Assembly (NCBI GenBank): GCA_001548435.1
Contig: AP017308.1
Span: 4,535,030 to 4,599,029 of the forward strand
DNA from: Leptolyngbya sp. NIES-3755
GTDB lineage: Bacteria > Cyanobacteriota > Cyanobacteriia > Leptolyngbyales > Leptolyngbyaceae
Direction of reading: 5' to 3'
Length of the DNA: 64,000 nucleotides
Below the pieces are notes generated by a model. The model was not told the origin of the DNA. It searched no databases and saw only the letters and a program-made list of their open reading frames with translations. This document shows positions 1 through 64,000 of this stretch, piece by piece. Both the position numbers and the translations under genes were made by a program. Numbering within the stretch: the first letter of the stretch is position 1; every line of letters starts with the position of its first letter.

Positions 1-395
1 AAAGACGCGATCGCTAATCCTTCTGATCTTGCCCAAGTTTGACCGGTTGAAGCTTCGAGATAGTTCCAGCGATCGCCCGCTCCCGCATCGAGTAGAACGC
101 TCGGAATCACGAGATCGAACATTGCTTTGGCTCGATCGATGGGAGAGAGCGCTTTCAATTTCTTCTCAAGCTGTTGGACACGCGGAACATTCCCGACTTC
201 AAAATGCCGCCAACGACTGTGAAATGGAACATCCAAATCAGGATAGTGTTCGCGAATCACAGCAATCACGTAATCGGCAACTGGATCAAGTTGTGAGAGA
301 TCCAGGCGAAAGTAAGTCAGTTGATCTGCTTGGGCAAGCTCGAAAAGTTGAGAACAGCGATCGCGAATCGCTTTAGGCGATCGTAGATAGTTCAC
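1..395 (-). CDS. DUF1688 family protein (URC4-type), 3' end off the window
   Basis: I found this gene by translating the minus strand directly; 131 codons are present and the reading frame runs off the left edge. The protein begins near VNYLRSPKAIRDRC and carries the family blocks YPDLDVPFHSRWRHFE, SVLLDAGAGDRWNY and RSEGLAIAS, which I recognise as DUF1688. In yeast and many bacteria this family (URC4) is linked to uracil catabolism together with a GTP cyclohydrolase II-like protein (URC1), and that protein lies directly upstream here. The gap after the upstream stop is only 4 bases, so the two are almost certainly co-transcribed. I chose the GTG at 395 as start; a TTG at 398 is also possible. 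The biochemical role of the family is not settled. Confidence 0.85.
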   Translation of the reverse strand, partial: MNYLRSPKAIRDRCSQLFELAQADQLTYFRLDLSQLDPVADYVIAVIREHYPDLDVPFHSRWRHFEVGNVPRVQQLEKKLKALSPIDRAKAMFDLVIPSVLLDAGAGDRWNYLEASTGQTWARSEGLAIAS

Positions 396-399
396 CAAA

Positions 400-1656
400 T
401 TACTCACTCAATCCCCGTCCTTTAATTTCAGCTAACGCTTCCTCGGTCAGAACTTCAGTTTCGGTATAGTATCCCGCTGCTTTTTTTGCCTCGATTTCGA
501 CCATTGCATCAGCGGGAATCAGTTCTTCGGGAATCGGAACGCGAGTAACAATTTCGATGCCCGATCGAGTAATGGCATCATGCTTCATATCGCTCATGGA
601 AATAAAGCGATCGATGCGTGTAATTCCCAACCAGTGCAGTACGTCTGGCATGAGTTCTTGAAAGCGCATGTCTTGAACGCCTGCGACGCACTCGGTTCGA
701 GCGAAGTACGCATCAGCACGATCGCCCCCTTCTTGTCGCTTCCGAGCGTTGTACACGAGGAACTTGGTGACTTCACCGAGAGCACGTCCTTCTTTGCGAA
801 GATAGACGATCACGCCTGCACCACCTTGTTGAGCAGTTTGGACACACTCTTCGATCCCGTGAACGAGATACGGGCGACAGGTGCAAATGTCAGAACCGAA
901 TACATCAGAGCCGTTACATTCGTCATGAACGCGGACCGTTAGAGCACGATTTGGATCAGTGATCGCATCTGGATCGCCGACGATGTAAACGGTAATTCCG
1001 CCGATCGGGGGTAGGAAAACTTTCAGATCCGGACGAGTGACAAGCTCTGGGAACATTCCGCCTGTTTGCTCGAATAAGGTTCGACGCAATACGCTTTCTG
1101 CAACATCGAGCCGTTTTGCAAGTCCAGGAAGATACCACACAGGCTCGATCGCGGCTTTGGTGACGACGAGATCGCCGCCTTTTTTCATGATTTCGCCATC
1201 CTCTTGCAAGCGACCTTTGGCGATCGCGTCTTGCAGTTCTGGCATATTGATGTGCGCTTTGGTAATCGCGATCGTCGGTTTGATGTCATAGCCTTGGTCG
1301 TAGAGATCGCGGTACACCTCGCCCACGGTCGCGCCAAAGGGATCGATCGACACGATTTTCTCAGGGTCAGACCAAGCAGGATGCGGGTGAAGTAATGCAG
1401 CGGGAGCCGTATTCGTGAGATCAGCGCGGTGGTTGGCATCGAGTTTGCCGCTGGCGACTGCAAGAGCGCGATAAACTGCATAAGAACCCGAATGGGTTCC
1501 AATCACGTTGCGGTGAGATGGGGTCGTGACCGTTCCGATAATTGCTCCGCGTTTGATGGGATCGGATTCGCCCCAATGAATGGCGATCGACTTTGAGAAT
1601 TTACCAGGATGAGATGTGAGAACGATCGGCTGTGAACGTTTGGGCTGACTAACCAT
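400..1656 (-). CDS. GTP cyclohydrolase II-like protein (URC1 type)
   Basis: Predicted protein of 418 residues related to RibA-type GTP cyclohydrolase II, which opens the imidazole ring of GTP. The zinc-site region reads HDECNGSDVFGSDICTC, matching the three-cysteine site of RibA, followed by YLRKEGRALG, the usual nucleotide-binding stretch. The N-terminal 200 residues are not the DHBP synthase of bifunctional riboflavin enzymes; that long N-terminus is typical of URC1 proteins. The pairing with a DUF1688 gene 4 bases downstream supports uracil catabolism rather than riboflavin synthesis. The frame is open to 1740, but the ATG at 1656 has a GAGAGA Shine-Dalgarno-like sequence and starts the conserved part, so I prefer it. 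Confidence 0.88.
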   Translation of the reverse strand: MVSQPKRSQPIVLTSHPGKFSKSIAIHWGESDPIKRGAIIGTVTTPSHRNVIGTHSGSYAVYRALAVASGKLDANHRADLTNTAPAALLHPHPAWSDPEKIVSIDPFGATVGEVYRDLYDQGYDIKPTIAITKAHINMPELQDAIAKGRLQEDGEIMKKGGDLVVTKAAIEPVWYLPGLAKRLDVAESVLRRTLFEQTGGMFPELVTRPDLKVFLPPIGGITVYIVGDPDAITDPNRALTVRVHDECNGSDVFGSDICTCRPYLVHGIEECVQTAQQGGAGVIVYLRKEGRALGEVTKFLVYNARKRQEGGDRADAYFARTECVAGVQDMRFQELMPDVLHWLGITRIDRFISMSDMKHDAITRSGIEIVTRVPIPEELIPADAMVEIEAKKAAGYYTETEVLTEEALAEIKGRGLSE

Positions 1657-1757
1657 AGATACTCTCTCGCACCAAGTCACGTTTTGGAAACAATGATCGT
1701 AGCAAGAGTATTGAAGGATAGATAGTGTCTTAGGTGGCAAAGTTGCAGAAAATTCGT

Positions 1758-3113
1758 CTAGATGAACTTCTTGAAGAGTCTTTGCCGCATAAAATCGAAA
1801 TCTTCACGGGTTAACCATAGACTCGGTGGCGCAGTTTTGAGCACGATCGGGTAACAGAGCCAAACTGAGACTAATCGAATGGTGGTTGAACCGAGTAACG
1901 CTAATCCCAATCCGAGCAGTCCAAACATTGGAGTGAGCAGCAGAATGAGTGGAATTCCCATCATTAAGCCGATTCCTTGAATGACCGTGACGATTCCAGG
2001 TCGATCGATTGCCATAAATGCCTGAGCCAGCATCACCGCAACGCCGCCAAGAACCGTTTCGATCGCTAAAATCCGAAAGATGGGAATCGCAGGCAGGTAC
2101 GCAGTTCCATAGAGAAGGTGCAACATGAACGGGGCGAGAACCATCATAATTAGCGCAAAGACGATCGCTAATGCACCACTAATTCTGGCGGCTCTTCCGG
2201 TCATTTCTACCACTTCAGACAGTGGACGAGCAGCGGCTTTTGGAAATAGCACCGTTACAAATGAGCTTTGAATGACGTAGAGCAATTGACAGAGACTAAA
2301 CGCGATCGCATACAGTCCCATGGCGGAGGATGCTAGTAAACTTACCGCTAAAACTTGCTGAATTTGACCTGCCAAAGCACTAATCAAATCGATGCCGTAA
2401 GCTCGGAATCCGTAGTGTGTGAGTCGCTTGAAGGAGATTTTGAGATAGGTAAATCGAATCACAAAAAACCGTCTAGCACGAGCCATCATCCAGATGAGCA
2501 GCGGAACCATTGGAATCCAATACGAAAGGACTGCGGTGAATGGCGTGAGACGTTGAGTGAGTGCCAGAACGATCAACAATCCCAACGTACTAAGCGGGGG
2601 AATGTAGCGGATTTGATTTGCGATCGCAAATTCGTCACTCGCTTCCATGGACGATCGGAGAATTTCGGTCAAGATGACAAGCGGAACTGCCAACATTAAC
2701 GCCTGAGATAAGCGAATCGATTCGGCTTCATATCGTCCACTCATCAGGATTGGAATGGCAATGAAACCGACAATACCGCTGAAAATGCTAATGAAAATTC
2801 CAAGGACAAGGGCAGCCGAGAAACTGCGCGATCGATCCGTAGGATACCGCTTCAATGTATAAAGTAATGCACTGGGTAATCCGAGCGACAATGAATAAGC
2901 AAAGAATTGGGGCCAAATTGCCATTGCTGCCTGTTCACCGCGCCCAGAGGGTCCCAAGATTCTGGCAGTAATGGTTCCAGTCGCGACATTCACCGCGATA
3001 ATCAGCGCTCTCGCTAGTAAAGTTTGAGCGATCGCGGCTGTTCCATCACGTCCTTGTAACGACTGTGATCCTCGCCGCACGAAAGTCGAAACCCGTCCTC
3101 CCCAATTTCTCAT
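1758..3113 (-). CDS. Oligosaccharide flippase family membrane protein (Wzx-like)
   Basis: A 451-residue very hydrophobic protein with about a dozen predicted membrane helices, of the MATE/MOP polysaccharide transporter type. The N-terminus contains TGTITARILGPSGRGEQAA, the usual first-helix region of Wzx-like flippases that move undecaprenyl-linked glycans across the plasma membrane. A GAGG sequence about 5 bases upstream supports the ATG at 3113. It is a second flippase besides the one at 12249, and it lies outside the main polysaccharide cluster with no glycosyltransferase next to it. Its substrate cannot be read from the sequence. Confidence 0.85.
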   Translation of the reverse strand: MRNWGGRVSTFVRRGSQSLQGRDGTAAIAQTLLARALIIAVNVATGTITARILGPSGRGEQAAMAIWPQFFAYSLSLGLPSALLYTLKRYPTDRSRSFSAALVLGIFISIFSGIVGFIAIPILMSGRYEAESIRLSQALMLAVPLVILTEILRSSMEASDEFAIANQIRYIPPLSTLGLLIVLALTQRLTPFTAVLSYWIPMVPLLIWMMARARRFFVIRFTYLKISFKRLTHYGFRAYGIDLISALAGQIQQVLAVSLLASSAMGLYAIAFSLCQLLYVIQSSFVTVLFPKAAARPLSEVVEMTGRAARISGALAIVFALIMMVLAPFMLHLLYGTAYLPAIPIFRILAIETVLGGVAVMLAQAFMAIDRPGIVTVIQGIGLMMGIPLILLLTPMFGLLGLGLALLGSTTIRLVSVWLCYPIVLKTAPPSLWLTREDFDFMRQRLFKKFI

Positions 3114-3147
3114 TCATCCTCACTTGCTGTCGGACCGCAGGATCATC

Positions 3148-3621
3148 TTAACGTCCTTCCAGCAAAGAGAAAAAGACATCGTCCAATTCATATCCAAGCG
3201 TTTTTGTCATCGACTTCAGGCGCGATCGTGATTCAATTTGCTGTTCTTCAAGCCAATTCATCAACGCAAAAGTTTTGCTCATGACAAAAATTTCAAGCGC
3301 TTCGGGATTGTATTCGATGCCATCAGGCTGAATCTCGTGAGGAACAAGCATTGCCGCATATCGCCCTAATTCCTTTTGCGACCAATCGAGCAGGAATGGC
3401 AACCAGGGATACATTGCATCAAGCCGAATAAACCAGAGACGAACTTCTGGCACTTCTGATAATTCGCGGGGATCGCCCAAGTCGCGGGGATAATCGATTT
3501 TGAATTGAAGTTTCTGCTCGTAGGAGCGAATCTCTGATTTGAGTGGTTCGATCGCAGCGATCGCGGGAGCTAAATCGACACGATCGATCTGGTCTGAATT
3601 GAGATGGATTACAACTGACAT
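3148..3621 (-). CDS. CRR6-like NdhI maturation factor
   Basis: Predicted 157-residue soluble protein. The stretches RELSEVPEVRLWFIRLD, YPWLPFLLDW, YAAMLVPHE and GIEYNPEALEIFVM match what I recall of the CRR6 (DUF1817) family. In chloroplasts and cyanobacteria CRR6 helps assemble the NdhI subunit of the photosynthetic NDH-1 complex. The frame is open to 3735, but the extra residues would overlap the divergent methyltransferase at 3715 and do not look conserved, so I chose the ATG at 3621. No other ndh gene is in the window. Family assignment is from recalled motifs only. Confidence 0.75.
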   Translation of the reverse strand: MSVVIHLNSDQIDRVDLAPAIAAIEPLKSEIRSYEQKLQFKIDYPRDLGDPRELSEVPEVRLWFIRLDAMYPWLPFLLDWSQKELGRYAAMLVPHEIQPDGIEYNPEALEIFVMSKTFALMNWLEEQQIESRSRLKSMTKTLGYELDDVFFSLLEGR

Positions 3622-3714
3622 AAGAATTTCTATCGCTAGATGCCTCTCATCTTCTAATGTTTGGGTGCTTTTGAGAAGCTTTAGAATTAGGAACGAAATG
3701 TGTTCACGCTGCTT

Positions 3715-4491
3715 ATGTCTGAAACACCGCTTCACGAACTCGACCCATTGAATCGATTCTCCGATCGCGCAAATGATTATCAGAAATACCGACCGAGTTA
3801 TCCACCCGCAGCGATCGACAAAATTCTCACCAATCTCGAACCTCCGTTAGTGGTCGCTGATATCGGAGCAGGAACCGGAATTTCCGCTCGACTGTTCAGC
3901 GATCGAGGGTTGCAAGTGATCGCAATTGAACCGAATGCCGCCATGAGCGCAGAAGCAGAACCGTATCCACGAGTTAAATTCCGACAAGCTACAGCAGAAC
4001 AAACCGGACTGCCTGATCAATCGGTCGATTTAGTCACTTGCTCTCAAGCATTTCACTGGTTTAATCCGGATACTGCACTTCAGGAGTTTCGTCGCATTCT
4101 CCAACCTTCTGGACGATTGGCACTGGTTTGGAACACTCGCGACTTAGATGATCCATTCACAGAAGAATATGGTGCATTATTGCGGCAAGTTTCAGAAAAG
4201 CATCCAGCCCTCGATCGAGTATTTGGTCGCAAAGAAACACTGCCAGAAAATCCGTACTTTCCAACGTTTGAGGAACATCAGTTTTCCTTTGAACATGCGC
4301 TGGATTTGGCTGGATTAATTGGGAATTCAAAAAGTCGATCGTATGTTCCGAGTTCGGGCGAATTGTTCGATCGATTGTTAGAAAATCTCGAAGCTTTGTA
4401 TCAACGCAATGCAGACGATCAGGGCTTGGTTTACATTAAATATCTGACAAGAGTGTTCATTGCTGGAGCATCACAATGGGATTACGACTAG
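3715..4491 (+). CDS. Class I SAM-dependent methyltransferase
   Basis: A 258-residue protein with a type 11 methyltransferase domain. Motif I is VADIGAGTGISARLF near residue 47, followed by the acidic residue of VIAIEPN and by VDLVTCSQAFHWFNPDTAL, a block typical of this family. The frame could start with a GTG at 3700, but the ATG at 3715 begins the usual N-terminus. The stop overlaps the start of the next gene by 16 bases, so the two methyltransferase genes are translationally linked. The substrate is unknown; small-molecule or lipid methylation are both possible. Confidence 0.85.
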   Translation: MSETPLHELDPLNRFSDRANDYQKYRPSYPPAAIDKILTNLEPPLVVADIGAGTGISARLFSDRGLQVIAIEPNAAMSAEAEPYPRVKFRQATAEQTGLPDQSVDLVTCSQAFHWFNPDTALQEFRRILQPSGRLALVWNTRDLDDPFTEEYGALLRQVSEKHPALDRVFGRKETLPENPYFPTFEEHQFSFEHALDLAGLIGNSKSRSYVPSSGELFDRLLENLEALYQRNADDQGLVYIKYLTRVFIAGASQWDYD

Positions 4492-5162
4492 ATCAGATTG
4501 TTCCTTGGGGTCGATCGCTGTCTGAGTACATTCAGATGTTTGATTTGGCTGAATCTGATCTGAAAGGAAAAATTCTTGATTGTGGAAGCGGTCCCGCTAG
4601 TTTTAATGTTGAAATGACTCAGTTGGGACAGTCAGTGACATCTTGTGATCCAATCTATCAGTTCTCAACTGAGCAAATTCAGGAAAGAATTGATCAAACT
4701 TATGACGTGGTTCTCTCGAAGGTGGAAGCAACACGGGAGAACTTTGTTTGGACGCACTTTCGATCGCCTGAAGAGATGGGACAATCCCGCATGGATTCAA
4801 TGCAGAAGTTTCTGGCTGATTTCGATGCAGGATTGCAGCAAAAACGATATCTAAACATTGAACTTCCAAAGCTTCCTTTTGCAGATCATCAGTTCGATTT
4901 AGCACTGTGTTCTCATTTGTTGTTTCTCTACTCAGATCAATTGAGCTTAGAATTTCACTTGTCGTCGATCGTTGAAATGTGTCGTGTTGCACCTGAAGTA
5001 AGAATTTTTCCATTGCTCCTCAATATGACAGGTGAGCCTTCGCCGTTTATTGAACCTGTTATGCAAACCTTGAAAGAACAGGGCTACCAGGTCAATCTCC
5101 GACAAGTACCTTACGAATTTCAGCGAGGTGGAAATCAGATGCTTCAGGTTAAAACGTCGTAG
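4476..5162 (+). CDS. Methyltransferase-like protein
   Basis: A 228-residue protein with a Rossmann-type SAM motif, GKILDCGSGPASFN near residue 31, and a later DLALCSHLLFLYSD block. It overlaps the upstream methyltransferase gene by 16 bases. Its 3' end overlaps the convergent ferredoxin-like gene by 14 bases. The acidic motif after motif I is VTSCDPIYQFS, close to what is seen in cyanobacterial proteins of unknown function with a methyltransferase fold. Substrate unknown. Confidence 0.75.
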   Translation: MGLRLDQIVPWGRSLSEYIQMFDLAESDLKGKILDCGSGPASFNVEMTQLGQSVTSCDPIYQFSTEQIQERIDQTYDVVLSKVEATRENFVWTHFRSPEEMGQSRMDSMQKFLADFDAGLQQKRYLNIELPKLPFADHQFDLALCSHLLFLYSDQLSLEFHLSSIVEMCRVAPEVRIFPLLLNMTGEPSPFIEPVMQTLKEQGYQVNLRQVPYEFQRGGNQMLQVKTS

Positions 5163-5595
5163 AAATCGCTTGCACTGGACAAGTCGGAATACATTGCTCA
5201 CATACAATACAGCGCGATCGCGTAAACGATAATCGAAAACTCTGCGGATCAAGTGTTAATGCTTCAGTCGGACAAACTCCGGTACACAGTCCGCAATCGA
5301 CACAAATGTTTTCATCGATCGTAATTTCGCGACTGGCAAACGAGACAGAAATATCCTGCGATCGCATCCAATCGATCGACGCATCTAATTGATCAATGTC
5401 CCCTGATAGTTCCACAACTAATTTACCGACCTGATTTGGAGCAACCTGGGCACGAATAATATTTGCCGCCACATTGAAATCCTTTGCCAATCGGTAGGTT
5501 ACTGGCATCTGAACTGAACGTTTTGGAAAGGTTAGAGTGACTCGCTTTTTCACAGTTTGATCGTGGTTTTTCTCATTGTAGCGGGGGTTAAACAT
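5149..5595 (-). CDS. NIL domain / 2x[4Fe-4S] ferredoxin protein
   Basis: About 148 residues. The N-terminal half (KKRVTLTFPKR, then AANIIRAQVAPNQVG) is a NIL domain, a small ligand-binding fold also found in methionine transporters. The C-terminal half is a bacterial ferredoxin domain with two cluster motifs, CVDCGLCTGVCP and CIVCEQCIPTCP, enough for two [4Fe-4S] clusters. It is likely a soluble electron carrier or redox-responsive regulator. The start is uncertain: a GTG at 5607, the ATG at 5595 and a GTG at 5553 are all in frame, and none has a strong ribosome binding site. It overlaps the convergent methyltransferase gene. Confidence 0.85.
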   Translation of the reverse strand: MFNPRYNEKNHDQTVKKRVTLTFPKRSVQMPVTYRLAKDFNVAANIIRAQVAPNQVGKLVVELSGDIDQLDASIDWMRSQDISVSFASREITIDENICVDCGLCTGVCPTEALTLDPQSFRLSFTRSRCIVCEQCIPTCPVQAISTTF

Positions 5596-5706
5596 CTTGG
5601 CTTTCACGCTAATTCCATCATTCTACTCGCTCAGCAGCGAAAAGCTTGGAACAAACAACGAGCCAGCTAAGCCAACTTACCCGATGAGACTGGGAATCCT
5701 GAAACT

Positions 5707-6906
5707 ATGCCCTCGCTTCTTTCAGATTCTATGCTCCCAGTTCTCATCATTGAAGACGATCGCTTAGTTCGGAAATTGCTCAAAAAATTGCTCCAACCTC
5801 AAGGCTTTGAAGTGGTTGAAGCGACGAGCGGAGAAGAAGGATTAACGCTAGTTGAAAAAGTCCGCCCAGCTTTGATTCTGTGTGATTGGAACTTGCCTGG
5901 AATTGATGGTCTTTCAGTCTGTCGCACGATCAAAACGAACCCAGATTGGTCAGATGTCTATTTCATTTTGCTAACGGCTTACAGTTCACCAGAACATCAT
6001 GTGAAAGCCTTAGATAGTGGAGCCGATGATTTTCTATCTAAACCCATTAAGATTAAGGAATTGGGTGCTAGATTACGAGCGGGTTTGAGAGTCTATCGAG
6101 CCTTTCAGGAACAACGTCGATTAACTCAAGAATTAAAGCTTCAGCAGGAACAATTAGAGTCAGAAATGGCAGAAGCAGCAGAATATGTTCGATCGCTGTT
6201 GCCTGCTCCGATCGACGATCGCATTGTTGCCCGATCGCAGTTTCTTCCCTCTCGACAGTTAGGCGGCGATTGTTTCGATTATCATTGGCTCGATTCTGAT
6301 TTCTTTGCCATGTATCTCTTAGATGTGTCCGGGCATGGATTGGGAGCGGCATTAGTCTCTGTCACGATTCAGAATGTGCTTCGTGCTCAGATTTTACCTG
6401 GAATCAATTTTTATCAGCCTGGGTTAGTTCTAACGGCATTGAATGAAGCGTTTGCATCAGAGGCAGATTGGTTGAGTGAAACGCCAAGGGATCGCTATTT
6501 TACGATTTGGTATGGAGTGTATAACTATTCCAAGCGGTTATTGATGTATTCCAGTGCGGGACATCCGCCAGCGATCGTGGTATCGGGTCAGTCTCCGAAT
6601 CATCAAATTGCTCGACTTCGGACCGCAGGAACACCGATCGGAATGTTTTCTGATTCAAAGTACAAGACTCAGTTCTTTAAGGTTGAGCAAGAGAGTAGCT
6701 TGTATCTATTCAGCGATGGAATCTATGAAGTTCAGCGATCGAATGGAGGAATTTGGAATCTAGATGGATTTATCGAACTCATCGATCGGCATCATCATTC
6801 GGAACAATTGGATAGTTCGGAAACGATTATTCGAGCGGTGAAAGATTTGAAATGCGATCGAGATTTTGAAGATGATTGTTCGTTGTTGCAGATCAAACTG
6901 CGGTAG
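5707..6906 (+). CDS. Response regulator with PP2C (SpoIIE/RsbU-type) phosphatase
   Basis: A 399-residue protein. Residues about 12-130 are a receiver domain with the acidic pair IIEDD, the phospho-acceptor Asp in LCDWNLPG and the Lys in SKPIK. A coiled segment (about 135-165) leads to a PP2C-type phosphatase domain with metal-binding aspartates in LGGDCFD, LDVSGHG, LFSDGIYE and FEDDCSLL. Such proteins dephosphorylate STAS-domain anti-sigma-factor antagonists in partner-switching systems. A STAS gene follows convergently, and an RsbW-like kinase and a STAS-sugar transferase lie beyond the polysaccharide genes, so this is probably the input phosphatase of that module. The upstream sensor kinase is not in the immediate neighbourhood. 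Confidence 0.92.
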   Translation: MPSLLSDSMLPVLIIEDDRLVRKLLKKLLQPQGFEVVEATSGEEGLTLVEKVRPALILCDWNLPGIDGLSVCRTIKTNPDWSDVYFILLTAYSSPEHHVKALDSGADDFLSKPIKIKELGARLRAGLRVYRAFQEQRRLTQELKLQQEQLESEMAEAAEYVRSLLPAPIDDRIVARSQFLPSRQLGGDCFDYHWLDSDFFAMYLLDVSGHGLGAALVSVTIQNVLRAQILPGINFYQPGLVLTALNEAFASEADWLSETPRDRYFTIWYGVYNYSKRLLMYSSAGHPPAIVVSGQSPNHQIARLRTAGTPIGMFSDSKYKTQFFKVEQESSLYLFSDGIYEVQRSNGGIWNLDGFIELIDRHHHSEQLDSSETIIRAVKDLKCDRDFEDDCSLLQIKLR

Positions 6907-6910
6907 TTCA

Positions 6911-6939
6911 ATGGAGCCAACGGATTGGAATGGCTCCAT
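6911..6939. terminator. Hairpin between convergent PP2C and STAS genes
   Basis: A perfect 9-base-pair inverted repeat, ATGGAGCCA / TGGCTCCAT, with an 11-base loop lies between the two convergent stop codons. It has no long T run on either side, so it may work as a bidirectional terminator or simply as mRNA 3'-end protection. Confidence 0.5.
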
Positions 6940-6947
6940 ATCAATCT

Positions 6948-7283
6948 CTAATAAACTACTGAATAGCTTCCTCTTGCTCGATCGAACTCTGCTTGATCGG
7001 GAAAAATCGGGAAAAACTGAATAACATCTGCAAGCTCTAATAACATTCTAAGTTCCTGCTTCATTGCACACAGTGATAAAATTCCTTGTGCTGCCTTCAC
7101 TGCTTTGAATGAACTGACTAATGCGCCCAAACCAGAACTATCCATAAAGGTTGTCTGTTCAAAATCAATTAAAATCTCGATCGTTCCTGCACCAATCAAA
7201 TCGAGAATTTCTTGTTTGAATTGTTTTGCTTGAGTGTGACCCAAAATGCCGCACACCTTGATAACTTTCACAGGATGACTCAT
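6948..7283 (-). CDS. STAS domain anti-sigma factor antagonist (RsbV-like)
   Basis: A 111-residue single STAS domain. The phosphorylation-site region is TTFMDSSGLGALVSS, with the conserved Ser after Asp that RsbW-like kinases phosphorylate and PP2C enzymes dephosphorylate. The ATG at 7283 has an AGGTGA ribosome binding site at good distance; a longer frame starting at 7292 adds only three residues. It is convergent with the receiver-PP2C gene and lies next to the exopolysaccharide cluster. It would be the soluble switch protein of a partner-switching module; whether it controls a sigma factor or another target cannot be seen. Confidence 0.92.
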   Translation of the reverse strand: MSHPVKVIKVCGILGHTQAKQFKQEILDLIGAGTIEILIDFEQTTFMDSSGLGALVSSFKAVKAAQGILSLCAMKQELRMLLELADVIQFFPIFPDQAEFDRARGSYSVVY

Positions 7284-7516
7284 CGTGATCACCTAAGTAC
7301 TGAATAACTAGAGCTTTGTGACAGCTTCATCAAAAAACAGCCACATCCCATAAAGCCCTGATATTCCTCTAAGTTCTTTATGTAAAATTTCAGATCTTTC
7401 CGCAATTTTTCGCGATCGCTCAAACCCTGGTTTCCGTAATTTCAACCTGTGTCGATCGCCCAAGTAGCCAGTATCGTTTGGGTGTAAATTCAGACCCATT
7501 TTGCCCCCTGAATTTA

Positions 7517-8584
7517 ATGCCCCTATTTAAACCAATGGTAAACCGTGTTTTTCCTACGCTGGCGATTCCATTTATTTTAGGATTGCTCTATCCTTTACCA
7601 TGCTGGAGTTTACCGCTTTCTCCTGGCGATCGCATTAAGCTGACGATTCCTGAAGGTGAACTATTTAATGGTACTTACGAAGTCAATTTAGATGGAACGC
7701 TGAACATTCCCCATCTCCAACCGATTAAAGTTGCTGGACTAGAACCTCCTGAGATTGAACAAACTTTAACAACTGCATTCGTTGACAATAAACTATTTAA
7801 TCCTGCATTTATTCAAACTTCAGTTCAAGTGGTGGAATGGGCACCCATTCAGGTGAATGTTTCGGGTGCAACCTTTCAGCCAGGTCGAATTTTGATCAAT
7901 CAGCGGACTCCGGATGCACGAGCAAGAATCACACAAGCTTCTGGGGACTATTCACCGGAGCGATTTCTAACGGCTGCAATTCGAGCGGCAGGTGGGGTGA
8001 TGCCCAATGCAAATATTCAGAATGTGCAATTGATTCGGAACGGGGACACTCGAACGATCGATTTAAGTGGAGTGCTCGAAGGCGACCCTTTCAATGATAT
8101 TCCGCTCATGGCTGGCGATCGCATTGTGATCCCTGATGCTGGCAAGTTCCAAAATGAGCTAGTTCGACCTTCACAAATTACGATCGATGGAGTCCGAATC
8201 TTTCTCTCGAACTTAACTCAACCTGCGGCGGGAAACGCGGGAAATGCAAGCGCAGGCATTAGTCGAGATGCAACTGCGTTTAAGTATGGTTCGCGATTAT
8301 CTCAAGCCGTGATTGCGGGGAACTGTGCGGGGGGAAGTGCGAGTAATGCAAGACGCAGAGCCGTTTTAGTCAGAACCGATCGCATGAGTGGGAAAACTCA
8401 GGTTGTCGATCGATCGATCGAGGATCTACTGCGGAATTCGACTGAAGATGCAAACAATCCATTGTTACTACCGGACGATGGGATTGCTTGCTATGACTCA
8501 AAATCGACAAATCTTAGAGGGGTTGCAGAAACGTTATCTACTATTTTTTCGCCGTTCTCGTTGCTGTTTAACCTGTTCCGATAA
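7517..8584 (+). CDS. Polysaccharide export outer-membrane protein (Wza/OPX family)
   Basis: A 355-residue protein with an N-terminal signal segment (VFPTLAIPFILGLLYPLPCW). The Poly_export domain follows (LSPGDRIKLTIPE..GTYEVNLDGTLNIPHL) and then SLBB-like repeats with AGDRIVIPDAG. OPX proteins form or line the outer-membrane exit channel for exopolysaccharide. It is the first gene of a run of plus-strand genes; its TAA shares one base with the ATG of the chain-length gene. The ATG at 7517 is chosen because it precedes the signal segment; an in-frame ATG at 7478 and one at 7535 are alternatives. No clear lipobox is seen. Confidence 0.88.
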   Translation: MPLFKPMVNRVFPTLAIPFILGLLYPLPCWSLPLSPGDRIKLTIPEGELFNGTYEVNLDGTLNIPHLQPIKVAGLEPPEIEQTLTTAFVDNKLFNPAFIQTSVQVVEWAPIQVNVSGATFQPGRILINQRTPDARARITQASGDYSPERFLTAAIRAAGGVMPNANIQNVQLIRNGDTRTIDLSGVLEGDPFNDIPLMAGDRIVIPDAGKFQNELVRPSQITIDGVRIFLSNLTQPAAGNAGNASAGISRDATAFKYGSRLSQAVIAGNCAGGSASNARRRAVLVRTDRMSGKTQVVDRSIEDLLRNSTEDANNPLLLPDDGIACYDSKSTNLRGVAETLSTIFSPFSLLFNLFR

Positions 8585-9999
8585 TGTCTTTAGATCCACC
8601 ACAACCGACTGGAAAAGGGCAATGGCGAGTTTATCTCCTGATGTGGCTATTGATCAACACCACAATTTGGAGTGCAGCAATTTTGTATCTGAAAAAAGCA
8701 AAGCCAACCTATATCAGTGAATGGGCATTGATCTTGCCAGGAACGGGTCCTGGAGTCAGCGTGAACCTACCGGAGATTGGTCAAGCGAGTTCTTCTAGCA
8801 GTTCAGCATTTGGTGGAGCCTCTTCTGATCCAAGAGCAAACTATCAATTTATTGCGACCAGCGACGCTGTGTTAGGACGGGCAGCAACCCAGATGAATTT
8901 GTCGATCGAAGCGTTCGGCAAACCTCGTGTCAAACTGCTCGATAATACGACGATTATGACGTTTCAGGTTACGGGATCAACGCCAGAGCAAGCCCAACAA
9001 AAATCGAAACAGATGTATCAAGCAATGGTACAGCGATTAAGCGAACTACGAGTTGAAGAGTTGGGGCGACGCGATGAAGGGGTACAAGCAACGATGAAAG
9101 CGGCACAAACCAAATTACATCAGGCGCAGAAACAGCTTTCGGAATACAAAGTTTCGTCTGGATTGAGCTTTCAGGGACAAGTCGATAATCTATCTGTGAA
9201 TGTGGAACAGTTGCGAAGACAGCGATCGGAGATTTTAGCCAAACGCCAACAAACGGGAACTCGACTCGCACAGTTAGCCACAAATTTAGGCATTACACCA
9301 GAGCAAGCGGCGACCGCATTCGTTCTACAAGCCGATCAACAATTTCAGCAGAATCTAAAAGACTATAGTGAAGCGAGTGCGAGTTTAGTCGTGCTTTTAT
9401 CGAAATGGGGTGAAAATCATCCGAATGTGGTGAAAGAACAAGCCAGACAGCAAGCCGCACAAATTGCGATCGCCCAACGAAGCACAGAACTTTTGAAGCA
9501 AGAGGTTGATCCACAGCTATTAGAGTTTTTGCAGTTAGGAATCAATGATCAAGGTGCAGGTCGATCGAGTCTTTTTCGCGATTTGATTACAACTCAGGCA
9601 GAATTTGAAGGCTTTAATGCAGAAGTGCAAAGCTTAGAGCAACAGATAAAACAATTAGATAGTCGTCTGAGTGGTTTAGCACAACGACAATCGACCTTGG
9701 AAAATCTGAAGCGCGATGTGCAAACTGCTGAGGCTGTATTTGCCTCCACACTGGCTCGAATTGATTTAAGCAAATCTGATATTTTTACCGCGTATCCGCT
9801 GACTCAATTGGTCGCAGAACCGTCATTACCAAGTTCGCCCAGTACCCCGAAGAAATCCTTAGTCTACCTCGGTGCAGGACTGGGATCAGTGCTATCTGGT
9901 GCAGCAGTAACATTGTTAGCAATGCGAAAAAGGTTATTGAAGCTCTATCAAGACCGAAAGCAATCTACTGCAACAAGTTCGGAGCAGACTACAGTATGA
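8584..9999 (+). CDS. Chain-length determinant protein (Wzz/Wzc-like, no kinase domain)
   Basis: A 471-residue polysaccharide co-polymerase. One membrane helix is near residues 14-36 and a second near 430-448, after the proline-rich PSSPSTPKK block typical of this family. The long middle region is predicted coiled coil in the periplasm. The C-terminus ends soon after the second helix and has no Walker motifs or Tyr cluster, so it lacks the BY-kinase part found in Wzc. It therefore probably sets chain length or bridges to the OPX channel without phosphorylation of its own. It starts at the stop of the OPX gene and overlaps the next gene by 4 bases. Confidence 0.87.
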   Translation: MSLDPPQPTGKGQWRVYLLMWLLINTTIWSAAILYLKKAKPTYISEWALILPGTGPGVSVNLPEIGQASSSSSSAFGGASSDPRANYQFIATSDAVLGRAATQMNLSIEAFGKPRVKLLDNTTIMTFQVTGSTPEQAQQKSKQMYQAMVQRLSELRVEELGRRDEGVQATMKAAQTKLHQAQKQLSEYKVSSGLSFQGQVDNLSVNVEQLRRQRSEILAKRQQTGTRLAQLATNLGITPEQAATAFVLQADQQFQQNLKDYSEASASLVVLLSKWGENHPNVVKEQARQQAAQIAIAQRSTELLKQEVDPQLLEFLQLGINDQGAGRSSLFRDLITTQAEFEGFNAEVQSLEQQIKQLDSRLSGLAQRQSTLENLKRDVQTAEAVFASTLARIDLSKSDIFTAYPLTQLVAEPSLPSSPSTPKKSLVYLGAGLGSVLSGAAVTLLAMRKRLLKLYQDRKQSTATSSEQTTV

Positions 10000-11294
10000 A
10001 GCCAGAGAACTTTGCGGAAAAAGCAATTTGGTACACGCTGCTGTTGACGTATGGTTACTTCATTATTGGAGGCTTGTATGTTGTTGGATGCGTGATTGGC
10101 TGGATTATTTTCGGGTATTGGCTCAAGGTTTGGTACTTTCAGACCGACGAAACTCCTGAAGACGATCGCATTCGTATCCCGATCGCAATTTGGATCTGGA
10201 TTATCGGGATGTTCGTTCAGCAAGTTGCGCTGATCATGGGACATCTCGACTTTAATCTAGGACTTGGCACGATGATTAAATCCTCGATCGGTTGGGCAAA
10301 AGGCTGGGCACTTCTCGCATTATTCCCGCTGCTTGGAACACTCAAAATTCGAGCAGAGCTACTGTATCGAATCGCTTGCATTGTTGGACTTCAAACACTG
10401 TTGGTATTTCCAATCTTTTATCTGTTCTATTTGCTCAAACTACCCGCTCAGCCTTTCGTTTCGCCGCTAAGAGTCGTAGGAGGTCCAGGTCCAGAATTTT
10501 TCGCCCCAACCTTTTACGAGATTGATCCCGAAAATATGCAGCCACGCTGGAGGCTGTTCACACCCTGGGCACCTGCACTGGGATTTATGGGTAATATCTA
10601 TTTCTTTCTGGCAATTCGCGAGAAAGATTTGAAATGGCGATTCATTGGAATGATTGGTGCAGTGTTTATGTGTACCGTATCAGTCTCGCGACTTGCACAG
10701 ATTTCGATCCCGATCGTAGCGGGTATGACTCTATTGCTCTCTAGTCTTGGAAAGCCGATCGCATTAATTACGCTAAGCTTTGCCAGTGGAATTCTCGGTA
10801 TTGTTGCACCGACCGTGATTGATGCTTATGTTCAGTTTAATGAGAACTTCAAAGCACAGCGGGCGGGATCATCGAGAGTTCGAGCGGCTTTGGGAAGAAT
10901 CGCGATCGAGCGTTGGCAAAATGATGCTCCAATCTGGGGGCATGGCATTGTTGAAACGGGACCGCACATGGTCGAATTTATGCCGATCGGTTCACATCAT
11001 AGTTGGTATGGATTGCTCTTTGTCAAAGGAATTGTGGGATTTTTCGGGTTAGCGATTCCGATGCTGTGGAGTTTCTTCGATCTAGTGTTGAAATCACAGA
11101 CGAGTAAGACGGCTCAAACTGGGCTAAATATGTTAGTGATTTTGTTTCTCTATACTTTTGGCGAGAACTTAGAGATTTTGGTGTATCTCACCTATCCTGC
11201 ATTCCTGATGCTAGGGATTGCTCATTGCGAACCGATTCAACTTAAGAAGTTAGTACAGCCCTATGAAACCAAGGATTGTTCACCTGTTAGATGA
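9996..11294 (+). CDS. O-antigen polymerase/ligase-like membrane protein (Wzy candidate)
   Basis: A 432-residue protein with about 10-11 membrane helices and one large periplasmic loop. The loop segment RIAIERWQNDAPIWGHGIVE followed by GSHHSWYGLLFVKG resembles the conserved region of Wzy polymerases and WaaL ligases. In this operon the most likely role is polymerising undecaprenyl-linked repeat units at the periplasmic face. It overlaps the chain-length gene by 4 bases (ATGA) and the downstream glycosyltransferase by 32 bases. Assignment rests on topology, the loop motif and context. Confidence 0.8.
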   Translation: MKPENFAEKAIWYTLLLTYGYFIIGGLYVVGCVIGWIIFGYWLKVWYFQTDETPEDDRIRIPIAIWIWIIGMFVQQVALIMGHLDFNLGLGTMIKSSIGWAKGWALLALFPLLGTLKIRAELLYRIACIVGLQTLLVFPIFYLFYLLKLPAQPFVSPLRVVGGPGPEFFAPTFYEIDPENMQPRWRLFTPWAPALGFMGNIYFFLAIREKDLKWRFIGMIGAVFMCTVSVSRLAQISIPIVAGMTLLLSSLGKPIALITLSFASGILGIVAPTVIDAYVQFNENFKAQRAGSSRVRAALGRIAIERWQNDAPIWGHGIVETGPHMVEFMPIGSHHSWYGLLFVKGIVGFFGLAIPMLWSFFDLVLKSQTSKTAQTGLNMLVILFLYTFGENLEILVYLTYPAFLMLGIAHCEPIQLKKLVQPYETKDCSPVR

Positions 11295-12252
11295 TCAGAA
11301 TGTGGGTGGTGTTCGACGTTGGATTCAAAACATTTCTGATTCGCGGCTGAATTCCCAATTTGAGTTTGGATTAGTTCGATCGACAGAGCTATTGCCATTT
11401 TTACGATCGCATAAAGTTGACCTAGTCATCTGCCACAATCCAAGTTCCTGGAAGCGATCGCTAAATCTGATCCGAATCAGACATCGGGTGAAGCTGATGA
11501 TCGTTGAACATCATTACTGTGAGGGATTCGAGCGGCTGAATGTGCCATCGGTAGAACGCTTTCGAGCCATGTTGAAATGGAATTATGGAATTGTCGATCG
11601 AGTTGTTTCAGTTTCTCAAGGACAATCGAATTGGCTTCAACCGCTAACTCGTTCTACTAAACTTGTTACAATTCCACTTTCGACCCAGGTTGATTCATTC
11701 CTCGAAGTTCCAAAGAAGCAGATTCAAAAGCCTTTTATTCTCGGTGCTTATGGACGATTCTCGCAGCAGAAAGGATTTGATACACTGCTCAAAGCAATGC
11801 AGCGAGTTCCAAGCCCTGATGTTCAGCTTTATCTGGGTGGATACGGTGAGGATGAAAGCTTACTAAAAACATTGGCTGGTAATCTACCAAACGTGAAATT
11901 TTGGGAAACAGTGCAAGATGTTCAGGGATTTTTATCGGCTTGTGATGCGATCGTGATTCCATCCCGGTGGGAGCCAGGAGGAACGGTTTGCATTGAAGCG
12001 AAAGCTGCGGGTAGACCTGTGATTGTTTCGGATGTAGATGGTTTAACTGAGCAAGTTCAGAACTGTGGAATGATTGTTGCACCAGACGATCCGATTCAGT
12101 TGGCGAGTGCGATCGATACTTTAATCAAAATGACTCCCAAACAGGTCGAAGCTTGGGGTGAAACGGCTCGAAACTCAGTTCGGGACACTTGGGAGCAATA
12201 CATCATTGAATGGGAAGCTTTTCTTTGGAAACTTTTAGGTGAAACACGATGA
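11263..12252 (+). CDS. Glycosyltransferase family 4
   Basis: A 329-residue GT-B fold enzyme. The C-terminal half has GAYGRFSQQKGFDTLLKAM and the donor-binding block PSRWEPGGTVCIEAKAAGRP, typical of GT4 retaining glycosyltransferases that use nucleotide sugars. It would add a sugar to the growing lipid-linked repeat unit on the cytoplasmic side. It overlaps the polymerase gene by 32 bases and the flippase gene by 4, so the genes are tightly coupled. The donor and linkage are unknown. Confidence 0.88.
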   Translation: MKPRIVHLLDDQNVGGVRRWIQNISDSRLNSQFEFGLVRSTELLPFLRSHKVDLVICHNPSSWKRSLNLIRIRHRVKLMIVEHHYCEGFERLNVPSVERFRAMLKWNYGIVDRVVSVSQGQSNWLQPLTRSTKLVTIPLSTQVDSFLEVPKKQIQKPFILGAYGRFSQQKGFDTLLKAMQRVPSPDVQLYLGGYGEDESLLKTLAGNLPNVKFWETVQDVQGFLSACDAIVIPSRWEPGGTVCIEAKAAGRPVIVSDVDGLTEQVQNCGMIVAPDDPIQLASAIDTLIKMTPKQVEAWGETARNSVRDTWEQYIIEWEAFLWKLLGETR

Positions 12253-13499
12253 CAGTCTTTGATCAATTTCGCCAAAAGTTTTCCAGTCGATTCATTCAAA
12301 ATTTAGGTTGGTTGAGTCTTTCAGAGATTATTATCCGAATTGTTCGGCTTGCAACAACAGTCATCCTAGCTCGATTTTTGTCCGAATATGACTATGGACT
12401 AGCCGCGATCGTACTCACCGTAAATGAGTTCACACAAATGCTCACTCGTTGCGGCATCAGCGCAAAACTGATTCAAGTTGAAGAGGAACGTTTAGAAACT
12501 CTAGCAAATTCAGCCTATTGGTTGAGTTGGCTCATCTATCTTGGATTGTTTGTGATTCAGTGTATTTCTGCATTTGCGATCGCCATTTTCTACCGAGACA
12601 ATCAGCTAATTATCCCAATTTGTGCGACTGCAATTATCTATCTCATTGTTCCGATCGCACAAGTTCAAGCTACATTAATCCAGCGAGAAAACCGCCTGAA
12701 GATTATTGCCGTTACAAACGCGCTCCAAATCTCGATCGGGAATGTTCTGACTGCATTGTTCGCCTTTCTCGGCTTTGGAATGTGGGCGATTGTTTTACCC
12801 AGAGTATTAGTCGCTCCGCTGTGGGTAATCATTAACTATCACTATCATGATTGGCGACCAAAGCGCTGGACAACCGATCATTGGGGTGAACTCTTCAGAT
12901 TTGGGCGGCATGTACTAGGCGTTGAACTATTAAAAACTCTGAGAAACAATTTAGATTATCTCATCGTTGGGCGAATGGTTGGAGTGAGAGAACTCGGACT
13001 CTACTATTTCGCTTTCAATGCAGGACTGGGAATCAGTCTCAGTTTTATCACTGCAATCAATACTGCCTTGTATCCACATCTGTGTGCAGCAAGGGCAAAC
13101 TGGCAACAATTTCAGCAGAGATACTTCCATAGCCTGAAAATCACAGCATTCATCATTGTTCCGATCGTCCTTTTACAGTCGAGTCTTGCTCCGATCTATG
13201 TTCCGATCGTTTTTAGCCAAAAATGGATCGAAGCAATTCCAATTCTGATGCTCATTTGTCTTTCTGCAATTCCTCGACCGTTTGCGGAGGCGGCTTCTGC
13301 GGTTTGGTTAGCGATCGACAAACCGAAAATCGATCTAATCGGAAGTGTTGTGTTTACGATCGTTCTCGCGATCGCGCTTTTAATCGGAACACAGTGGCAA
13401 TTAACCGGAGTTGCGATCGCGGTACTTGCGACTCACGTTGTTTTTCAGCCCTTATTTACACTCTTGACAACGCGATTTGTGATGCAGCGCACAACATAA
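12249..13499 (+). CDS. Oligosaccharide flippase (Wzx-like)
   Basis: A 416-residue integral membrane protein with about 12 helices, of the polysaccharide biosynthesis / MATE-like flippase type. The N-terminus has SEIIIRIVRLATTVILARFL, the usual first helices, and the middle has RNNLDYLIVGRMVG, a block common in Wzx proteins. It would move the completed lipid-linked repeat unit to the periplasm. It overlaps the GT4 gene by 4 bases. The IS5-family element begins 23 bases after its stop, so the gene is intact. Confidence 0.87.
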   Translation: MTVFDQFRQKFSSRFIQNLGWLSLSEIIIRIVRLATTVILARFLSEYDYGLAAIVLTVNEFTQMLTRCGISAKLIQVEEERLETLANSAYWLSWLIYLGLFVIQCISAFAIAIFYRDNQLIIPICATAIIYLIVPIAQVQATLIQRENRLKIIAVTNALQISIGNVLTALFAFLGFGMWAIVLPRVLVAPLWVIINYHYHDWRPKRWTTDHWGELFRFGRHVLGVELLKTLRNNLDYLIVGRMVGVRELGLYYFAFNAGLGISLSFITAINTALYPHLCAARANWQQFQQRYFHSLKITAFIIVPIVLLQSSLAPIYVPIVFSQKWIEAIPILMLICLSAIPRPFAEAASAVWLAIDKPKIDLIGSVVFTIVLAIALLIGTQWQLTGVAIAVLATHVVFQPLFTLLTTRFVMQRTT

Positions 13500-13522
13500 C
13501 CCATCACTCTTCTGATTACCTA

Positions 13523-14369
13523 GAGGGTGTTATGAACTTTGAAAGCGAAGTTCAACAAACTGTTTGACCATCAACATCGCAAACGCGACCAGGTGAAACC
13601 CTGCTAAAGTTTCAGCTAGACGCTCATAATCTCGCACTAACCGCCGAAACCGGGACATCCAGCCAAAACTACGCTCGACCACCCACCGACGAGGAAGCAG
13701 CACGAAGCCCTTCTTGGCTTCCGGCAGTTTCACGACTTCCAATCGAACTCCTTGCTGTTCTGCCGCTTGTGCCGCTGGTTCTCCGGTATAAGCTTGATCA
13801 ACAAACGCCACTTCTATGTTGTCTCCGGTGACTTGTTGCACTTGCTCAACCAGAACTTGGACTTGGTGACGGTCTTGCTCGTTCGCAGGCGTGACGTGCA
13901 ACGCTAACAGTTGCCCTAATGTGTCCACCGCAATATGGACTTTGCTGCCTTTCTTGCGTTTCCCGCCGTCGTACCCTGCTCGATGTCCGCTCTCAAGCGT
14001 AGACTGTAAGGTGCGACTATCTAGAATCACGGCACTCGGTTGCTCGTTGCGTCCAGACAGAAGCCGTAACAATTCGCGCAGGTCATGTACCATCGTTTCA
14101 AACACCCCTGCTTTCATCCACCGCTGCGTTTGTTGGTACACCGCTGCCCACGGCGGCAAGTCATGCGGCATTAGTCGCCACGCTCCTCCGCTTCTCGCCA
14201 CGTATCGTAAACCGTTAAACACTTCTCTCAGACTGTGTTCGCGCTGCGGTGCATCTTCGCTCATCAATGTTAAGTATGGTGCGACAAATACCCATTCTTC
14301 GTCGCTGACATCTGTGGGATAAGGCTTTCTACTCATGCCTCCAGTTTAACAAAAGTGCATAACACCCTC
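13523..14369. mobile_element. IS5-family insertion sequence, complete
   Basis: An 847-bp element bounded by imperfect 18-base terminal inverted repeats: GAGGGTGTTATGAACTTT at the left and, read on the other strand, GAGGGTGTTATGCACTTT at the right (one mismatch). A TA dinucleotide flanks each end, consistent with the TA target duplication of the IS427-like group. It holds one intact transposase on the minus strand whose stop codon lies in the left repeat. It sits between the flippase and the GT2 gene of the polysaccharide cluster. Confidence 0.93.
13530..14336 (-). CDS. IS5 family transposase
   Basis: A 268-residue intact transposase. The N-terminal DUF4096-like region has YPTDVSDEEWVFVAPYL and GGAWRLMPHDLPPWAAVYQQ. 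The DDE catalytic residues are visible in VILDSRT (first Asp), EVAFVDQAYTG (second Asp) and RRWVVERSFGWMSRFRR (Glu). No frameshift is seen, unlike many IS5/IS427 members that use two frames. It is transcribed against the polysaccharide operon. The element is likely still mobile, since both the repeats and the enzyme are complete. Confidence 0.95.
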   Translation of the reverse strand: MSRKPYPTDVSDEEWVFVAPYLTLMSEDAPQREHSLREVFNGLRYVARSGGAWRLMPHDLPPWAAVYQQTQRWMKAGVFETMVHDLRELLRLLSGRNEQPSAVILDSRTLQSTLESGHRAGYDGGKRKKGSKVHIAVDTLGQLLALHVTPANEQDRHQVQVLVEQVQQVTGDNIEVAFVDQAYTGEPAAQAAEQQGVRLEVVKLPEAKKGFVLLPRRWVVERSFGWMSRFRRLVRDYERLAETLAGFHLVAFAMLMVKQFVELRFQSS

Positions 14370-14546
14370 TAGCAGATTCTTAAAGTTTCTGTAGAGTTCA
14401 ACTAGAAAACGGGAATTTTATTAAAGATAGCTTTGTTCCCTGTTACTAAGTTATTTCTCAATCTAAATCAGAGTGTGTCTCCCGTCCCCGTAATTCTGCT
14501 TTGTACATCAGTTACGGATAGTTGTACTCTGTTCGCAATCTTTGGT

Positions 14547-15581
14547 ATGAAAAAGGTTTCTGTCATTCTCCCGGTCTACAACGTCGAGCAGTACATCGCC
14601 AAAACAATCCGCTCTGTGCTGGCTCAAACTTATCCAACATTTGAATTGATTATTGTTGATGATGAATCGCCCGATCGTAGTATCGAAATCTGTAAACAAT
14701 TTAATGATCCCCGCATCCGAATTGTTCATCAAAAGAATCGCGGTCTAGCAGGTGCAAGAAACACTGGAATTCGTCAGGCTCAAGGCGATTACATTGCACT
14801 GCTCGATAGTGATGATCTGTGGTTGCCGACTAAGTTAGAGCAACACGTTAAACATTTGGAACAATCGCCTGAAGTTGGAATTAGCTTTAGTCGATCGGCG
14901 TTTATTGATGAAGCAGATCAGCCTTTAGGTGTCTATCAAATGCCAAAGCTGAAAGACATTACTGGATCACATTTGCTCTGTCGAAATCCGATTGGAAATG
15001 GCTCTGCGCCTGTGATTCGGCGGGAAGTTTTGGACGCGATCGCATTTTCCGATACTCTCTATGGCACTGAAGAAACGTTCTACTTCGATGATCACTTTAG
15101 GCAGTCCGAAGATATCGAGTGCTGGATTCGGGTTGTCCTTCAGACTGATTGGAAAATCGAAGGGATTCCTGATGCACTCACGCTCTATCGAGTTAACACC
15201 GAAAGCCTTTCTGCCAATGTGATGAAACAACTAGCATCGTGGGAACAAGTCGTCGAAAAAACTCGGACTTATGCTCCAGAGGTCGTCGCTCGATGGGAAA
15301 ACACAGCACGTGCCTATCAACTTCGGTATCTATCTCGTCGCTGTGTCCGAATGCAGGATGGAGCCATGGCAGTGAAATTATTTCATCGATCGCTGTTCAC
15401 GAACTGGAAAATTATTACTGAAGAACCGCGCAGAACCTTGATCACTGGAGCCGCTGCCTATTTACTGTGGGCATTACCAAAACCGCTGTATCACTGGAGC
15501 GAACACCTTGCGCTTAAAGTGACTGGAGCAAGTCAAAAGCGTCGGATTCAGAGCGAACAACTATCTGGAGCATCCGCATGA
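14547..15581 (+). CDS. Glycosyltransferase family 2
   Basis: A 344-residue enzyme with a GT-A domain at the N-terminus: VSVILPVYNVEQYI, then ELIIVDDESPD, and the metal-binding DXD in ALLDSDDLWLP. The ATG at 14547 starts exactly at the conserved fold; a frame open from 14433 adds 38 unlikely residues that partly derive from sequence next to the IS element. It overlaps the PssD-like gene by 4 bases. It likely transfers one sugar in repeat-unit assembly. After the IS insertion this gene is the first of the downstream half of the locus. Confidence 0.9.
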   Translation: MKKVSVILPVYNVEQYIAKTIRSVLAQTYPTFELIIVDDESPDRSIEICKQFNDPRIRIVHQKNRGLAGARNTGIRQAQGDYIALLDSDDLWLPTKLEQHVKHLEQSPEVGISFSRSAFIDEADQPLGVYQMPKLKDITGSHLLCRNPIGNGSAPVIRREVLDAIAFSDTLYGTEETFYFDDHFRQSEDIECWIRVVLQTDWKIEGIPDALTLYRVNTESLSANVMKQLASWEQVVEKTRTYAPEVVARWENTARAYQLRYLSRRCVRMQDGAMAVKLFHRSLFTNWKIITEEPRRTLITGAAAYLLWALPKPLYHWSEHLALKVTGASQKRRIQSEQLSGASA

Positions 15582-16030
15582 AGGTATTGCTCGTGTGTTC
15601 ATCGGGAGGACATTTCAAAGCACTGTATCAGTTACGTCCTTATTGGGGAGTGCACGATCGACAATGGGTGACTTTTCAGACAAGTGTGACAGAAACTCAG
15701 CTTGAAGGCGAAAACGTAGACTGGGCATGGAGTCCAACGAATCGGAACATTCCAAATCTGCTCCGAAATCTGGGACTAGCTTGGAAGATTCTACGACGCG
15801 ATCGACCGGATTTAGTCATCTCCACAGGTGCAGGAGTCGCAGTTCCCTTTCTTCTGCTCGCAAAGCTATTTGGAAGTCAAACGATCTTTATCGAATCCAT
15901 CACCCGTGTGAATGACTTGAGCTTGTCTGCAAAGTTAAGTTTACCGTTTCTCAATGTTCTATATGTTCATTGGGCAGAATTACAGCATCGTTATCCCAAA
16001 GCAACATTGATTAAAGCATCATCGGATTAG
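15578..16030 (+). CDS. PssD/Alg14-like glycosyltransferase subunit
   Basis: A 150-residue protein starting MKVLLVCSSGGHFKALYQL, with PDLVISTGAGVAVPFLLLAK and TIFIESITRVNDLSLSAK, the features of Alg14/PssD. This is the membrane-associated half of a two-part GT1-type transferase; the catalytic half (Alg13/PssE) is encoded 3 bases downstream. Together they would transfer one sugar to the lipid-linked acceptor. It overlaps the GT2 stop by 4 bases. Confidence 0.9.
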   Translation: MKVLLVCSSGGHFKALYQLRPYWGVHDRQWVTFQTSVTETQLEGENVDWAWSPTNRNIPNLLRNLGLAWKILRRDRPDLVISTGAGVAVPFLLLAKLFGSQTIFIESITRVNDLSLSAKLSLPFLNVLYVHWAELQHRYPKATLIKASSD

Positions 16031-16033
16031 TTC

Positions 16034-16522
16034 ATGATTTTTGTTACTGTCGGAACTGAGCAATACGCCTTCAACCGCTTAATGTGTTGGATTTCAATCC
16101 TGATGCAGCATGGATTAATCCAAGAACAAGTGATTGTTCAATATGGCACTTCTAAGCGATTGCCAACGAATGTGATTGCTCATAAAACCGTTCCTCTCGA
16201 TCGCTTTTCTCAACTGGTTCAACAAGCCCGATTAGTCATTAGTCACTGTGGGGAAGGATCATTGTTTATGCTGGAAGAAATTGGAACGCCTTATATTTTA
16301 GTGCCGCGCAGTGTTCGATTTCAGGAACATGTGGATGATCATCAAGTAGAACTGGCGATCGCGCTTTCCAGTATTGGAATTGAGATCGCATGGTCGCCTG
16401 GAGATTTAGTTCGGTTCGTCACGGCTGCCGAATCGAGAGAAAGTAAATTGTTCTCGATCGCGTCATCGCAGGCACTCTGTGATCAGTTAAGCCTTGATTC
16501 TGAACGATTCTTTGCTGCTTAA
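16034..16522 (+). CDS. PssE/Alg13-like glycosyltransferase subunit
   Basis: A 162-residue protein with the GT28 C-terminal fold: MIFVTVGTEQYAFNRL at the start, then RLVISHCGEGSLFMLEEIGTP and VPRSVRFQEHVDDHQVELA, the nucleotide-sugar binding part. It pairs with the PssD-like subunit just upstream. In rhizobial and streptococcal polysaccharide clusters such pairs add the second sugar of the repeat unit. The following gene, the initiating sugar transferase, fits that order. Confidence 0.9.
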   Translation: MIFVTVGTEQYAFNRLMCWISILMQHGLIQEQVIVQYGTSKRLPTNVIAHKTVPLDRFSQLVQQARLVISHCGEGSLFMLEEIGTPYILVPRSVRFQEHVDDHQVELAIALSSIGIEIAWSPGDLVRFVTAAESRESKLFSIASSQALCDQLSLDSERFFAA

Positions 16523-16537
16523 TTTTGTGAGGTCAAC

Positions 16538-17518
16538 ATGATTCAACAGTCTTCGATCGAATTTTCCGTCATCCACACTGAAGAACTCTATCTATTGCAA
16601 CTTCCAGCGTTGTTAACGGTGACTGAAGCAGTCGCATTCCGCACCAAGTGTCGAGAGCTAATCGAAACGAAACCGACTCCATCTAAGATTATTCTCGATT
16701 TCGCTCAGACCACCTTTATCGATAGTAGTGCGATCGGTGCTTTAGTGATGTGTCTGAAAGCGGCTCGATCGTGTCAGATTGAACTGGTGTTGTGGAGCGT
16801 GAAGCCTGAAATTGTCGCGATTTTAGAGTTAGCGGGTCTCGATCGACAATTCACGATCGAGGCTGAGACACTTCCTCTAGAACCCAGTTCCAAATCTCAG
16901 ATCGAAGCGACTCATCCATCGATTCAATCCAGAACTAAAAGAGCGATCGACATTGCGGGTGCAATTGTTGGTTTAGGAATTACAGCAGTTGTCTTTGTTC
17001 CAATTGCGATCGCGATCAAGCTCGATAGTCCAGGTGCAATTCTTTTTTCTCAAACTCGCTGTGGTCACTTGGGGCGGCGCTTTCAAGTTTGGAAGTTTCG
17101 ATCAATGGTCAGTGATGCTGAACAGTTAAAAGCACAGGTAGAAAATCAGAACGAAGGTGCATTTTTCAAGAACACCCATGATCCGAGAATTACGAGAGTC
17201 GGGCGATTTTTGCGGAAAACGAGCTTAGATGAACTGCCGCAGTTTTGGAATGTACTCTGCGGTGAAATGAGCTTAGTCGGAACTCGTCCACCTCTGCCTG
17301 AAGAAGTCGATCGATATGAGATTGCCAACTGGCAGCGGCTCAATGTTAAACCTGGAATTACTGGAGAATGGCAGGTACATGGTCGATCGAAGATTCGCAA
17401 CTTTGAGCAAGTGATTCAGTTAGATTTGCGGTATCAAGAACGCTGGAATCTGAAGTATGATCTGGAGCTAATTCTAAAAACCATTGTGGTTCTGTTCAGA
17501 AAAGATAGTGCGTTTTAA
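16538..17518 (+). CDS. STAS domain fused to initiating sugar transferase (PHPT)
   Basis: A 326-residue fusion in one uninterrupted frame, with GTGAGG upstream of the ATG. Residues about 1-112 are a STAS domain with the phosphorylation-site block TTFIDSSAIGALV. After a short linker, residues about 131-326 form a polyprenyl-phosphate hexose-1-phosphate transferase: one membrane re-entrant helix (IAGAIVGLGITAVVFVPIAI), then VWKFRSM, the Asp-Glu catalytic pair in TSLDELPQFWNVL and LVGTRPPLPEE. The usual long N-terminal membrane part of WbaP-like enzymes is absent and replaced by STAS. The enzyme would start repeat-unit synthesis on undecaprenyl phosphate. The STAS domain suggests direct control by the RsbW-like kinase encoded next to it; that is inference. 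Confidence 0.92.
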   Translation: MIQQSSIEFSVIHTEELYLLQLPALLTVTEAVAFRTKCRELIETKPTPSKIILDFAQTTFIDSSAIGALVMCLKAARSCQIELVLWSVKPEIVAILELAGLDRQFTIEAETLPLEPSSKSQIEATHPSIQSRTKRAIDIAGAIVGLGITAVVFVPIAIAIKLDSPGAILFSQTRCGHLGRRFQVWKFRSMVSDAEQLKAQVENQNEGAFFKNTHDPRITRVGRFLRKTSLDELPQFWNVLCGEMSLVGTRPPLPEEVDRYEIANWQRLNVKPGITGEWQVHGRSKIRNFEQVIQLDLRYQERWNLKYDLELILKTIVVLFRKDSAF

Positions 17519-17540
17519 CGATTTCAGGAGTGCATCCACC

Positions 17541-17999
17541 ATGAACGATCTTGCAGCTACCGAGGGTGTGATTCACTTCGATCGATTAATTGTTCAAACT
17601 GAGTTAACGGCAATTTCGCAGATTCTAGCCTGGTTTGGAACATTTCAACAGTCTCCAGTCACGCAAGCGATTTGGCTTCAAGGACAGATTGGATTAGTCG
17701 AAGGTTTTACGAATGCAGTCCGACACGCGCACGAAGAGTTACCCAGACAAACTCCGATTAAGCTTGAGGCAGGTATCTACCCAAATCATTTAGAAATTCG
17801 AGTCTGGGATCGAGGATCGCCCTTTGATTTAGACGCATTAATCGATCGAGTCGAGCAAGCATATCCAAATCCGATCGAACATGAAGCCCACTGGGGAGCC
17901 GCACTGTTTAAGAAGCTTCGAGATCAACACAGTTGGCAGATTGATTACCGCTGCTCTCGTGAAGGTCAAAATTGTCTGAAGTTAACTAAGTTTTATTAG
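17541..17999 (+). CDS. RsbW-like ATP-binding protein (anti-sigma factor/kinase type)
   Basis: A 152-residue GHKL-type protein. The N box is LVEGFTNAVRHAHEE (Glu, Asn and His of RsbW-like kinases), the G1 box is VWDRGSPFDLD, and the G2 region is HWGAALFKKLRDQ, which is less glycine-rich than usual. An AGGAG site ends 10 bases before the ATG at 17541, which decides the start over the longer frame from 17484. The gene lies 22 bases after the STAS-sugar transferase, so they are likely co-expressed. It would phosphorylate STAS domains. Its 3' end overlaps the convergent Uma2 gene by 4 bases. Confidence 0.88.
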   Translation: MNDLAATEGVIHFDRLIVQTELTAISQILAWFGTFQQSPVTQAIWLQGQIGLVEGFTNAVRHAHEELPRQTPIKLEAGIYPNHLEIRVWDRGSPFDLDALIDRVEQAYPNPIEHEAHWGAALFKKLRDQHSWQIDYRCSREGQNCLKLTKFY

Positions 18000-18691
18000 A
18001 GTGCGTTTGGATCGATGCCAAGAGATCGAAGTCTTTCCGCCATTTGCTGCGATCGTTGCCGTTCCTGTTCTAACTGCTGTTCTGCTCGTTCTGCCCGTTG
18101 CCGTTCTTGGTCGAGCATTTGATTGATTTCAGCAAACGAGAAAAAGGGCGTTCCATCAGGGCGATACAACTGAAGTTCCGCACCTAATTCAAATCGAATT
18201 TCCAATTGGGGACTTACCCAACCGGACATCGAATCAATCCGATCGAGTAATCCATCTTCCGATCGCTGCCATCCGCTAAGTTGAATTCGATCCGGATCGT
18301 AAACGTAGTACTCTTCAACTCCATACGTGTGATAAAACAGCAACTTTCGCTCCATTTCGGGCTGTGTATTTCCTGGAGATAGAATTTCAAAGACGACTTG
18401 TGGAGGGAGATTATCCTCTTTCCACTGCTGATAAGAACCGCGATCGCCTTTCGGTCTGCCGAATACAACCATCGCATCAGGAGCCGTACACAGTCGATTA
18501 TTCCCTTCAACCGGATACCACAGCAAATCTCCCGCAACAAACACATTCGGATCGTTAGCAAACAGCCATTCTAAATTTTGCTCGATCACCACGATCCAGC
18601 GAAACTGCTTCGTATTATCCGCCATCGGTTTGCCATCACTTTCCGGGTAAAACACTTCACTAGAAGCGGTTTGCTGCTGCTGAGTCACCAT
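17996..18691 (-). CDS. Uma2 family endonuclease-like protein
   Basis: A 231-residue protein with a Uma2 (DUF820) PD-(D/E)XK fold: CTAPDAMVVFG carries the first Asp and PPQVVFEILSPGN the Glu of the core. A C-terminal glutamine- and arginine-rich coiled coil (about residues 185-225) is common in this cyanobacterial family. I chose the ATG at 18691; the frame continues to 18880 but would run into the divergent leuD gene. The function of Uma2 proteins is not established; they occur in many copies in cyanobacteria. Confidence 0.88.
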   Translation of the reverse strand: MVTQQQQTASSEVFYPESDGKPMADNTKQFRWIVVIEQNLEWLFANDPNVFVAGDLLWYPVEGNNRLCTAPDAMVVFGRPKGDRGSYQQWKEDNLPPQVVFEILSPGNTQPEMERKLLFYHTYGVEEYYVYDPDRIQLSGWQRSEDGLLDRIDSMSGWVSPQLEIRFELGAELQLYRPDGTPFFSFAEINQMLDQERQRAERAEQQLEQERQRSQQMAERLRSLGIDPNAL

Positions 18692-18806
18692 GATGCGGAA
18701 TCTCCTGCAACGATCGGTTTTCAATTCACTATAGTACAGTTGCTTCAATTTTTCATCGGCACTGAAGAAATGCGAGAATAGTCCACAGTGAACCAGGCAC
18801 AACAAG

Positions 18807-19403
18807 ATGGTAAGTGAAGTTAAAACAATCACAGGACGTGGAATTCCCTTAGTCGGTAATGACATTGATACCGATCGCATTATTCCAGCAAGATTTCTCC
18901 GCTGTGTGACCTTTGATGGATTAGGAGCACAAGTGTTCGCTGACGATCGCGTTCAATTGCAAGGAAAGCATCCATTTGATCTATCGCAGTACCAGGGCGC
19001 AACAATTCTAATTGTGAATGGGAATTTTGGCTGTGGATCGAGTCGGGAACATGCACCTCAAGCGATCGCGAAATGGGGAGTTCAAGCGATCATTGGAGAA
19101 AGCTTTGCAGAGATTTTCTTTGGGAACTGTGTCGCGATCGGAATTCCTTGTATTACATCTGAGCCAAGTGTTACTAGCCAACTTCAGAAGCTCGTCGAAG
19201 ATGATCCACAGCTTGAGATTTTAGTGGACTTAGACCAAATGAAAGTGCGGTGTGGATCATTTGAGGCTGATCTCTCAATGCCTTCTGGAGCGCGTCAAAT
19301 GCTGACTTCTGGAACTTGGGATGCGTGTGGTCAGTTGGTATCCCAAGCGGATCAAGTTCGGGCAACCGCAGCGAAGTTACCTTATGTGGCTTGGAGTCGA
19401 TAG
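18807..19403 (+). CDS. leuD: 3-isopropylmalate dehydratase small subunit
   Basis: A 198-residue swivelling domain of the aconitase family. It shows [16 protein letters not shown] at the N-terminus and [15 protein letters not shown], the substrate-recognition loop of LeuD, with [18 protein letters not shown] following. With LeuC it isomerises 2-isopropylmalate to 3-isopropylmalate in leucine synthesis. LeuC is not in the window. It is divergent from the Uma2 gene and convergent with the CYTH gene, with one base between stops. Confidence 0.93.
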
Positions 19404-19404
19404 T

Positions 19405-19866
19405 CTACCAAGTTGTGTAAGGATGCTGTGCGAGATTGGAATTGTAGTAGCGCGGATCATCTGAGACATCTTCTCCGATCCAGTCAGGAAGGTCGATCGA
19501 TTGATCTGCGCTTTTCAGTTCCACTTCTGCGATCGTCAATCCTCGATTTGCCCCCAAAAAATCGTCAACCTCCCACAGTAAACCATTCCATTCAATCTTG
19601 TGACGATACTTCTCAATTAATGGGGGTTTGCACAAACTATCTAACATCTGTGTGGCATCCTCAACCGGGATTTCGTACTCGTACTCAGCGCGAGAAATTC
19701 CCTGGGTTCTACCTTTGATCGTGATGTAACCACGATCGCGAATCACTCGAATTCTGACGGTACTTTCAAGGGTGGGAATGTATCCTTGACGGTAAAGTTC
19801 ACCTTCAGCAAGACTCCGCCATTGATCATTCTTGACTAAGAACTTTCGCTCGATTTCAATCCCCAT
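19405..19866 (-). CDS. CYTH domain protein (inorganic triphosphatase type)
   Basis: A 153-residue CYTH domain that begins with the family signature MGIEIERKFLV (the ExExK motif). Further blocks are TVRIRVIRDRGYITIKG, RAEYEYEIP, IEKYRHKIEW and WEVDDFLG, the charged strands that line the triphosphate tunnel. Stand-alone bacterial CYTH proteins usually hydrolyse tripolyphosphate or another triphosphate. The start at 19866 matches the signature; longer frames are unlikely. The gene starts 4 bases after the stop of the PfkB kinase gene. Confidence 0.92.
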   Translation of the reverse strand: MGIEIERKFLVKNDQWRSLAEGELYRQGYIPTLESTVRIRVIRDRGYITIKGRTQGISRAEYEYEIPVEDATQMLDSLCKPPLIEKYRHKIEWNGLLWEVDDFLGANRGLTIAEVELKSADQSIDLPDWIGEDVSDDPRYYNSNLAQHPYTTW

Positions 19867-19870
19867 TGTT

Positions 19871-20845
19871 CTAACTCTCCTGGTCTTGTAGAAATAGAAA
19901 CGCATCCACTTCTGCACCCGTCGGTTGAGCATCGATCGCACCCGATCGCATCGTCGTTAATGCTCCCGCTGCACTCGCATATCGAACAATCCGATCGGCA
20001 TCTTGTTTGACTTCGGTTAATTGATGTTGGCAAAGCTGATGAACAAATCCAGCTAAGAAACTATCGCCTGCACCTGTTGTGTCTTCAACCTCGATCGAGA
20101 ATGCTGGAACTTTCCCTTCTTTCTGACTCAAACAATACGCACATCCTTTTTCTCCCGCAGTGACAAGTACGCCTTCCAAACTTTCAACTCGATGAGCAAT
20201 CACACCCGGATCAGTTGTTTCAAACAGCCATTCTGCTTCTTCTTCTGCCATTTTGAGATAGTCTGCACGTTTGATCACTTCATGAATCATTTTCGGTGCA
20301 ATACTTTGATCCTTCCAAAACACAGGTCGCCAGTTCACATCTAACACGACTTTGACAAAGAACTGTTCACAGAGTTCAAGCGCCCGGTCGATCGCGGCTC
20401 GGCTCTCTGGATAAGCGAATAACAATGTTCCAATCACCAAGTAATCTGCATGTTGAAACAGTTCGACGGGAATGCGATCGGCTTTTAAGTGCGTATCTGC
20501 AAACTCAGTCGTATCCCGCTGTTCCCCGAATGCTACGAAACTACGATCGCCTGTTTCTGATCTCAACACTAAAACTGTTCGTGTGGGTGCGGAATAGGTT
20601 TGAATGCCGCTCGTATCGACAGGGATCGACTTCAGTAAATCAATCAGCGATCGACCCAATTCATCTTCGCCCACGCAGCCAACAAACGCGCTTGGTGTCC
20701 CTAATTTCGTCAGCGCACAGGCTACATTTGCAGGAGCACCCCCTGGGTAAGAAGTCCAAGAAGACACCGATTCAAGCGGCAATCCCGGCTGATTCGAGAT
20801 TTGATCGAACAAAATTTCACCTAAACAAATCACACGAGGGTGCAT
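19871..20845 (-). CDS. PfkB family carbohydrate kinase (fructokinase-like)
   Basis: A 324-residue ribokinase-fold sugar kinase. The start MHPRVICLGEILFDQ fits the family, followed by YPGGAPANVACALTKLG (substrate-side glycine pair) and, near the end, VEDTTGAGDSFLAGFV with the catalytic Asp. The family members that look most like this are fructokinases. A GGAA lies upstream of the ATG at 20845. The CYTH gene follows 4 bases later, and the P450 gene is divergent with about 70 bases between starts. Confidence 0.9.
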   Translation of the reverse strand: MHPRVICLGEILFDQISNQPGLPLESVSSWTSYPGGAPANVACALTKLGTPSAFVGCVGEDELGRSLIDLLKSIPVDTSGIQTYSAPTRTVLVLRSETGDRSFVAFGEQRDTTEFADTHLKADRIPVELFQHADYLVIGTLLFAYPESRAAIDRALELCEQFFVKVVLDVNWRPVFWKDQSIAPKMIHEVIKRADYLKMAEEEAEWLFETTDPGVIAHRVESLEGVLVTAGEKGCAYCLSQKEGKVPAFSIEVEDTTGAGDSFLAGFVHQLCQHQLTEVKQDADRIVRYASAAGALTTMRSGAIDAQPTGAEVDAFLFLQDQES

Positions 20846-20915
20846 CGCAGTTCCATCTTTCAGTGTTTCCTTTATAGTATTTACGATCGCTCTTTTAAAA
20901 CCTAAAGAAATCACG

Positions 20916-22199
20916 ATGCCTCCTTTACCTCCCGGAAAATTCGGTCTGCCCCTGATCGGTGAAACGCTAGAGTTTCTAATTGATCCCAAGTTCGTCGAGA
21001 AGCGCTATCACAAATATGGTGCGGTTTTCAAAAGTCATATTCTCGGAAAGCCAGCCGTATTTATGGTGGGAGCCGAAGCGGTTGAATTTTTGCTGTCATC
21101 AGGATTTGACAATTTTTCTTGGCGTGAAGGTTATCCTGAGACATTTCACAAATTATTAGGTCGATCGCTGTTTGCACAAGAAGGCGAAGAACATCGAAGA
21201 AATCGCCGTTTGATCATGCCTGCGTTTCACGGAGCAGCATTGGCGCGATATTTCGAGATCATGGATAAATTAATCTGTAAGTATTTAGTGAAATGGGAGC
21301 AACAATACGAATTCAAATGGTTTGATGAATTTAAGCAATTAACGTTTGAGATTGCAAGTCAGATTTTTCTGGGAACAGATACCAGTGATGAAGCGAAGCG
21401 ATTGAGTGATTCGTTTGCAACTTTAACGGCTGGATTCTTCTCGTTTCCAAAGCTACCAGGAAGCCGATTTCATCAATCGATGAAAGCTCGTCAAGCCCTG
21501 CTAGACCATCTGGATCAAGTGATCGATCGCCGTAGAAAGCAACCGACCGATGATGCACTCAGTTTATTGATTCAAGCTGAAGACGAAAATGGCGATCGCT
21601 TAAGTCACAAAGAAGTTCGCGATCAAGCCTTGCTGCTATTGTTTGCCGGACACGAAACAACGACAGCAATGTTAACTTGGTTTGCGCTGGAACTTGCCCG
21701 TCATCCGGATGTCTTAGAAAAAGCGCGATCGGAACAGAATCAATTCGATCATCCGATCACATCCGATCAACTTACTAAGATGCCCTATCTCGACCAAATC
21801 TTGAATGAAGTGAAACGATTGTATCCTCCAGTTCCAGGTGGCTTTCGAGGCGTGATCAAACCATTTGAATTTTCGGGTTATCACATTCCTCAAGGTTGGC
21901 TCGCGCAGTACTCAATTCTATTTACGCATCGATTACCTGAACTGTATCCAAATCCTGAAACGTTTGATGTCGATCGATGGAAAGATACGAAACAAAAACC
22001 TTTTAGTCTTATCGGTTTCGGTGGAGGTTCCCGAATTTGCATCGGACTTGCTTTTGCCAAACTCGAAATGAAGCTGATCGCGGCTCATCTGTTGCGAAAC
22101 TACAATTGGGAACTTTTATCCAATCAGAGCCTCAAGCCCGTTTTGATTCCAACTTGCCGACCGAAAGATGGCTTGAAAGTGCAATTCCAAAAGTTATGA
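20916..22199 (+). CDS. Cytochrome P450 (CYP120-like)
   Basis: A 427-residue soluble P450. It starts with the proline-rich PPLPPGKFGLPLIGET. The I-helix oxygen-binding motif is LLFAGHETTTAML, the K-helix ExxR is in LNEVKRLYPP, and the haem-binding loop is FGGGSRICIG with Cys as iron ligand. The overall pattern is like cyanobacterial CYP120, which in Synechocystis hydroxylates retinoids. The stop overlaps the start of an FMN reductase gene (ATGA), so a functional coupling is possible, though such P450s normally use ferredoxin. Confidence 0.92.
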   Translation: MPPLPPGKFGLPLIGETLEFLIDPKFVEKRYHKYGAVFKSHILGKPAVFMVGAEAVEFLLSSGFDNFSWREGYPETFHKLLGRSLFAQEGEEHRRNRRLIMPAFHGAALARYFEIMDKLICKYLVKWEQQYEFKWFDEFKQLTFEIASQIFLGTDTSDEAKRLSDSFATLTAGFFSFPKLPGSRFHQSMKARQALLDHLDQVIDRRRKQPTDDALSLLIQAEDENGDRLSHKEVRDQALLLLFAGHETTTAMLTWFALELARHPDVLEKARSEQNQFDHPITSDQLTKMPYLDQILNEVKRLYPPVPGGFRGVIKPFEFSGYHIPQGWLAQYSILFTHRLPELYPNPETFDVDRWKDTKQKPFSLIGFGGGSRICIGLAFAKLEMKLIAAHLLRNYNWELLSNQSLKPVLIPTCRPKDGLKVQFQKL

Positions 22200-22744
22200 C
22201 AGACAGCAATTCACGCATTCAAATTCTTGCAATCTCAGGCAGTCTTCGTCAAATCTCCTCGAATACTGCTGCGATTCAAGCTGCGATCGCACTATCGCCC
22301 GAAACTGTGGAAATGCAATTATACTCTGGGCTAGGTACTCTCCCTCACTTTAATCCCGATCTTGAGGAGCCGTTTGCTGTCACTGATTTACGCGCACAAG
22401 TGAAGTGGGCAGACGGTTTATTGATCTCAAGTCCAGAGTACGCGCACGGTGTTCCAGGGGCTTTAAAGAATGCCTTAGACTGGCTCGTGAGCGGAGAAGA
22501 GTTTGCGGGAAAGCCCATTGCATTGCTCAATACTTCACCCCGTGCCACTCATGCCCAAGCCTCGTTAATTGAAATTGTAACCACGATGGCAGGACGAGTG
22601 ATTCCTGAAGCATCCGTGACGATTCCGCTGTTAGGTAAAACGCTTGATGCTGCTGGAATTGTAGCGGATGCGGAAATCTCAGAATTGCTGAAAACTGCGA
22701 TCGTGAAGCTTGCGAATGCGATCGGAGCAATACAAGCAGAATAG
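22196..22744 (+). CDS. NADPH-dependent FMN reductase
   Basis: A 182-residue flavodoxin-fold protein. RIQILAISGSLRQISSN is the FMN phosphate-binding loop and DGLLISSPEYAHGVPGALKNALDW the characteristic second block. It reduces FMN or small electrophiles with NAD(P)H. The ATG overlaps the P450 stop by 4 bases, so the two proteins are translated together. It may supply reduced flavin, act as a quinone or azo reductase, or support the P450; the sequence cannot decide. Confidence 0.92.
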   Translation: MTDSNSRIQILAISGSLRQISSNTAAIQAAIALSPETVEMQLYSGLGTLPHFNPDLEEPFAVTDLRAQVKWADGLLISSPEYAHGVPGALKNALDWLVSGEEFAGKPIALLNTSPRATHAQASLIEIVTTMAGRVIPEASVTIPLLGKTLDAAGIVADAEISELLKTAIVKLANAIGAIQAE

Positions 22745-22774
22745 ACTCGATATTTCATCCGCATTGCTAGAAGC

Positions 22775-25048
22775 TTAGGAAGCGATCGTAAAATAAAACG
22801 TTGCTCCTCGATCGACAATCCCTTTCGCCCAAATCCGCCCCTGATGTCGATGAATAATTCGTCGAGCCGTCATCAATCCAATGCCATTTCCAGGAAATTC
22901 TTCTTGAGCATGGAGACGCTGAAAGGCTCCAAATAAGCGATCGACCTGTGACATCTCAAACCCTGCTCCATTGTCTCGAACAAAGAAAACATTCGGCTCG
23001 ATCTGTCCAAATTCGATTTCTGCGATCGCTTTGTGACTGGTGTATTTCCAAGCATTGCCAAGTAAGTTCTCTAGTGCAACGCTTAGTAAACGGGCATCTC
23101 CATGACAAGATAGCTCTGGATGAATCGTAATCTTGGCAACTTGACCGGACTGTTGTTGAAACTCTTGCACGATCGACAGTGCGATTTGACTCAGATCAAC
23201 CGTTTCCATGTACATTTCAGCCCGAATAATCCGTGAAAGCTTCAACAGATCTTCGATCAAATCTCCCATCCGTTGAACTGAGAGTTGAATGCGATCGAGA
23301 TAGTCTTTTCCAGTTTGATCCAGCCCATTCTCGTCAAGCAATAACTCACTAAAGCCTTTGATTCGTCTCAGAGGTGCACGAAGATCATGAGATACTGCAT
23401 AGCTAAACGCTTCTAATTCTTGATTGACGAGTTCGAGTTGAGTCGTGCGTTCGGTCAGGCGTTGATTCAAATCGGCTTGAGTATCTGCATAGGTTTGAAG
23501 CGCGATCGCGGATTGTTTCCTTTCGGTGATATCCTCAAGAATTAGCAATAAACCGCTCGGTTGCAGATCTTGAGGTTGATAGAACAAGGGTTCAAATCTA
23601 AGCTCAAACCATTGATCGAATTGAGTCACTTCAAAGGGTGCTGTTTCAGTCGTTTGAAGTTCCTGATTCCATTGAGATTGACTCATCCAGGTTGGAACTA
23701 ATTTGGACTGTAGAATTGTTCCAATTTGAACATCGAGCCATGAAGACGCGATCGGGTTACAGAACCAGATAAAACCATCCAAATCAGAAGCCAGTAAACC
23801 GATCGACAAATTTCTGGCGATCGCAGCTTGAGCCGCATGAGAGCGCCCGAACTGTTCTGCTAAGGTTGCCAATTGTTTAACTCGCCGCATTGAAACAGGT
23901 TGGTGTGCGAGTTTCTGAGTTACCAAAGCATCAGGAGCAGGACGATTGACGAGATCAGGATAGTAACGCTGCCATAGTTCTTGAACTTGATGGTGTAGCA
24001 CTGCGTTTAAGCTTAATCGCTCCTGAAGAATGCGAATGCTGACAATCAAAGTAATTAGAACAATCGGAGCAGCGACAGGGAGCCAAACTGCACCAAACTT
24101 GAGCGCGAGTAGGGAAATGAGGAACCATGCGATCGCAAAACTAATTCCAATCCAAAGCTGTGTGGAAGTTCTTAATCGATCCAGCCATACACTGAGCGCT
24201 AATGCAGCCAATAATTGAACAATCCAAATATTCGGAACTGTCTGTAGTAGATTGCCTTGAAGTAAATTGTTGATCAAAGTTGCATGTAAATAGATGCCGC
24301 TTGTCGGCGAGGTGCGATCGAATGGAGTGATCAATTCATCGAAACCTGTTGCAGTGACACCGACTAAAACAATTTTATTTTGAAAGCTTTGTCCTGGAAC
24401 TTGACTACGAATGACATCGACAAAAGAATAGTTCGGAATGTGTTTGCTAGATCTTAGCCAATTGATTAAAAGCGATCGATTCGATGTCGGTAAAGCAGTC
24501 CCTTCTTGCACTAAAGCATCGGTTTGTAAGGTTGCGATCGCAAAAGCAGGAATGTTGTTGACGAAAGCTCGAATACCGCGAGAAATCCCATCTAAATCGA
24601 CGTGCTTTTCAATATGTCCGATCGCACTTGTTACTTCTTTCAGCGGCTTGACAGGCTCTAAATTGACTCCAATACTATCTCTCGCACTTGCCAGTACAAC
24701 TCTTCCATGTTGCCCGATCGCGGTTGCTAAAGTTGGGTCTTCTGGACTCGGTTCTGACCAGATCAAATCAAATGCAACCACATCTGCTTCAGACAATAGA
24801 TTTAGCAAAGGAATATACTGCTTACGATTCCAGGGAAAACGTCCGATCTTTTCTAAGCTTCGATCGTCAATCTGAATCACAACAACGCGATCGTTCCAAG
24901 CCTGTTCCCCTCGCATCCAAAACAAGGTTTGATACGCCAATTGTTCGACAGGCTGTAAGATCCCAAGTCCTGATAAAAACCCGATCGTTGCAATCGAAAT
25001 CAATCCAGGTAAAAGCTTTCGCCGTAGATTACTAAAACGCCAGATCAT
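22775..25048 (-). CDS. CHASE2-PAS sensor histidine kinase
   Basis: A 757-residue membrane sensor. An N-terminal helix (about 13-33) leads into an extracytoplasmic CHASE2 domain (RVVVIQIDDRSLEKIGRFPW, VVLVGVTATGFDE), then three membrane helices (about 275-345). A PAS-like domain follows, then HisKA with FSYAVSHDLRAPLRRIKGF (His phospho-acceptor) and HATPase_c with ENLLGNAWKYT (N box), VRDNGAGFEM (G1) and GNGIGLMTARR (G2). All kinase motifs are intact. It overlaps the upstream FecR gene by 17 bases, a common pairing for CHASE2 proteins. No cognate receiver gene is fused; the lone receiver at 26055 is a candidate partner. Confidence 0.93.
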   Translation of the reverse strand: MIWRFSNLRRKLLPGLISIATIGFLSGLGILQPVEQLAYQTLFWMRGEQAWNDRVVVIQIDDRSLEKIGRFPWNRKQYIPLLNLLSEADVVAFDLIWSEPSPEDPTLATAIGQHGRVVLASARDSIGVNLEPVKPLKEVTSAIGHIEKHVDLDGISRGIRAFVNNIPAFAIATLQTDALVQEGTALPTSNRSLLINWLRSSKHIPNYSFVDVIRSQVPGQSFQNKIVLVGVTATGFDELITPFDRTSPTSGIYLHATLINNLLQGNLLQTVPNIWIVQLLAALALSVWLDRLRTSTQLWIGISFAIAWFLISLLALKFGAVWLPVAAPIVLITLIVSIRILQERLSLNAVLHHQVQELWQRYYPDLVNRPAPDALVTQKLAHQPVSMRRVKQLATLAEQFGRSHAAQAAIARNLSIGLLASDLDGFIWFCNPIASSWLDVQIGTILQSKLVPTWMSQSQWNQELQTTETAPFEVTQFDQWFELRFEPLFYQPQDLQPSGLLLILEDITERKQSAIALQTYADTQADLNQRLTERTTQLELVNQELEAFSYAVSHDLRAPLRRIKGFSELLLDENGLDQTGKDYLDRIQLSVQRMGDLIEDLLKLSRIIRAEMYMETVDLSQIALSIVQEFQQQSGQVAKITIHPELSCHGDARLLSVALENLLGNAWKYTSHKAIAEIEFGQIEPNVFFVRDNGAGFEMSQVDRLFGAFQRLHAQEEFPGNGIGLMTARRIIHRHQGRIWAKGIVDRGATFYFTIAS

Positions 25049-25892
25049 AGTCTTGTCGTCGTCCTAGCGGAGTCACGACCGTTACCTGAATCGTAGGAAA
25101 CGAGATCGCATCCAGTTCGACACTAAATCTACCATTGCGATCGGTGTTCTGCTCGACTCTATTCACTAAGACACTATTCACCGGATCGACTTGTCCGACT
25201 AAGCGCAGTCGTCTCACTTCTCGATCGATTTGTCTGACAAATTCATATTTCAAGCTCGTATCATTCGTAATCGGCACAGGTTCAGACGGTGGCTCTCCAG
25301 GAATCGTAAAGTTCTGAAACCCGGAATCGACCAGTACGTTTTGTCCTTGCGCGATCGATGCCACTTTTCCTTGTGCTGTTGCAATGCTCATCTTGCCGCT
25401 GCGCTGAACATTGATGCCAAATTGTGTTCCTCGCACTCCTGCCACTCCCGCAGGGGTTTCAATGTCAAGCTGTGAATCAGGATTGCTAAAGGGACGAACT
25501 TTGAGTTGAACTCGCCCCGTCGGAACCACCAATCGGGTGACTCGTCCCCCATTTGCGGTCGATTCCAGGGCGCGAACATTGACTCTGGTGCGTTCAGAAA
25601 CATTCAATTGTCCGATGCCTAAGTCGATCGCTAACACAACGCTCGAATTGTTACCTGTCGTGACTCCATCTCCCACCGCTTGCAATCGATCGCCCGATCG
25701 CGCTGTTCTTGAATTGCCACGCTGCCAAAATCTGACCTGTCCATTCAATTGCTGTAAGCTTAACCAGCGATTGACTCGAACTCGGATTTCTCGTGCTTGT
25801 CCGATCGAGATCATTCCCACGATCGATAAAAGCAGTAGACCACCCACTTTTATAGTTTTCGGAGCATTAGCCAAATTTTGACCAGCCTTCAT
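25032..25892 (-). CDS. FecR domain protein, secreted or membrane-anchored
   Basis: A 286-residue protein with an N-terminal hydrophobic segment (VGGLLLLSIVGMISIGQA). A FecR domain spans about residues 50-210, with SGDRLQAVGDGVTTGNNSSVVLAID, TPAGVAGVRGTQFGI and VASIAQGQNVLVD. The C-terminal 60 residues look like a beta-sandwich with conserved strand ends (FSVELDAISFPTIQVTVVTP). In cyanobacteria FecR-domain proteins often lie beside CHASE2 kinases, as here with a 17-base overlap. It probably acts outside the plasma membrane and may be the ligand- or cell-wall-sensing partner of the kinase. Confidence 0.88.
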   Translation of the reverse strand: MKAGQNLANAPKTIKVGGLLLLSIVGMISIGQAREIRVRVNRWLSLQQLNGQVRFWQRGNSRTARSGDRLQAVGDGVTTGNNSSVVLAIDLGIGQLNVSERTRVNVRALESTANGGRVTRLVVPTGRVQLKVRPFSNPDSQLDIETPAGVAGVRGTQFGINVQRSGKMSIATAQGKVASIAQGQNVLVDSGFQNFTIPGEPPSEPVPITNDTSLKYEFVRQIDREVRRLRLVGQVDPVNSVLVNRVEQNTDRNGRFSVELDAISFPTIQVTVVTPLGRRQDYDLAF

Positions 25893-25931
25893 AGAATGAT
25901 GTTGTCGATCGCGAACCGCAGATATGAGAAA

Positions 25932-25960
25932 GGTAGAAGCCTAGACAGTCAGCTTCTACC
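25932..25960 (-). terminator. Hairpin downstream of the lone receiver gene
   Basis: A perfect 9-base-pair stem (GGTAGAAGC / GCTTCTACC) with an 11-base loop lies between the receiver gene and the FecR gene. Read on the minus strand it is followed by a T-rich TTTCTC tract, consistent with a terminator for the 27919-26055 gene pair. A second, smaller hairpin (AAGAAAC / GTTTCTT) lies at 25969-25987. Confidence 0.6.
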
Positions 25961-26054
25961 CCAGCCTCAAGAAACGTGATGTTTCTTCCTAAAGCAGAAT
26001 AAAAGAAGCAAGGTGAAAAACTGGTGAAACCTTAATAGTTATTCAGATGAAATT

Positions 26055-26426
26055 TTAAGACCAACCTAGAGCCGTTGCAACTTGATCGGATAACAATGCC
26101 GGATCAAACGGCTTAGTAATGACTGCGATCGCACCAGAGTCGATAAATTTCTGCTGTTGAGCTATCTGTGTTTTAGCCGTTAAAAAAATCACTGGGATCT
26201 GAGCCGTCTTTGGATTCTGCCGAAGTTTCTTGAGTGTCATCGCTCCATCCATATCTGGCAGCATCATATCCAGCAAAATGGCATCCGGTTGCTCTAATTC
26301 TGCTTTCTGTAAGCCTTCTAGTCCACAGATTGCAACACTCACCTGCATTCCACCCACGAGTTCCAATGTCGCTTTGACGACCATCCGAATGTCGATCTCG
26401 TCATCAATCAGCAGAATGTGTTGCAT
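26055..26426 (-). CDS. Single-domain response regulator
   Basis: A 123-residue receiver domain alone. The acidic pair is LLIDDEID, the phospho-acceptor Asp is in ILLDMMLPDMDG, the Thr/Ser in FLTAK and the Lys in ITKPFDP. There is no output domain, so it acts by protein contact or as a phosphate shuttle. The start lies 5 bases downstream of the stop of the receiver-PAS kinase gene, so that kinase is its most likely phosphate source; the CHASE2 kinase further on is a second candidate. Confidence 0.93.
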   Translation of the reverse strand: MQHILLIDDEIDIRMVVKATLELVGGMQVSVAICGLEGLQKAELEQPDAILLDMMLPDMDGAMTLKKLRQNPKTAQIPVIFLTAKTQIAQQQKFIDSGAIAVITKPFDPALLSDQVATALGWS

Positions 26427-26431
26427 CGTAT

Positions 26432-27919
26432 TTAGATCGGCAATGTAAAATAAAATGTGCTTCCTACTCCTAACACACTCTCAACCCAGATCCGTCCACC
26501 GTGCTGCTGAACAATACTGCGGCAGATTGCGAGTCCTAATCCCGTTCCCCCTTGTTGTCTCGAATCAGACGCATCGACTTGTTGAAACCGCTCAAAAATT
26601 CGCTCTATCTTGTCACTCGGAATGCCACGACCTTGATCTTTCACCGCAATCTGAACTTCTCCAGAAGATTGTTCTGCGGTGAGTTCGACTGTTCCATTTG
26701 CAACAGAGAACTTAATTGCATTGCTTAGGAGATTCGTCAAAGTTTGCAAAATTCGATCGTGATCTACCATCACTGTTACTGAAAGCACTCGACAGTTGAG
26801 TTGAATGTTCGCTTCATCGGCACTTCCCTGCATCACTCCGATCGCTTGTTGCATCAAATCTGCTAGATTACAAGACTGCCGAGAAAGAGTAATTTCGCCT
26901 GCATTCAGTCGCTCTAAATCGAGCATGTCATTGATCAATCGCATCAAGCGATCGGTATTATTCACTGCAACTTCAAGAAAGGGCAAACTCGCGTCTGGTA
27001 ATGCTCCGAGCTTTCCCATCAACAATAAGCCGAGTGAAGCCCGAATCGAAGTTAAGGGAGTCCGAAGCTCATGACTGACGATCGAGATAAATTCGTCTTT
27101 CATCTTTTCGACTGCCCGAAGTTCGGTAATGTCTCGAACAATCCAAGACTGTGCAGTGATCATGCCATTTGACGATCGCACAGGCGAAATCGTGAGAAAA
27201 ACATCGATCGCTTGTCCATCTTTGCGGTGATGAATGGTTCTTTGCTGTTCTGTGATTGAACGAACTAAGGGATTGATTTCTCGTCCAACCGCTTCTGCTT
27301 TGGAGTAACCATACGTTGTTTCGGCTCCTCGATTCCAACTCAGTACCATTCCATCTAAGCTTGTACTGATAATTGCATCATTGGACGATTCTACGATCGC
27401 GGCGAGTTGTTGCAACGATTCATTCGCGATTTGCAATTCTGCGGTGCGTTGTTGCACTAAGACTTCTAATCCTGCATACGCTTGACGCAGATCGGCTTCT
27501 GCTTGCCGTTTCGCACGACGAATGTGGGCATCTCGGAGTTCTCGATCGATTGCGGGCACTAAGCGGCTCAAACGGTCTTTTAACAGGTAATCCTGTGCGC
27601 CAGATCTCATAATGGCAGTCGCCGTTTCTTCTCCCATCACGCCCGAAATGACAATGAATGGAATATCCAATTGCGTCGCATGTAACAGTTCTAAAGCGTC
27701 TTGAGCCGTAAACTTAGGCAAAACATAGTCAGCAAGGATCAGATCCCAAGATTGAGTAGTGAGTGCAAACTGGAGCGCGTCAAGCGTTGCCACACGTTCA
27801 GACATGAGATGATAGCCTGCTTTGCGAAGGACACTCAGGAGCAGGATCGCATCGTCTTCTGAGTCTTCGATTAAAAGCAGGCGCAAGGTATCGATCGAGA
27901 TCTGCGTAGAGCCTTCCAT
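26432..27919 (-). CDS. Receiver-PAS hybrid histidine kinase
   Basis: A 495-residue soluble kinase. Residues about 12-130 are a receiver (LLLIEDSEDD, phospho-acceptor in LILADYVLPK, Lys in LLKDRL). A short coiled coil leads to a PAS domain (IVESSNDAIISTSLDGMVLSWN). HisKA follows with ISIVSHELRTPLTSIRASL and then HATPase_c with LLSNAIKFS, VKDQGRGIPSDKIERIFERF and GTGLGLAIC. It is cytoplasmic, since no membrane helix is visible. It is followed at 5 bases by a lone receiver. The N-terminal receiver suggests it receives phosphate from another protein, for example the HPt regulator encoded upstream. Confidence 0.94.
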   Translation of the reverse strand: MEGSTQISIDTLRLLLIEDSEDDAILLLSVLRKAGYHLMSERVATLDALQFALTTQSWDLILADYVLPKFTAQDALELLHATQLDIPFIVISGVMGEETATAIMRSGAQDYLLKDRLSRLVPAIDRELRDAHIRRAKRQAEADLRQAYAGLEVLVQQRTAELQIANESLQQLAAIVESSNDAIISTSLDGMVLSWNRGAETTYGYSKAEAVGREINPLVRSITEQQRTIHHRKDGQAIDVFLTISPVRSSNGMITAQSWIVRDITELRAVEKMKDEFISIVSHELRTPLTSIRASLGLLLMGKLGALPDASLPFLEVAVNNTDRLMRLINDMLDLERLNAGEITLSRQSCNLADLMQQAIGVMQGSADEANIQLNCRVLSVTVMVDHDRILQTLTNLLSNAIKFSVANGTVELTAEQSSGEVQIAVKDQGRGIPSDKIERIFERFQQVDASDSRQQGGTGLGLAICRSIVQQHGGRIWVESVLGVGSTFYFTLPI

Positions 27920-28017
27920 TGTGTTTGTTTAATCGAAAAATCTGCGCTGTAGACGAAGTACGAATGGGCAGTCTGTATTCAGTATGGAATAAGGGAGTGA
28001 AAAACTGGAGAATGTTC

Positions 28018-28049
28018 AAAAAAAAACCTGCGAGAGCTTTTCTCACAGG
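28018..28049 (-). terminator. Rho-independent terminator of the wHTH-HPt regulator
   Basis: On the minus strand an 8-base-pair stem (CCTGTGAG / CTCGCAGG with one G-T pair) with a short loop is followed directly by nine T residues. It lies about 125 bases after the stop of the 29665-28175 gene and separates it from the receiver-PAS kinase. Confidence 0.85.
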
Positions 28050-28174
28050 ATGAAAGGTTGAGATTAGAACAGAAGTGCGATCGCAATAACAATCGCAAAG
28101 CTCTCTCCCTGTCTCAGACAGTTACTCAAGACATTTAGAACAATACAAAAACAAAGAGAAAAACCAGTGAATGA

Positions 28175-29665
28175 TCACAAAGAAGGTAGAACAGCAGGGT
28201 GTTGTAAAGCTGCGATCGCGGATTGCTGAATCACTTGCAGTCTCGAAATTCGATTAAAAATCCGAGTGGCTAAAACCGAGGGTACTACAGGCTTCATCAA
28301 GTAATCATCCGCACCAATCTCGAACACTTGGCTCTGAGTTTGAAAGTCTTGACAGACGGTTAAAAAGATAATCGGCAGCCATCGCCATTGTTCACTGGCA
28401 CGAATCGCCTTACACAGTTCAAACCCATTGACTTCGGGCATCTGAACATCAAGTAACACCAAATCAGGCTGAATCTCGTTGAGAACTTGCCAGAGTTGGC
28501 TCGGTGAATGAAGTGGAATGATCTCAACTCCGAAAGGACGCAAGACTTCCTGCAATAGAACAATCAGAGATTCATCATCATCGATCGCTAAAACTCTCGC
28601 TTGAATCGGTGTTCCAGAAATACTGGCAGCTTGAAATTTAGGCTCAATGGTTTTTGCTTGATCCTGAACTTTCAGATAGTCCTGTAGATACTGAATCAAT
28701 TCATCAGTTCGCTCAATCTCATGAAAATCTGTTAAATCACCGGATTCAAACAAGTGTTCCAGTTGTAGTGCGACTTGTGAGCCTTCTGAAAAACCGAACA
28801 TTCCCAGTGCACCTGCCAACCGATGTGAGTTTTGAGCCGCATCAGACCGAAGTTCCTCTGAAAATTCTCCGCGCTTCAGTACCTTCACGGCAGATTGCAG
28901 CACACTCAGTCGATCGAAGCTCAATCCTTTCACCTGCTGCCAAATTTCCGCTACGATCGCTTGAGTTCGATCGGCTTTTGGTGCTGGCTCTTCGACCTGC
29001 GGACTTAGTCCATATCCCTGACCATACAGCGTTTGAATCAAATGCTCTGCCTCAACCGTTCTCAGAGCGCGTCGAATCCCTTTGATGTGTGCCTTGATGG
29101 TTGCTTCATCCGGGGGTTCATCTTCAAGTGACCATAATCGATCGAGGATTTCCCGCCGACTAAAAATTCGCTGAGGATTGCGAAGAAATAACTCTAGTAG
29201 CGCATACTCTTTAGGTCGCAGATTTAGCGCTTGGTCTGCATACGTCACTCTGCGTCGATCGGGTTCTAGTCGCAATTTGCCCCATGCCAAAATCGGAGCA
29301 GAACTGATACCTCGTCGTTGAAGTGCTCGGACTCGTGCAATTAATTCCTCTGGATCAAAGGGCTTCACCATATAATCATCCGCCCCAGCATCCAATCCTA
29401 ATACTCGATCTGCTTGCTCATTCCGAGCCGTTAACAGCATGATCAAAATATCTTGCTTGTAAGCTCTGACCTGCCGACAAAAGCTAATACCATCTAACTT
29501 CGGCAGCATCACATCTAGCAACACTAACTCATACGGACAAAACTGTAGCAGTTCCCATCCTTGTTGTCCATCAATCGCAACATCCACCACATGACTTTGA
29601 TTCACAAGGGTAGATGCCAACACAGCCGAAACCTGCGGATCATCTTCAACTAATAAAATTCTCAT
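28175..29665 (-). CDS. Response regulator: receiver-wHTH-HPt-receiver
   Basis: A 496-residue regulator with four parts. Receiver 1 (1-115) has LLVEDD, LVLLDVMLPKLDG and VKPFDP. An OmpR-type winged helix (about 125-222) has LRPKEYALLELFLRNP, IFSRREILDRLW and RTLYGQGY-like wing residues (LIQTLYGQGYGL). An HPt domain (about 235-335) has the phosphorylatable His in SHRLAGALGMFG. Receiver 2 (about 360-480) has LAIDDDES, LVLLDVQMPEVNG and LMKPV. It can therefore bind DNA, take phosphate at two receivers and pass it through HPt. The gene has its own downstream terminator. A phosphorelay with the receiver-PAS kinase is plausible but inferred. Confidence 0.93.
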   Translation of the reverse strand: MRILLVEDDPQVSAVLASTLVNQSHVVDVAIDGQQGWELLQFCPYELVLLDVMLPKLDGISFCRQVRAYKQDILIMLLTARNEQADRVLGLDAGADDYMVKPFDPEELIARVRALQRRGISSAPILAWGKLRLEPDRRRVTYADQALNLRPKEYALLELFLRNPQRIFSRREILDRLWSLEDEPPDEATIKAHIKGIRRALRTVEAEHLIQTLYGQGYGLSPQVEEPAPKADRTQAIVAEIWQQVKGLSFDRLSVLQSAVKVLKRGEFSEELRSDAAQNSHRLAGALGMFGFSEGSQVALQLEHLFESGDLTDFHEIERTDELIQYLQDYLKVQDQAKTIEPKFQAASISGTPIQARVLAIDDDESLIVLLQEVLRPFGVEIIPLHSPSQLWQVLNEIQPDLVLLDVQMPEVNGFELCKAIRASEQWRWLPIIFLTVCQDFQTQSQVFEIGADDYLMKPVVPSVLATRIFNRISRLQVIQQSAIAALQHPAVLPSL

Positions 29666-29794
29666 CGCTTTACAAGGCTATCAACGTCGGGGGTTGACAC
29701 AATCGCTCTATCTTGCAACGGTACTGTACTGCACAAAGCTCAGGACTCCGCCTAGATATACCAGATCTCGAACCCTAAAATCACCGATCGAAAT

Positions 29795-30295
29795 CTATTG
29801 TTGTGAACAGGATACGTAAGTTGCAATTTGCAAGTATTCATCAATGATTTCCTGAGTGATCTGAGCCGTTGTTTCTACATCGATTGGAATCAAACAATTG
29901 AGCATTTGATAGTATTCAACGATCGCCGAAAGTTCTGGGGAGTGCGATCGCGTGAGATGAATGGCACGAACTTGCGGATAGCCCATGTATTCCAAGAACA
30001 GATTGAGCGATTTTGCTTGAGTCACACAGGTCGGAAAATCGGTGAGAATCCACCCTTGACGGGCATCGGGTTGTCGCAGCCGAACTTCTAACATGGCAAG
30101 TTTGACCGCTTCTTGGGAAGTGAGGGCATCGGGTTGTTGAATCGCTTGGAGTTCTTCACTTAAGCGATCGCGCATAAATCGTGAAAATAATCGCTGCATC
30201 GAAATCTGCGGAATTCCCAACCGTTCCGATAAAATCAACGCTTGTCGATCGACGGTCTTCGGTTCAAGCCCTAAAAGAATAAACTGCATCGTCAT
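29795..30295 (-). CDS. Adenylate kinase-like protein without P-loop
   Basis: About 166 residues that follow the adenylate kinase pattern: MQFILLG at the start, ALILSERLGIPQIS, RLRQPDARQGWILTDFP and a C-terminal helix with YYQMLNCLIPIDVE. The nucleotide-binding loop, normally GxPGAGKGT, reads GLEPKTVDR here, so the glycines and the catalytic Lys are gone. The LID region is also missing. It is probably a pseudokinase with a binding or regulatory role. The start is uncertain: I use the ATG at 30295; 30310 and 30289 are in frame and none has a good ribosome binding site. Confidence 0.75.
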   Translation of the reverse strand: MTMQFILLGLEPKTVDRQALILSERLGIPQISMQRLFSRFMRDRLSEELQAIQQPDALTSQEAVKLAMLEVRLRQPDARQGWILTDFPTCVTQAKSLNLFLEYMGYPQVRAIHLTRSHSPELSAIVEYYQMLNCLIPIDVETTAQITQEIIDEYLQIATYVSCSQQ

Positions 30296-30572
30296 TGTTC
30301 TCTGTGCCATCAATAATTGAGCTAATCGAACTCGTTGATTTTTATATGAGAGAACAATAGAAGAAGAATGTGAAAAACATGGGAATTTCTGGAACTGCGA
30401 TCGTTTTGCTCGATGCTTCCTGTGAGAAATAATACTATCAATCATTCCGCCAAAAAGCTTAATCTAGGTTAGACCCATCTAAATGTGCTCAAATCTGCGA
30501 AATAGATAAAGTCACAACAGAAATCTAAACGAAACCCTCTAGAATGAGTTGGATTTAGAGAAGAGTGAGACT

Positions 30573-33500
30573 ATGCCCCGTCGCCAAGACCTCCATAAGA
30601 TTCTGTTAATCGGTTCCGGTCCGATTGTGATCGGGCAAGCCTGTGAGTTTGACTATTCTGGAACTCAAGCCTGTAAAGCCCTCCGGGATGAAGGATTTGA
30701 AGTAATTCTGGTGAATTCAAATCCAGCAACGATCATGACTGACCCGGAAACTGCCGATCGGACTTATATTGAGCCGCTAACGCCTGAACTGGTTGAGCAA
30801 ATTATTATCAAAGAGCGCCCGGATGCGTTGCTGCCAACGATGGGCGGTCAGACTGCACTGAATTTGGCGGTGTCTCTGGCGAAAAGTGGTGTTTTAGAAA
30901 AATACAACGTTGAATTGATTGGGGCGAAGTTGCCTGCGATCGAGATGGCGGAAGATCGCAAACTATTTAAACAGGCGATGGAGCGAATTGGGGTGGGCGT
31001 GTGTCCGTCTGGATTGGCAGAAACGCTAGAGGAATCAAAAGCGATCGGGCAACAAATCGGTTCGTATCCGTTGATTATTCGCCCGGCATTTACGATGGGC
31101 GGTTCTGGGGGTGGAATTGCGTATAACCAACAAGAATTTGAAGAAATTGCTCAATCTGGATTAGATGCGAGTCCGGTTTCACAAATTCTGATCGAGAAGT
31201 CGCTGCTCGGTTGGAAGGAATACGAACTCGAAGTCATGCGCGATCTGGCGGATAACGTCGTGATCATTTGTTCGATCGAGAACTTAGATCCGATGGGGAT
31301 TCACACCGGAGATTCGATCACGGTCGCACCCGCGCAAACTTTGACGGATAAAGAGTATCAGCGGTTAAGGGATGCTTCGATCAAAATCATTCGCGAAATC
31401 GGAGTAGAAACGGGCGGATCGAATATTCAATTTGCGGTGAATCCGGTTACTGGTGAAGTGGTTGTGATCGAAATGAATCCGCGTGTGTCTCGGAGTTCTG
31501 CACTGGCTTCTAAGGCAACTGGATTTCCGATCGCGAAAATGGCAGCCAAACTCGCAGTCGGTTACACGCTCGATGAAATTCCAAACGATATTACAAAGAA
31601 AACGCCTGCAAGTTTTGAACCGACGATCGATTATGTTGTCACCAAAATTCCTCGATTTGCCTTTGAGAAATTCCCTGGTTCGCAACCGTATCTCACTACT
31701 CAAATGAAATCGGTTGGGGAAGCCATGGCGATCGGGCGAACTTTCCAAGAATCGTTCCAAAAAGCACTACGATCGCTCGAAGTCGGACGAGCAGGTTGGG
31801 GTTGTGATAAACAAGAAGTCTTGCCGAGCTTAGAACAAATTCGCTCAGGATTGAGAACGCCGAACCCCGATCGTATTTTCACCGTTCGACATGCGATGCT
31901 GATGGGAATGCTTGTCGATGAGATTTTTGAACTGACCAATATTGATCCCTGGTTCCTCGATAAATTAGCGGATCTGCTTGAAACAGAGAAAGCACTGAAG
32001 CGATCGAGCCTCAAAGATTTGACGGTTGAGAAACTGTTGGACATTAAGAAAAAGGGATTTAGCGATCGACAAATTGCTTTCGCAACGAAGACGACTGAAG
32101 ACGAAGTTCGCACTCATCGGAAGTCTCTGAACATCATTCCGGTCTACAAAACGGTTGATACTTGTGCAGCAGAATTCGAGGCATTCACCCCTTATTACTA
32201 TTCGACTTACGAAGAAGAAAATGAAGTGCTGCCATCCGATAAGCGCAAAGTGATGATTCTGGGTGGGGGACCGAATCGAATCGGACAAGGAATCGAATTC
32301 GACTATTGTTGCTGTCATGCGTCGTTTGCACTGCGGGAAGATGGCTTTGAAACGATTATGGTGAACTCGAATCCTGAAACCGTTTCGACCGATTACGACA
32401 CCAGCGATCGACTTTATTTTGAGCCGCTCACCAAAGAGGATGTGCTCAACATTATCGAGGCGGAACAGCCCGAAGGTGTGATCATTCAATTCGGAGGACA
32501 AACGCCGCTGAAATTGGCAGTTCCATTAGATGAATTTCTAAAACTAGGAACGGTATCAACAAAGATTTGGGGAACTTCACCAGACTCGATCGATACTGCC
32601 GAAGATCGCGAACGGTTTGAAAAGATCCTGCGCGAGTTGGACATTCAACAGCCTGCGAACGGGATCGCCCGCGATTATTCTGACGCGAAAAAGGTTGCCC
32701 GTGAAATCGGCTATCCAGTCGTAGTTCGTCCCAGTTACGTTTTGGGTGGACGGGCAATGGAAATCGTTTACTCAGATCGAGAACTCGAACGCTATATGAC
32801 TTATGCCGTTCAAGTTGAGCCGGATCATCCAATTTTGGTCGATCGATTTCTCGAAAACGCGATCGAAGTCGATGTCGATGCGATCGCGGATCACACAGGA
32901 GCCGTCGTAATCGGCGGAATCATGGAACACATCGAACAAGCGGGAATCCACTCTGGAGATTCAGCTTGCTCGATTCCGACTGTGACTTTGAGTCAGGAAA
33001 TTGTCGATCGCATTCGCACTTGGACCATCCAACTCGCGAAAGCCCTAAAAGTCGTCGGTCTGATGAATATTCAATTTGCGGTTCAAGGCGATCAGGTTTA
33101 CATTATCGAAGCCAATCCACGCGCCTCCCGAACGGTTCCATTTGTCTCCAAAGCGATCGGGGTTCCATTGGCGAAAATGGCATCTCGAATCATGTCGGGT
33201 AAAACTTTAGCAGATCTCCAATTCACCGAAGAAGTGATCCCACCGCATATTTCTGTGAAAGAAGCCGTTCTGCCGTTTGACAAATTCCCAGGAACCGACA
33301 CGATTTTGGGTCCTGAAATGCGATCGACCGGAGAAGTGATGGGGATCGATTCTGATTTCGGAAAGTCTTATGCAAAAGCGGAATTGGCAGCGAGTCAGCG
33401 TCTCCCGCGTCAAGGAACCGTTTTTGTATCGATGAACGATCGAGAAAAAGCCGCAGTCGTTCCTGCCGTGAAAGAATTGATGGAGCTTGGGTTCAAAGTG

Positions 33501-33809
33501 GTCGCGACTTCTGGAACTCGCAAAGCGCTAAAAGAACACGGTCTCGATGTCGAACTGGTTCTGAAACTGCATGAAGGAAGACCGCATGTGCTGGATTCGA
33601 TTAAAAACGAGCAGATTCAGCTCATTATCAATACGCCTGCTGGACAGGAAGCGCACGAAGACGATCGCTTGATTCGCCGAACTGCGTTAACGTATAAGAT
33701 TCCGATGATTACGACGATCGCAGGTGCAAAAGCCACCGCAGCGGCAATTCGATCGTTGCAGGCTGAGAAATTGACCGTGACCTCACTGCAAGAATATCTC
33801 GCTCGCTAA
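30573..33809 (+). CDS. carB: Carbamoyl-phosphate synthase large subunit
   Basis: A 1078-residue protein of normal family length. Two homologous ATP-grasp halves are visible: the first starts [20 protein letters not shown] with [16 protein letters not shown], the second [20 protein letters not shown] with [15 protein letters not shown]. The C-terminal MGS-like domain contains [16 protein letters not shown] and LIINTPAG, the allosteric part. It makes carbamoyl phosphate from bicarbonate, ATP and ammonia delivered by CarA, for arginine and pyrimidines. GAGTGAG precedes the ATG at 30573. carA is not in the window. Confidence 0.98.
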
Positions 33810-33818
33810 AACTTTTGG

Positions 33819-33845
33819 GAGCGGTATTCGATTCGGGTGCCGCTC
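33819..33845 (+). terminator. Possible carB terminator hairpin
   Basis: GAGCGG pairs with CCGCTC across a 15-base loop, starting 10 bases after the carB stop, followed by TTCT. The stem is short and the T run weak, so this is tentative. Confidence 0.35.
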
Positions 33846-34382
33846 TTCTACCACTTGATAGATGACAACTCCGGAAACAACCCTGTATTCGTAGAAAACA
33901 ATTTACGGAAGCCTTGGCATCAAATTTATCTCTATGGCACGTCACTCCCTCAATTTGAATCTTAAAGTTTTGTAAACATTTCTCATAAACATGCTCATTG
34001 TCACTCGTCCACTGGAATTTTGCTGAAACCTGCCATTCTGTCTCACAGAAAACAGCAGAAAATTTTATTCTTGATAGCCTATTCTCTATCTTGGGAATCG
34101 CTCCTAAAACCTACTGATCTAAGCTCGATGTCGTTAATTTTTTCACTCAGAATCTTTACAAACTTTAATCAAGTAGTAGATAATCCTTAATACAGTCATT
34201 TGTCGCTGCGATGAAAAAGAATGTTACAAGCAGCACCACTGTCTCTCCTTGATTCCATCAGTAAGTTAAGCTGCACCTGCCTAGTTCGAGAACAACGATC
34301 GTTCTCTTGATCCCCTTCATCGCTCTTTTCCTACCGTCGCTCTGACTCTCACTGATCTTCTCTCACACCGACTAACGTTCTT
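33846..34382. other. Long leader region between carB and the sigma factor gene
   Basis: A 537-base AT-rich stretch without a convincing gene on either strand. It presumably holds the promoter and leader of the sigma factor. One promoter-like pair is listed separately. I see no clear repeat, riboswitch fold or small protein gene. Confidence 0.6.
34155..34184 (+). promoter_or_regulatory. Candidate sigma-70 promoter of the group 2 sigma factor gene
   Basis: TTTACA at 34155-34160 and GATAAT at 34179-34184 are separated by 18 bases. That would give a leader of about 190 bases before the ATG at 34383. It is a pattern match only. Confidence 0.3.
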
Positions 34383-35339
34383 ATGAAAACTGCTCAAACT
34401 CCCACAGATTCCGTTCGGGCTTACCTACGAGAAATCGGTCGTGTGCCGCTATTGACGCACGAACAAGAAGTGGTCTACGGCAAACAAGTTCAGCGACTAG
34501 CGATCGTCAATTCGGTGAAAGCCGCACTGATCGAAAAGCTCGGAAAAGATCCAGACGATGTCACCTGGGCGCAAGCGGCGGATCTTTCTGAAACCGAATT
34601 GCGACAAGTTTTGGCAGAAGGTGAACTCGCAAAACGTCGAATGGTCGAAGCCAATCTTCGTCTCGTCGTTTCTGTTGCCAAGAAATACACCAAGCGGAAT
34701 GTCGAACTGATGGATCTGATTCAAGAAGGCACGATCGGGATGCAGCGCGGTGTCGAAAAGTTCGATCCCACAAAAGGCTACCGATTCTCGACGTATGCGT
34801 ATTGGTGGATTCGGCAAGCGATTACAAGAGCGATCGCAGAAAAAGGTCGAACGATTCGTCTGCCAATTCACATTACCGAGAAGTTAAACAAAATTAAGAA
34901 AGCACAGCGCAGTCTATCTCAACAGTTGGGACGCGCTGCAACGCTGTCTGAATTAGCGACCGAATTAGATTTGCCTGTGGCTCAAGTGCGGGACTATCTC
35001 GAACGCGCTCGTGTGCCGCTGTCGTTAGATTTGCGTGTGGGCGATAACCAAGATACCGAATTAGGCGAACTGCTCGAAGATCCGGGAGTATCGCCAGAGG
35101 AATTCACGACTCAAACCTCGCTGAAATTAGATTTGGATGCGTTGATGGCGGATTTGACTCAACAACAGCGAGAAGTGCTGATTCTGAGATTCGGTTTGGA
35201 TGATGGAAAGGCTTTGACTCTGGCGAAAATTGGCGATCGCTTAAATATCAGTCGCGAACGAGTGAGACAAATCGAACGCGAAGCCTTGACGAAATTGCGG
35301 AAGCGTAAAGGCGATATGGGCGAATATCTCGCAAGCTAG
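34383..35339 (+). CDS. Group 2 RNA polymerase sigma factor (SigB/SigD type)
   Basis: A 318-residue sigma-70 protein. Region 1.2 is [21 protein letters not shown]. Region 2 shows [39 protein letters not shown] and [17 protein letters not shown] (2.4). Region 4 ends with [20 protein letters not shown] and [11 protein letters not shown]. The length and absence of the long acidic region 1.1 place it in the non-essential group 2, used in stress, dark or nutrient responses in cyanobacteria. Which of SigB-E it corresponds to cannot be fixed without alignment. It may be a target of partner-switching control, but no link is visible here. Confidence 0.95.
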
Positions 35340-35421
35340 AGTGATTTAATTCTTAGGATAGTTCGATCGAGCTTTTCCCCCTTGGTACAGTCGAAGAATC
35401 TTCTGCACAAGGTGAAAGACT

Positions 35422-36231
35422 ATGATCGATAGCTTCGCTACACGGGTACGTGCCCGCAGCATTCAATTAAGCGAGTGCAACCTTCATTATCAAGCGTGTG
35501 GGCAGGGGTGTCGATCGCTGCCCATTCTGTTTTTGCATGGTTGGGGAATTTCGGCTGAACCGTATGGAGAAGTTTTAGAACAGCTTGGAAAAGAGCATCC
35601 AGTTTATGCACCAGATTTACCGAGTTTTGCTCGATCGACGTATGACAAATTAATTCCTGATTACAAAACTTATGCAGCGGTTTTGATTGAATTTCTAGAC
35701 GCGCTGAATTTGGAACAAGTGCATTTAGTTGGGCACTCCTTTGGCGGCGGAATTTCGTTGACGATCGCAGCTTTATTTCCCGATCGAGTCAAAAGTCTTG
35801 CACTGCTTGGAAGTACTGGAATTCCAACGGCTCCAGTTCCAGAAATTATTGCAAAACGAGGGGTAGAAATGACCGCGCAATTATTTTTACCAAAACTGGA
35901 ATTAAAACTATTCACGATTCCAAAAGTGTTTACACACAATATTTTGTTTAATACTGCGAATTTACTTCAGGCATTATTGCTTTCGTTGTATGCAGATTTG
36001 AGACATTTGTTGCCGAATATTCAAGCTCCAGCATTGTTGTTATGGTCAGATAAAGACTTGACTGAACCGTTAGCGATCGCGAATGAAATGGCGACCTTGC
36101 TCCCCAATTCAAGATTAGCGATCGTGCCTGAAGGCTTTCATGAATGGGGGCTTTGGTATCCAGAAAAATTCACGTCAATGGTATTAGAATTCACTCAACA
36201 AATTGAAAGTTATTCGTTCATTTCTCGATAA
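35422..36231 (+). CDS. Alpha/beta hydrolase
   Basis: A 269-residue alpha/beta hydrolase. The oxyanion region is ILFLHGWGISAEPY, the nucleophile Ser is in HLVGHSFGGGISL, the acid is likely Asp in LLLWSDKDLTEP, and the catalytic His in PEGFHEWGLW. It has no signal peptide and is probably cytoplasmic. The substrate is unknown. It overlaps the convergent pxcA gene by 22 bases. The ATG at 35422 follows an AAGGTG site. Confidence 0.9.
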   Translation: MIDSFATRVRARSIQLSECNLHYQACGQGCRSLPILFLHGWGISAEPYGEVLEQLGKEHPVYAPDLPSFARSTYDKLIPDYKTYAAVLIEFLDALNLEQVHLVGHSFGGGISLTIAALFPDRVKSLALLGSTGIPTAPVPEIIAKRGVEMTAQLFLPKLELKLFTIPKVFTHNILFNTANLLQALLLSLYADLRHLLPNIQAPALLLWSDKDLTEPLAIANEMATLLPNSRLAIVPEGFHEWGLWYPEKFTSMVLEFTQQIESYSFISR

Positions 36232-37658
36232 GTTGCCACCGCAGAGGGTGAGACACGGTTCAAGTAGCGGAAAATCCAATACTTAAAGATCGTGTCGAGA
36301 ATCACTGGGAAAGTCGCGATAAACAAGAAAATGAAATCGCGATTTGCAGGTAAACCAAAATGTCTAGAAACTCCTTCGAGAATGACTTCCCAACCGTGGG
36401 GTGAGTGGAATCCGACGAACACATCCGTAAACAGAATGATGATAAAGGCTTTGGCACTATCACTTAGACCGTAAACCGTTTCATCCATGAAGGATTTGAG
36501 GATTTCGATCTCGCGTTTGCCGTTGAGCAGAACGAGTATAAATGCGATCGTCCCCAGAATATCTGCAATCCAATTTTTGATCGCGGTTGCACTTTGATTC
36601 GAGAATGATTCTGCAATTTCAGTCGCTTTTTCGCGTACTCGAACTTCGACTTCTTCAGTTCGTTCTTTCGTTCGTTCTGCAACTTCTTCGGGCGTTAAAA
36701 CATTGCGCTCAAGCGTTTCTTTGATGAAGTTTTCAAACTTTAGTCGTTCTTCATACCCTTGCATTTCCCGCAGGGCTTCTTCTGCCATTTCACCGTTTAG
36801 AAAAATGCGATCGGGATTCTCAATTCTAAACTGATTAGAAATCCAAGCACCTGGAGGTAACGCATCCATTAAGACAAAGTTTCGAGTGACTTGCTGAACT
36901 AATAGTGGGATGAGAATCAAGATTAAAACAAAGCGAACCGCTAACAAAGTTTTTACTTTAGAAAGACGGTAGTTTTGTACGACTTCTGCTTCAGATTTTG
37001 GATCAAGATCGCGTCTTAACCGATTTAAAGTCGTGAGAATCGATCGAGGAAGTAACCCCGTTTTGTCAGAGATGCTTTCAAAATCTTCAGGGGTTGAAGC
37101 CGCTGTGTTTGGAACTTTTTCAGTCTCCGGTATGGTTAAACTTCGATTCGTATTTTTTCTCTCAAGTCCACCATTCGTCTCAGCATTGAGTAACGAGGTT
37201 GAAACCGCTTCGAGTGTCAATTGTTCATCTGCATATCGAGCGAGAATTTCATCAATCACCCGCAGTTTTTCCAGTGTAATTGCTGACTTATCTTGAACCG
37301 TTGGCACAAATCGAGCCGATCCAATTTCAGCAGTTTCGATCGTCCGAATTTCCTGCACTCTTTTATTCGGATTCGTGATCGATAACGCCGATCGACTTTG
37401 CCGAAACTCGGTTAATCTCATCCGAATAATGCGGAGATACTTTTGCAAATCAGCAGAGAAATACTCGAACGCGCTGCCTCGGAGTTGAGTCGATTGCGGA
37501 GCGATTTTTTTACCCCCGAAATGCTCATTCTCGATCGCTTTAATTTTCAGCGCGGCATCATAGGCTTGGTCAAGGGCACGATCGGGGGTTTCGAGATACC
37601 ATTGCTCAGCGCGACGCACATAAGCTCTCAGTTGCGACAGTAGCGAATTGTTATTCAT
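36210..37658 (-). CDS. pxcA: Proton extrusion protein PxcA (CemA homologue)
   Basis: A 482-residue protein. The N-terminal soluble part starts SLLSQLRAYVRRAEQWYLETPDRAL. The C-terminal half has four hydrophobic helices, with LAVRFVLILILIPLLVQQVT, IKNWIADILGTIAFILVL and HGWEVILEGVSRHFGLP, and ends KYWIFRYLNRVSPSAVATY, the CemA signature. In Synechocystis PcxA/PxcA is needed for light-driven proton export and helps CO2 and nitrate uptake. Chloroplast CemA corresponds only to the membrane part. It is convergent with, and overlaps, the hydrolase gene. Confidence 0.95.
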   Translation of the reverse strand: MNNNSLLSQLRAYVRRAEQWYLETPDRALDQAYDAALKIKAIENEHFGGKKIAPQSTQLRGSAFEYFSADLQKYLRIIRMRLTEFRQSRSALSITNPNKRVQEIRTIETAEIGSARFVPTVQDKSAITLEKLRVIDEILARYADEQLTLEAVSTSLLNAETNGGLERKNTNRSLTIPETEKVPNTAASTPEDFESISDKTGLLPRSILTTLNRLRRDLDPKSEAEVVQNYRLSKVKTLLAVRFVLILILIPLLVQQVTRNFVLMDALPPGAWISNQFRIENPDRIFLNGEMAEEALREMQGYEERLKFENFIKETLERNVLTPEEVAERTKERTEEVEVRVREKATEIAESFSNQSATAIKNWIADILGTIAFILVLLNGKREIEILKSFMDETVYGLSDSAKAFIIILFTDVFVGFHSPHGWEVILEGVSRHFGLPANRDFIFLFIATFPVILDTIFKYWIFRYLNRVSPSAVATYREMNE

Positions 37659-37841
37659 ATCAGAACGGCTGCAAAGTCGGAATTAAAAAGGTGTCTGATG
37701 TTACAGAGTAGCGGATGAACGAGTCTGATTTTGTTGATCGCTCTATTCTAAAGCTGCTTTCTTCAGAAGGTTTAGGATAGAAAGAGCATCTTAAGGAAGC
37801 GAAGAGAATCGTATCTTAGCAAATCTGATCGAGGGGATTTC

Positions 37842-39902
37842 GTGCAAATGCAAACATTTCGATCACTTTGGATTCAAGGCGCATCGAGAACGGGGAAAAC
37901 AGCGCGTCTGATTGCTCAGGCGTGTGAGTGGCTACGGGCGAAAAAATCTGGAATTCTGGTACTGGCAGCGATCGGAGATAATCGACTGGAGTTCAGCGAT
38001 CGATTAACCGATGCAACTCAAGGAAAATTCCCGTTCCGCGCTACAACGCCGCTCGGATTTTTTGAGGATGAAGTGACGCTGTTTTGGTCACTGTTGGTTC
38101 AACATCTGGATCTGAAGGCTCAGTTTCCGGTGAGATTGCGCCCTGAAAATGAGCAGGAACTAGCGACGAAATTATGGCGTGTGGAGTTGGATAGCGCGAT
38201 TGCAGAGTCCGGAATTCCCGAAGCGCGATTAGTCCGTCGAGTATTGGATTTGATGCAGCTTGGCGCTCTGGGCGGTGTTGCGGTTGATGAAATTCCTGCG
38301 ATGCTAAATCAGGGATTGCCTCAGTTAGAGGGAGAATTTTCTGAACTGCCTTTGTCGCCTGAAACGATCGGGGAAATGATGCAGCGTTGGCGATCGTGGT
38401 GTTTGCGACGTGGATTATTGACGTACAGTTTGATTACCGATTTGTACGGGCGTTATCTTTTACATGATCCAACGTATCAACAGCATTTAATCGAACGATA
38501 TCAAGCGGTGATTGCGGATGATGTTGATGAGTATCCCGCGATCGTGCGTCAATTGTTTGAGTTTTTGATTGATCGACAAGTTCGCTGCGCGTTCGCGTTT
38601 AATCCAGATGGAGCGGTGAGATTGGGATTGGGAGCCGATCCAGAGTATTTAATGGCTATACGCGATCGCTGTTCGGTGATCGAATTAAGCGATCGAACAA
38701 ATTCCTGTTTAATGGACGAACTTGGAGAATCAATCTTAGATTTAGTCACCGATCCTGTATTTTTTGCCAGCTTGCCTGATTCGATTCAAACAATTCAAAC
38801 GATGACTCAGGCGCAGTTGATTCGCCAAACCGCAGAAATCATTATCAAAGGGGTACAGTCGGGAACGGTTGAGCCGCGTGATGTTGCCCTAATTGGTCCT
38901 GGGATCGATCCGATTTCTCGATATGCGTTTCGGGAGATTTTGATGCGCCAGAATATTCCAGTCGAGTTTCTGAATGATCAGCGTCCGCTTGCGAGTAGTC
39001 CGATCGTGCGATCATTATTAACACTTCTAACTTTGATTTATCCCGGACTTGGACGATCGACGAATCGAGATACGATCGCAGAAATGCTTGTGATTCTCAG
39101 TCAAAAATCGGAATCGCCTGTTAATTATGCGATCGATCCGGTTCGAGCAGGATTACTGGCTGATCATTGTTTCGAGCCGCATCCAGAGCAACCCCGTTTA
39201 CTGCCTGCAAATACCTTTCCACGCTGGGATCGATTGGGATATCAAGCTTCGGAAGCGTATGAAAATCTAGTGCGATGGATTGAATTACAGCGATCGCAGT
39301 TAGAAACACGAATGATTGCGAGTCCGGTTGTGATGCTCGATCGAGCGATTCAGCGATTCTTTCTCGGTGGCAGTCATCTTCCGTTTGATCAACTTGCAGG
39401 ACTGCGGGAATTGATGGAAACGGCTCAACATTATTGGGAAGTAGACGATCGACTCCGACGCAGTGATCTAAGTGATGCACCTCAATCTTTGACAGTGCGA
39501 AATTTTATTCAATTGCTGAGAAGTGGAACTGTGACCGCGAATCCGTTTCCGGTGCGATTGGTTCAGCCGAATTCGGTCACATTGGCGACGGTGTTTCAGT
39601 ACAGGTCGGTACGTCGATCGCATCGTTGGCAATTCTGGCTAGATGCGGGTTCGTCTCGTTGGCTCAGTGGAGTCGATTCGCTGTTTGCGGCTCCGTTATT
39701 TCTCCAAGACTGGTCAGGACAGGTTTGGGATGTGGAAGACACACAGCGAATGAACGAACAGCGATTAAGACGAATTCTGCTCGATTTGTTGGGACGCACA
39801 GAAGAGCGATTGTTCTTGTGTTACAGCGATCTTTCGACCAGCGGACAGGAGCAAACGGGAATCTTGACTTCGCTTGTTAATGCGGCGATTCCGGTGAGTT
39901 AG
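37842..39902 (+). CDS. UvrD/AddB-like ATPase, annotated in cyanobacteria as a recombinase-like protein
   Basis: A 686-residue protein with a Walker A motif near the N-terminus, IQGASRTGKTARLIAQA, and a Walker B-like acidic block, AVIADDVDEYPAIVRQL. A later segment, VALIGPGIDPISRYAFREIL, resembles the second RecA domain of SF1 helicases, and the C-terminal RTEERLFLCYSDLSTSG resembles their motif VI region. The nuclease Fe-S cysteines of AddB are not seen. It likely acts on DNA in recombination or repair. Start: GTG at 37842 or ATG at 37848; the difference is two residues. It overlaps the next convergent gene by 26 bases. Confidence 0.7.
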   Translation: MQMQTFRSLWIQGASRTGKTARLIAQACEWLRAKKSGILVLAAIGDNRLEFSDRLTDATQGKFPFRATTPLGFFEDEVTLFWSLLVQHLDLKAQFPVRLRPENEQELATKLWRVELDSAIAESGIPEARLVRRVLDLMQLGALGGVAVDEIPAMLNQGLPQLEGEFSELPLSPETIGEMMQRWRSWCLRRGLLTYSLITDLYGRYLLHDPTYQQHLIERYQAVIADDVDEYPAIVRQLFEFLIDRQVRCAFAFNPDGAVRLGLGADPEYLMAIRDRCSVIELSDRTNSCLMDELGESILDLVTDPVFFASLPDSIQTIQTMTQAQLIRQTAEIIIKGVQSGTVEPRDVALIGPGIDPISRYAFREILMRQNIPVEFLNDQRPLASSPIVRSLLTLLTLIYPGLGRSTNRDTIAEMLVILSQKSESPVNYAIDPVRAGLLADHCFEPHPEQPRLLPANTFPRWDRLGYQASEAYENLVRWIELQRSQLETRMIASPVVMLDRAIQRFFLGGSHLPFDQLAGLRELMETAQHYWEVDDRLRRSDLSDAPQSLTVRNFIQLLRSGTVTANPFPVRLVQPNSVTLATVFQYRSVRRSHRWQFWLDAGSSRWLSGVDSLFAAPLFLQDWSGQVWDVEDTQRMNEQRLRRILLDLLGRTEERLFLCYSDLSTSGQEQTGILTSLVNAAIPVS

Positions 39903-40878
39903 CGAGTGGAGCACGATCGCGAAATTCAAACCAAAGACCCGCCGCGATCGCGCTTCCTCCTAAACCTGCAATCATTAACACTCTCAAGATTGAACTCGGA
40001 TCATATTCCAAGAGCCGACTCAGAATTTGCCAACTCAACGCGATCGCACCCAACCAAAAAGCCCGCCGCTCTCTAGTTTTCAAGCCTTTTTGTATAGCTA
40101 CGATCGCTAATACGCCCAACAGAGCATTGAATACGATCGCGGCAAACACCGGAATCGCTTCAACTCGTAAATGCCAAAAATGCACGATCGAACTCATCAC
40201 CAGCATCGATCCGATCATTGCGCTTTTCCACTCTCGCGCCTGAATCACTAGATAAATCCATTGTCCGATCGCGACTGCCGCAATCATTCCCACACTTAGC
40301 AGCGATCGCCATTTCAACAGGCGACTATACCAACCAGAACTAATCCAAGCCGCATAAAACGAGAACCAATAGAACAATCCAGCTAGATAAATCACTGCTA
40401 ACCGACGAGCGATCGGTTGAAATAATTTCCGCTGTTGTCCGAACGTCCAAATCGTATCGTTGTATGACCAAAGCAACGCAGCCGGAAGCATCAACAAAAG
40501 AAATGGTAAAACACTTCCTTTGGTGAGAATTGCACCCAAGTTACTGAGCAGCGATGAACAGACTGCGATCGCGCTCATCACAAATAATTTTTGCGATCGA
40601 CATCGATAAGCCAATGGGAGAAAAAGAATCGCAGCGACGATCGGCATTTGCAGCGAAACCGAATCAATCAGCGATAAATTTCGTTCCGTTAAACTGTGAG
40701 TCCAACCGCTCCAGTAGCTTAGTCCAATCAGTACGATCGCCCAAATTCCAAATGCAGAATGGCGAAAGGAATATGCGATCGCTAAAACTCCAAGCCCCAG
40801 AACAAACAGAACTTCAGCCAACATGAACACTACAAGAAGCGGGAAAACACGGTATTTTTCCAGCGTCTCACATTTCAT
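39877..40878 (-). CDS. Multi-pass membrane protein of unknown function
   Basis: A 333-residue protein with about 10 hydrophobic helices spread over its whole length and short charged loops. The pattern is reminiscent of the C-terminal part of DUF2157 membrane proteins, but the cytoplasmic N-terminal segment of that family is absent, so it might be a shortened relative. No catalytic motif is visible. It overlaps the convergent ATPase gene by 26 bases, and its start is 28 bases downstream of the retropepsin-like gene, so it could be co-transcribed with that gene. Confidence 0.65.
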   Translation of the reverse strand: MKCETLEKYRVFPLLVVFMLAEVLFVLGLGVLAIAYSFRHSAFGIWAIVLIGLSYWSGWTHSLTERNLSLIDSVSLQMPIVAAILFLPLAYRCRSQKLFVMSAIAVCSSLLSNLGAILTKGSVLPFLLLMLPAALLWSYNDTIWTFGQQRKLFQPIARRLAVIYLAGLFYWFSFYAAWISSGWYSRLLKWRSLLSVGMIAAVAIGQWIYLVIQAREWKSAMIGSMLVMSSIVHFWHLRVEAIPVFAAIVFNALLGVLAIVAIQKGLKTRERRAFWLGAIALSWQILSRLLEYDPSSILRVLMIAGLGGSAIAAGLWFEFRDRAPLANSPESPH

Positions 40879-40906
40879 CTCCGTATTTTCCGGGAATTAT
40901 GCCAGC

Positions 40907-41368
40907 TTAAAGAATTGTCAGGTGAGGAATCGTCAAATAAGTTTCGGCTGAGTTATCTGGCAAAACATTCAGCGTTTGATTATCTAGCTTCAAGCCCATT
41001 GCATCGAGAGGAATCGTTCCAATTGAGGCGCTGCTTGCATCTGGTAACTCTAAGCATTCAAACGTTCCCTCTCGGTCATCAATCTTAAGATTCACATCCT
41101 GAAAGATTCGAGCAGTTTTCGTTCCCGTTTCTGTTTGGATCGTCACTTCTCGTGCAAGTTCTAGTCCTAATTGCTCAATCACATTCGCAGGTAAGCACAA
41201 CTTAATTATGTTCGGATTGACTAGAACGTTCTCAAGGGTTATCGATCGAACCGCATCCGGAGGAATCGTTCCATCCTTCGCACGAATCTGATCCGCACGA
41301 TTTGCTACCGTTATCGTTGTATATACTTTGCCCATCGTCGTTGAATGCTCATTGGTTGCAGAGTGCAT
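40907..41368 (-). CDS. Retropepsin-like protein lacking the catalytic DTG
   Basis: A 153-residue protein with a strong AGGAGG ribosome binding site 4 bases before the ATG at 41368. From residue 12 it follows the clan AA aspartic protease pattern found in cyanobacteria (MGKVYTTITVANRADQI, CLPANVIEQLGLELAREV, ASIGTIPLDAMGLKLDN). The catalytic motif, normally V-D-T-G-A, reads V-N-P-N-I here, so the active-site Asp is lost. It is probably not an active protease. The subtilase gene lies upstream on the same strand with about 90 bases between, so the pair may be functionally linked. Confidence 0.75.
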   Translation of the reverse strand: MHSATNEHSTTMGKVYTTITVANRADQIRAKDGTIPPDAVRSITLENVLVNPNIIKLCLPANVIEQLGLELAREVTIQTETGTKTARIFQDVNLKIDDREGTFECLELPDASSASIGTIPLDAMGLKLDNQTLNVLPDNSAETYLTIPHLTIL

Positions 41369-41461
41369 AGTACCTCCTAAACAGGAAAAGGCGATGTTCT
41401 TCTATTATCGCGCTGAAAAAGCTGTGCCCGAATGACATTAACTTCTTCAGCGCAATCACTC

Positions 41462-42688
41462 TTAACTCTGAGGTGCGCGAACCATTCCAGCCCCAACATC
41501 AAACGGATCGAATCCCGCAGCGATGCCTTCTGGAGTCGAATTTCCAATCACACGAGCGGTTAAGTCCATCGCATTCAATCGTCCGCCCTGCATAAGTTTC
41601 TGTGCCCAAAGTGCCGCAACACCAGACACATGAGGAGCCGCCATACTCGTCCCATTCAGAGCTACTAAACCCCCGCCAGCTTTCGCAGACAATACTTGCA
41701 CACCAGGTCCAGACAGATTCGCTCCCGTATTCGAGAAAGGCGCGATCGCATATCCTTTCTCTCCCCGTCCCAATGCCGCCACTGAAATAATTCCTTCTGA
41801 AACCGCAGGAGGCGCGACCGCAATTTCCCAATCTTTGTTCGTTTGACGACGGCTTTCATTGCCTGCTGCTGCCACAAGAATGGTCGCTTGAGCAAAAGAC
41901 GATCGCGCTTTCGCAAGTCCCGACAAACTCTGGAAGAGTTGAATGTTGGCACGATAGCCTTCGAGAGCGCGGGAGGTAGCAAGCTCGATCGGTAAACCCC
42001 GTCCGACAAAGAATTGCACAAATCCTGGGAAATCAATGCCCAAAGACATCGAAATGATGTTAGCTCCATTCTCAAATGCCCAGAGAATGGCATCGGCAAT
42101 CTGATCACTAGAGCCACCTTGTTCCCCGATCACTTTTCCGATCAAAGCCTTTTTCACACCCGGTGCAACACCAATCCGAGTATTATCCACGGCGCGACCA
42201 AAAATCGTTCCTGCACAGTGAGTTCCGTGTCCGTCTTTGTCGCCATCTCCTTCGCCTGTAAAGTCCTTTTGAACGATTTCCACACCAGCGAAGGCAGGAT
42301 GAGTTGGATCAATTCCCGAATCGAGAACGGAAACGACAACGCCTTCTCCGGTAAAGGGTGAAGTATCGGCTCCCACCGCTTGAACGCCCCAAGTGAGTTT
42401 GGCTGTCGATTTTGTTTGAGCGGTCAGATTCGCGATATTTTCGACGGTCGGTTCAAAATCTGCGGCTTCGGCTTCCACAGGACGAATGAGATTCATTGGC
42501 ATCACAGGTGCGATCGCAACCACATCTGGATCGCGATTCAAGGAACTAATGTCTTTGCGATCGATCTCATCGACTGCGACTTGAAGGCTAGGCGGGGCGG
42601 ATTGAGCCGCTTCAGAACTGGCGGGACCTGCAAAAAAATCGCGAGTCGTCGCGTTGAGGTTTCTCAGAACAATGTGTTTCGTTTTCAT
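41462..42688 (-). CDS. S8 family serine peptidase (subtilase)
   Basis: A 408-residue subtilisin-like protease. The first 100 residues look like a pro-region or N-terminal domain without a clear signal peptide. The catalytic triad is Asp in VVSVLDSGIDPTHP, His in KDGHGTHCAGT and Ser in ALNGTSMAAPHVSG, with the oxyanion Asn in LVAAAGNESR. All are intact. Lack of a signal peptide suggests a cytoplasmic or self-processed enzyme. Downstream on the same strand is the retropepsin-like protein without a catalytic site. Confidence 0.93.
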   Translation of the reverse strand: MKTKHIVLRNLNATTRDFFAGPASSEAAQSAPPSLQVAVDEIDRKDISSLNRDPDVVAIAPVMPMNLIRPVEAEAADFEPTVENIANLTAQTKSTAKLTWGVQAVGADTSPFTGEGVVVSVLDSGIDPTHPAFAGVEIVQKDFTGEGDGDKDGHGTHCAGTIFGRAVDNTRIGVAPGVKKALIGKVIGEQGGSSDQIADAILWAFENGANIISMSLGIDFPGFVQFFVGRGLPIELATSRALEGYRANIQLFQSLSGLAKARSSFAQATILVAAAGNESRRQTNKDWEIAVAPPAVSEGIISVAALGRGEKGYAIAPFSNTGANLSGPGVQVLSAKAGGGLVALNGTSMAAPHVSGVAALWAQKLMQGGRLNAMDLTARVIGNSTPEGIAAGFDPFDVGAGMVRAPQS

Positions 42689-42843
42689 GGGGCTTCAAAT
42701 ATTAAACAACTATGCGATCGCTTCAGGAACATTGGCGCGAGTTTCGGAACTCTACCATTAGAAATTTTTTGATGATGAGCCTTTAGCATGATATTTCTCT
42801 CATCAGAAATGGTACAGAAAGTTTTTAGGGGCGTGGAAAAGTT

Positions 42844-45057
42844 TTGCTTAGTGCGATCGTTCTTCGGTATAAACAGACAGAGAGTTTTGGGTCTGTTGTG
42901 CGCTGGTTCTTTGCTGTTTTATTTGCAATTTTGATTGGGTGGGGTGCTGTTCCCGTTCACGCAGCTTCTTTGGAACGAGTGCCTTTAACGTTGGAATTGT
43001 TGCAGGAACGATTGCGCTCTCCCATTCCGAGCGAGGGAACACGCATGGTCGATTTGAAGCGAATGTCGATCGATCTTCGTCCCGAAAATGCTGCATTTCG
43101 TGATCAGTTCTACAGTCTGGTACAGGCACAATTACAAAAACCAGGAGTGCCACTGGGTTTGGATTTGAGCAATTCGATCATCGAAGGTGACTTTACCACG
43201 AGCAAATTAGGCTTACGTGCACCCATTTATGACGGAGCAGCATTATCGAAATTGTTTACACCTGCGGAACAGGAACAGTTGAAGCGCGATCGAAGACGGT
43301 TATATCGATTAAGTACACTATCGCAATCACTATTAATCAAGCCTACAGAAACAATAACGCCGCTACAATTAACAGTATTTCGCGCACCGATCAAATTAGC
43401 ACAAACGCGAATTACAGGATTTGCAGATTTAACGAATACGTTCTTTCTCAATCGATTTGAAGCGCAAGGCATTCAATTTCCATCCGGAGCAGACTTATCC
43501 CAATCGCGATTTAGTTTGCCGATGAATTTCGCCAGTGCAAATTTTGGTCGAGAAGTGCAGTTTCGCAACACAATCTTCTTTGCTAAAGCAGAATTCAATC
43601 AGGTTCAGTTTCGAGGTGAGGTGAACTTTCAAGGTGCAGAGTTTCAGAACACCGCGAACTTTAATCAATCTGTGTTCTATCAGCCTGCAAATTTTACGAG
43701 AGTTCAATGGCAAGGAAATGCTGATTTTGCTCAAACGAGATGGCGCGATCAAGCGAACTTTAGTAAGGATCGATTTGGTCGATCGCTGTTTCTCACAGAT
43801 GCAACATTCGAGAAATTCGCTCTATTCCGAGAGTCCCAATTCAATGCTCTGGCAAATCTCAGAGGAGCAACAATTCTCGATCGAGCCGATTTCAGTTATT
43901 GCAGTTTCACAAACGGCGCATATCTGAATGTTCCAGGACTGAGATTCGATTCTGATAAAGCGAAAATTCTCGGTGATCCGGGACAAATTGGACGATTTCT
44001 TTCTGTTCCAACTTTGCAAGGCAATGAGAACTTATTGCGTGAATTAGTCCGAAATTTCCGACGATTAGAACAGATTGCCGATGCGAATCAGATCGACTAT
44101 CTCACTCAGACTTTACGATCGCGTCAACTCAAACGCCTACTTTTCGGAACCGATCTGAACACCGCTAATCTCAGTAAATTAAAACAAATCGGATTCAGTG
44201 ATTCTCAAGCGAACGCGGTTATTCAACGCCGCAAAGAGCAACCGTTTCGGAATTTAACTGAATTACTCACCGTTGACCAAATTGGCATTGCAACTTATAT
44301 TAACGTTCGCGATCGTGTCATCGCCTCTGATCCATTACCGCCCGCATTGAATGTTTGGCGAAAACTCTCGATCGCATTTCAATGGATCAGTTTAAGTCTT
44401 CTCTTACTACTCAGCCGAAATGGAACCAGTTTTTGGCTAATCTTCGGAATCGGAGTTGTCACGGTTTCTTATTTCAGCGTTTTGTTCTGGATTGTCGATC
44501 GTGTTCGCCGTAGATATCCGAAACCGATTTTGCCCACCGTTTCCGAACTTATTTCGACTGTTAGTTTTGCGATCGTTCTACTTCTAGTTGGATTAACCGC
44601 AGTGATTCAAGCGGCAGATCGACCTTTGATCACTTTGCTGTGGTTATCGATCGTTGTAATCCCTGTTCCTCTAATTCTCATTGGATTGCTCTATCGTCAA
44701 GGTCGATATCATCCACTTCTAGAAGTCAGCTACTTTTCAGAAGAAGGCACATTACGACAGTTGCGAATTCTCGTCGGCAGACTTCCCACGATTCCGAGAT
44801 ATCCCTTATTTCGAGAGCGATACTTACCCATCTTGTGGGATCGAAAATGGAACTGGCTGAACTATTTCGACTTCAGTTTCAATAACTTCCTCCGCTTTGG
44901 ATTCAACGACATTCGACTGCGCGACGAACACTTGCCCGGACTGATTTCTGCGATCGTCTGGTATCAATGGATATTAGGAACCCTGTACATTGCCCTATTA
45001 TTGTGGACTCTCTCCAGGACGATCCCAGGATTGAACCTCTTGATCTACTTTAGATAG
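42844..45057 (+). CDS. Pentapeptide-repeat protein with HhH region and membrane helices
   Basis: A 737-residue protein with an unusual domain order. An N-terminal hydrophobic signal (WFFAVLFAILIGWGAVPVHA) is followed by pentapeptide repeats at about residues 180-370 (repeated A-N-F / A-x-F units). A ComEA-like helix-hairpin-helix stretch follows (DLNTANLSKLKQIGFSDSQA, then FRNLTELLTVDQIG). The last 230 residues hold about five membrane helices. The start is uncertain: a TTG at 42844 preceded by AGGGG, or a GTG at 42898 that would put the signal peptide first. Function unknown; the beta-helix may sit in the periplasm anchored by the C-terminal helices. Confidence 0.82.
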   Translation: MLSAIVLRYKQTESFGSVVRWFFAVLFAILIGWGAVPVHAASLERVPLTLELLQERLRSPIPSEGTRMVDLKRMSIDLRPENAAFRDQFYSLVQAQLQKPGVPLGLDLSNSIIEGDFTTSKLGLRAPIYDGAALSKLFTPAEQEQLKRDRRRLYRLSTLSQSLLIKPTETITPLQLTVFRAPIKLAQTRITGFADLTNTFFLNRFEAQGIQFPSGADLSQSRFSLPMNFASANFGREVQFRNTIFFAKAEFNQVQFRGEVNFQGAEFQNTANFNQSVFYQPANFTRVQWQGNADFAQTRWRDQANFSKDRFGRSLFLTDATFEKFALFRESQFNALANLRGATILDRADFSYCSFTNGAYLNVPGLRFDSDKAKILGDPGQIGRFLSVPTLQGNENLLRELVRNFRRLEQIADANQIDYLTQTLRSRQLKRLLFGTDLNTANLSKLKQIGFSDSQANAVIQRRKEQPFRNLTELLTVDQIGIATYINVRDRVIASDPLPPALNVWRKLSIAFQWISLSLLLLLSRNGTSFWLIFGIGVVTVSYFSVLFWIVDRVRRRYPKPILPTVSELISTVSFAIVLLLVGLTAVIQAADRPLITLLWLSIVVIPVPLILIGLLYRQGRYHPLLEVSYFSEEGTLRQLRILVGRLPTIPRYPLFRERYLPILWDRKWNWLNYFDFSFNNFLRFGFNDIRLRDEHLPGLISAIVWYQWILGTLYIALLLWTLSRTIPGLNLLIYFR

Positions 45058-45327
45058 GAAAACAATATAGAGACAGGATTTCAAAAAAGTGATTCGTTTC
45101 CGTCTTTGCTTCTAAAATCAATGCAGTTACAAAACAAGTTCTTGATTTTATCCAGTTTGTCCAGGCAAAATCAGGGAAATATGGTTAACAGACTGCATTT
45201 GGTCAAACACCGATCCTGTGAATGACCCCTAAAAAAGTCGCGATTTCTGGTCTCATTGCATACAATTGAAGTCCGAAATTTGCGAAGTTCCGAGTTCAAT
45301 CGAAAAAATGGTGTGATGAGGGTACCT

Positions 45328-46842
45328 GTGAAAAGCGTCAATCAACAACGTCCAATTAAGAAGAAAGCCCAGCCCAATAAACCCAAAGCGGCACAACCGA
45401 CAAAAGCGGGACAATCCCCCAAACCGGGACAACTCCGCAAGAAAAAACCCGCAAAGCGATCGAACAAGATGCGATTGCTGTTTATGGCGCTTTCTCTCAG
45501 TGGGATCGCGATGATTTCTGCCACCGCTGGCGCTCTTCTCGCAGTTTCCCTCGCCAGTACGCCTTTGATGCAGCGACAACTCTCGGCTTCTGAAGCGTCA
45601 ATTTTCGGAAAGGGCGATCGCTTTTCCACCCGAATGAGTTTGCAACTCCCCGCCCTCACCCGCCCAGTCAATATTCTCGTTCTCGGTACAAAAGTCCTCA
45701 CAACCGATGTCAACAATGCACCCGCTCACCTCAAGAACCTTCCCTATCATGCGTTGGTCAACTCGTTCGAGGGCTTAACCGATACGATGTTATTGCTCCG
45801 ATTTGATCCGGAGAACAAAAAAGTCGTGGTGATGTCGATTCCGCGTGATACTCGTACCTACATCGCCGATCACGGCATGACCAAGATCAATGAAGCGAAC
45901 TATTATGGCGGTCCTGCGCTCAGTGCCAAATCGGTGAGTGAATTGCTTGGGGGAGTCGGTATCGATCGATATATCACGATCAACGTCCAGGGCGTTCAAG
46001 CGCTCGTCGATGCCCTCGGTGGCGTAACGGTTCACGTCCCCAAAGATATGAAGTACCAGGACGATAGCCAACGTCTCTACATCAATCTCAAAGCTGGACG
46101 GCAAGAGTTAGATGGCAATAAAGTGCTACAACTCTTACGTTATCGGCATGACGAAAATGGCGACATCGGACGAATTCAGCGTCAACAGATGGTCATGCGT
46201 GCCTTAATGGAACAGACGTTGAATCCTTCCACTGTTGCTCGTTTTCCAAGCTTGTTGGGGGTTGTACAATCTCATATCGATACAAATCTCACGGTCGAAG
46301 AATTGGTCGCACTGACGGGATTTGCCTCGCAGGTGAATCGATCGAATACCAAAATGCTAATGGTTCCCGGTCAGTTTAGCTCTCCAGGCGAATATAAAGC
46401 GAGCTACTGGTTGCCGAATCCCGATCGCATTAAAGGCATGATGGCGCAGTACTTCAATTTCGGGACTTCCAGCTTAGAATCTCCTGAGCCTGGATCAATT
46501 AAAGTCGCAATTCAAGACAGCACCAAACAGTCCAAAAGTGTCGAAACCGCGATGTCTGCATTAACCAAAGCAGGCTATGGGAACGTTTACGAAGGTCAAG
46601 AATGGAGCGAACCACTCAGCGTCACTCGAATTGTGGCTGAATGGGGCGACGTGGCGAGTGCTGAAGCGATTCGACGTGCATTGGGCTTTGGCGAAGTGCG
46701 AATCGAGAATACGGGAGATCTGCAATCGGATGTCACGGTTCAACTCGGTCGAGATGCCTTACAGCCGAGAAAGCCTGTTAAGCGATCGACTTCAGATCCA
46801 ACTTCAGCCACACCGCAACCCGCGAATAAACCCTCAAACTAA
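45328..46842 (+). CDS. LytR-CpsA-Psr (LCP) family ligase
   Basis: About 504 residues. A Lys/Pro-rich cytoplasmic tail (1-50) precedes one membrane helix (LLFMALSLSGIAMISATAGA), then the LCP catalytic domain with PVNILVLGTK, DTMLLLRFDPENKK, MSIPRDTRTYI and LLRYRHDENGDIGRIQRQQ; the Arg and Asp residues that bind the pyrophosphate lipid are present. A LytR_C domain follows (IKVAIQDSTKQSKS to VTVQLG). LCP enzymes join undecaprenyl-linked glycopolymers to the cell wall. The GTG at 45328 has GAGGG at good spacing; an ATG at 45316 and a TTG at 45256 are in frame. Confidence 0.9.
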   Translation: MKSVNQQRPIKKKAQPNKPKAAQPTKAGQSPKPGQLRKKKPAKRSNKMRLLFMALSLSGIAMISATAGALLAVSLASTPLMQRQLSASEASIFGKGDRFSTRMSLQLPALTRPVNILVLGTKVLTTDVNNAPAHLKNLPYHALVNSFEGLTDTMLLLRFDPENKKVVVMSIPRDTRTYIADHGMTKINEANYYGGPALSAKSVSELLGGVGIDRYITINVQGVQALVDALGGVTVHVPKDMKYQDDSQRLYINLKAGRQELDGNKVLQLLRYRHDENGDIGRIQRQQMVMRALMEQTLNPSTVARFPSLLGVVQSHIDTNLTVEELVALTGFASQVNRSNTKMLMVPGQFSSPGEYKASYWLPNPDRIKGMMAQYFNFGTSSLESPEPGSIKVAIQDSTKQSKSVETAMSALTKAGYGNVYEGQEWSEPLSVTRIVAEWGDVASAEAIRRALGFGEVRIENTGDLQSDVTVQLGRDALQPRKPVKRSTSDPTSATPQPANKPSN

Positions 46843-46848
46843 TGTTCT

Positions 46849-46950
46849 ATGAATACACTAGAGCGATTTCGAGGATGTTTACTGGGACTTGCGATCGGCG
46901 ATGCTGTCGGAACAACGGTTGAATTTAACGCGATGAAATTACTGATTTAG
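46849..46950 (+). pseudogene. Remnant of an ADP-ribosylglycohydrolase gene
   Basis: A 33-codon frame starting 6 bases after the LCP stop. The peptide begins MNTLERFRGCLLGLAIGDAV and continues GTTVEF, the exact N-terminal signature of ADP-ribosylglycohydrolases (DraG/ARH family). It then breaks off into a stop. Full-length members have about 260-350 residues, and no further family motif follows before the next gene. It is a deleted or truncated gene. Confidence 0.8.
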
Positions 46951-47037
46951 TCGATCGATTGTATGCAGCGACCTCTCAAAATTAAACAGGGGATTCAGCG
47001 CTAAACTAAGACCAGAGAGCCTTTAGGATTAGGACTG

Positions 47038-47691
47038 ATGACTGTTTCCCCTCCATCTGCCTCAACTCGATCGCGCCTCTACACACCAGAGGAATACCTT
47101 GCGTTGGAAGATCAAGCCGACTTCCGCAGCGAATACCGACAAGGAGAAATTATTCCAATGGCAGGCGGAACAACCAATCACAACCGAATTGCACGAAATG
47201 TAAGTGCAGAGCTACATTTTGCCTCAAAGGCGCAAGATGAGTTTGAGAACTTTATTGGTGATGTAAAACTATGGGTTCCTCAAGAGCAGCTTTACACCTA
47301 TCCAGATGTGATGGTTGTTGTGGGCGAAGTTGAATACTACAACAATCGTCAAGATATTATTTTGAATCCTCAAGTGATTATCGAAGTGTTATCAAAATCG
47401 ACTGAGGACTACGACCCTTGCGGTATCTGCGAAGCAGCGCGCTTAGGCAAATTCACCATTTATCGCACGATTCCCAGTTTTGTTGAGTACGTTCTAATTA
47501 ATCAAAACCGAGTTCAGATTGAGCATTTCACAAAGCAAGCCGCGAAACGTTGGTCGCTTCAAGATATCGATGCAGACGATCGAGAACTGAAACTTGAAAG
47601 CATTCCCTTCACAATGAGTTTGGATGAGATCTATCGAAAAGTGAACTTCGCGAACGCTGAACCAAGTCAGAAAGATGTCTTGAACGAGTAA
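47038..47691 (+). CDS. Uma2 family endonuclease-like protein with a small internal insert
   Basis: A 217-residue Uma2 (DUF820) protein. Core blocks are YTPEEYLALED near the N-terminus, YTYPDVMVVVG (first Asp) and PQVIIEVLSKSTEDYD (Glu/Lys core). Next to this core the usual short turn before the KFxxYRTIPSFVEYVLI segment is replaced by PCGICEAARLG, about 8 residues longer than typical, which looks like a short in-frame DNA insertion (around 47415-47442). The reading frame is intact. Function of the family is unknown. Confidence 0.88.
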   Translation: MTVSPPSASTRSRLYTPEEYLALEDQADFRSEYRQGEIIPMAGGTTNHNRIARNVSAELHFASKAQDEFENFIGDVKLWVPQEQLYTYPDVMVVVGEVEYYNNRQDIILNPQVIIEVLSKSTEDYDPCGICEAARLGKFTIYRTIPSFVEYVLINQNRVQIEHFTKQAAKRWSLQDIDADDRELKLESIPFTMSLDEIYRKVNFANAEPSQKDVLNE

Positions 47692-47719
47692 AGAGCGATC
47701 GTATTTGTCGATCGCTCTT
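47691..47719. terminator. Bidirectional terminator between Uma2 and eno
   Basis: A perfect 11-base-pair inverted repeat, AAGAGCGATCG / CGATCGCTCTT, with a 7-base loop. It starts at the last base of the Uma2 stop codon and lies between convergent genes. TTCATTGTCTTTA follows on the plus strand. The stem contains HIP1-type sequence. Confidence 0.75.
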
Positions 47720-47727
47720 CATTGTCT

Positions 47728-49065
<1,338 letters not shown>

Positions 49066-49276
49066 TCAATTTTTGCCTTTGCTTAGGATACGACCTTCCT
49101 GTTCCATTCTTGTAGCGAGCTTCACGATCGCGGTCTCAAACTCATGGAAAAGTCTTCGGGATCAAGCGTTAGAAACGAACTCGATCGGCTAAAAGTGACC
49201 TGACGGATGGTAAAGTCTGCTTATTCTTGCGATCGATGCTAAAAGATTGTAATGAGGTTGTTTTGAGAGAGTTAAG

Positions 49277-49447
49277 ATGAGTCAATCGATCGAATGGACA
49301 CCCGAAGCAGAAGCGAAATTAAAAGAAATTCCCTTTTTTGTGCGTCCAGCAGCCCGGAAAAAGATTGAGAAGTTCGCTCAAGAAATGGGAGCCACGCAAA
49401 TTACGCCGGACATCTACGATCAAGCAAAACAGAGATTCGGCAGTTAA
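49277..49447 (+). CDS. PCP-reductase-like mini-protein
   Basis: A 56-residue protein too short for most gene callers. It begins MSQSIEWTPEAEAKLKEIPF and contains FVRPAARKKIEKFAQEMG and ITPDIYDQA. This is the PCP_red domain, which also forms the C-terminus of the ChlB subunit of light-independent protochlorophyllide reductase. Stand-alone copies are widespread in cyanobacteria and have no settled role. A GAGAGAGTTAAG sequence precedes the ATG at 49277. Confidence 0.88.
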   Translation: MSQSIEWTPEAEAKLKEIPFFVRPAARKKIEKFAQEMGATQITPDIYDQAKQRFGS

Positions 49448-49582
49448 AACCGACAAGCCCCGAAGTTTTGCAAAGTCGATCGATGAATGGTGATCACAGC
49501 AGTTAGATAGACGGATTGTTCTCTTAAGTTGCGTTTCTAAACAATTGACTTGCTCAAGCAACATTAAACACGATCGAGTTCT

Positions 49583-49625
49583 GTGTATTACGGAACTAAA
49601 CCCCAAGCCGCAGCACTCTTAGTAT
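49583..49625 (+). promoter_or_regulatory. Possible NtcA-activated promoter of glnN
   Basis: GTGTATTACGGAAC (49583-49596) fits the relaxed NtcA pattern GTN10AC with two deviations from GTAN8TAC. A TAGTAT -10 box starts 23 bases later, the normal NtcA spacing. glnN genes of cyanobacteria are known NtcA targets. The leader would be about 570 bases, which is long, so confidence is low. Confidence 0.25.
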
Positions 49626-49888
49626 CAATTATTGCAGACTGTACCCGGACTATGAACTTATGAGAAGTTTTCGGTTTTTCTCAATAATAGTGATTTGTGA
49701 TACAAACAACTCATTCTTCTGTTTCTACTATGGGCGAGTGCAAAAACCTTTAATCGTATCAAAACTTTGAAGGCTAGAACTTTGAGGATGATTGCTTGTT
49801 ACATCTGTGAGACCTACTGTCAGACTGTAGCCTTTAGCTGTGTCTGAGAAGCGCTTTCTGGCAAGTTAGAAAAGGTTGCTCGATCGAT

Positions 49889-49922
49889 GAAAGCTTCCCC
49901 CATTGGGGTCGCTAGAGCTTTC
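49889..49922. repeat. Two-level hairpin upstream of glnN
   Basis: GAAAGCT pairs with AGCTTTC, enclosing an inner CCCC / GGGG stem with a three-base loop. Such folds occur at ends of IS200/IS605-type elements and in structured RNAs, but no transposase is next to it. Confidence 0.4.
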
Positions 49923-50197
49923 ATTGCTGTGTAAGCTAAATTTGACTTGCTCGTTTGCATTCCCTTGTCAGACCTTTCCTAAACGGAAGGTGGTAGGAAG
50001 GGAGACGATAGATTCCGCTCCCTCTACCTTTTTGAAGTCTCGTGTATGGAATGCCCTTTAACAATAGGAATCGCTCTAAAACTGGATTAGCCACATCTTG
50101 GGTAAAGTGCCCTACACGACTTCGGATAGCTCTGTTCGCTCTCCCGAAATGAACAATTTTTTGCACCGTCTGTTTACTAAGTTTGAGGAAGTTTTTT

Positions 50198-52369
50198 ATG
50201 ACCCATGAATTGAGAGTGAAAGCAATCCAGCAAGTCATCGATCGATCCCCGTTACCGCCCAAAGTTCCCTCACGGCTTGAAGCAATCTGGGCAACGGATG
50301 TATTCACTCTGAGCAAGATGCAAGCTTGTTTGCCCAAAGATGTGTTCAAATCATTGCAACACACCATTAAAACAGGTGGCAAGCTTGATGTCTCTGTTGC
50401 AGGGATTGTTGCGGCTGCAATGAAAGATTGGGCAATTTCAAAAGGGGCATTGTACTATGCTCACGTGTTTTACCCGCTAACGAATGCAACTGCCGAAAAA
50501 CACGATGGTTTTATCTCAGTTCAAAGTGATGGGTCTGTGATTTCTGAATTCACTGGAAAAGTTCTTGTACAAGGTGAACCGGATGGATCATCTTTTCCAA
50601 ATGGTGGATTGAGAGCGACGAATGCAGCACGGGGTTATACGGCTTGGGATGTTACCAGTCCAGCTTATGTGATGGAAACGGACAATGGTGTGACGTTGTG
50701 CATTCCAACGGTGTTCGTCTCTTGGACCGGGGAAGCACTGGATAAGAAAACGCCATTACTACGATCGATTTCCGCCATGAATAAAGCGGCAACTCGTGTT
50801 CTTAAACAGTTAGGCTATACCGATGTTGCACCGGTCAATTCAAGCTGTGGGGCTGAGCAAGAGTATTTCTTAGTCGATGCTCATTTTGCTCACAATCGCC
50901 CTGATCTATTGCTCACAGGTCGCACTCTGTTTGGTAAGTCTCCCGCCAAAGGTCAGCAGTTCGATGATCACTACTTTGGAGCAATTCCAGAGCGTGTTCA
51001 AGTTTTCATGCAAGATGTAGAAGAAAAGCTTTACCGATTAGGCATTCCTGCAAAAACGAGACATAACGAAGTTGCGCCTGGACAATTTGAAATTGCACCA
51101 TTTTTTGAAGCTGCAAACGTTGCTAGTGATCACCAACAGTTGATCATGACCATTCTCAAAACCACTGCCAAGAAACATGGTTTTATGTGTTTGCTGCACG
51201 AGAAGCCGTTTGCGGGTGTGAATGGTTCTGGAAAGCACGTGAACTGGTCAGTTGGGAATCCAACCCAAGGCAATTTACTTGATCCCGGTGATACTCCTCA
51301 CAAGAATCTACAGTTTCTTCTGTTCTGCGGTGCAGTGATTCGAGGTGTACACAAGTATGGTGCATTGTTACGAGCAGTAGTCGCAACCGCAAGTAATGAT
51401 CATCGTCTGGGTGCAAACGAAGCGCCACCTGCAATCATTTCGGTCTATCTTGGAACACAGCTAGAGGAAGTATTCGAGCAGATTGCCAAAGGGGAAGTAA
51501 AAGATTCGGCACATGGCGGAATGATGGATTTGGGTGTGGATACTTTGCCTGTGTTTGTGAAAGATCCAGGCGATCGTAATCGAACTTCTCCATTCGCGTT
51601 CACCGGCAACCGGTTTGAATTCCGCGCCGTTGGCTCTGGACAATCGGTTTCAGGTCCCTTAGTGGCGATGAACACGGTTTTAGCAGATTCGCTAACTTGG
51701 GTCGGTGACAAGCTAGAGGCTGAACTTGCAAAAGGCACTGAATTAGGGGTTGCGGTGTTTGCCATTCTCAAAGAAGTGATGGACAATCACAGTGCTGTCA
51801 TCTTCGGGGGTGATGGCTACTCTGAAGAATGGCACAAGATGGCAGTCGAAGAGCGAGGCTTACCGAATCTACGAACGACTGCGGATGCGTTACCGGTTCT
51901 GAAGCAACCAGAGATTGAGGAATTGTTCGATCGATTGGGAATTCTCACGCCCGTTGAACTCGAAAGCCGCTTCGATGTCTATGCCGAGCAGTATATTCAA
52001 TCGATCGAGGTTGAAGCCAAACTGGTCGTGAGCATGGCGAAGACGATCATCTATCCTTCAGCAGTGCGCTACTTATCTGACTTGGGAAGTGCGATCGCAA
52101 CGGTGAGCAGTATCGGACTTTCATTAGACAAAGAAACGGCTGAGAAAGTCGCAACTCTGATTCAATCGATGATGGATAACGTCAGCAAGCTCAGTGCAGC
52201 AATGAAACAGCATGATTTTGAGACCGTTGAAGCTCATATGCAGTACTGTGCTCAAACGATTCGTCCGCTGATGGATAAAGTGCGCGAGTGTGCGGATGCC
52301 CTTGAAGGCGAGATTGCTGATGATCTGTGGCTCTTGCCGACCTATCAAGAAATGCTGTTTGTGAAATAG
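50198..52369 (+). CDS. glnN: Glutamine synthetase type III
   Basis: A 723-residue GSIII, much longer than GlnA. It contains the type III signature region [19 protein letters not shown], the ammonium/metal-site blocks [14 protein letters not shown] and [16 protein letters not shown], and the ATP-site block [16 protein letters not shown]. It makes glutamine from glutamate, ammonia and ATP. In cyanobacteria GSIII is induced under nitrogen limitation. GAGGAAG precedes the ATG at 50198, which is preferred over the TTG at 50183. A strong terminator follows at 52391. Confidence 0.97.
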
Positions 52370-52390
52370 TTCTAAATGATTGGATGATTG

Positions 52391-52418
52391 CCCTCCGACT
52401 CTGCTTGGAGGGTTTTTT
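52391..52418 (+). terminator. Rho-independent terminator of glnN
   Basis: CCCTCC / GGAGGG stem with a 10-base loop followed by six T residues, 21 bases after the glnN stop. Confidence 0.88.
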
Positions 52419-52456
52419 GTTTTAAAATGCGAGAAGTACACGAGGGCGGCTGTGCC

Positions 52457-53032
52457 ATGAATTTACCGACGCTGAAACGGTTCACGATCGAGGAATATCA
52501 CCGATTAACCGAGTTGGGATTTTTCCAGGAAGACGATCGGGTTGAACTCATTCGAGGACAATTAATTCACATGGCAGCAAAAGGCACAGCGCATTCCGTT
52601 TGTAGCACTGAGTTGAATCGTCACCTGACTCGACTCATTGGCGATCGAGCAATCCTTCGCGGACAAGAGCCGATTACATTACCGAATGACGGAGAACCAG
52701 AGCCTGATTTTGCCATTGTTCAAAATCGATCAGATCGGTATCTTACAGCGCATCCAAGCCCCGAAGACGTTTTGCTGCTGATTGAGATTTCAGATTCTTC
52801 CTTAAACTATGACCAAGGAACGAAACTAGAACTGTATGCAGAGGATGGAATTCAGCACTATTGGATCTTCAATTTGGTCGATCTCGTTCTTGAAATGTAC
52901 AGCGAACCGTATCAAAAATCAGTCTCCGAATTTGGCTATCGAGTGAAGCGAATTGCACTGCCGACTGAGCGAGTGAAGTTGCCTGAGTTTGAGGAATTGT
53001 GGTTGGATTTGTCGATCGCTTTCCGAGTGTGA
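52457..53032 (+). CDS. Uma2 family endonuclease-like protein
   Basis: A 191-residue Uma2 (DUF820) protein. It starts MNLPTLKRFTIEEYHRLTEL, with EDDRVELIRGQLI, the core Asp in EPEPDFAIVQ and the Glu in DVLLLIEISDSSLNYD followed by KLELYAEDGIQHYWIFNL. It is the third Uma2 gene of the window and the most canonical in length. The start at 52457 avoids overlap with the glnN terminator. folK begins 8 bases after its stop, so they may be co-transcribed. Confidence 0.9.
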   Translation: MNLPTLKRFTIEEYHRLTELGFFQEDDRVELIRGQLIHMAAKGTAHSVCSTELNRHLTRLIGDRAILRGQEPITLPNDGEPEPDFAIVQNRSDRYLTAHPSPEDVLLLIEISDSSLNYDQGTKLELYAEDGIQHYWIFNLVDLVLEMYSEPYQKSVSEFGYRVKRIALPTERVKLPEFEELWLDLSIAFRV

Positions 53033-53039
53033 CTGTCTA

Positions 53040-53510
53040 ATGAAATATGCGATCGCGTTTGGCAGTAATTTAGGCGATTCTCAAACCATTCTAGAATCTG
53101 CACTCAATCGATTCGAGAACATTATTGCTCGATCGTCCTGGTATCAAACCAAAGCAGTGACGCTGCCGGGTAGTTCTCCGCAGCCAGATTACATCAATGG
53201 TGCAGCAATTCTTGAAACCAAGTCAGAGCCTCTGGAACTGTTGGCGAAACTTCAGCAAATTGAAGCCGAATTTGGGCGGGTGCGATACCAAAAATGGGAT
53301 GCTCGTACTCTTGACTTAGATATCCTCCTCGTTGATGATGTAGTATTCCAAACCGAGACGCTTGAGATTCCCCATCCTCGGATGAGCGATCGCGCTTTTG
53401 TGCTCGTGCCATTGGCTGAGATTGCCCCCGATTGGAGACATCCTATTTTGAATTGTTCGATCGCTGAACTGCTTCAATCTGTCGATGCTTCGGATGTGAA
53501 AAAGCTCTGA
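53040..53510 (+). CDS. folK: 2-amino-4-hydroxy-6-hydroxymethyldihydropteridine diphosphokinase
   Basis: A 156-residue HPPK. It begins KYAIAFGSNLGDSQ, has SSWYQTKAVTLPG and the signature RYQKWDARTLDLDILLVDD with the catalytic acidic residues, then IPHPRMSDRAFVLVPLAEI. It transfers pyrophosphate from ATP to the pterin in folate synthesis. The Nudix gene follows about 30 bases downstream. The ATG at 53040 begins at the conserved N-terminus, so longer frames are not used. Confidence 0.96.
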   Translation: MKYAIAFGSNLGDSQTILESALNRFENIIARSSWYQTKAVTLPGSSPQPDYINGAAILETKSEPLELLAKLQQIEAEFGRVRYQKWDARTLDLDILLVDDVVFQTETLEIPHPRMSDRAFVLVPLAEIAPDWRHPILNCSIAELLQSVDASDVKKL

Positions 53511-53541
53511 GTCTCTTTTGCCCTTCACCATTTTTAGAGTC

Positions 53542-54096
53542 ATGCGTCTCGGATCAGAACCTCCTCAACTGCTCAAACAGCGTCTTTTGTACAAAGGACG
53601 AAAGTTTAACTTTGAAGTGAATAGTCTCAGATTGCCGAATAAATCAGAAGGCGATTGGGAATGTATTCGGCATCCGGGCGGCGCTTTAGTGATCCCCGTG
53701 ACAACGGATGGCAAGTTAGTGCTGGTGAAACAGTATCGGTTCGCGGTACAGCGAAGATTGTATGAGTTTCCGGCAGGAACCTTAGAACAGGGAGAAGATC
53801 CGCTCGAAACGGTACAGCGAGAAGTTCAGGAAGAAACGGGCTACGCTTCAGAGAATTGGAAAAAGCTGGGAGAGTTCTTTTTAGCTCCGGGCTATTCGGA
53901 TGAAGTGATCTATGCGTTTCTGGCGACCGAGGCGACACCTGTTGAGAATCCGCCTGCTCAAGACGAAGACGAAGATATTGAAACAGTGTTAATGACTCCA
54001 CAAGAAGTTGAATCTGCGATCTACGCTGGAGATATTGCAGATTCTAAGTCGATTTCGAGCTTCTTATTGGCACGTCCACTGTTGGTTGATTCTTAA
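53542..54096 (+). CDS. Nudix hydrolase (ADP-ribose pyrophosphatase type)
   Basis: A 184-residue Nudix enzyme. The Nudix box GTLEQGEDPLETVQREVQEE is complete, followed by TGYASENWKKLGEFFLAPGY, a block common in ADP-sugar pyrophosphatases. It likely hydrolyses ADP-ribose or related nucleotide sugars. A frame from 53518 (TTG) would add 8 residues. The photolyase gene follows 3 bases after the stop, so folK, this gene and phr form a likely operon. Confidence 0.92.
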   Translation: MRLGSEPPQLLKQRLLYKGRKFNFEVNSLRLPNKSEGDWECIRHPGGALVIPVTTDGKLVLVKQYRFAVQRRLYEFPAGTLEQGEDPLETVQREVQEETGYASENWKKLGEFFLAPGYSDEVIYAFLATEATPVENPPAQDEDEDIETVLMTPQEVESAIYAGDIADSKSISSFLLARPLLVDS

Positions 54097-54099
54097 GTT

Positions 54100-55533
54100 A
54101 TGGATGATTTGATTTTATTTTGGCATCGTCGAGATCTGCGGATTTCGGACAATTTGGGTTTGGCTGCGGCAAAAGAACGATCGAATAAAATTGTCGGGGT
54201 CTTTTGTCTTGATCCGTTGATTCTCGATCGAGATGATGTGGCTCCCGCACGAGTCAAGTACTTGATCGGAAGCCTCGAGTCGTTGCAAGAGCGTTATAAA
54301 GCAGCGGGAAGCGAGCTTCTGATTATTCAGGCTGATCCGAAAGAAGGAATTCCGAAATTAGCTCGATCGCTGAATGCAAAAGCGGTTTTTCTGAATGAAG
54401 ATGTGGAACCCTATGGGCGCGATCGAGATCAAAACGTAACGGCTTCATTAAATGCAATGGGAATCGAAACGCGAACGTTTTGGTCTCAGTTAATGCACTC
54501 ACCTGAAGAAATCAAATCGGGATCAGGTTCGCCTTACACCGTTTATTCGCCCTTTTGGAAGAATTGGAGCCTTCAGAAAAAGACTGCTCCTCCTCCAGAT
54601 CTAGCAGGTGTAGAAGGATTGACCGATGCAGAGCGAGAACAAGCAGAAGGATTGATTCCGCTCCCCTCGGCAAAAGAATTAGGCTATGTGTGGGACAATC
54701 CTTTGATGCTTGATCCGGGTGAAAAAGCGGCGCAAGAACGGTTAGAGGAATTCTGCTCGAATGCAATCTATTCGTATCAGGGGGAACGGAACTTTCCGGC
54801 TCATCCTGGAACCTCGTTGCTCAGTGCAGCTTTGAAGTTTGGTGTGATCGGAGTCCGAACCGTTTGGAGCGCGATCGAGGATGCTGCCCACCGAGGCGAC
54901 ACCGATGATATTCGCGTCTATCGTCAGGAAATTGCTTGGCGCGAATTCTATCAACACGCGATGTATCACTTTCCTGAACTCGCGGACGGGGCTTATCGAG
55001 AAGTATTGAAGAGCTTTCCTTGGGACAATAACGAGCAGTATTTCCAAGCTTGGTGTGAAGGTCGAACGGGATTCCCGATCGTAGATGCTGCAATGCGTCA
55101 GATGAATGAAACCGCTTGGATGCACAATCGCTGTCGAATGATCGTGGCAAGCTTTTTGACCAAGGATCTATTCGTAGATTATCGCTTAGGTGAAAAGTAC
55201 TTTATGCAGCGATTGTATGATGGCGATCTGTCCTCGAACAATGGGGGATGGCAGTGGAGTACGTCGAGCGGAATGGACCCGAAACCGTTGAGAATCTTTA
55301 ATCCAGCAAGTCAGGCGAAAAAGTTTGATGCAGAGGCGGAATATATTCGGGAGTTCTTGCCAGAATTGCGGCATGTGGAAACCGAGGATTTGATTTCGGG
55401 CAAGATTTCAAAGGAAGAACGCGATCGAGCAGGTTATCCAAAGCCAATCATTGATCACAATGTTCAACAGCGGAAATTCAAAGAACGATTTGCAGCACAG
55501 AAAGCAGCGACCGGAGATGGTGGCGGCGATTGA
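54100..55533 (+). CDS. phr: Deoxyribodipyrimidine photolyase (class I)
   Basis: A 477-residue photolyase. The N-terminal antenna domain starts LILFWHRRDLRISDNLGL. The FAD domain has YSYQGERNFPAHPGTSLLS, EIAWREFYQHAMYHFP and ETAWMHNRCRMIVASFLTKD, plus LSSNNGGWQWSTSSG, the region of the conserved tryptophans. It repairs cyclobutane pyrimidine dimers with light. The pattern is closest to cyanobacterial CPD photolyases using an 8-HDF antenna, but antenna type is not proven here. Confidence 0.95.
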   Translation: MDDLILFWHRRDLRISDNLGLAAAKERSNKIVGVFCLDPLILDRDDVAPARVKYLIGSLESLQERYKAAGSELLIIQADPKEGIPKLARSLNAKAVFLNEDVEPYGRDRDQNVTASLNAMGIETRTFWSQLMHSPEEIKSGSGSPYTVYSPFWKNWSLQKKTAPPPDLAGVEGLTDAEREQAEGLIPLPSAKELGYVWDNPLMLDPGEKAAQERLEEFCSNAIYSYQGERNFPAHPGTSLLSAALKFGVIGVRTVWSAIEDAAHRGDTDDIRVYRQEIAWREFYQHAMYHFPELADGAYREVLKSFPWDNNEQYFQAWCEGRTGFPIVDAAMRQMNETAWMHNRCRMIVASFLTKDLFVDYRLGEKYFMQRLYDGDLSSNNGGWQWSTSSGMDPKPLRIFNPASQAKKFDAEAEYIREFLPELRHVETEDLISGKISKEERDRAGYPKPIIDHNVQQRKFKERFAAQKAATGDGGGD

Positions 55534-55581
55534 TTGAGAAAGAGACGCGGTGAAAATTTGTACGATTCGCGTCTCTCTCAA
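55534..55581. terminator. Bidirectional terminator between phr and the protease gene
   Basis: TTGAGA..GAGACGCG pairs with CGCGTCTCTCTCAA across an 18-base loop in the gap between the convergent phr and protease genes. The pairing has two unpaired bases on the left arm. Confidence 0.7.
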
Positions 55582-56871
55582 TCAAGATGCGGTCGCCATC
55601 ATTGGATTTCCGCAATGATCGGTTTTAGTTTGATCATTCTTTACTTCTACATTTAACCGATGCAGAACTTGATCGATCGGTAATGCAAATCCCAATCCTT
55701 CGATTCCTTTACTTGCAATCTTCTCGGTCACAATTCCAATCACTGCGCCTTGACGATTCATCAATGGTCCGCCGCTATTTCCAGGATTGATCGCGGTATC
55801 AGTTTGAATCAACCGTCGATCGCCATCTAATCGAAATCCGCTCACAATTCCTTGAGTCACACTGTTTGAAAGCGATAACGGATTCCCGATCGCAATCACT
55901 GATTCTCCAACTCGAACTGCATTCGTCTGACAGACTGGCAATCCAGCAATCTCGATTGAACCTCCTTCTAATTGCACCAAAGCCGCATCGAGTTCTGGAT
56001 CACGCCGCAACACTCGCCCAACTCGCGTACTGCCATCATATAAATCCACATTCACCGTAAATGCAGATCCCACGACATGATGATTCGTGATCACTAAGCC
56101 AGAGGAATCAATTAAAAATCCACTCCCACGACCGCTTGTGGTCCGAATTCGCACGATCGAGGAAACACTGCGCCCGGTTAATTGCGCGATCGACAACGGC
56201 TGATCCGAAACTGCCAAAGCTGCTACTTCATATCGAGCAGGAGTCACCGTTTCCGATCCCGGTGAATCTAATGCGGCTAAAAAGGTCGGTTCTGCCAGTA
56301 GCTGTTTAATGCTTGCCCGAATCGCCTCATAAGTTGCTGCTGGATTATCAATTCCTTCTGCCTCAGCATTTCCCGTCATTTCCCGTCGGTAAATTACTTT
56401 CGCCTGATGTCGATCGAACAATTCCCATCGGATCGTTCGTTCATCCTGAGTTCGATCGCCCTTAAACCAGGATTGATACGAATTCAATCGTGCCTTGGTC
56501 ATCGTGCCACCGACCAGAAATCGTCCAGGCTCCGTATCATTCACCGCTTCTTCAAACACAGAACTCGGCTGCGATCGCACCACATTCAAGCCGGCTTGCA
56601 CCAGTTCATCTTCAATCAAATACCGAGCCGATTCTTCAAAGCGATCGTCCCGCTCACTCGATGCGGTGTAACGTTGTTGGACAATATTCAACCAGCCTTC
56701 GTGATGTCCACCAATAATCACTCCAGGCAACACACCCGATCGAATTCGGGCAATTTCAATCTTTGCAGACTCATGAGAAGCACCTTGTGGCTCACTTAAA
56801 CTTGGGGCTTGCAGCGTCAGCCACCAAAACAAACCAACCAACACAACATTCCAAATGCGGGTTTGATTCAT
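55582..56871 (-). CDS. Trypsin-like (S1C) protease with an extra N-terminal domain
   Basis: A 429-residue secreted protein. A signal peptide (VVLVGLFWWLTLQAPSLS) precedes a domain of about 170 residues resembling CsgG-like periplasmic folds (FLVGGTMTKARLNSYQSWFK, RTIRWELFDRHQAKVIYR). The protease domain has the triad His in LVITNHHVVGSA, Asp in DPELDAALVQLEG and Ser in INPGNSGGPLMN. There is no PDZ domain, unlike HtrA/Deg. The ATG at 56871 begins the signal peptide. Substrates are unknown; it may act on periplasmic or wall proteins. Confidence 0.88.
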   Translation of the reverse strand: MNQTRIWNVVLVGLFWWLTLQAPSLSEPQGASHESAKIEIARIRSGVLPGVIIGGHHEGWLNIVQQRYTASSERDDRFEESARYLIEDELVQAGLNVVRSQPSSVFEEAVNDTEPGRFLVGGTMTKARLNSYQSWFKGDRTQDERTIRWELFDRHQAKVIYRREMTGNAEAEGIDNPAATYEAIRASIKQLLAEPTFLAALDSPGSETVTPARYEVAALAVSDQPLSIAQLTGRSVSSIVRIRTTSGRGSGFLIDSSGLVITNHHVVGSAFTVNVDLYDGSTRVGRVLRRDPELDAALVQLEGGSIEIAGLPVCQTNAVRVGESVIAIGNPLSLSNSVTQGIVSGFRLDGDRRLIQTDTAINPGNSGGPLMNRQGAVIGIVTEKIASKGIEGLGFALPIDQVLHRLNVEVKNDQTKTDHCGNPMMATAS

Positions 56872-56962
56872 AGAATTTAGAACATGAAGGACGAGATAGC
56901 TAGAACGCTCCAAATCGTCCGGGTCTTGAGCGTTCTAGCACCAACCGGGTAAGGTTCGCTGA

Positions 56963-57886
56963 TTATACATCCAGATCCTTATCTCTGCCTACAGAAGGAT
57001 GACATTTGAGAGCTAATTTTGCCGCTCCAACGATTCCTGCTCGATTTCCTAATTCTGCGGTTAAAATCTGCATCCCTTCACGGGAGGTTGGCATCACGCG
57101 CTGTTCAATTTCCGCGATCGCACTCGGTAAGAAAAATTCTGCACTCGCACTCACCCCGCCCCCAATGACGATCGCTTCTGGAGTCAGTACATAAATCAAA
57201 CTGGCTAATCCCAGTCCCAAATCGCACCCATACGATCGCCAAAATTCCAAAGCTTCGGAATCATTCGATCGAGCCAGTCGTCCCAATTCATCCGGTTCCT
57301 TTCCCGTTCGTCGTCGAATGGCTTGAATCGAGGTATGTTGCTCTAATGATCCCCGATTCCCGCTATTACAAGGCGCACCATTCGCATCCAGACTAATCAA
57401 GCCCAATTCACCCGCCGCGCCATTGTGTCCGATAAAGAGTTCACCGTTGAAGAGAATTGCGCCACCCACACCCGTTCCTAGTGTGAGCATGATGAAATTG
57501 CGGAACGATCGACCCGCTCCCAACCAAGCTTCACCCAATCCTGCACAATTCGCATCGTTTGAAGCGATCGTCGGTCGTCCGGTTTTGGCTTCGATCCAAT
57601 CCGCGATCGGCACTTCGATCCAATTCTGTAAGTTAATTGCAATTCGGGCAATTCGTCCCGTGGCATCGGTCGGACCTGGCATTCCGATCCCGATCGCACA
57701 GGCTTCGTGATTTGGATCGAGTTCAAAAATGGCATCGACGATCGCGCTCAACACAGATTCAGGGAACGCAGGCTGAGGAGTCGGAACGGTCATCGCTTTG
57801 AGGCAAATCCCATCGGGGGTAAATCGTCCCAACTTGATTGCCGTTCCGCCTAAATCGATTCCCAGGACTTGAATTGAGCCGTTCAT
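56963..57886 (-). CDS. ROK family sugar kinase (glucokinase-like)
   Basis: A 307-residue ROK protein. The phosphate-binding loop is VLGIDLGGTAIKLG, the substrate block is ASNDANCAGLGEAWLGAG with the catalytic Asp, and MLTLGTGVGGAIL follows. The zinc motif of ROK proteins (CxCGxxGC) is altered to CNSGNRGS, retaining one Cys, as in some cyanobacterial members. It likely phosphorylates glucose. It is a stand-alone kinase, not a repressor, since no HTH precedes it. Confidence 0.9.
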   Translation of the reverse strand: MNGSIQVLGIDLGGTAIKLGRFTPDGICLKAMTVPTPQPAFPESVLSAIVDAIFELDPNHEACAIGIGMPGPTDATGRIARIAINLQNWIEVPIADWIEAKTGRPTIASNDANCAGLGEAWLGAGRSFRNFIMLTLGTGVGGAILFNGELFIGHNGAAGELGLISLDANGAPCNSGNRGSLEQHTSIQAIRRRTGKEPDELGRLARSNDSEALEFWRSYGCDLGLGLASLIYVLTPEAIVIGGGVSASAEFFLPSAIAEIEQRVMPTSREGMQILTAELGNRAGIVGAAKLALKCHPSVGRDKDLDV

Positions 57887-57947
57887 CGCAGAATTACTTG
57901 AGAAAAAGAGACAATCTAGAGCCTACAAGCAAATCGCGAATCTTGAC

Positions 57948-58613
57948 TCAAAATTGATACGGACGATAAACCGCGTATGATTTTTCCAGCAACAATTTCC
58001 GCTCCGTAAACATCTCGGCATCTGGGAATAAAGCCTGCATTCTCTGACGAGACAACACACGAGTTTCTTCGATCATGTCTGTCCATTCCGGATAGGTTTT
58101 GCGCCAATGTTTTCTGAGTCGAGTTTGCACAGCCGTGGGTAAATTCCAGTAAAACGGAATCCCGGTATGAATCTCGATCGGAAAACGATCGCTTGGAGTC
58201 TGAATCCAATATCCTTTTGCGATTCGCTGCACTTCTGATGCAAATGCCGCTTGTTGCGATTCATCTCCCACGTGCTCGATCACCGAATTGCTGAAGACGA
58301 CATCAAATGAGCGATCGGCAAACTGATGCCGCAAATTTGTTGCATCCCCTTGTACGAAGCTAAACTGCTCAGTCGCGGGTTCCATTTCCGTTTCATCTAG
58401 ATTCACGATCGTGACGTGAAAGTTGTGAGGAACCATTTTCCAGGTGTAGGACGAGCCACCTAAATCCAGGATTCTGGCGGAATTTGGCGGATTCACCAAT
58501 TGAAGAAATTTTAAAAATCGCTGCGATCGCCATCGTTTCAATAGCGAATCATTTTGTTCATCGTAAGCCCATTCTCGATAACGAATATAAGCACTCACTA
58601 ACGAAAGCGACAT
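57948..58613 (-). CDS. SAM-dependent methyltransferase
   Basis: A 221-residue methyltransferase-fold protein. Motif I is ARILDLGGSSYTWK, followed by HVTIVNLDETEM, QGDATNLRHQF and VVFSNSVIEHVGDESQQ, the standard type 11 order. The C-terminal third (ETRVLSRQRMQALFPDAEMF) resembles family members that modify sugars or lipids. It is preceded on the same strand by nothing clearly linked; the ROK gene follows downstream with about 60 bases between. Substrate unknown. Confidence 0.88.
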   Translation of the reverse strand: MSLSLVSAYIRYREWAYDEQNDSLLKRWRSQRFLKFLQLVNPPNSARILDLGGSSYTWKMVPHNFHVTIVNLDETEMEPATEQFSFVQGDATNLRHQFADRSFDVVFSNSVIEHVGDESQQAAFASEVQRIAKGYWIQTPSDRFPIEIHTGIPFYWNLPTAVQTRLRKHWRKTYPEWTDMIEETRVLSRQRMQALFPDAEMFTERKLLLEKSYAVYRPYQF

Positions 58614-58862
58614 GATCAGCCTCCACAGTCCCTACAGTTAAATTGTGTAAATCATGCCCGCGACCCTTTCTGACTCTCGATCTGCGGTTGAGTCTTTGCC
58701 GAGCGGAACGGGGGCATTGTCGCGCTTCGGGGGTTAGATTTAGAGAAGCTTTAACGCGAATCTGAGTAGTGAATTGATTCTCAAATCGAATATAGATATA
58801 CCGTTAATTCTTGATAAATTGCAACCTGGAAAACGAAAACTTTATCTGAACTCAGTAGGGTT

Positions 58863-59081
58863 CTAGGAGGCTTCCCAAGCCTGCGCTACAATCTCGCTTA
58901 ACCAATGGCGTTGATCGGAATCAAGGAGTGGATCTTCTGCCAGCACTTCCGCTTTTACTTCTTCGAGCGATCGACCTTGCGATCGAGCCGTTCCAATCAC
59001 CTCAGAAAGAGCCTTCAGCAATAGCTCTTCGGTGACGGGTTCGGGGTGTTGAGAAGAAGGACGTGAAAGCGGATAATTCAT
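58863..59081 (-). CDS. Small hypothetical protein
   Basis: A 72-residue acidic protein (VTEELLLKALSEVIGTARSQ ... LAEDPLLDSDQRHWLSEIVA). It is predicted mostly helical with no cysteine and no membrane segment. I do not recognise a family. The composition and the regular acidic-helix pattern look coding, and a GGAA lies upstream of the ATG. It stands alone between the methyltransferase and the carotenoid cyclase-like gene. Confidence 0.6.
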   Translation of the reverse strand: MNYPLSRPSSQHPEPVTEELLLKALSEVIGTARSQGRSLEEVKAEVLAEDPLLDSDQRHWLSEIVAQAWEAS

Positions 59082-59217
59082 TGGGCAATTCCAGTCGTGG
59101 CTTTAATCAGGAATAATAAGAAGGATGTGAAGATTTTAAGTTGGTATCAGGAGTAGCTTGTTTTTCCTTAATTTGTCAACCCGCTTGAGTCCCCGATTCG
59201 GAGTTTAGAACCCAGTT

Positions 59218-61305
59218 ATGAAAGAAATCCTTTATCTCGAAGTCCCAACTCCTGATACTGATGCCGTAATTCAGTGGTTGCACACGGGCTACAATCCCAA
59301 ATCTGGTAAAAAAGCGTTGACCCCGGCGGGGATTCGATTGAGTCTGGGCGGTGAACTATCAATTTTTGTCTGGTCAGTTCAGCGATCGACGTATCTCAAA
59401 GTGTTCCGAATGGGAACGGTTTCAGGTGAGAAGCAGATTTTAGATCAGTTTGTCCAAGCGATTCGATCGCAGTTTCCAAATCGTTATCCAGAGCCACCAC
59501 AAATTGATTTATCGCAACAATCGATCTTTGAAGCGTTAGCTGAGTACTATCCCAAAACGGTTGAGTTCTTCAAGAAGATTCCGAATGGAGAATACGATCT
59601 CAATCGAGTGTACTGGTGGGAACAGCGCTGGCGGGAAGGCGTTCGGACTCCTCAAAAGCCGCGCCAAGTTGTGTTTACCACGGACGATGGAAATACGGCT
59701 CGTGTAAAACCGCCTTTTGATCTGATCTATCTAGGAGGCGCGTTAGGGATTGTTCACGCCGCAGTGATGGCGAAATTAGGCTACCGGGTTCTGCTAATCG
59801 AGCGGATGCCGTTTGGACGGATGAATCGAGAATGGAATATTTCGCGTAGTGAATTTCAGAGCTTGATTGATTTGGGTTTGTTCACGCCTGCGGAATTCGA
59901 TCGAGTCATTGCGAACGAATATGTAGATGGCTTCCACAAGTTTTTCGACGCGAACAATCCACCGCAAGCAAAAGCGAAAATTCTCCATACTCCGACCGTG
60001 TTGAATATTGCGATCGATGCTGAGAGATTCCTCAAACTCTGTGGCGAGAAACTTCGGGAAGCAGGGGGAGAAATTTGGGACGAGACGGAATTTCAACGCG
60101 CTGATATCAGTTCCAATCAAGTCACTGTGTATGCAACGCATCTTCCGACTGAGCAAGAGCGCCAAATTACTGGACGATTGTTAGTCGATGCAATGGGAAC
60201 CGCTTCTCCGATCGCTTGGCAATTAAACGGAGGACGAGCGTTTGATAGTGTTTGTCCAACGGTTGGAGCCGTCATTTCAGAGGGCTTTGATCCAGGCGTT
60301 TGGGATTCGCATTATGGTGATGTTCTGAACAGTCACGGTGATATTTCACGCGGACGACAATTGATTTGGGAGCTATTCCCAGCCGAAGGAAAAGAGCTAA
60401 CATTTTATCTGTTCCACTATCATCAAGTGCATCCTGAAAATCCAGGTTCACTGCTCGAAATGTACGAGGACTTCTTTGCGATTCTGCCAGAGTATCGGCG
60501 CTGCGATATGGAGAAATTAGTCTGGAAGAAAGCAACCTTCGGATACATTCCAGGACATTTCAGCACCAATAGTCGCGATCGCACCATCGCATTCGATCGA
60601 TTAATTGCGATCGGGGATGCGGCTTCTCTCCAATCCCCGCTAGTCTTTACGGGCTTCGGTTCATTAGTACGAAATCTCTCTCGACTCACACAATTATTAG
60701 ATGGTGCTTTGAAACATGATTTGCTCAATCAGCGATCGCTCAATGCCATTCGAGCTTATCAAAGCAATGTCGCGGTCACGTGGATGTTTTCAAAAGGCAT
60801 GATGGTTCCCACTGGCAAGTCACTCCCACCGCAGCAAGTGAATTCAATGCTGAATACATTTTTTGATGTGTTAGCAGAACAACCTCCAGAGATTGCAGAT
60901 GCGTTTATCAAAGACCGTGTGACCTGGACAAGATTTAATGCAATGGCGATCGTTGCTGCACTCAAAAATCCAGCTTTACTGCTCTGGATCTGGCAAATGG
61001 CAGGCGCGAAAGATCTCTTGCGTTGGACTGGGAACTATGTCAATTTTGGACTCAATGCTTTAATTAGTTGGATGTTTAGTGGTTGGTTCCCGAAAGTTCT
61101 CTTTCAGATTCAACCCTGGTTAGAGCCGAGATTTCCAGCACTTTGGTTATGGGGACTCTCTCAGAGTTATGCACTCACTTATGGAATGGGCAAACCTGAT
61201 TTGATGCCAAAGTTTAAGCTGACGAGGTCGAGAACCGCGATCGAAATGAATCGATCGCGCTTGAACAATCCGGAGCCAGAGACAGGAAATCGCCAGGTTG
61301 GTTAG
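59218..61305 (+). CDS. Lycopene cyclase family protein (CruA/CruP type)
   Basis: A 695-residue flavoprotein. The first 150 residues are an extra N-terminal domain. The FAD-binding fold begins PFDLIYLGGALGIVHAAVMAKLGYRVLLIERM with a modified GxGxxG, and continues WNISRSEFQSL, LLVDAMGTASPIAWQL and DRLIAIGDAASLQSPLVFTG, the last near the C-terminal FAD contact. It fits CruA/CruP proteins: CruA cyclises lycopene, CruP is a plastid-lineage relative. Two hydrophobic stretches near the end (ALKNPALLLWIWQMAG, ALISWMFSGWFPKVLF) may attach it to the thylakoid. Which of the two types it is cannot be fixed here. Confidence 0.8.
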   Translation: MKEILYLEVPTPDTDAVIQWLHTGYNPKSGKKALTPAGIRLSLGGELSIFVWSVQRSTYLKVFRMGTVSGEKQILDQFVQAIRSQFPNRYPEPPQIDLSQQSIFEALAEYYPKTVEFFKKIPNGEYDLNRVYWWEQRWREGVRTPQKPRQVVFTTDDGNTARVKPPFDLIYLGGALGIVHAAVMAKLGYRVLLIERMPFGRMNREWNISRSEFQSLIDLGLFTPAEFDRVIANEYVDGFHKFFDANNPPQAKAKILHTPTVLNIAIDAERFLKLCGEKLREAGGEIWDETEFQRADISSNQVTVYATHLPTEQERQITGRLLVDAMGTASPIAWQLNGGRAFDSVCPTVGAVISEGFDPGVWDSHYGDVLNSHGDISRGRQLIWELFPAEGKELTFYLFHYHQVHPENPGSLLEMYEDFFAILPEYRRCDMEKLVWKKATFGYIPGHFSTNSRDRTIAFDRLIAIGDAASLQSPLVFTGFGSLVRNLSRLTQLLDGALKHDLLNQRSLNAIRAYQSNVAVTWMFSKGMMVPTGKSLPPQQVNSMLNTFFDVLAEQPPEIADAFIKDRVTWTRFNAMAIVAALKNPALLLWIWQMAGAKDLLRWTGNYVNFGLNALISWMFSGWFPKVLFQIQPWLEPRFPALWLWGLSQSYALTYGMGKPDLMPKFKLTRSRTAIEMNRSRLNNPEPETGNRQVG

Positions 61306-61398
61306 AGGGTGCGGGGTGCAAGGTTGATAATTTCTTGCATGAATGCCTTGGCGAATTCTATTCGGTGGGCATCTTCGATTCGTGTAGCAGGTCTGAGA

Positions 61399-61579
61399 TA
61401 TTACACCAAATTGATCTTTGAGTGCCACAGATCTTGGAAGCCCCCTAAATCCCCCACGAGTGGGGGACTTTGAGAAAGAGTTCCTCACACACAAAGCATT
61501 CTTCAGGTTTCAAAGTCCCCCGAATTGGGGGATTTAGGGAGCGAAGGGTCTGTCGCATGAACAAATTGATTTGGTATTA
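61399..61579. repeat. MITE-like inverted-repeat element
   Basis: A 181-bp element with long imperfect inverted repeats. The outer ends read TATTACACCAAATTGATC and, from the other strand, TAATACCAAATCAATTTG. Inner arms hold CCCCCTAAATCCCCCA..TGGGGGACTTTGA twice in inverted orientation, each arm itself a hairpin (CCCCCACGAGTGGGGG and CCCCCGAATTGGGGG). It has no coding capacity. TA flanks both ends. Sequences of this kind are dispersed in filamentous cyanobacterial genomes. It fills the gap between two convergent genes and may also end transcription. Confidence 0.8.
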
Positions 61580-61596
61580 GACCTCGCATCTCGCCT

Positions 61597-62826
61597 TTAC
61601 TGCGGCTTCGTTTCCCCTTTCAAAGCCTGCTGCGCCGAGATTCCATCTCCCTGAAATCCAAAATACCAAAGTACCGCCGCCGCCTCTGCACGAGTCACCG
61701 ATCGCTTCGGTTGAAAGATCGTGGTATAGCCAAAAGCCCGTCGAATATTCGCCTGATCACCGTTCTGAAAGTCCGCATACACCGCTCTCAAAGCCGTCGG
61801 ATCAATTCGATTCGCATCTTGAAAGCCCCAAGTTTGTTTCACCGATTCGATCGTGGCATTCGGCAATGCTTGTCGCGTATCGACTGGAATTTTCCACAGA
61901 ATCAAATCTTCCCGCGTCAAAGGTGCATCCGGTCGGAACAAGTTCGCACTATTGTTGCCAGAGAGCGGACTCGGAATCAATCCCGCCTCTGCTAATCCCT
62001 GAATCACAGCGAAATCTGCATCCTTCGCAGGCACATCCCGAAACGCAGATTGTCCGGTTTCCACGGCTAAACGAATCTGTCTTGCAGGTCGATCGCGATA
62101 AATCCGATTGTTCGCTTCTACTAACCATCGTGCATAAACCCGCCGCGTAATTGTCTTATTCGGTTCAAATAGAGCAGTGTTACCAGATTTGGTTTGCGAA
62201 GTCAGCACCCCTAATTGAGCTAAATCATTGATGTACGATCGCAGTTCTTGAGGTGCTTTCTCAACATCTGAAAACGCAGCACTAGAACTATTCGGAGAAG
62301 GGCTTGCACTCGGAGAAGGACTGAGTGTTCCAGGTTGTGTCGCTTGTTGTTCAGCTTGAGTCTCGATCGAGAAATTTGCTCCACTCTGAGCCGCTGCAAC
62401 TCCAACTCCAACTTTCAAGCCTTGCCGCGAAGCAATCAATCGTCCTTGCTCTGCGTTTTGCTCACTCAATGTCCAGCCGTTTTTTTGCAGTTCATCGCGG
62501 TAGAAATTGAAAATACGATCGCGATCGTCCGAGGTTGACCAGCGTGTAAATAAATCAGTACTTTGCTCGATCGGAGTATTACTCGTCGATCGAGCTTCAA
62601 TCAAGGTTGCATTTGGATAGCGAGGCACTTCAGTCGGAAAATTCGGCGGCAGTTGTGCAGTCTGTTGTGGTGAAGACTGAGGACTCGGACTACCCGTTAA
62701 CCGAGGGTCAGCCGCCAGTGAATCCTTGAGTGACCCTGCTAGTGGGGAGTTTGCACAACCGGATAGCGGCAATACACACAACATTGCCAATCCAACGGTT
62801 GCCGAAAATTTCTGGAGCGATTTCAC
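61597..62826 (-). CDS. SLH domain lipoprotein
   Basis: About 409 residues. A lipoprotein signal ends at the lipobox LPLSGC, so the mature protein starts at Cys. A Ser/Pro/Gln-rich linker and a small alpha-beta domain (NFYRDELQKNGWTLSEQNAE) follow; a second Ser/Pro linker leads to S-layer-homology repeats (FSDVEKAPQELRSYINDLAQ, FRDVPAKDADFAVIQGLAEA, and SVTRAEAAAVLWYF). It is likely outer-membrane or envelope attached. The start is uncertain between GTG 62826 and GTG 62856; the former gives the more usual signal peptide length. Confidence 0.87.
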   Translation of the reverse strand: MKSLQKFSATVGLAMLCVLPLSGCANSPLAGSLKDSLAADPRLTGSPSPQSSPQQTAQLPPNFPTEVPRYPNATLIEARSTSNTPIEQSTDLFTRWSTSDDRDRIFNFYRDELQKNGWTLSEQNAEQGRLIASRQGLKVGVGVAAAQSGANFSIETQAEQQATQPGTLSPSPSASPSPNSSSAAFSDVEKAPQELRSYINDLAQLGVLTSQTKSGNTALFEPNKTITRRVYARWLVEANNRIYRDRPARQIRLAVETGQSAFRDVPAKDADFAVIQGLAEAGLIPSPLSGNNSANLFRPDAPLTREDLILWKIPVDTRQALPNATIESVKQTWGFQDANRIDPTALRAVYADFQNGDQANIRRAFGYTTIFQPKRSVTRAEAAAVLWYFGFQGDGISAQQALKGETKPQ

Positions 62827-62883
62827 GATCGAACTATCCACATCACTTTCGACCACACTAGCGCAAATCGGCTTCAGTTTGGG

Positions 62884-63318
62884 TTAGTCGCGATCGTCGT
62901 CAAGCATCTTCTGTAACCGCGATCGTTCAAGCACATAGTAATCCGAGAGTCCGCTGCGAGTCGCTTCGATTTCTTGGGATTCTTCCGAAAAAATTTCAAA
63001 TTTCTTCATCCACCAATCGAGCGCAGTCGGAAATCGAACATGTTCTTGTGAGGCTTGAAGCAGTTCTAGTGCAGAATCTCTCAAGCGATCGCGATCGGGA
63101 TTGTCGTCTTGCAACATTGCACAAGCCCGCTCTCGCAATTTGGTACGGATTTCAGAAGAAGAAAGCTTGAGACAGTCGGGAGAAATATCGCCTAATAAGA
63201 GACCGCGATCGGTATAGAGCAGAAGTCGAAGTTTGCCCACCTCGAATGTCGTGCTGTGAACGGTACAAATCAGATTTTTAGGGCAGGTTGTCAACTTCCG
63301 ATCAAGTTGTATTTTCAT
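62884..63318 (-). CDS. Hypothetical protein
   Basis: A 144-residue protein with no recognised family. The N-terminal half looks like beta strands (VGKLRLLLYTDRGLLLGDIS), the C-terminal half is helical and acidic (ELLQASQEHVRFPTALDWWM, then KKFEIFSEESQEIEATRSGL). It has no signal peptide. It lies directly upstream of the SLH lipoprotein gene on the same strand with about 60 bases between, so co-expression is possible. Confidence 0.65.
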   Translation of the reverse strand: MKIQLDRKLTTCPKNLICTVHSTTFEVGKLRLLLYTDRGLLLGDISPDCLKLSSSEIRTKLRERACAMLQDDNPDRDRLRDSALELLQASQEHVRFPTALDWWMKKFEIFSEESQEIEATRSGLSDYYVLERSRLQKMLDDDRD

Positions 63319-63571
63319 GTTGAAGATGAGCGAAGAGACGAAAATTTAGAGTCTTTTATGCTCTTAAATTAACGGATTTTCCCTCTAAAATTAGCGTTGT
63401 TTTGCAATTCTCCACATTACAAAGTGTTCTACGATCGCTTAAAATTTTTTATCTTTTGTAATCTGGATTACGCTTTAGGACATTCTCATTTGTCTACGAT
63501 CAAAGAATCGATACACTATTTTCCGTTTTGCCTGACATAATAAGTTCTGTGTTGAGAGATACTAAGTCACT

Positions 63572-63874
63572 GTGCAGCCTGTGTCGCGATCTGATGTCTT
63601 GTATGTAATTGACCATTGCTGGATGGTCGAAGATCCGCGTGAAGATGAATATGCGTATCAATTTTTACAGATTCAGGATCGGCATCGCGTTCAATTTGAA
63701 CAAGCGCTCGAATGTGCCGATGAGAACCAGTACGAAGTGGTAAAACAGCATCTCGATACCATTCGTGAAGAGCGCGATCGAGCCGAAGAAATTTTGTACT
63801 GGTTATTCCTCGATTCAGAGCTACGACGACAAGGCAAAACTGTACCTGACCTGTGGGAGGAAAAAGTAGGCTGA
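63572..63874 (+). CDS. Hypothetical small acidic protein
   Basis: A 100-residue acidic protein with a GTG start (MQPVSRSDVLYVIDHCWMVE...). It is mostly helical, with many Glu and Asp (VKQHLDTIREERDRAEEILY). I do not recognise a family. It ends 20 bases before the convergent phoU stop. An alternative GTG in frame near 63581 would shorten it slightly. Coding is supported by its regular codon use and helix pattern. Confidence 0.6.
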   Translation: MQPVSRSDVLYVIDHCWMVEDPREDEYAYQFLQIQDRHRVQFEQALECADENQYEVVKQHLDTIREERDRAEEILYWLFLDSELRRQGKTVPDLWEEKVG

Positions 63875-63894
63875 TTCGGAGAAGAATCGAAGTT

Positions 63895-64000
63895 TTAACG
63901 CTTTCCAGTGACGATGTAAGCCACTCGCTTTCCAATATTCGCGGCGTGATCTGCCATACGTTCTAAATGACGAATCACCAGCACTTGAAGCACGATCGGT
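63895..64000 (-). CDS. phoU: PhoU-like phosphate regulator, C-terminal end only
   Basis: Only the last 35 codons are in the window; the rest lies beyond the right edge. The translation ends VIRHLERMADHAANIGKRVA then YIVTGKR and stop, which is the second conserved helix of PhoU with the (E/D)xxxD metal-binding residues. PhoU proteins regulate phosphate uptake and PhoR/PhoB-type signalling. I found this frame by direct translation. Confidence 0.88.
   Translation of the reverse strand, partial: PIVLQVLVIRHLERMADHAANIGKRVAYIVTGKR

Follow-up and report, generated by a model that had tools for sequence, protein, structure and literature searches.

A STAS domain fused to a small phosphoglycosyl transferase, widespread in cyanobacteria and probably regulatory

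The locus considered here lies in a 64,000-nt stretch of Leptolyngbya sp. NIES-3755 (GenBank assembly GCA_001548435.1, contig AP017308.1, forward-strand positions 4,535,030 to 4,599,029), the whole of which is referred to as the window. One open reading frame of this stretch joins a STAS domain to a sugar transferase and is followed by a gene for an RsbW-like kinase, which raises the question of whether partner switching can act directly on the first step of polysaccharide synthesis rather than through a sigma factor, as the first-pass annotation of this DNA had proposed. The features relevant to this question are as follows, in window coordinates.

5707 to 6906, plus strand: REC-SpoIIE (PP2C) phosphatase, 399 aa
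6948 to 7292, minus strand: stand-alone STAS protein, 114 aa, with the motif MDSSGLG
7478 to 8584, plus strand: Wza-like polysaccharide export protein (Poly_export, SLBB)
8584 to 9999, plus strand: chain-length/copolymerase-like protein (GNVR and TIGR03007 matches under cut-offs)
9996 to 11294, plus strand: Wzy-like polymerase (Wzy_C match under the Pfam cut-off)
11263 to 12252, plus strand: GT4-like glycosyltransferase (no NCBIfam match over cut-off)
12249 to 13499, plus strand: Wzx-like flippase
14433 to 15581, plus strand: glycosyltransferase of family 2
15578 to 16030, plus strand: PssD/Alg14-like glycosyltransferase subunit
16034 to 16522, plus strand: PssE-like glycosyltransferase subunit, the PssD/PssE-like pair directly preceding the fusion
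16538 to 17518, plus strand: STAS-transferase fusion, 326 aa (STAS aa 11-109, linker, transferase aa 134-320)
16718 to 16738, plus strand: codons of IDSSAIG (aa 61-67; D62, S63, S64), Ser63 being the putative phospho-acceptor, aligned with the DSS of SpoIIAA
17228 to 17233, plus strand: codons of D231-E232, the catalytic pair of the transferase
17541 to 17999, plus strand: RsbW-like serine kinase (HATPase_c_2), 152 aa, with E54, N58, D90, G92 and G119 kept

An additional minus-strand ORF between the flippase and family 2 glycosyltransferase genes (13530-14336) looks, by eye, like an IS-type transposase.

The description of the fusion in the first-pass annotation holds in its essentials. Both domains lie in the single 326-aa frame, with matches above the Pfam cut-offs to STAS (PF01740, E 2.7e-14, aa 11-109) and to Bac_transf (PF02397, E 1.3e-64, aa 134-320), and the phosphorylation-site motif (IDSSAIG) and Asp-Glu pair (D231-E232) are both kept. 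A basic motif ahead of the membrane helix is a mark of monotopic phosphoglycosyl transferases (PGTs, PF02397), and the C-terminal part of the fusion carries this motif together with the catalytic domain and the Asp-Glu pair, all of which place it by sequence in the PGT class. The N-terminal part combines, again as judged from sequence, a STAS domain with the phospho-acceptor Ser of partner-switching proteins, and its score narrowly misses the cut-off of the NCBIfam anti-sigma antagonist model TIGR00377 (51.3 vs 53.45 bits). Alignment of this part with SpoIIAA (E 2.5e-5) spans the DSS motif, the first Ser of which we take to be the phosphorylated one. In the predicted structure of the fusion (mean pLDDT 79.4, pTM 0.59), the best solved relatives of the PGT part are PglC and WbaP (folds 8t53, 8g1n; PglC E 1.1e-13), and those of the STAS part are TM1442, SpoIIAA (1th8_B) and RsbV (6m36). 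The model also contains a long helix at aa 132-163; monotopic PGTs have a membrane-associated helix, and the predicted helix fits this element of the PGT itself. The fusion enzyme is probably the starter of a slime polysaccharide, with a built-in on/off switch domain of a type familiar chiefly from the control of sigma factors.

The RsbW-like kinase said to follow at 22 bases is also found there. The likely ATG at 17541 leaves a gap of 22 nt after the fusion stop (17518) and is preceded by AGGAG (by eye), and the gene matches HATPase_c_2 (PF13581, E 1.7e-14). Profile comparisons relate the kinase to RsbW (6m36_A, E 1.6e-12) and SpoIIAB (E 0.0016), with whose HATPase_c_2 domains it shares the catalytic Glu and Asn and the ATP-site Asp and Gly, and its score falls far below the NCBIfam RsbW equivalog cut-off (33.3 vs 145 bits). 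The other eight PGTs of this genome all lie more than 60 kb from any HATPase_c_2 place over cut-off. Two further components, the REC-SpoIIE phosphatase and the stand-alone STAS protein, had been overlooked in the earlier annotation; judged by domain content, the kinase, the phosphatase and the two STAS domains make up a full partner-switch set that brackets a Wzx/Wzy-type cluster. The set includes no sigma partner, in that no Sigma70_r2 match occurs within the polysaccharide cluster; the nearest (~34641-34850) is about 17 kb off, among 19 matches in the whole genome.

The distribution of the fusion was surveyed with its STAS part as query against 386 genomes of the phylum, 149 of which gave matches. 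Among the matches listed, 97 fusion-like places, the window's own apart, were taken by length and score, a selection that is a lower bound and that leaves out transporter-length frames (~720 aa), short STAS-only frames and a 231-aa frame (G053). Both domains occupy one ORF at 96 of the 97 places fetched (L240 being a short 234-aa frame), and at locus L243 the STAS and PGT parts lie in separate overlapping frames. With 96 ORFs in 86 genomes plus the window's own, at least 87 of the 386 genomes carry the fusion. Addition of 45 fusions from the 80 loci of a second collection to these 96 and the window's own gives the 142 fusions analysed; the same species may occur twice across the two collections, and L091 and L166 have identical fusions. 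A chance frame or misassembly is ruled out because the same order of STAS followed by PGT recurs in another 141 ORFs from related genomes. The fusion is real and widespread, and probably regulatory. Within the window's own family, three genomes (G060, G185, G289) yielded only weak STAS matches in the phylum search (frames not listed), and the fusion gene consequently looks patchy in that family. A fusion was also observed in Rhabdochromatium marinum (L101:7852-8994), presumably a purple sulfur bacterium, in a locus that holds no kinase match; horizontal transfer is possible in this case.

A polysaccharide cluster as the general setting of the fusion is not borne out. Two or more of eight polysaccharide genes of the window type (phmmer, E 1e-6) are present in only 11 of 49 kinase-linked loci, the window left out, and in 8 of the 92 others, which makes the tidy cluster of the window a minority arrangement; at the same threshold, 34 of the 49 and 78 of the 92 have none of the eight.

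Ser63 is present in all 142 fusions and is the sole invariant position of STAS aa 8-110; at the adjacent position 64, 139 fusions have Ser and the other three Cys. In the PGT part, K134, R135 and D138 occur in 142/142 and D231 with E232 in 141/142. Retention of the Ser only beside an adjacent kinase is ruled out by its presence in 50 of 50 fusions that have such a kinase and 92 of 92 that do not; lack of an adjacent kinase has thus not freed the Ser63 site. STAS folds as such need not keep this residue, as seen in a 766-aa STAS protein of the same genome, probably a transporter, which has DASA at the phosphosite. The linker between the domains (window 16910-16930) has its own conserved positions, all 41 of the fusions aligned sharing T125, H126 and S131, and the unfused PGTs of L006 and L122 have an HPS stretch similar to it.

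Linkage to the kinase is recurrent and incomplete. The first-pass annotation had proposed counting such fusions among cyanobacterial proteins and checking whether an HATPase_c_2 gene always lies beside them; the family is widespread, and constant adjacency does not hold. Of the 142 fusions, 50 are followed by a same-strand RsbW-like gene at a distance of less than 1 kb and the remaining 92 are not, one of which (L074) has less than 1 kb of sequence there. In the phylum sample, kinase-linked fusions (37/96) divide into 32 of 46 outside family f7 and 5 of 50 inside it, the f7 rows grouping in the PGT tree with loci labelled Nostoc, Anabaena and Calothrix. Any kinase that serves the 45 sampled f7 fusions lacking an adjacent one must therefore act in trans. 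The linked cases form 51 kinase-fusion pairs, locus L086 having two kinases, and 35 of these are separated by at most 35 nt. Overlap was scored for 22 of the 51 by a script that takes the first possible start codon and so overstates the count, the window pair itself being scored as overlapping though its likely ATG leaves 22 nt. As a control, only one of 41 PGT frames without STAS from the same loci (some of them partial) has an RsbW gene within 5 kb, namely L243, seemingly a broken fusion. The rows are related and the linkage counts accordingly not independent; 13 changes of the kinase label are required on the PGT tree. The adjacent kinases retain E54, N58, G92 and G119 in 50 of 50 cases and D90 in 49.

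All four parts of the switch fall within ~10 kb at ten of the 142 fusions, the window among them; three of the ten (L080, L084, L110) are near-copies of one another, and L165 has its kinase upstream of the fusion, on the opposite strand. The window and the nine other four-part loci each encode a further STAS protein bearing DSSG. Domain scans of five fusion-linked phosphatases gave the REC-SpoIIE type for the window, L197 and L165 and PAS matches for L200 and L084, with an additional weak GAF match in L084. This difference in phosphatase domains suggests that the input to the switch differs between loci. At L200, natural read-through, with the stop read as Gly, would give fusion and kinase in one chain; its model (mean pLDDT 85.2, pTM 0.59) also matches SpoIIAB and RsbW.

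The origin of the fusion can be approached through its PGT part. On a tree of PGT columns, a single branch with support 98 parts 140 distinct fused rows from 39 unfused rows, mostly frames of ~215-260 aa, in one unrooted FastTree run that gave long-end-branch warnings and from which WbaP-type large PGTs were left out. Within the window's genome, the shorter PGTs (L004, L006, L007; 226-298 aa) share 62-66% identity with the fused PGT and the large ones (L001-L003; 480-538 aa) 50-53%. The earlier suggestion that the STAS domain replaces the membrane region of a WbaP-like enzyme does not survive these comparisons: one branch parts the fused rows from unfused PGTs that are mostly small, small PGTs of the same genome are the nearest relatives, and the helix at 132-163 fits the PGT's own. 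Pfam sees only STAS and Bac_transf in the fusion, with neither the four-helix membrane bundle nor the PF13727 domain that mark the WbaP type. The fusion looks instead like a small PGT to which a STAS domain has been added. The simplest history is a single joining of STAS and small PGT, after which the Nostocales clade would have lost the kinase gene or moved it elsewhere; its direction is read into the tree, since the tree is unrooted. At two loci (L122:9878-10222 and L128:9965-10357), a STAS frame immediately precedes a small PGT to which it is not fused, a split version of the same arrangement.

Candidates for kinases acting in trans were obtained from a kinase-profile search of 19 genomes, from which 20 regions were fetched, one of them chosen for a PGT. 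Ten regions (L280-L289) contain a STAS/SpoIIE/RsbW trio without a fusion, the SpoIIE match of L283 being split across two frames. The search covered 15 f7 genomes, with one or two regions considered per genome; at least 9 of them have a STAS/REC-SpoIIE-type/RsbW trio elsewhere, and these trios are possible sources of trans kinases. A relative of cellulose-synthase-like GT2 enzymes (~660-690 aa) is encoded in 7 of the 10 trio loci (L280, L282-L285, L288, L289) and a PIG-L relative in 5, Pfam having been applied to those of L282 and L284. This setting suggests that control of polysaccharide enzymes by such switches may be more widespread. In a relative from the window's family (L279:9631-11401), RsbW-like and SpoIIE-type genes lie beside a gene for a 1996-aa hybrid sensor kinase, and the 20-kb locus contains no STAS match.

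What the sequences themselves show is the fusion, the retention of its catalytic and phospho-acceptor residues, its linkage to the kinase and the four-part set. The original proposal that partner switching acts directly on the first polysaccharide step gains from the invariant Ser, the adjacent kinase of several lineages with its motifs, and the REC-phosphatase and second STAS protein, and is qualified by a kinase that is not always adjacent. In the mechanism considered here, a small monotopic PGT would have acquired, at its N-terminus, a STAS domain of the kind found in SpoIIAA and RsbV. We infer that the RsbW-like kinase next door would bind this domain and phosphorylate Ser63, that the REC-SpoIIE phosphatase, fed by a two-component signal, would take the phosphate off again, and that the stand-alone STAS protein would compete for the kinase. 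The phosphorylation or binding state of the STAS domain would then decide whether the PGT loads the first sugar-phosphate onto the lipid carrier, such that polysaccharide output would be gated at the committed step, with no sigma factor involved. Analogy with SypA and HmpV makes the unphosphorylated state the likelier active form, although the sign is a guess. Of four readings, a fused PGT that serves as the direct, sigma-free output of partner switching explains the locus best, and we consider it somewhat better than an even prospect.

The flow of information might conceivably run the other way, with a membrane-bound STAS-PGT that retains or frees the kinase in response to how far polysaccharide synthesis is active, after which the kinase would act on another target, for instance the stand-alone STAS protein or another partner. 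The DSSG protein present at all ten four-part loci would suit such a scheme, but no separate target gene is recognised near the window kinase, and it is the enzyme that carries the covalent link, so that taking the enzyme as the output is the simpler view; we judge this arrangement unlikely. A purely structural STAS domain, a scaffold or dimerization element of the PGT like the extra domain of WbaP, with the kinase serving the separate STAS protein only, is more doubtful again. The WbaP domain forms a dimer and binds uridine nucleotides in the available part of that study (PMC10942596), and an adjacent kinase is missing from 92 of the 142 fusions; yet Ser63 is the single invariant STAS residue in a fold that can lack Ser, as the DASA of the 766-aa protein illustrates, and the kinase gene follows the fusion closely in many lineages. 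Least probable of the four is a kinase that is the anti-sigma factor of a distant sigma factor, with the STAS-PGT as an unusual anti-anti-sigma factor coupling synthesis to transcription, a scheme that accords with the anti-sigma role of RsbW and SpoIIAB (PMC10120452), with 19 genomic Sigma70_r2 matches, one ~17 kb away in the window, with the sigma target left possible by the Hmp authors (PMC6495340) and with a review passage that has SypA initiating transcription (PMC8256260), but that meets no Sigma70_r2 match inside the cluster and an account, in the sections at hand of another paper, of SypA acting below transcription (PMC10120452).

The preferred reading, the fused PGT as direct output, has partial precedents in known systems. 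The closest by architecture, the only basis of the comparison, is all4160 of Anabaena sp. PCC 7120, a glycosyltransferase that, in the accessible text of a 2021 review, begins with a STAS domain (PMC8256260), the same layout of N-terminal STAS and C-terminal transferase as in the fusion. It is listed, in the portion of a second paper available, among the genes outside the HEP island that are needed for heterocyst envelope polysaccharide (PMC4390870). No kinase is linked to all4160 in the literature excerpts seen, and the fusions of the likely corresponding Nostocales clade are also without an adjacent kinase.

The PGT of the syp locus of Vibrio fischeri is presumably SypR, a role that excerpts from two papers on the locus do not mention. 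In the same locus, phosphorylation of SypA at Ser56 is set by the kinase/phosphatase SypE and controls polysaccharide biofilm below transcription, with no known target given in the excerpted text (PMC10120452). SypA is there a separate STAS protein of 105 aa, whereas in the fusion STAS and PGT share one chain. The cyanobacterial partner switch HmpU/V/W of Nostoc punctiforme likewise has a STAS protein, HmpV, as its output, its effector being undefined in the sections available (PMC6495340, PMC8256260); it is tied to hormogonium development, and those sections describe no transferase fusion for HmpV. Both SypA and HmpV are presented in the review extract as STAS outputs that are active when unphosphorylated (PMC8256260).

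Among the PGTs, WbaP and PglC share the catalytic domain with the fusion. PglC-type small PGTs consist of the catalytic core alone; WbaP of S. enterica also contains a bundle of four membrane helices and a PF13727 domain, to which the available text gives a nucleotide-sensing/regulatory role (PMC10942596); in the fusion there is STAS. The same text, citing Rausch 2019, reports that CapM, a small PGT of Staphylococcus aureus, is activated by a regulatory kinase and so is under phosphorylation control (PMC10942596). Neither a STAS domain nor an RsbW-type partner is mentioned for CapM in that portion. The Bacillus pairs SpoIIAA/SpoIIAB and RsbV/RsbW share the STAS and kinase folds and motifs with the fusion and its kinase; their output, in contrast, is a sigma factor, and none is seen in the window's cluster.

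Literature searches returned neither the linked kinase, the family-wide invariant Ser and the four-part sets nor a pairing of the STAS domain with 'sugar transferase'. The fusion is already known in one case, all4160 alone being described with the STAS-transferase layout in the texts available, and the family picture was not found in these searches. Taken together with the trios, the fusions raise the idea, which we hold tentatively and at slightly less than even confidence, of a sigma-free partner switch in cyanobacteria with a carbohydrate enzyme as its output, fused to a PGT in one branch and, in another, a trio beside a cellulose-synthase-like enzyme. This would point to glycosyltransferases, initiating or polymerising, as the targets of SypA and HmpV. 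STAS outputs that lack a known target, SypA and HmpV among them, are an open problem in the literature available, and the fusion family, often with a kinase gene alongside, names a concrete class of targets, testable in standard strains. If the preferred reading is true, cyanobacteria could start and stop sheath or envelope polysaccharide fast, reversibly and without new transcription. The same design is found in many cyanobacteria, and production of their sugar coats may therefore be switched directly, not via gene expression.
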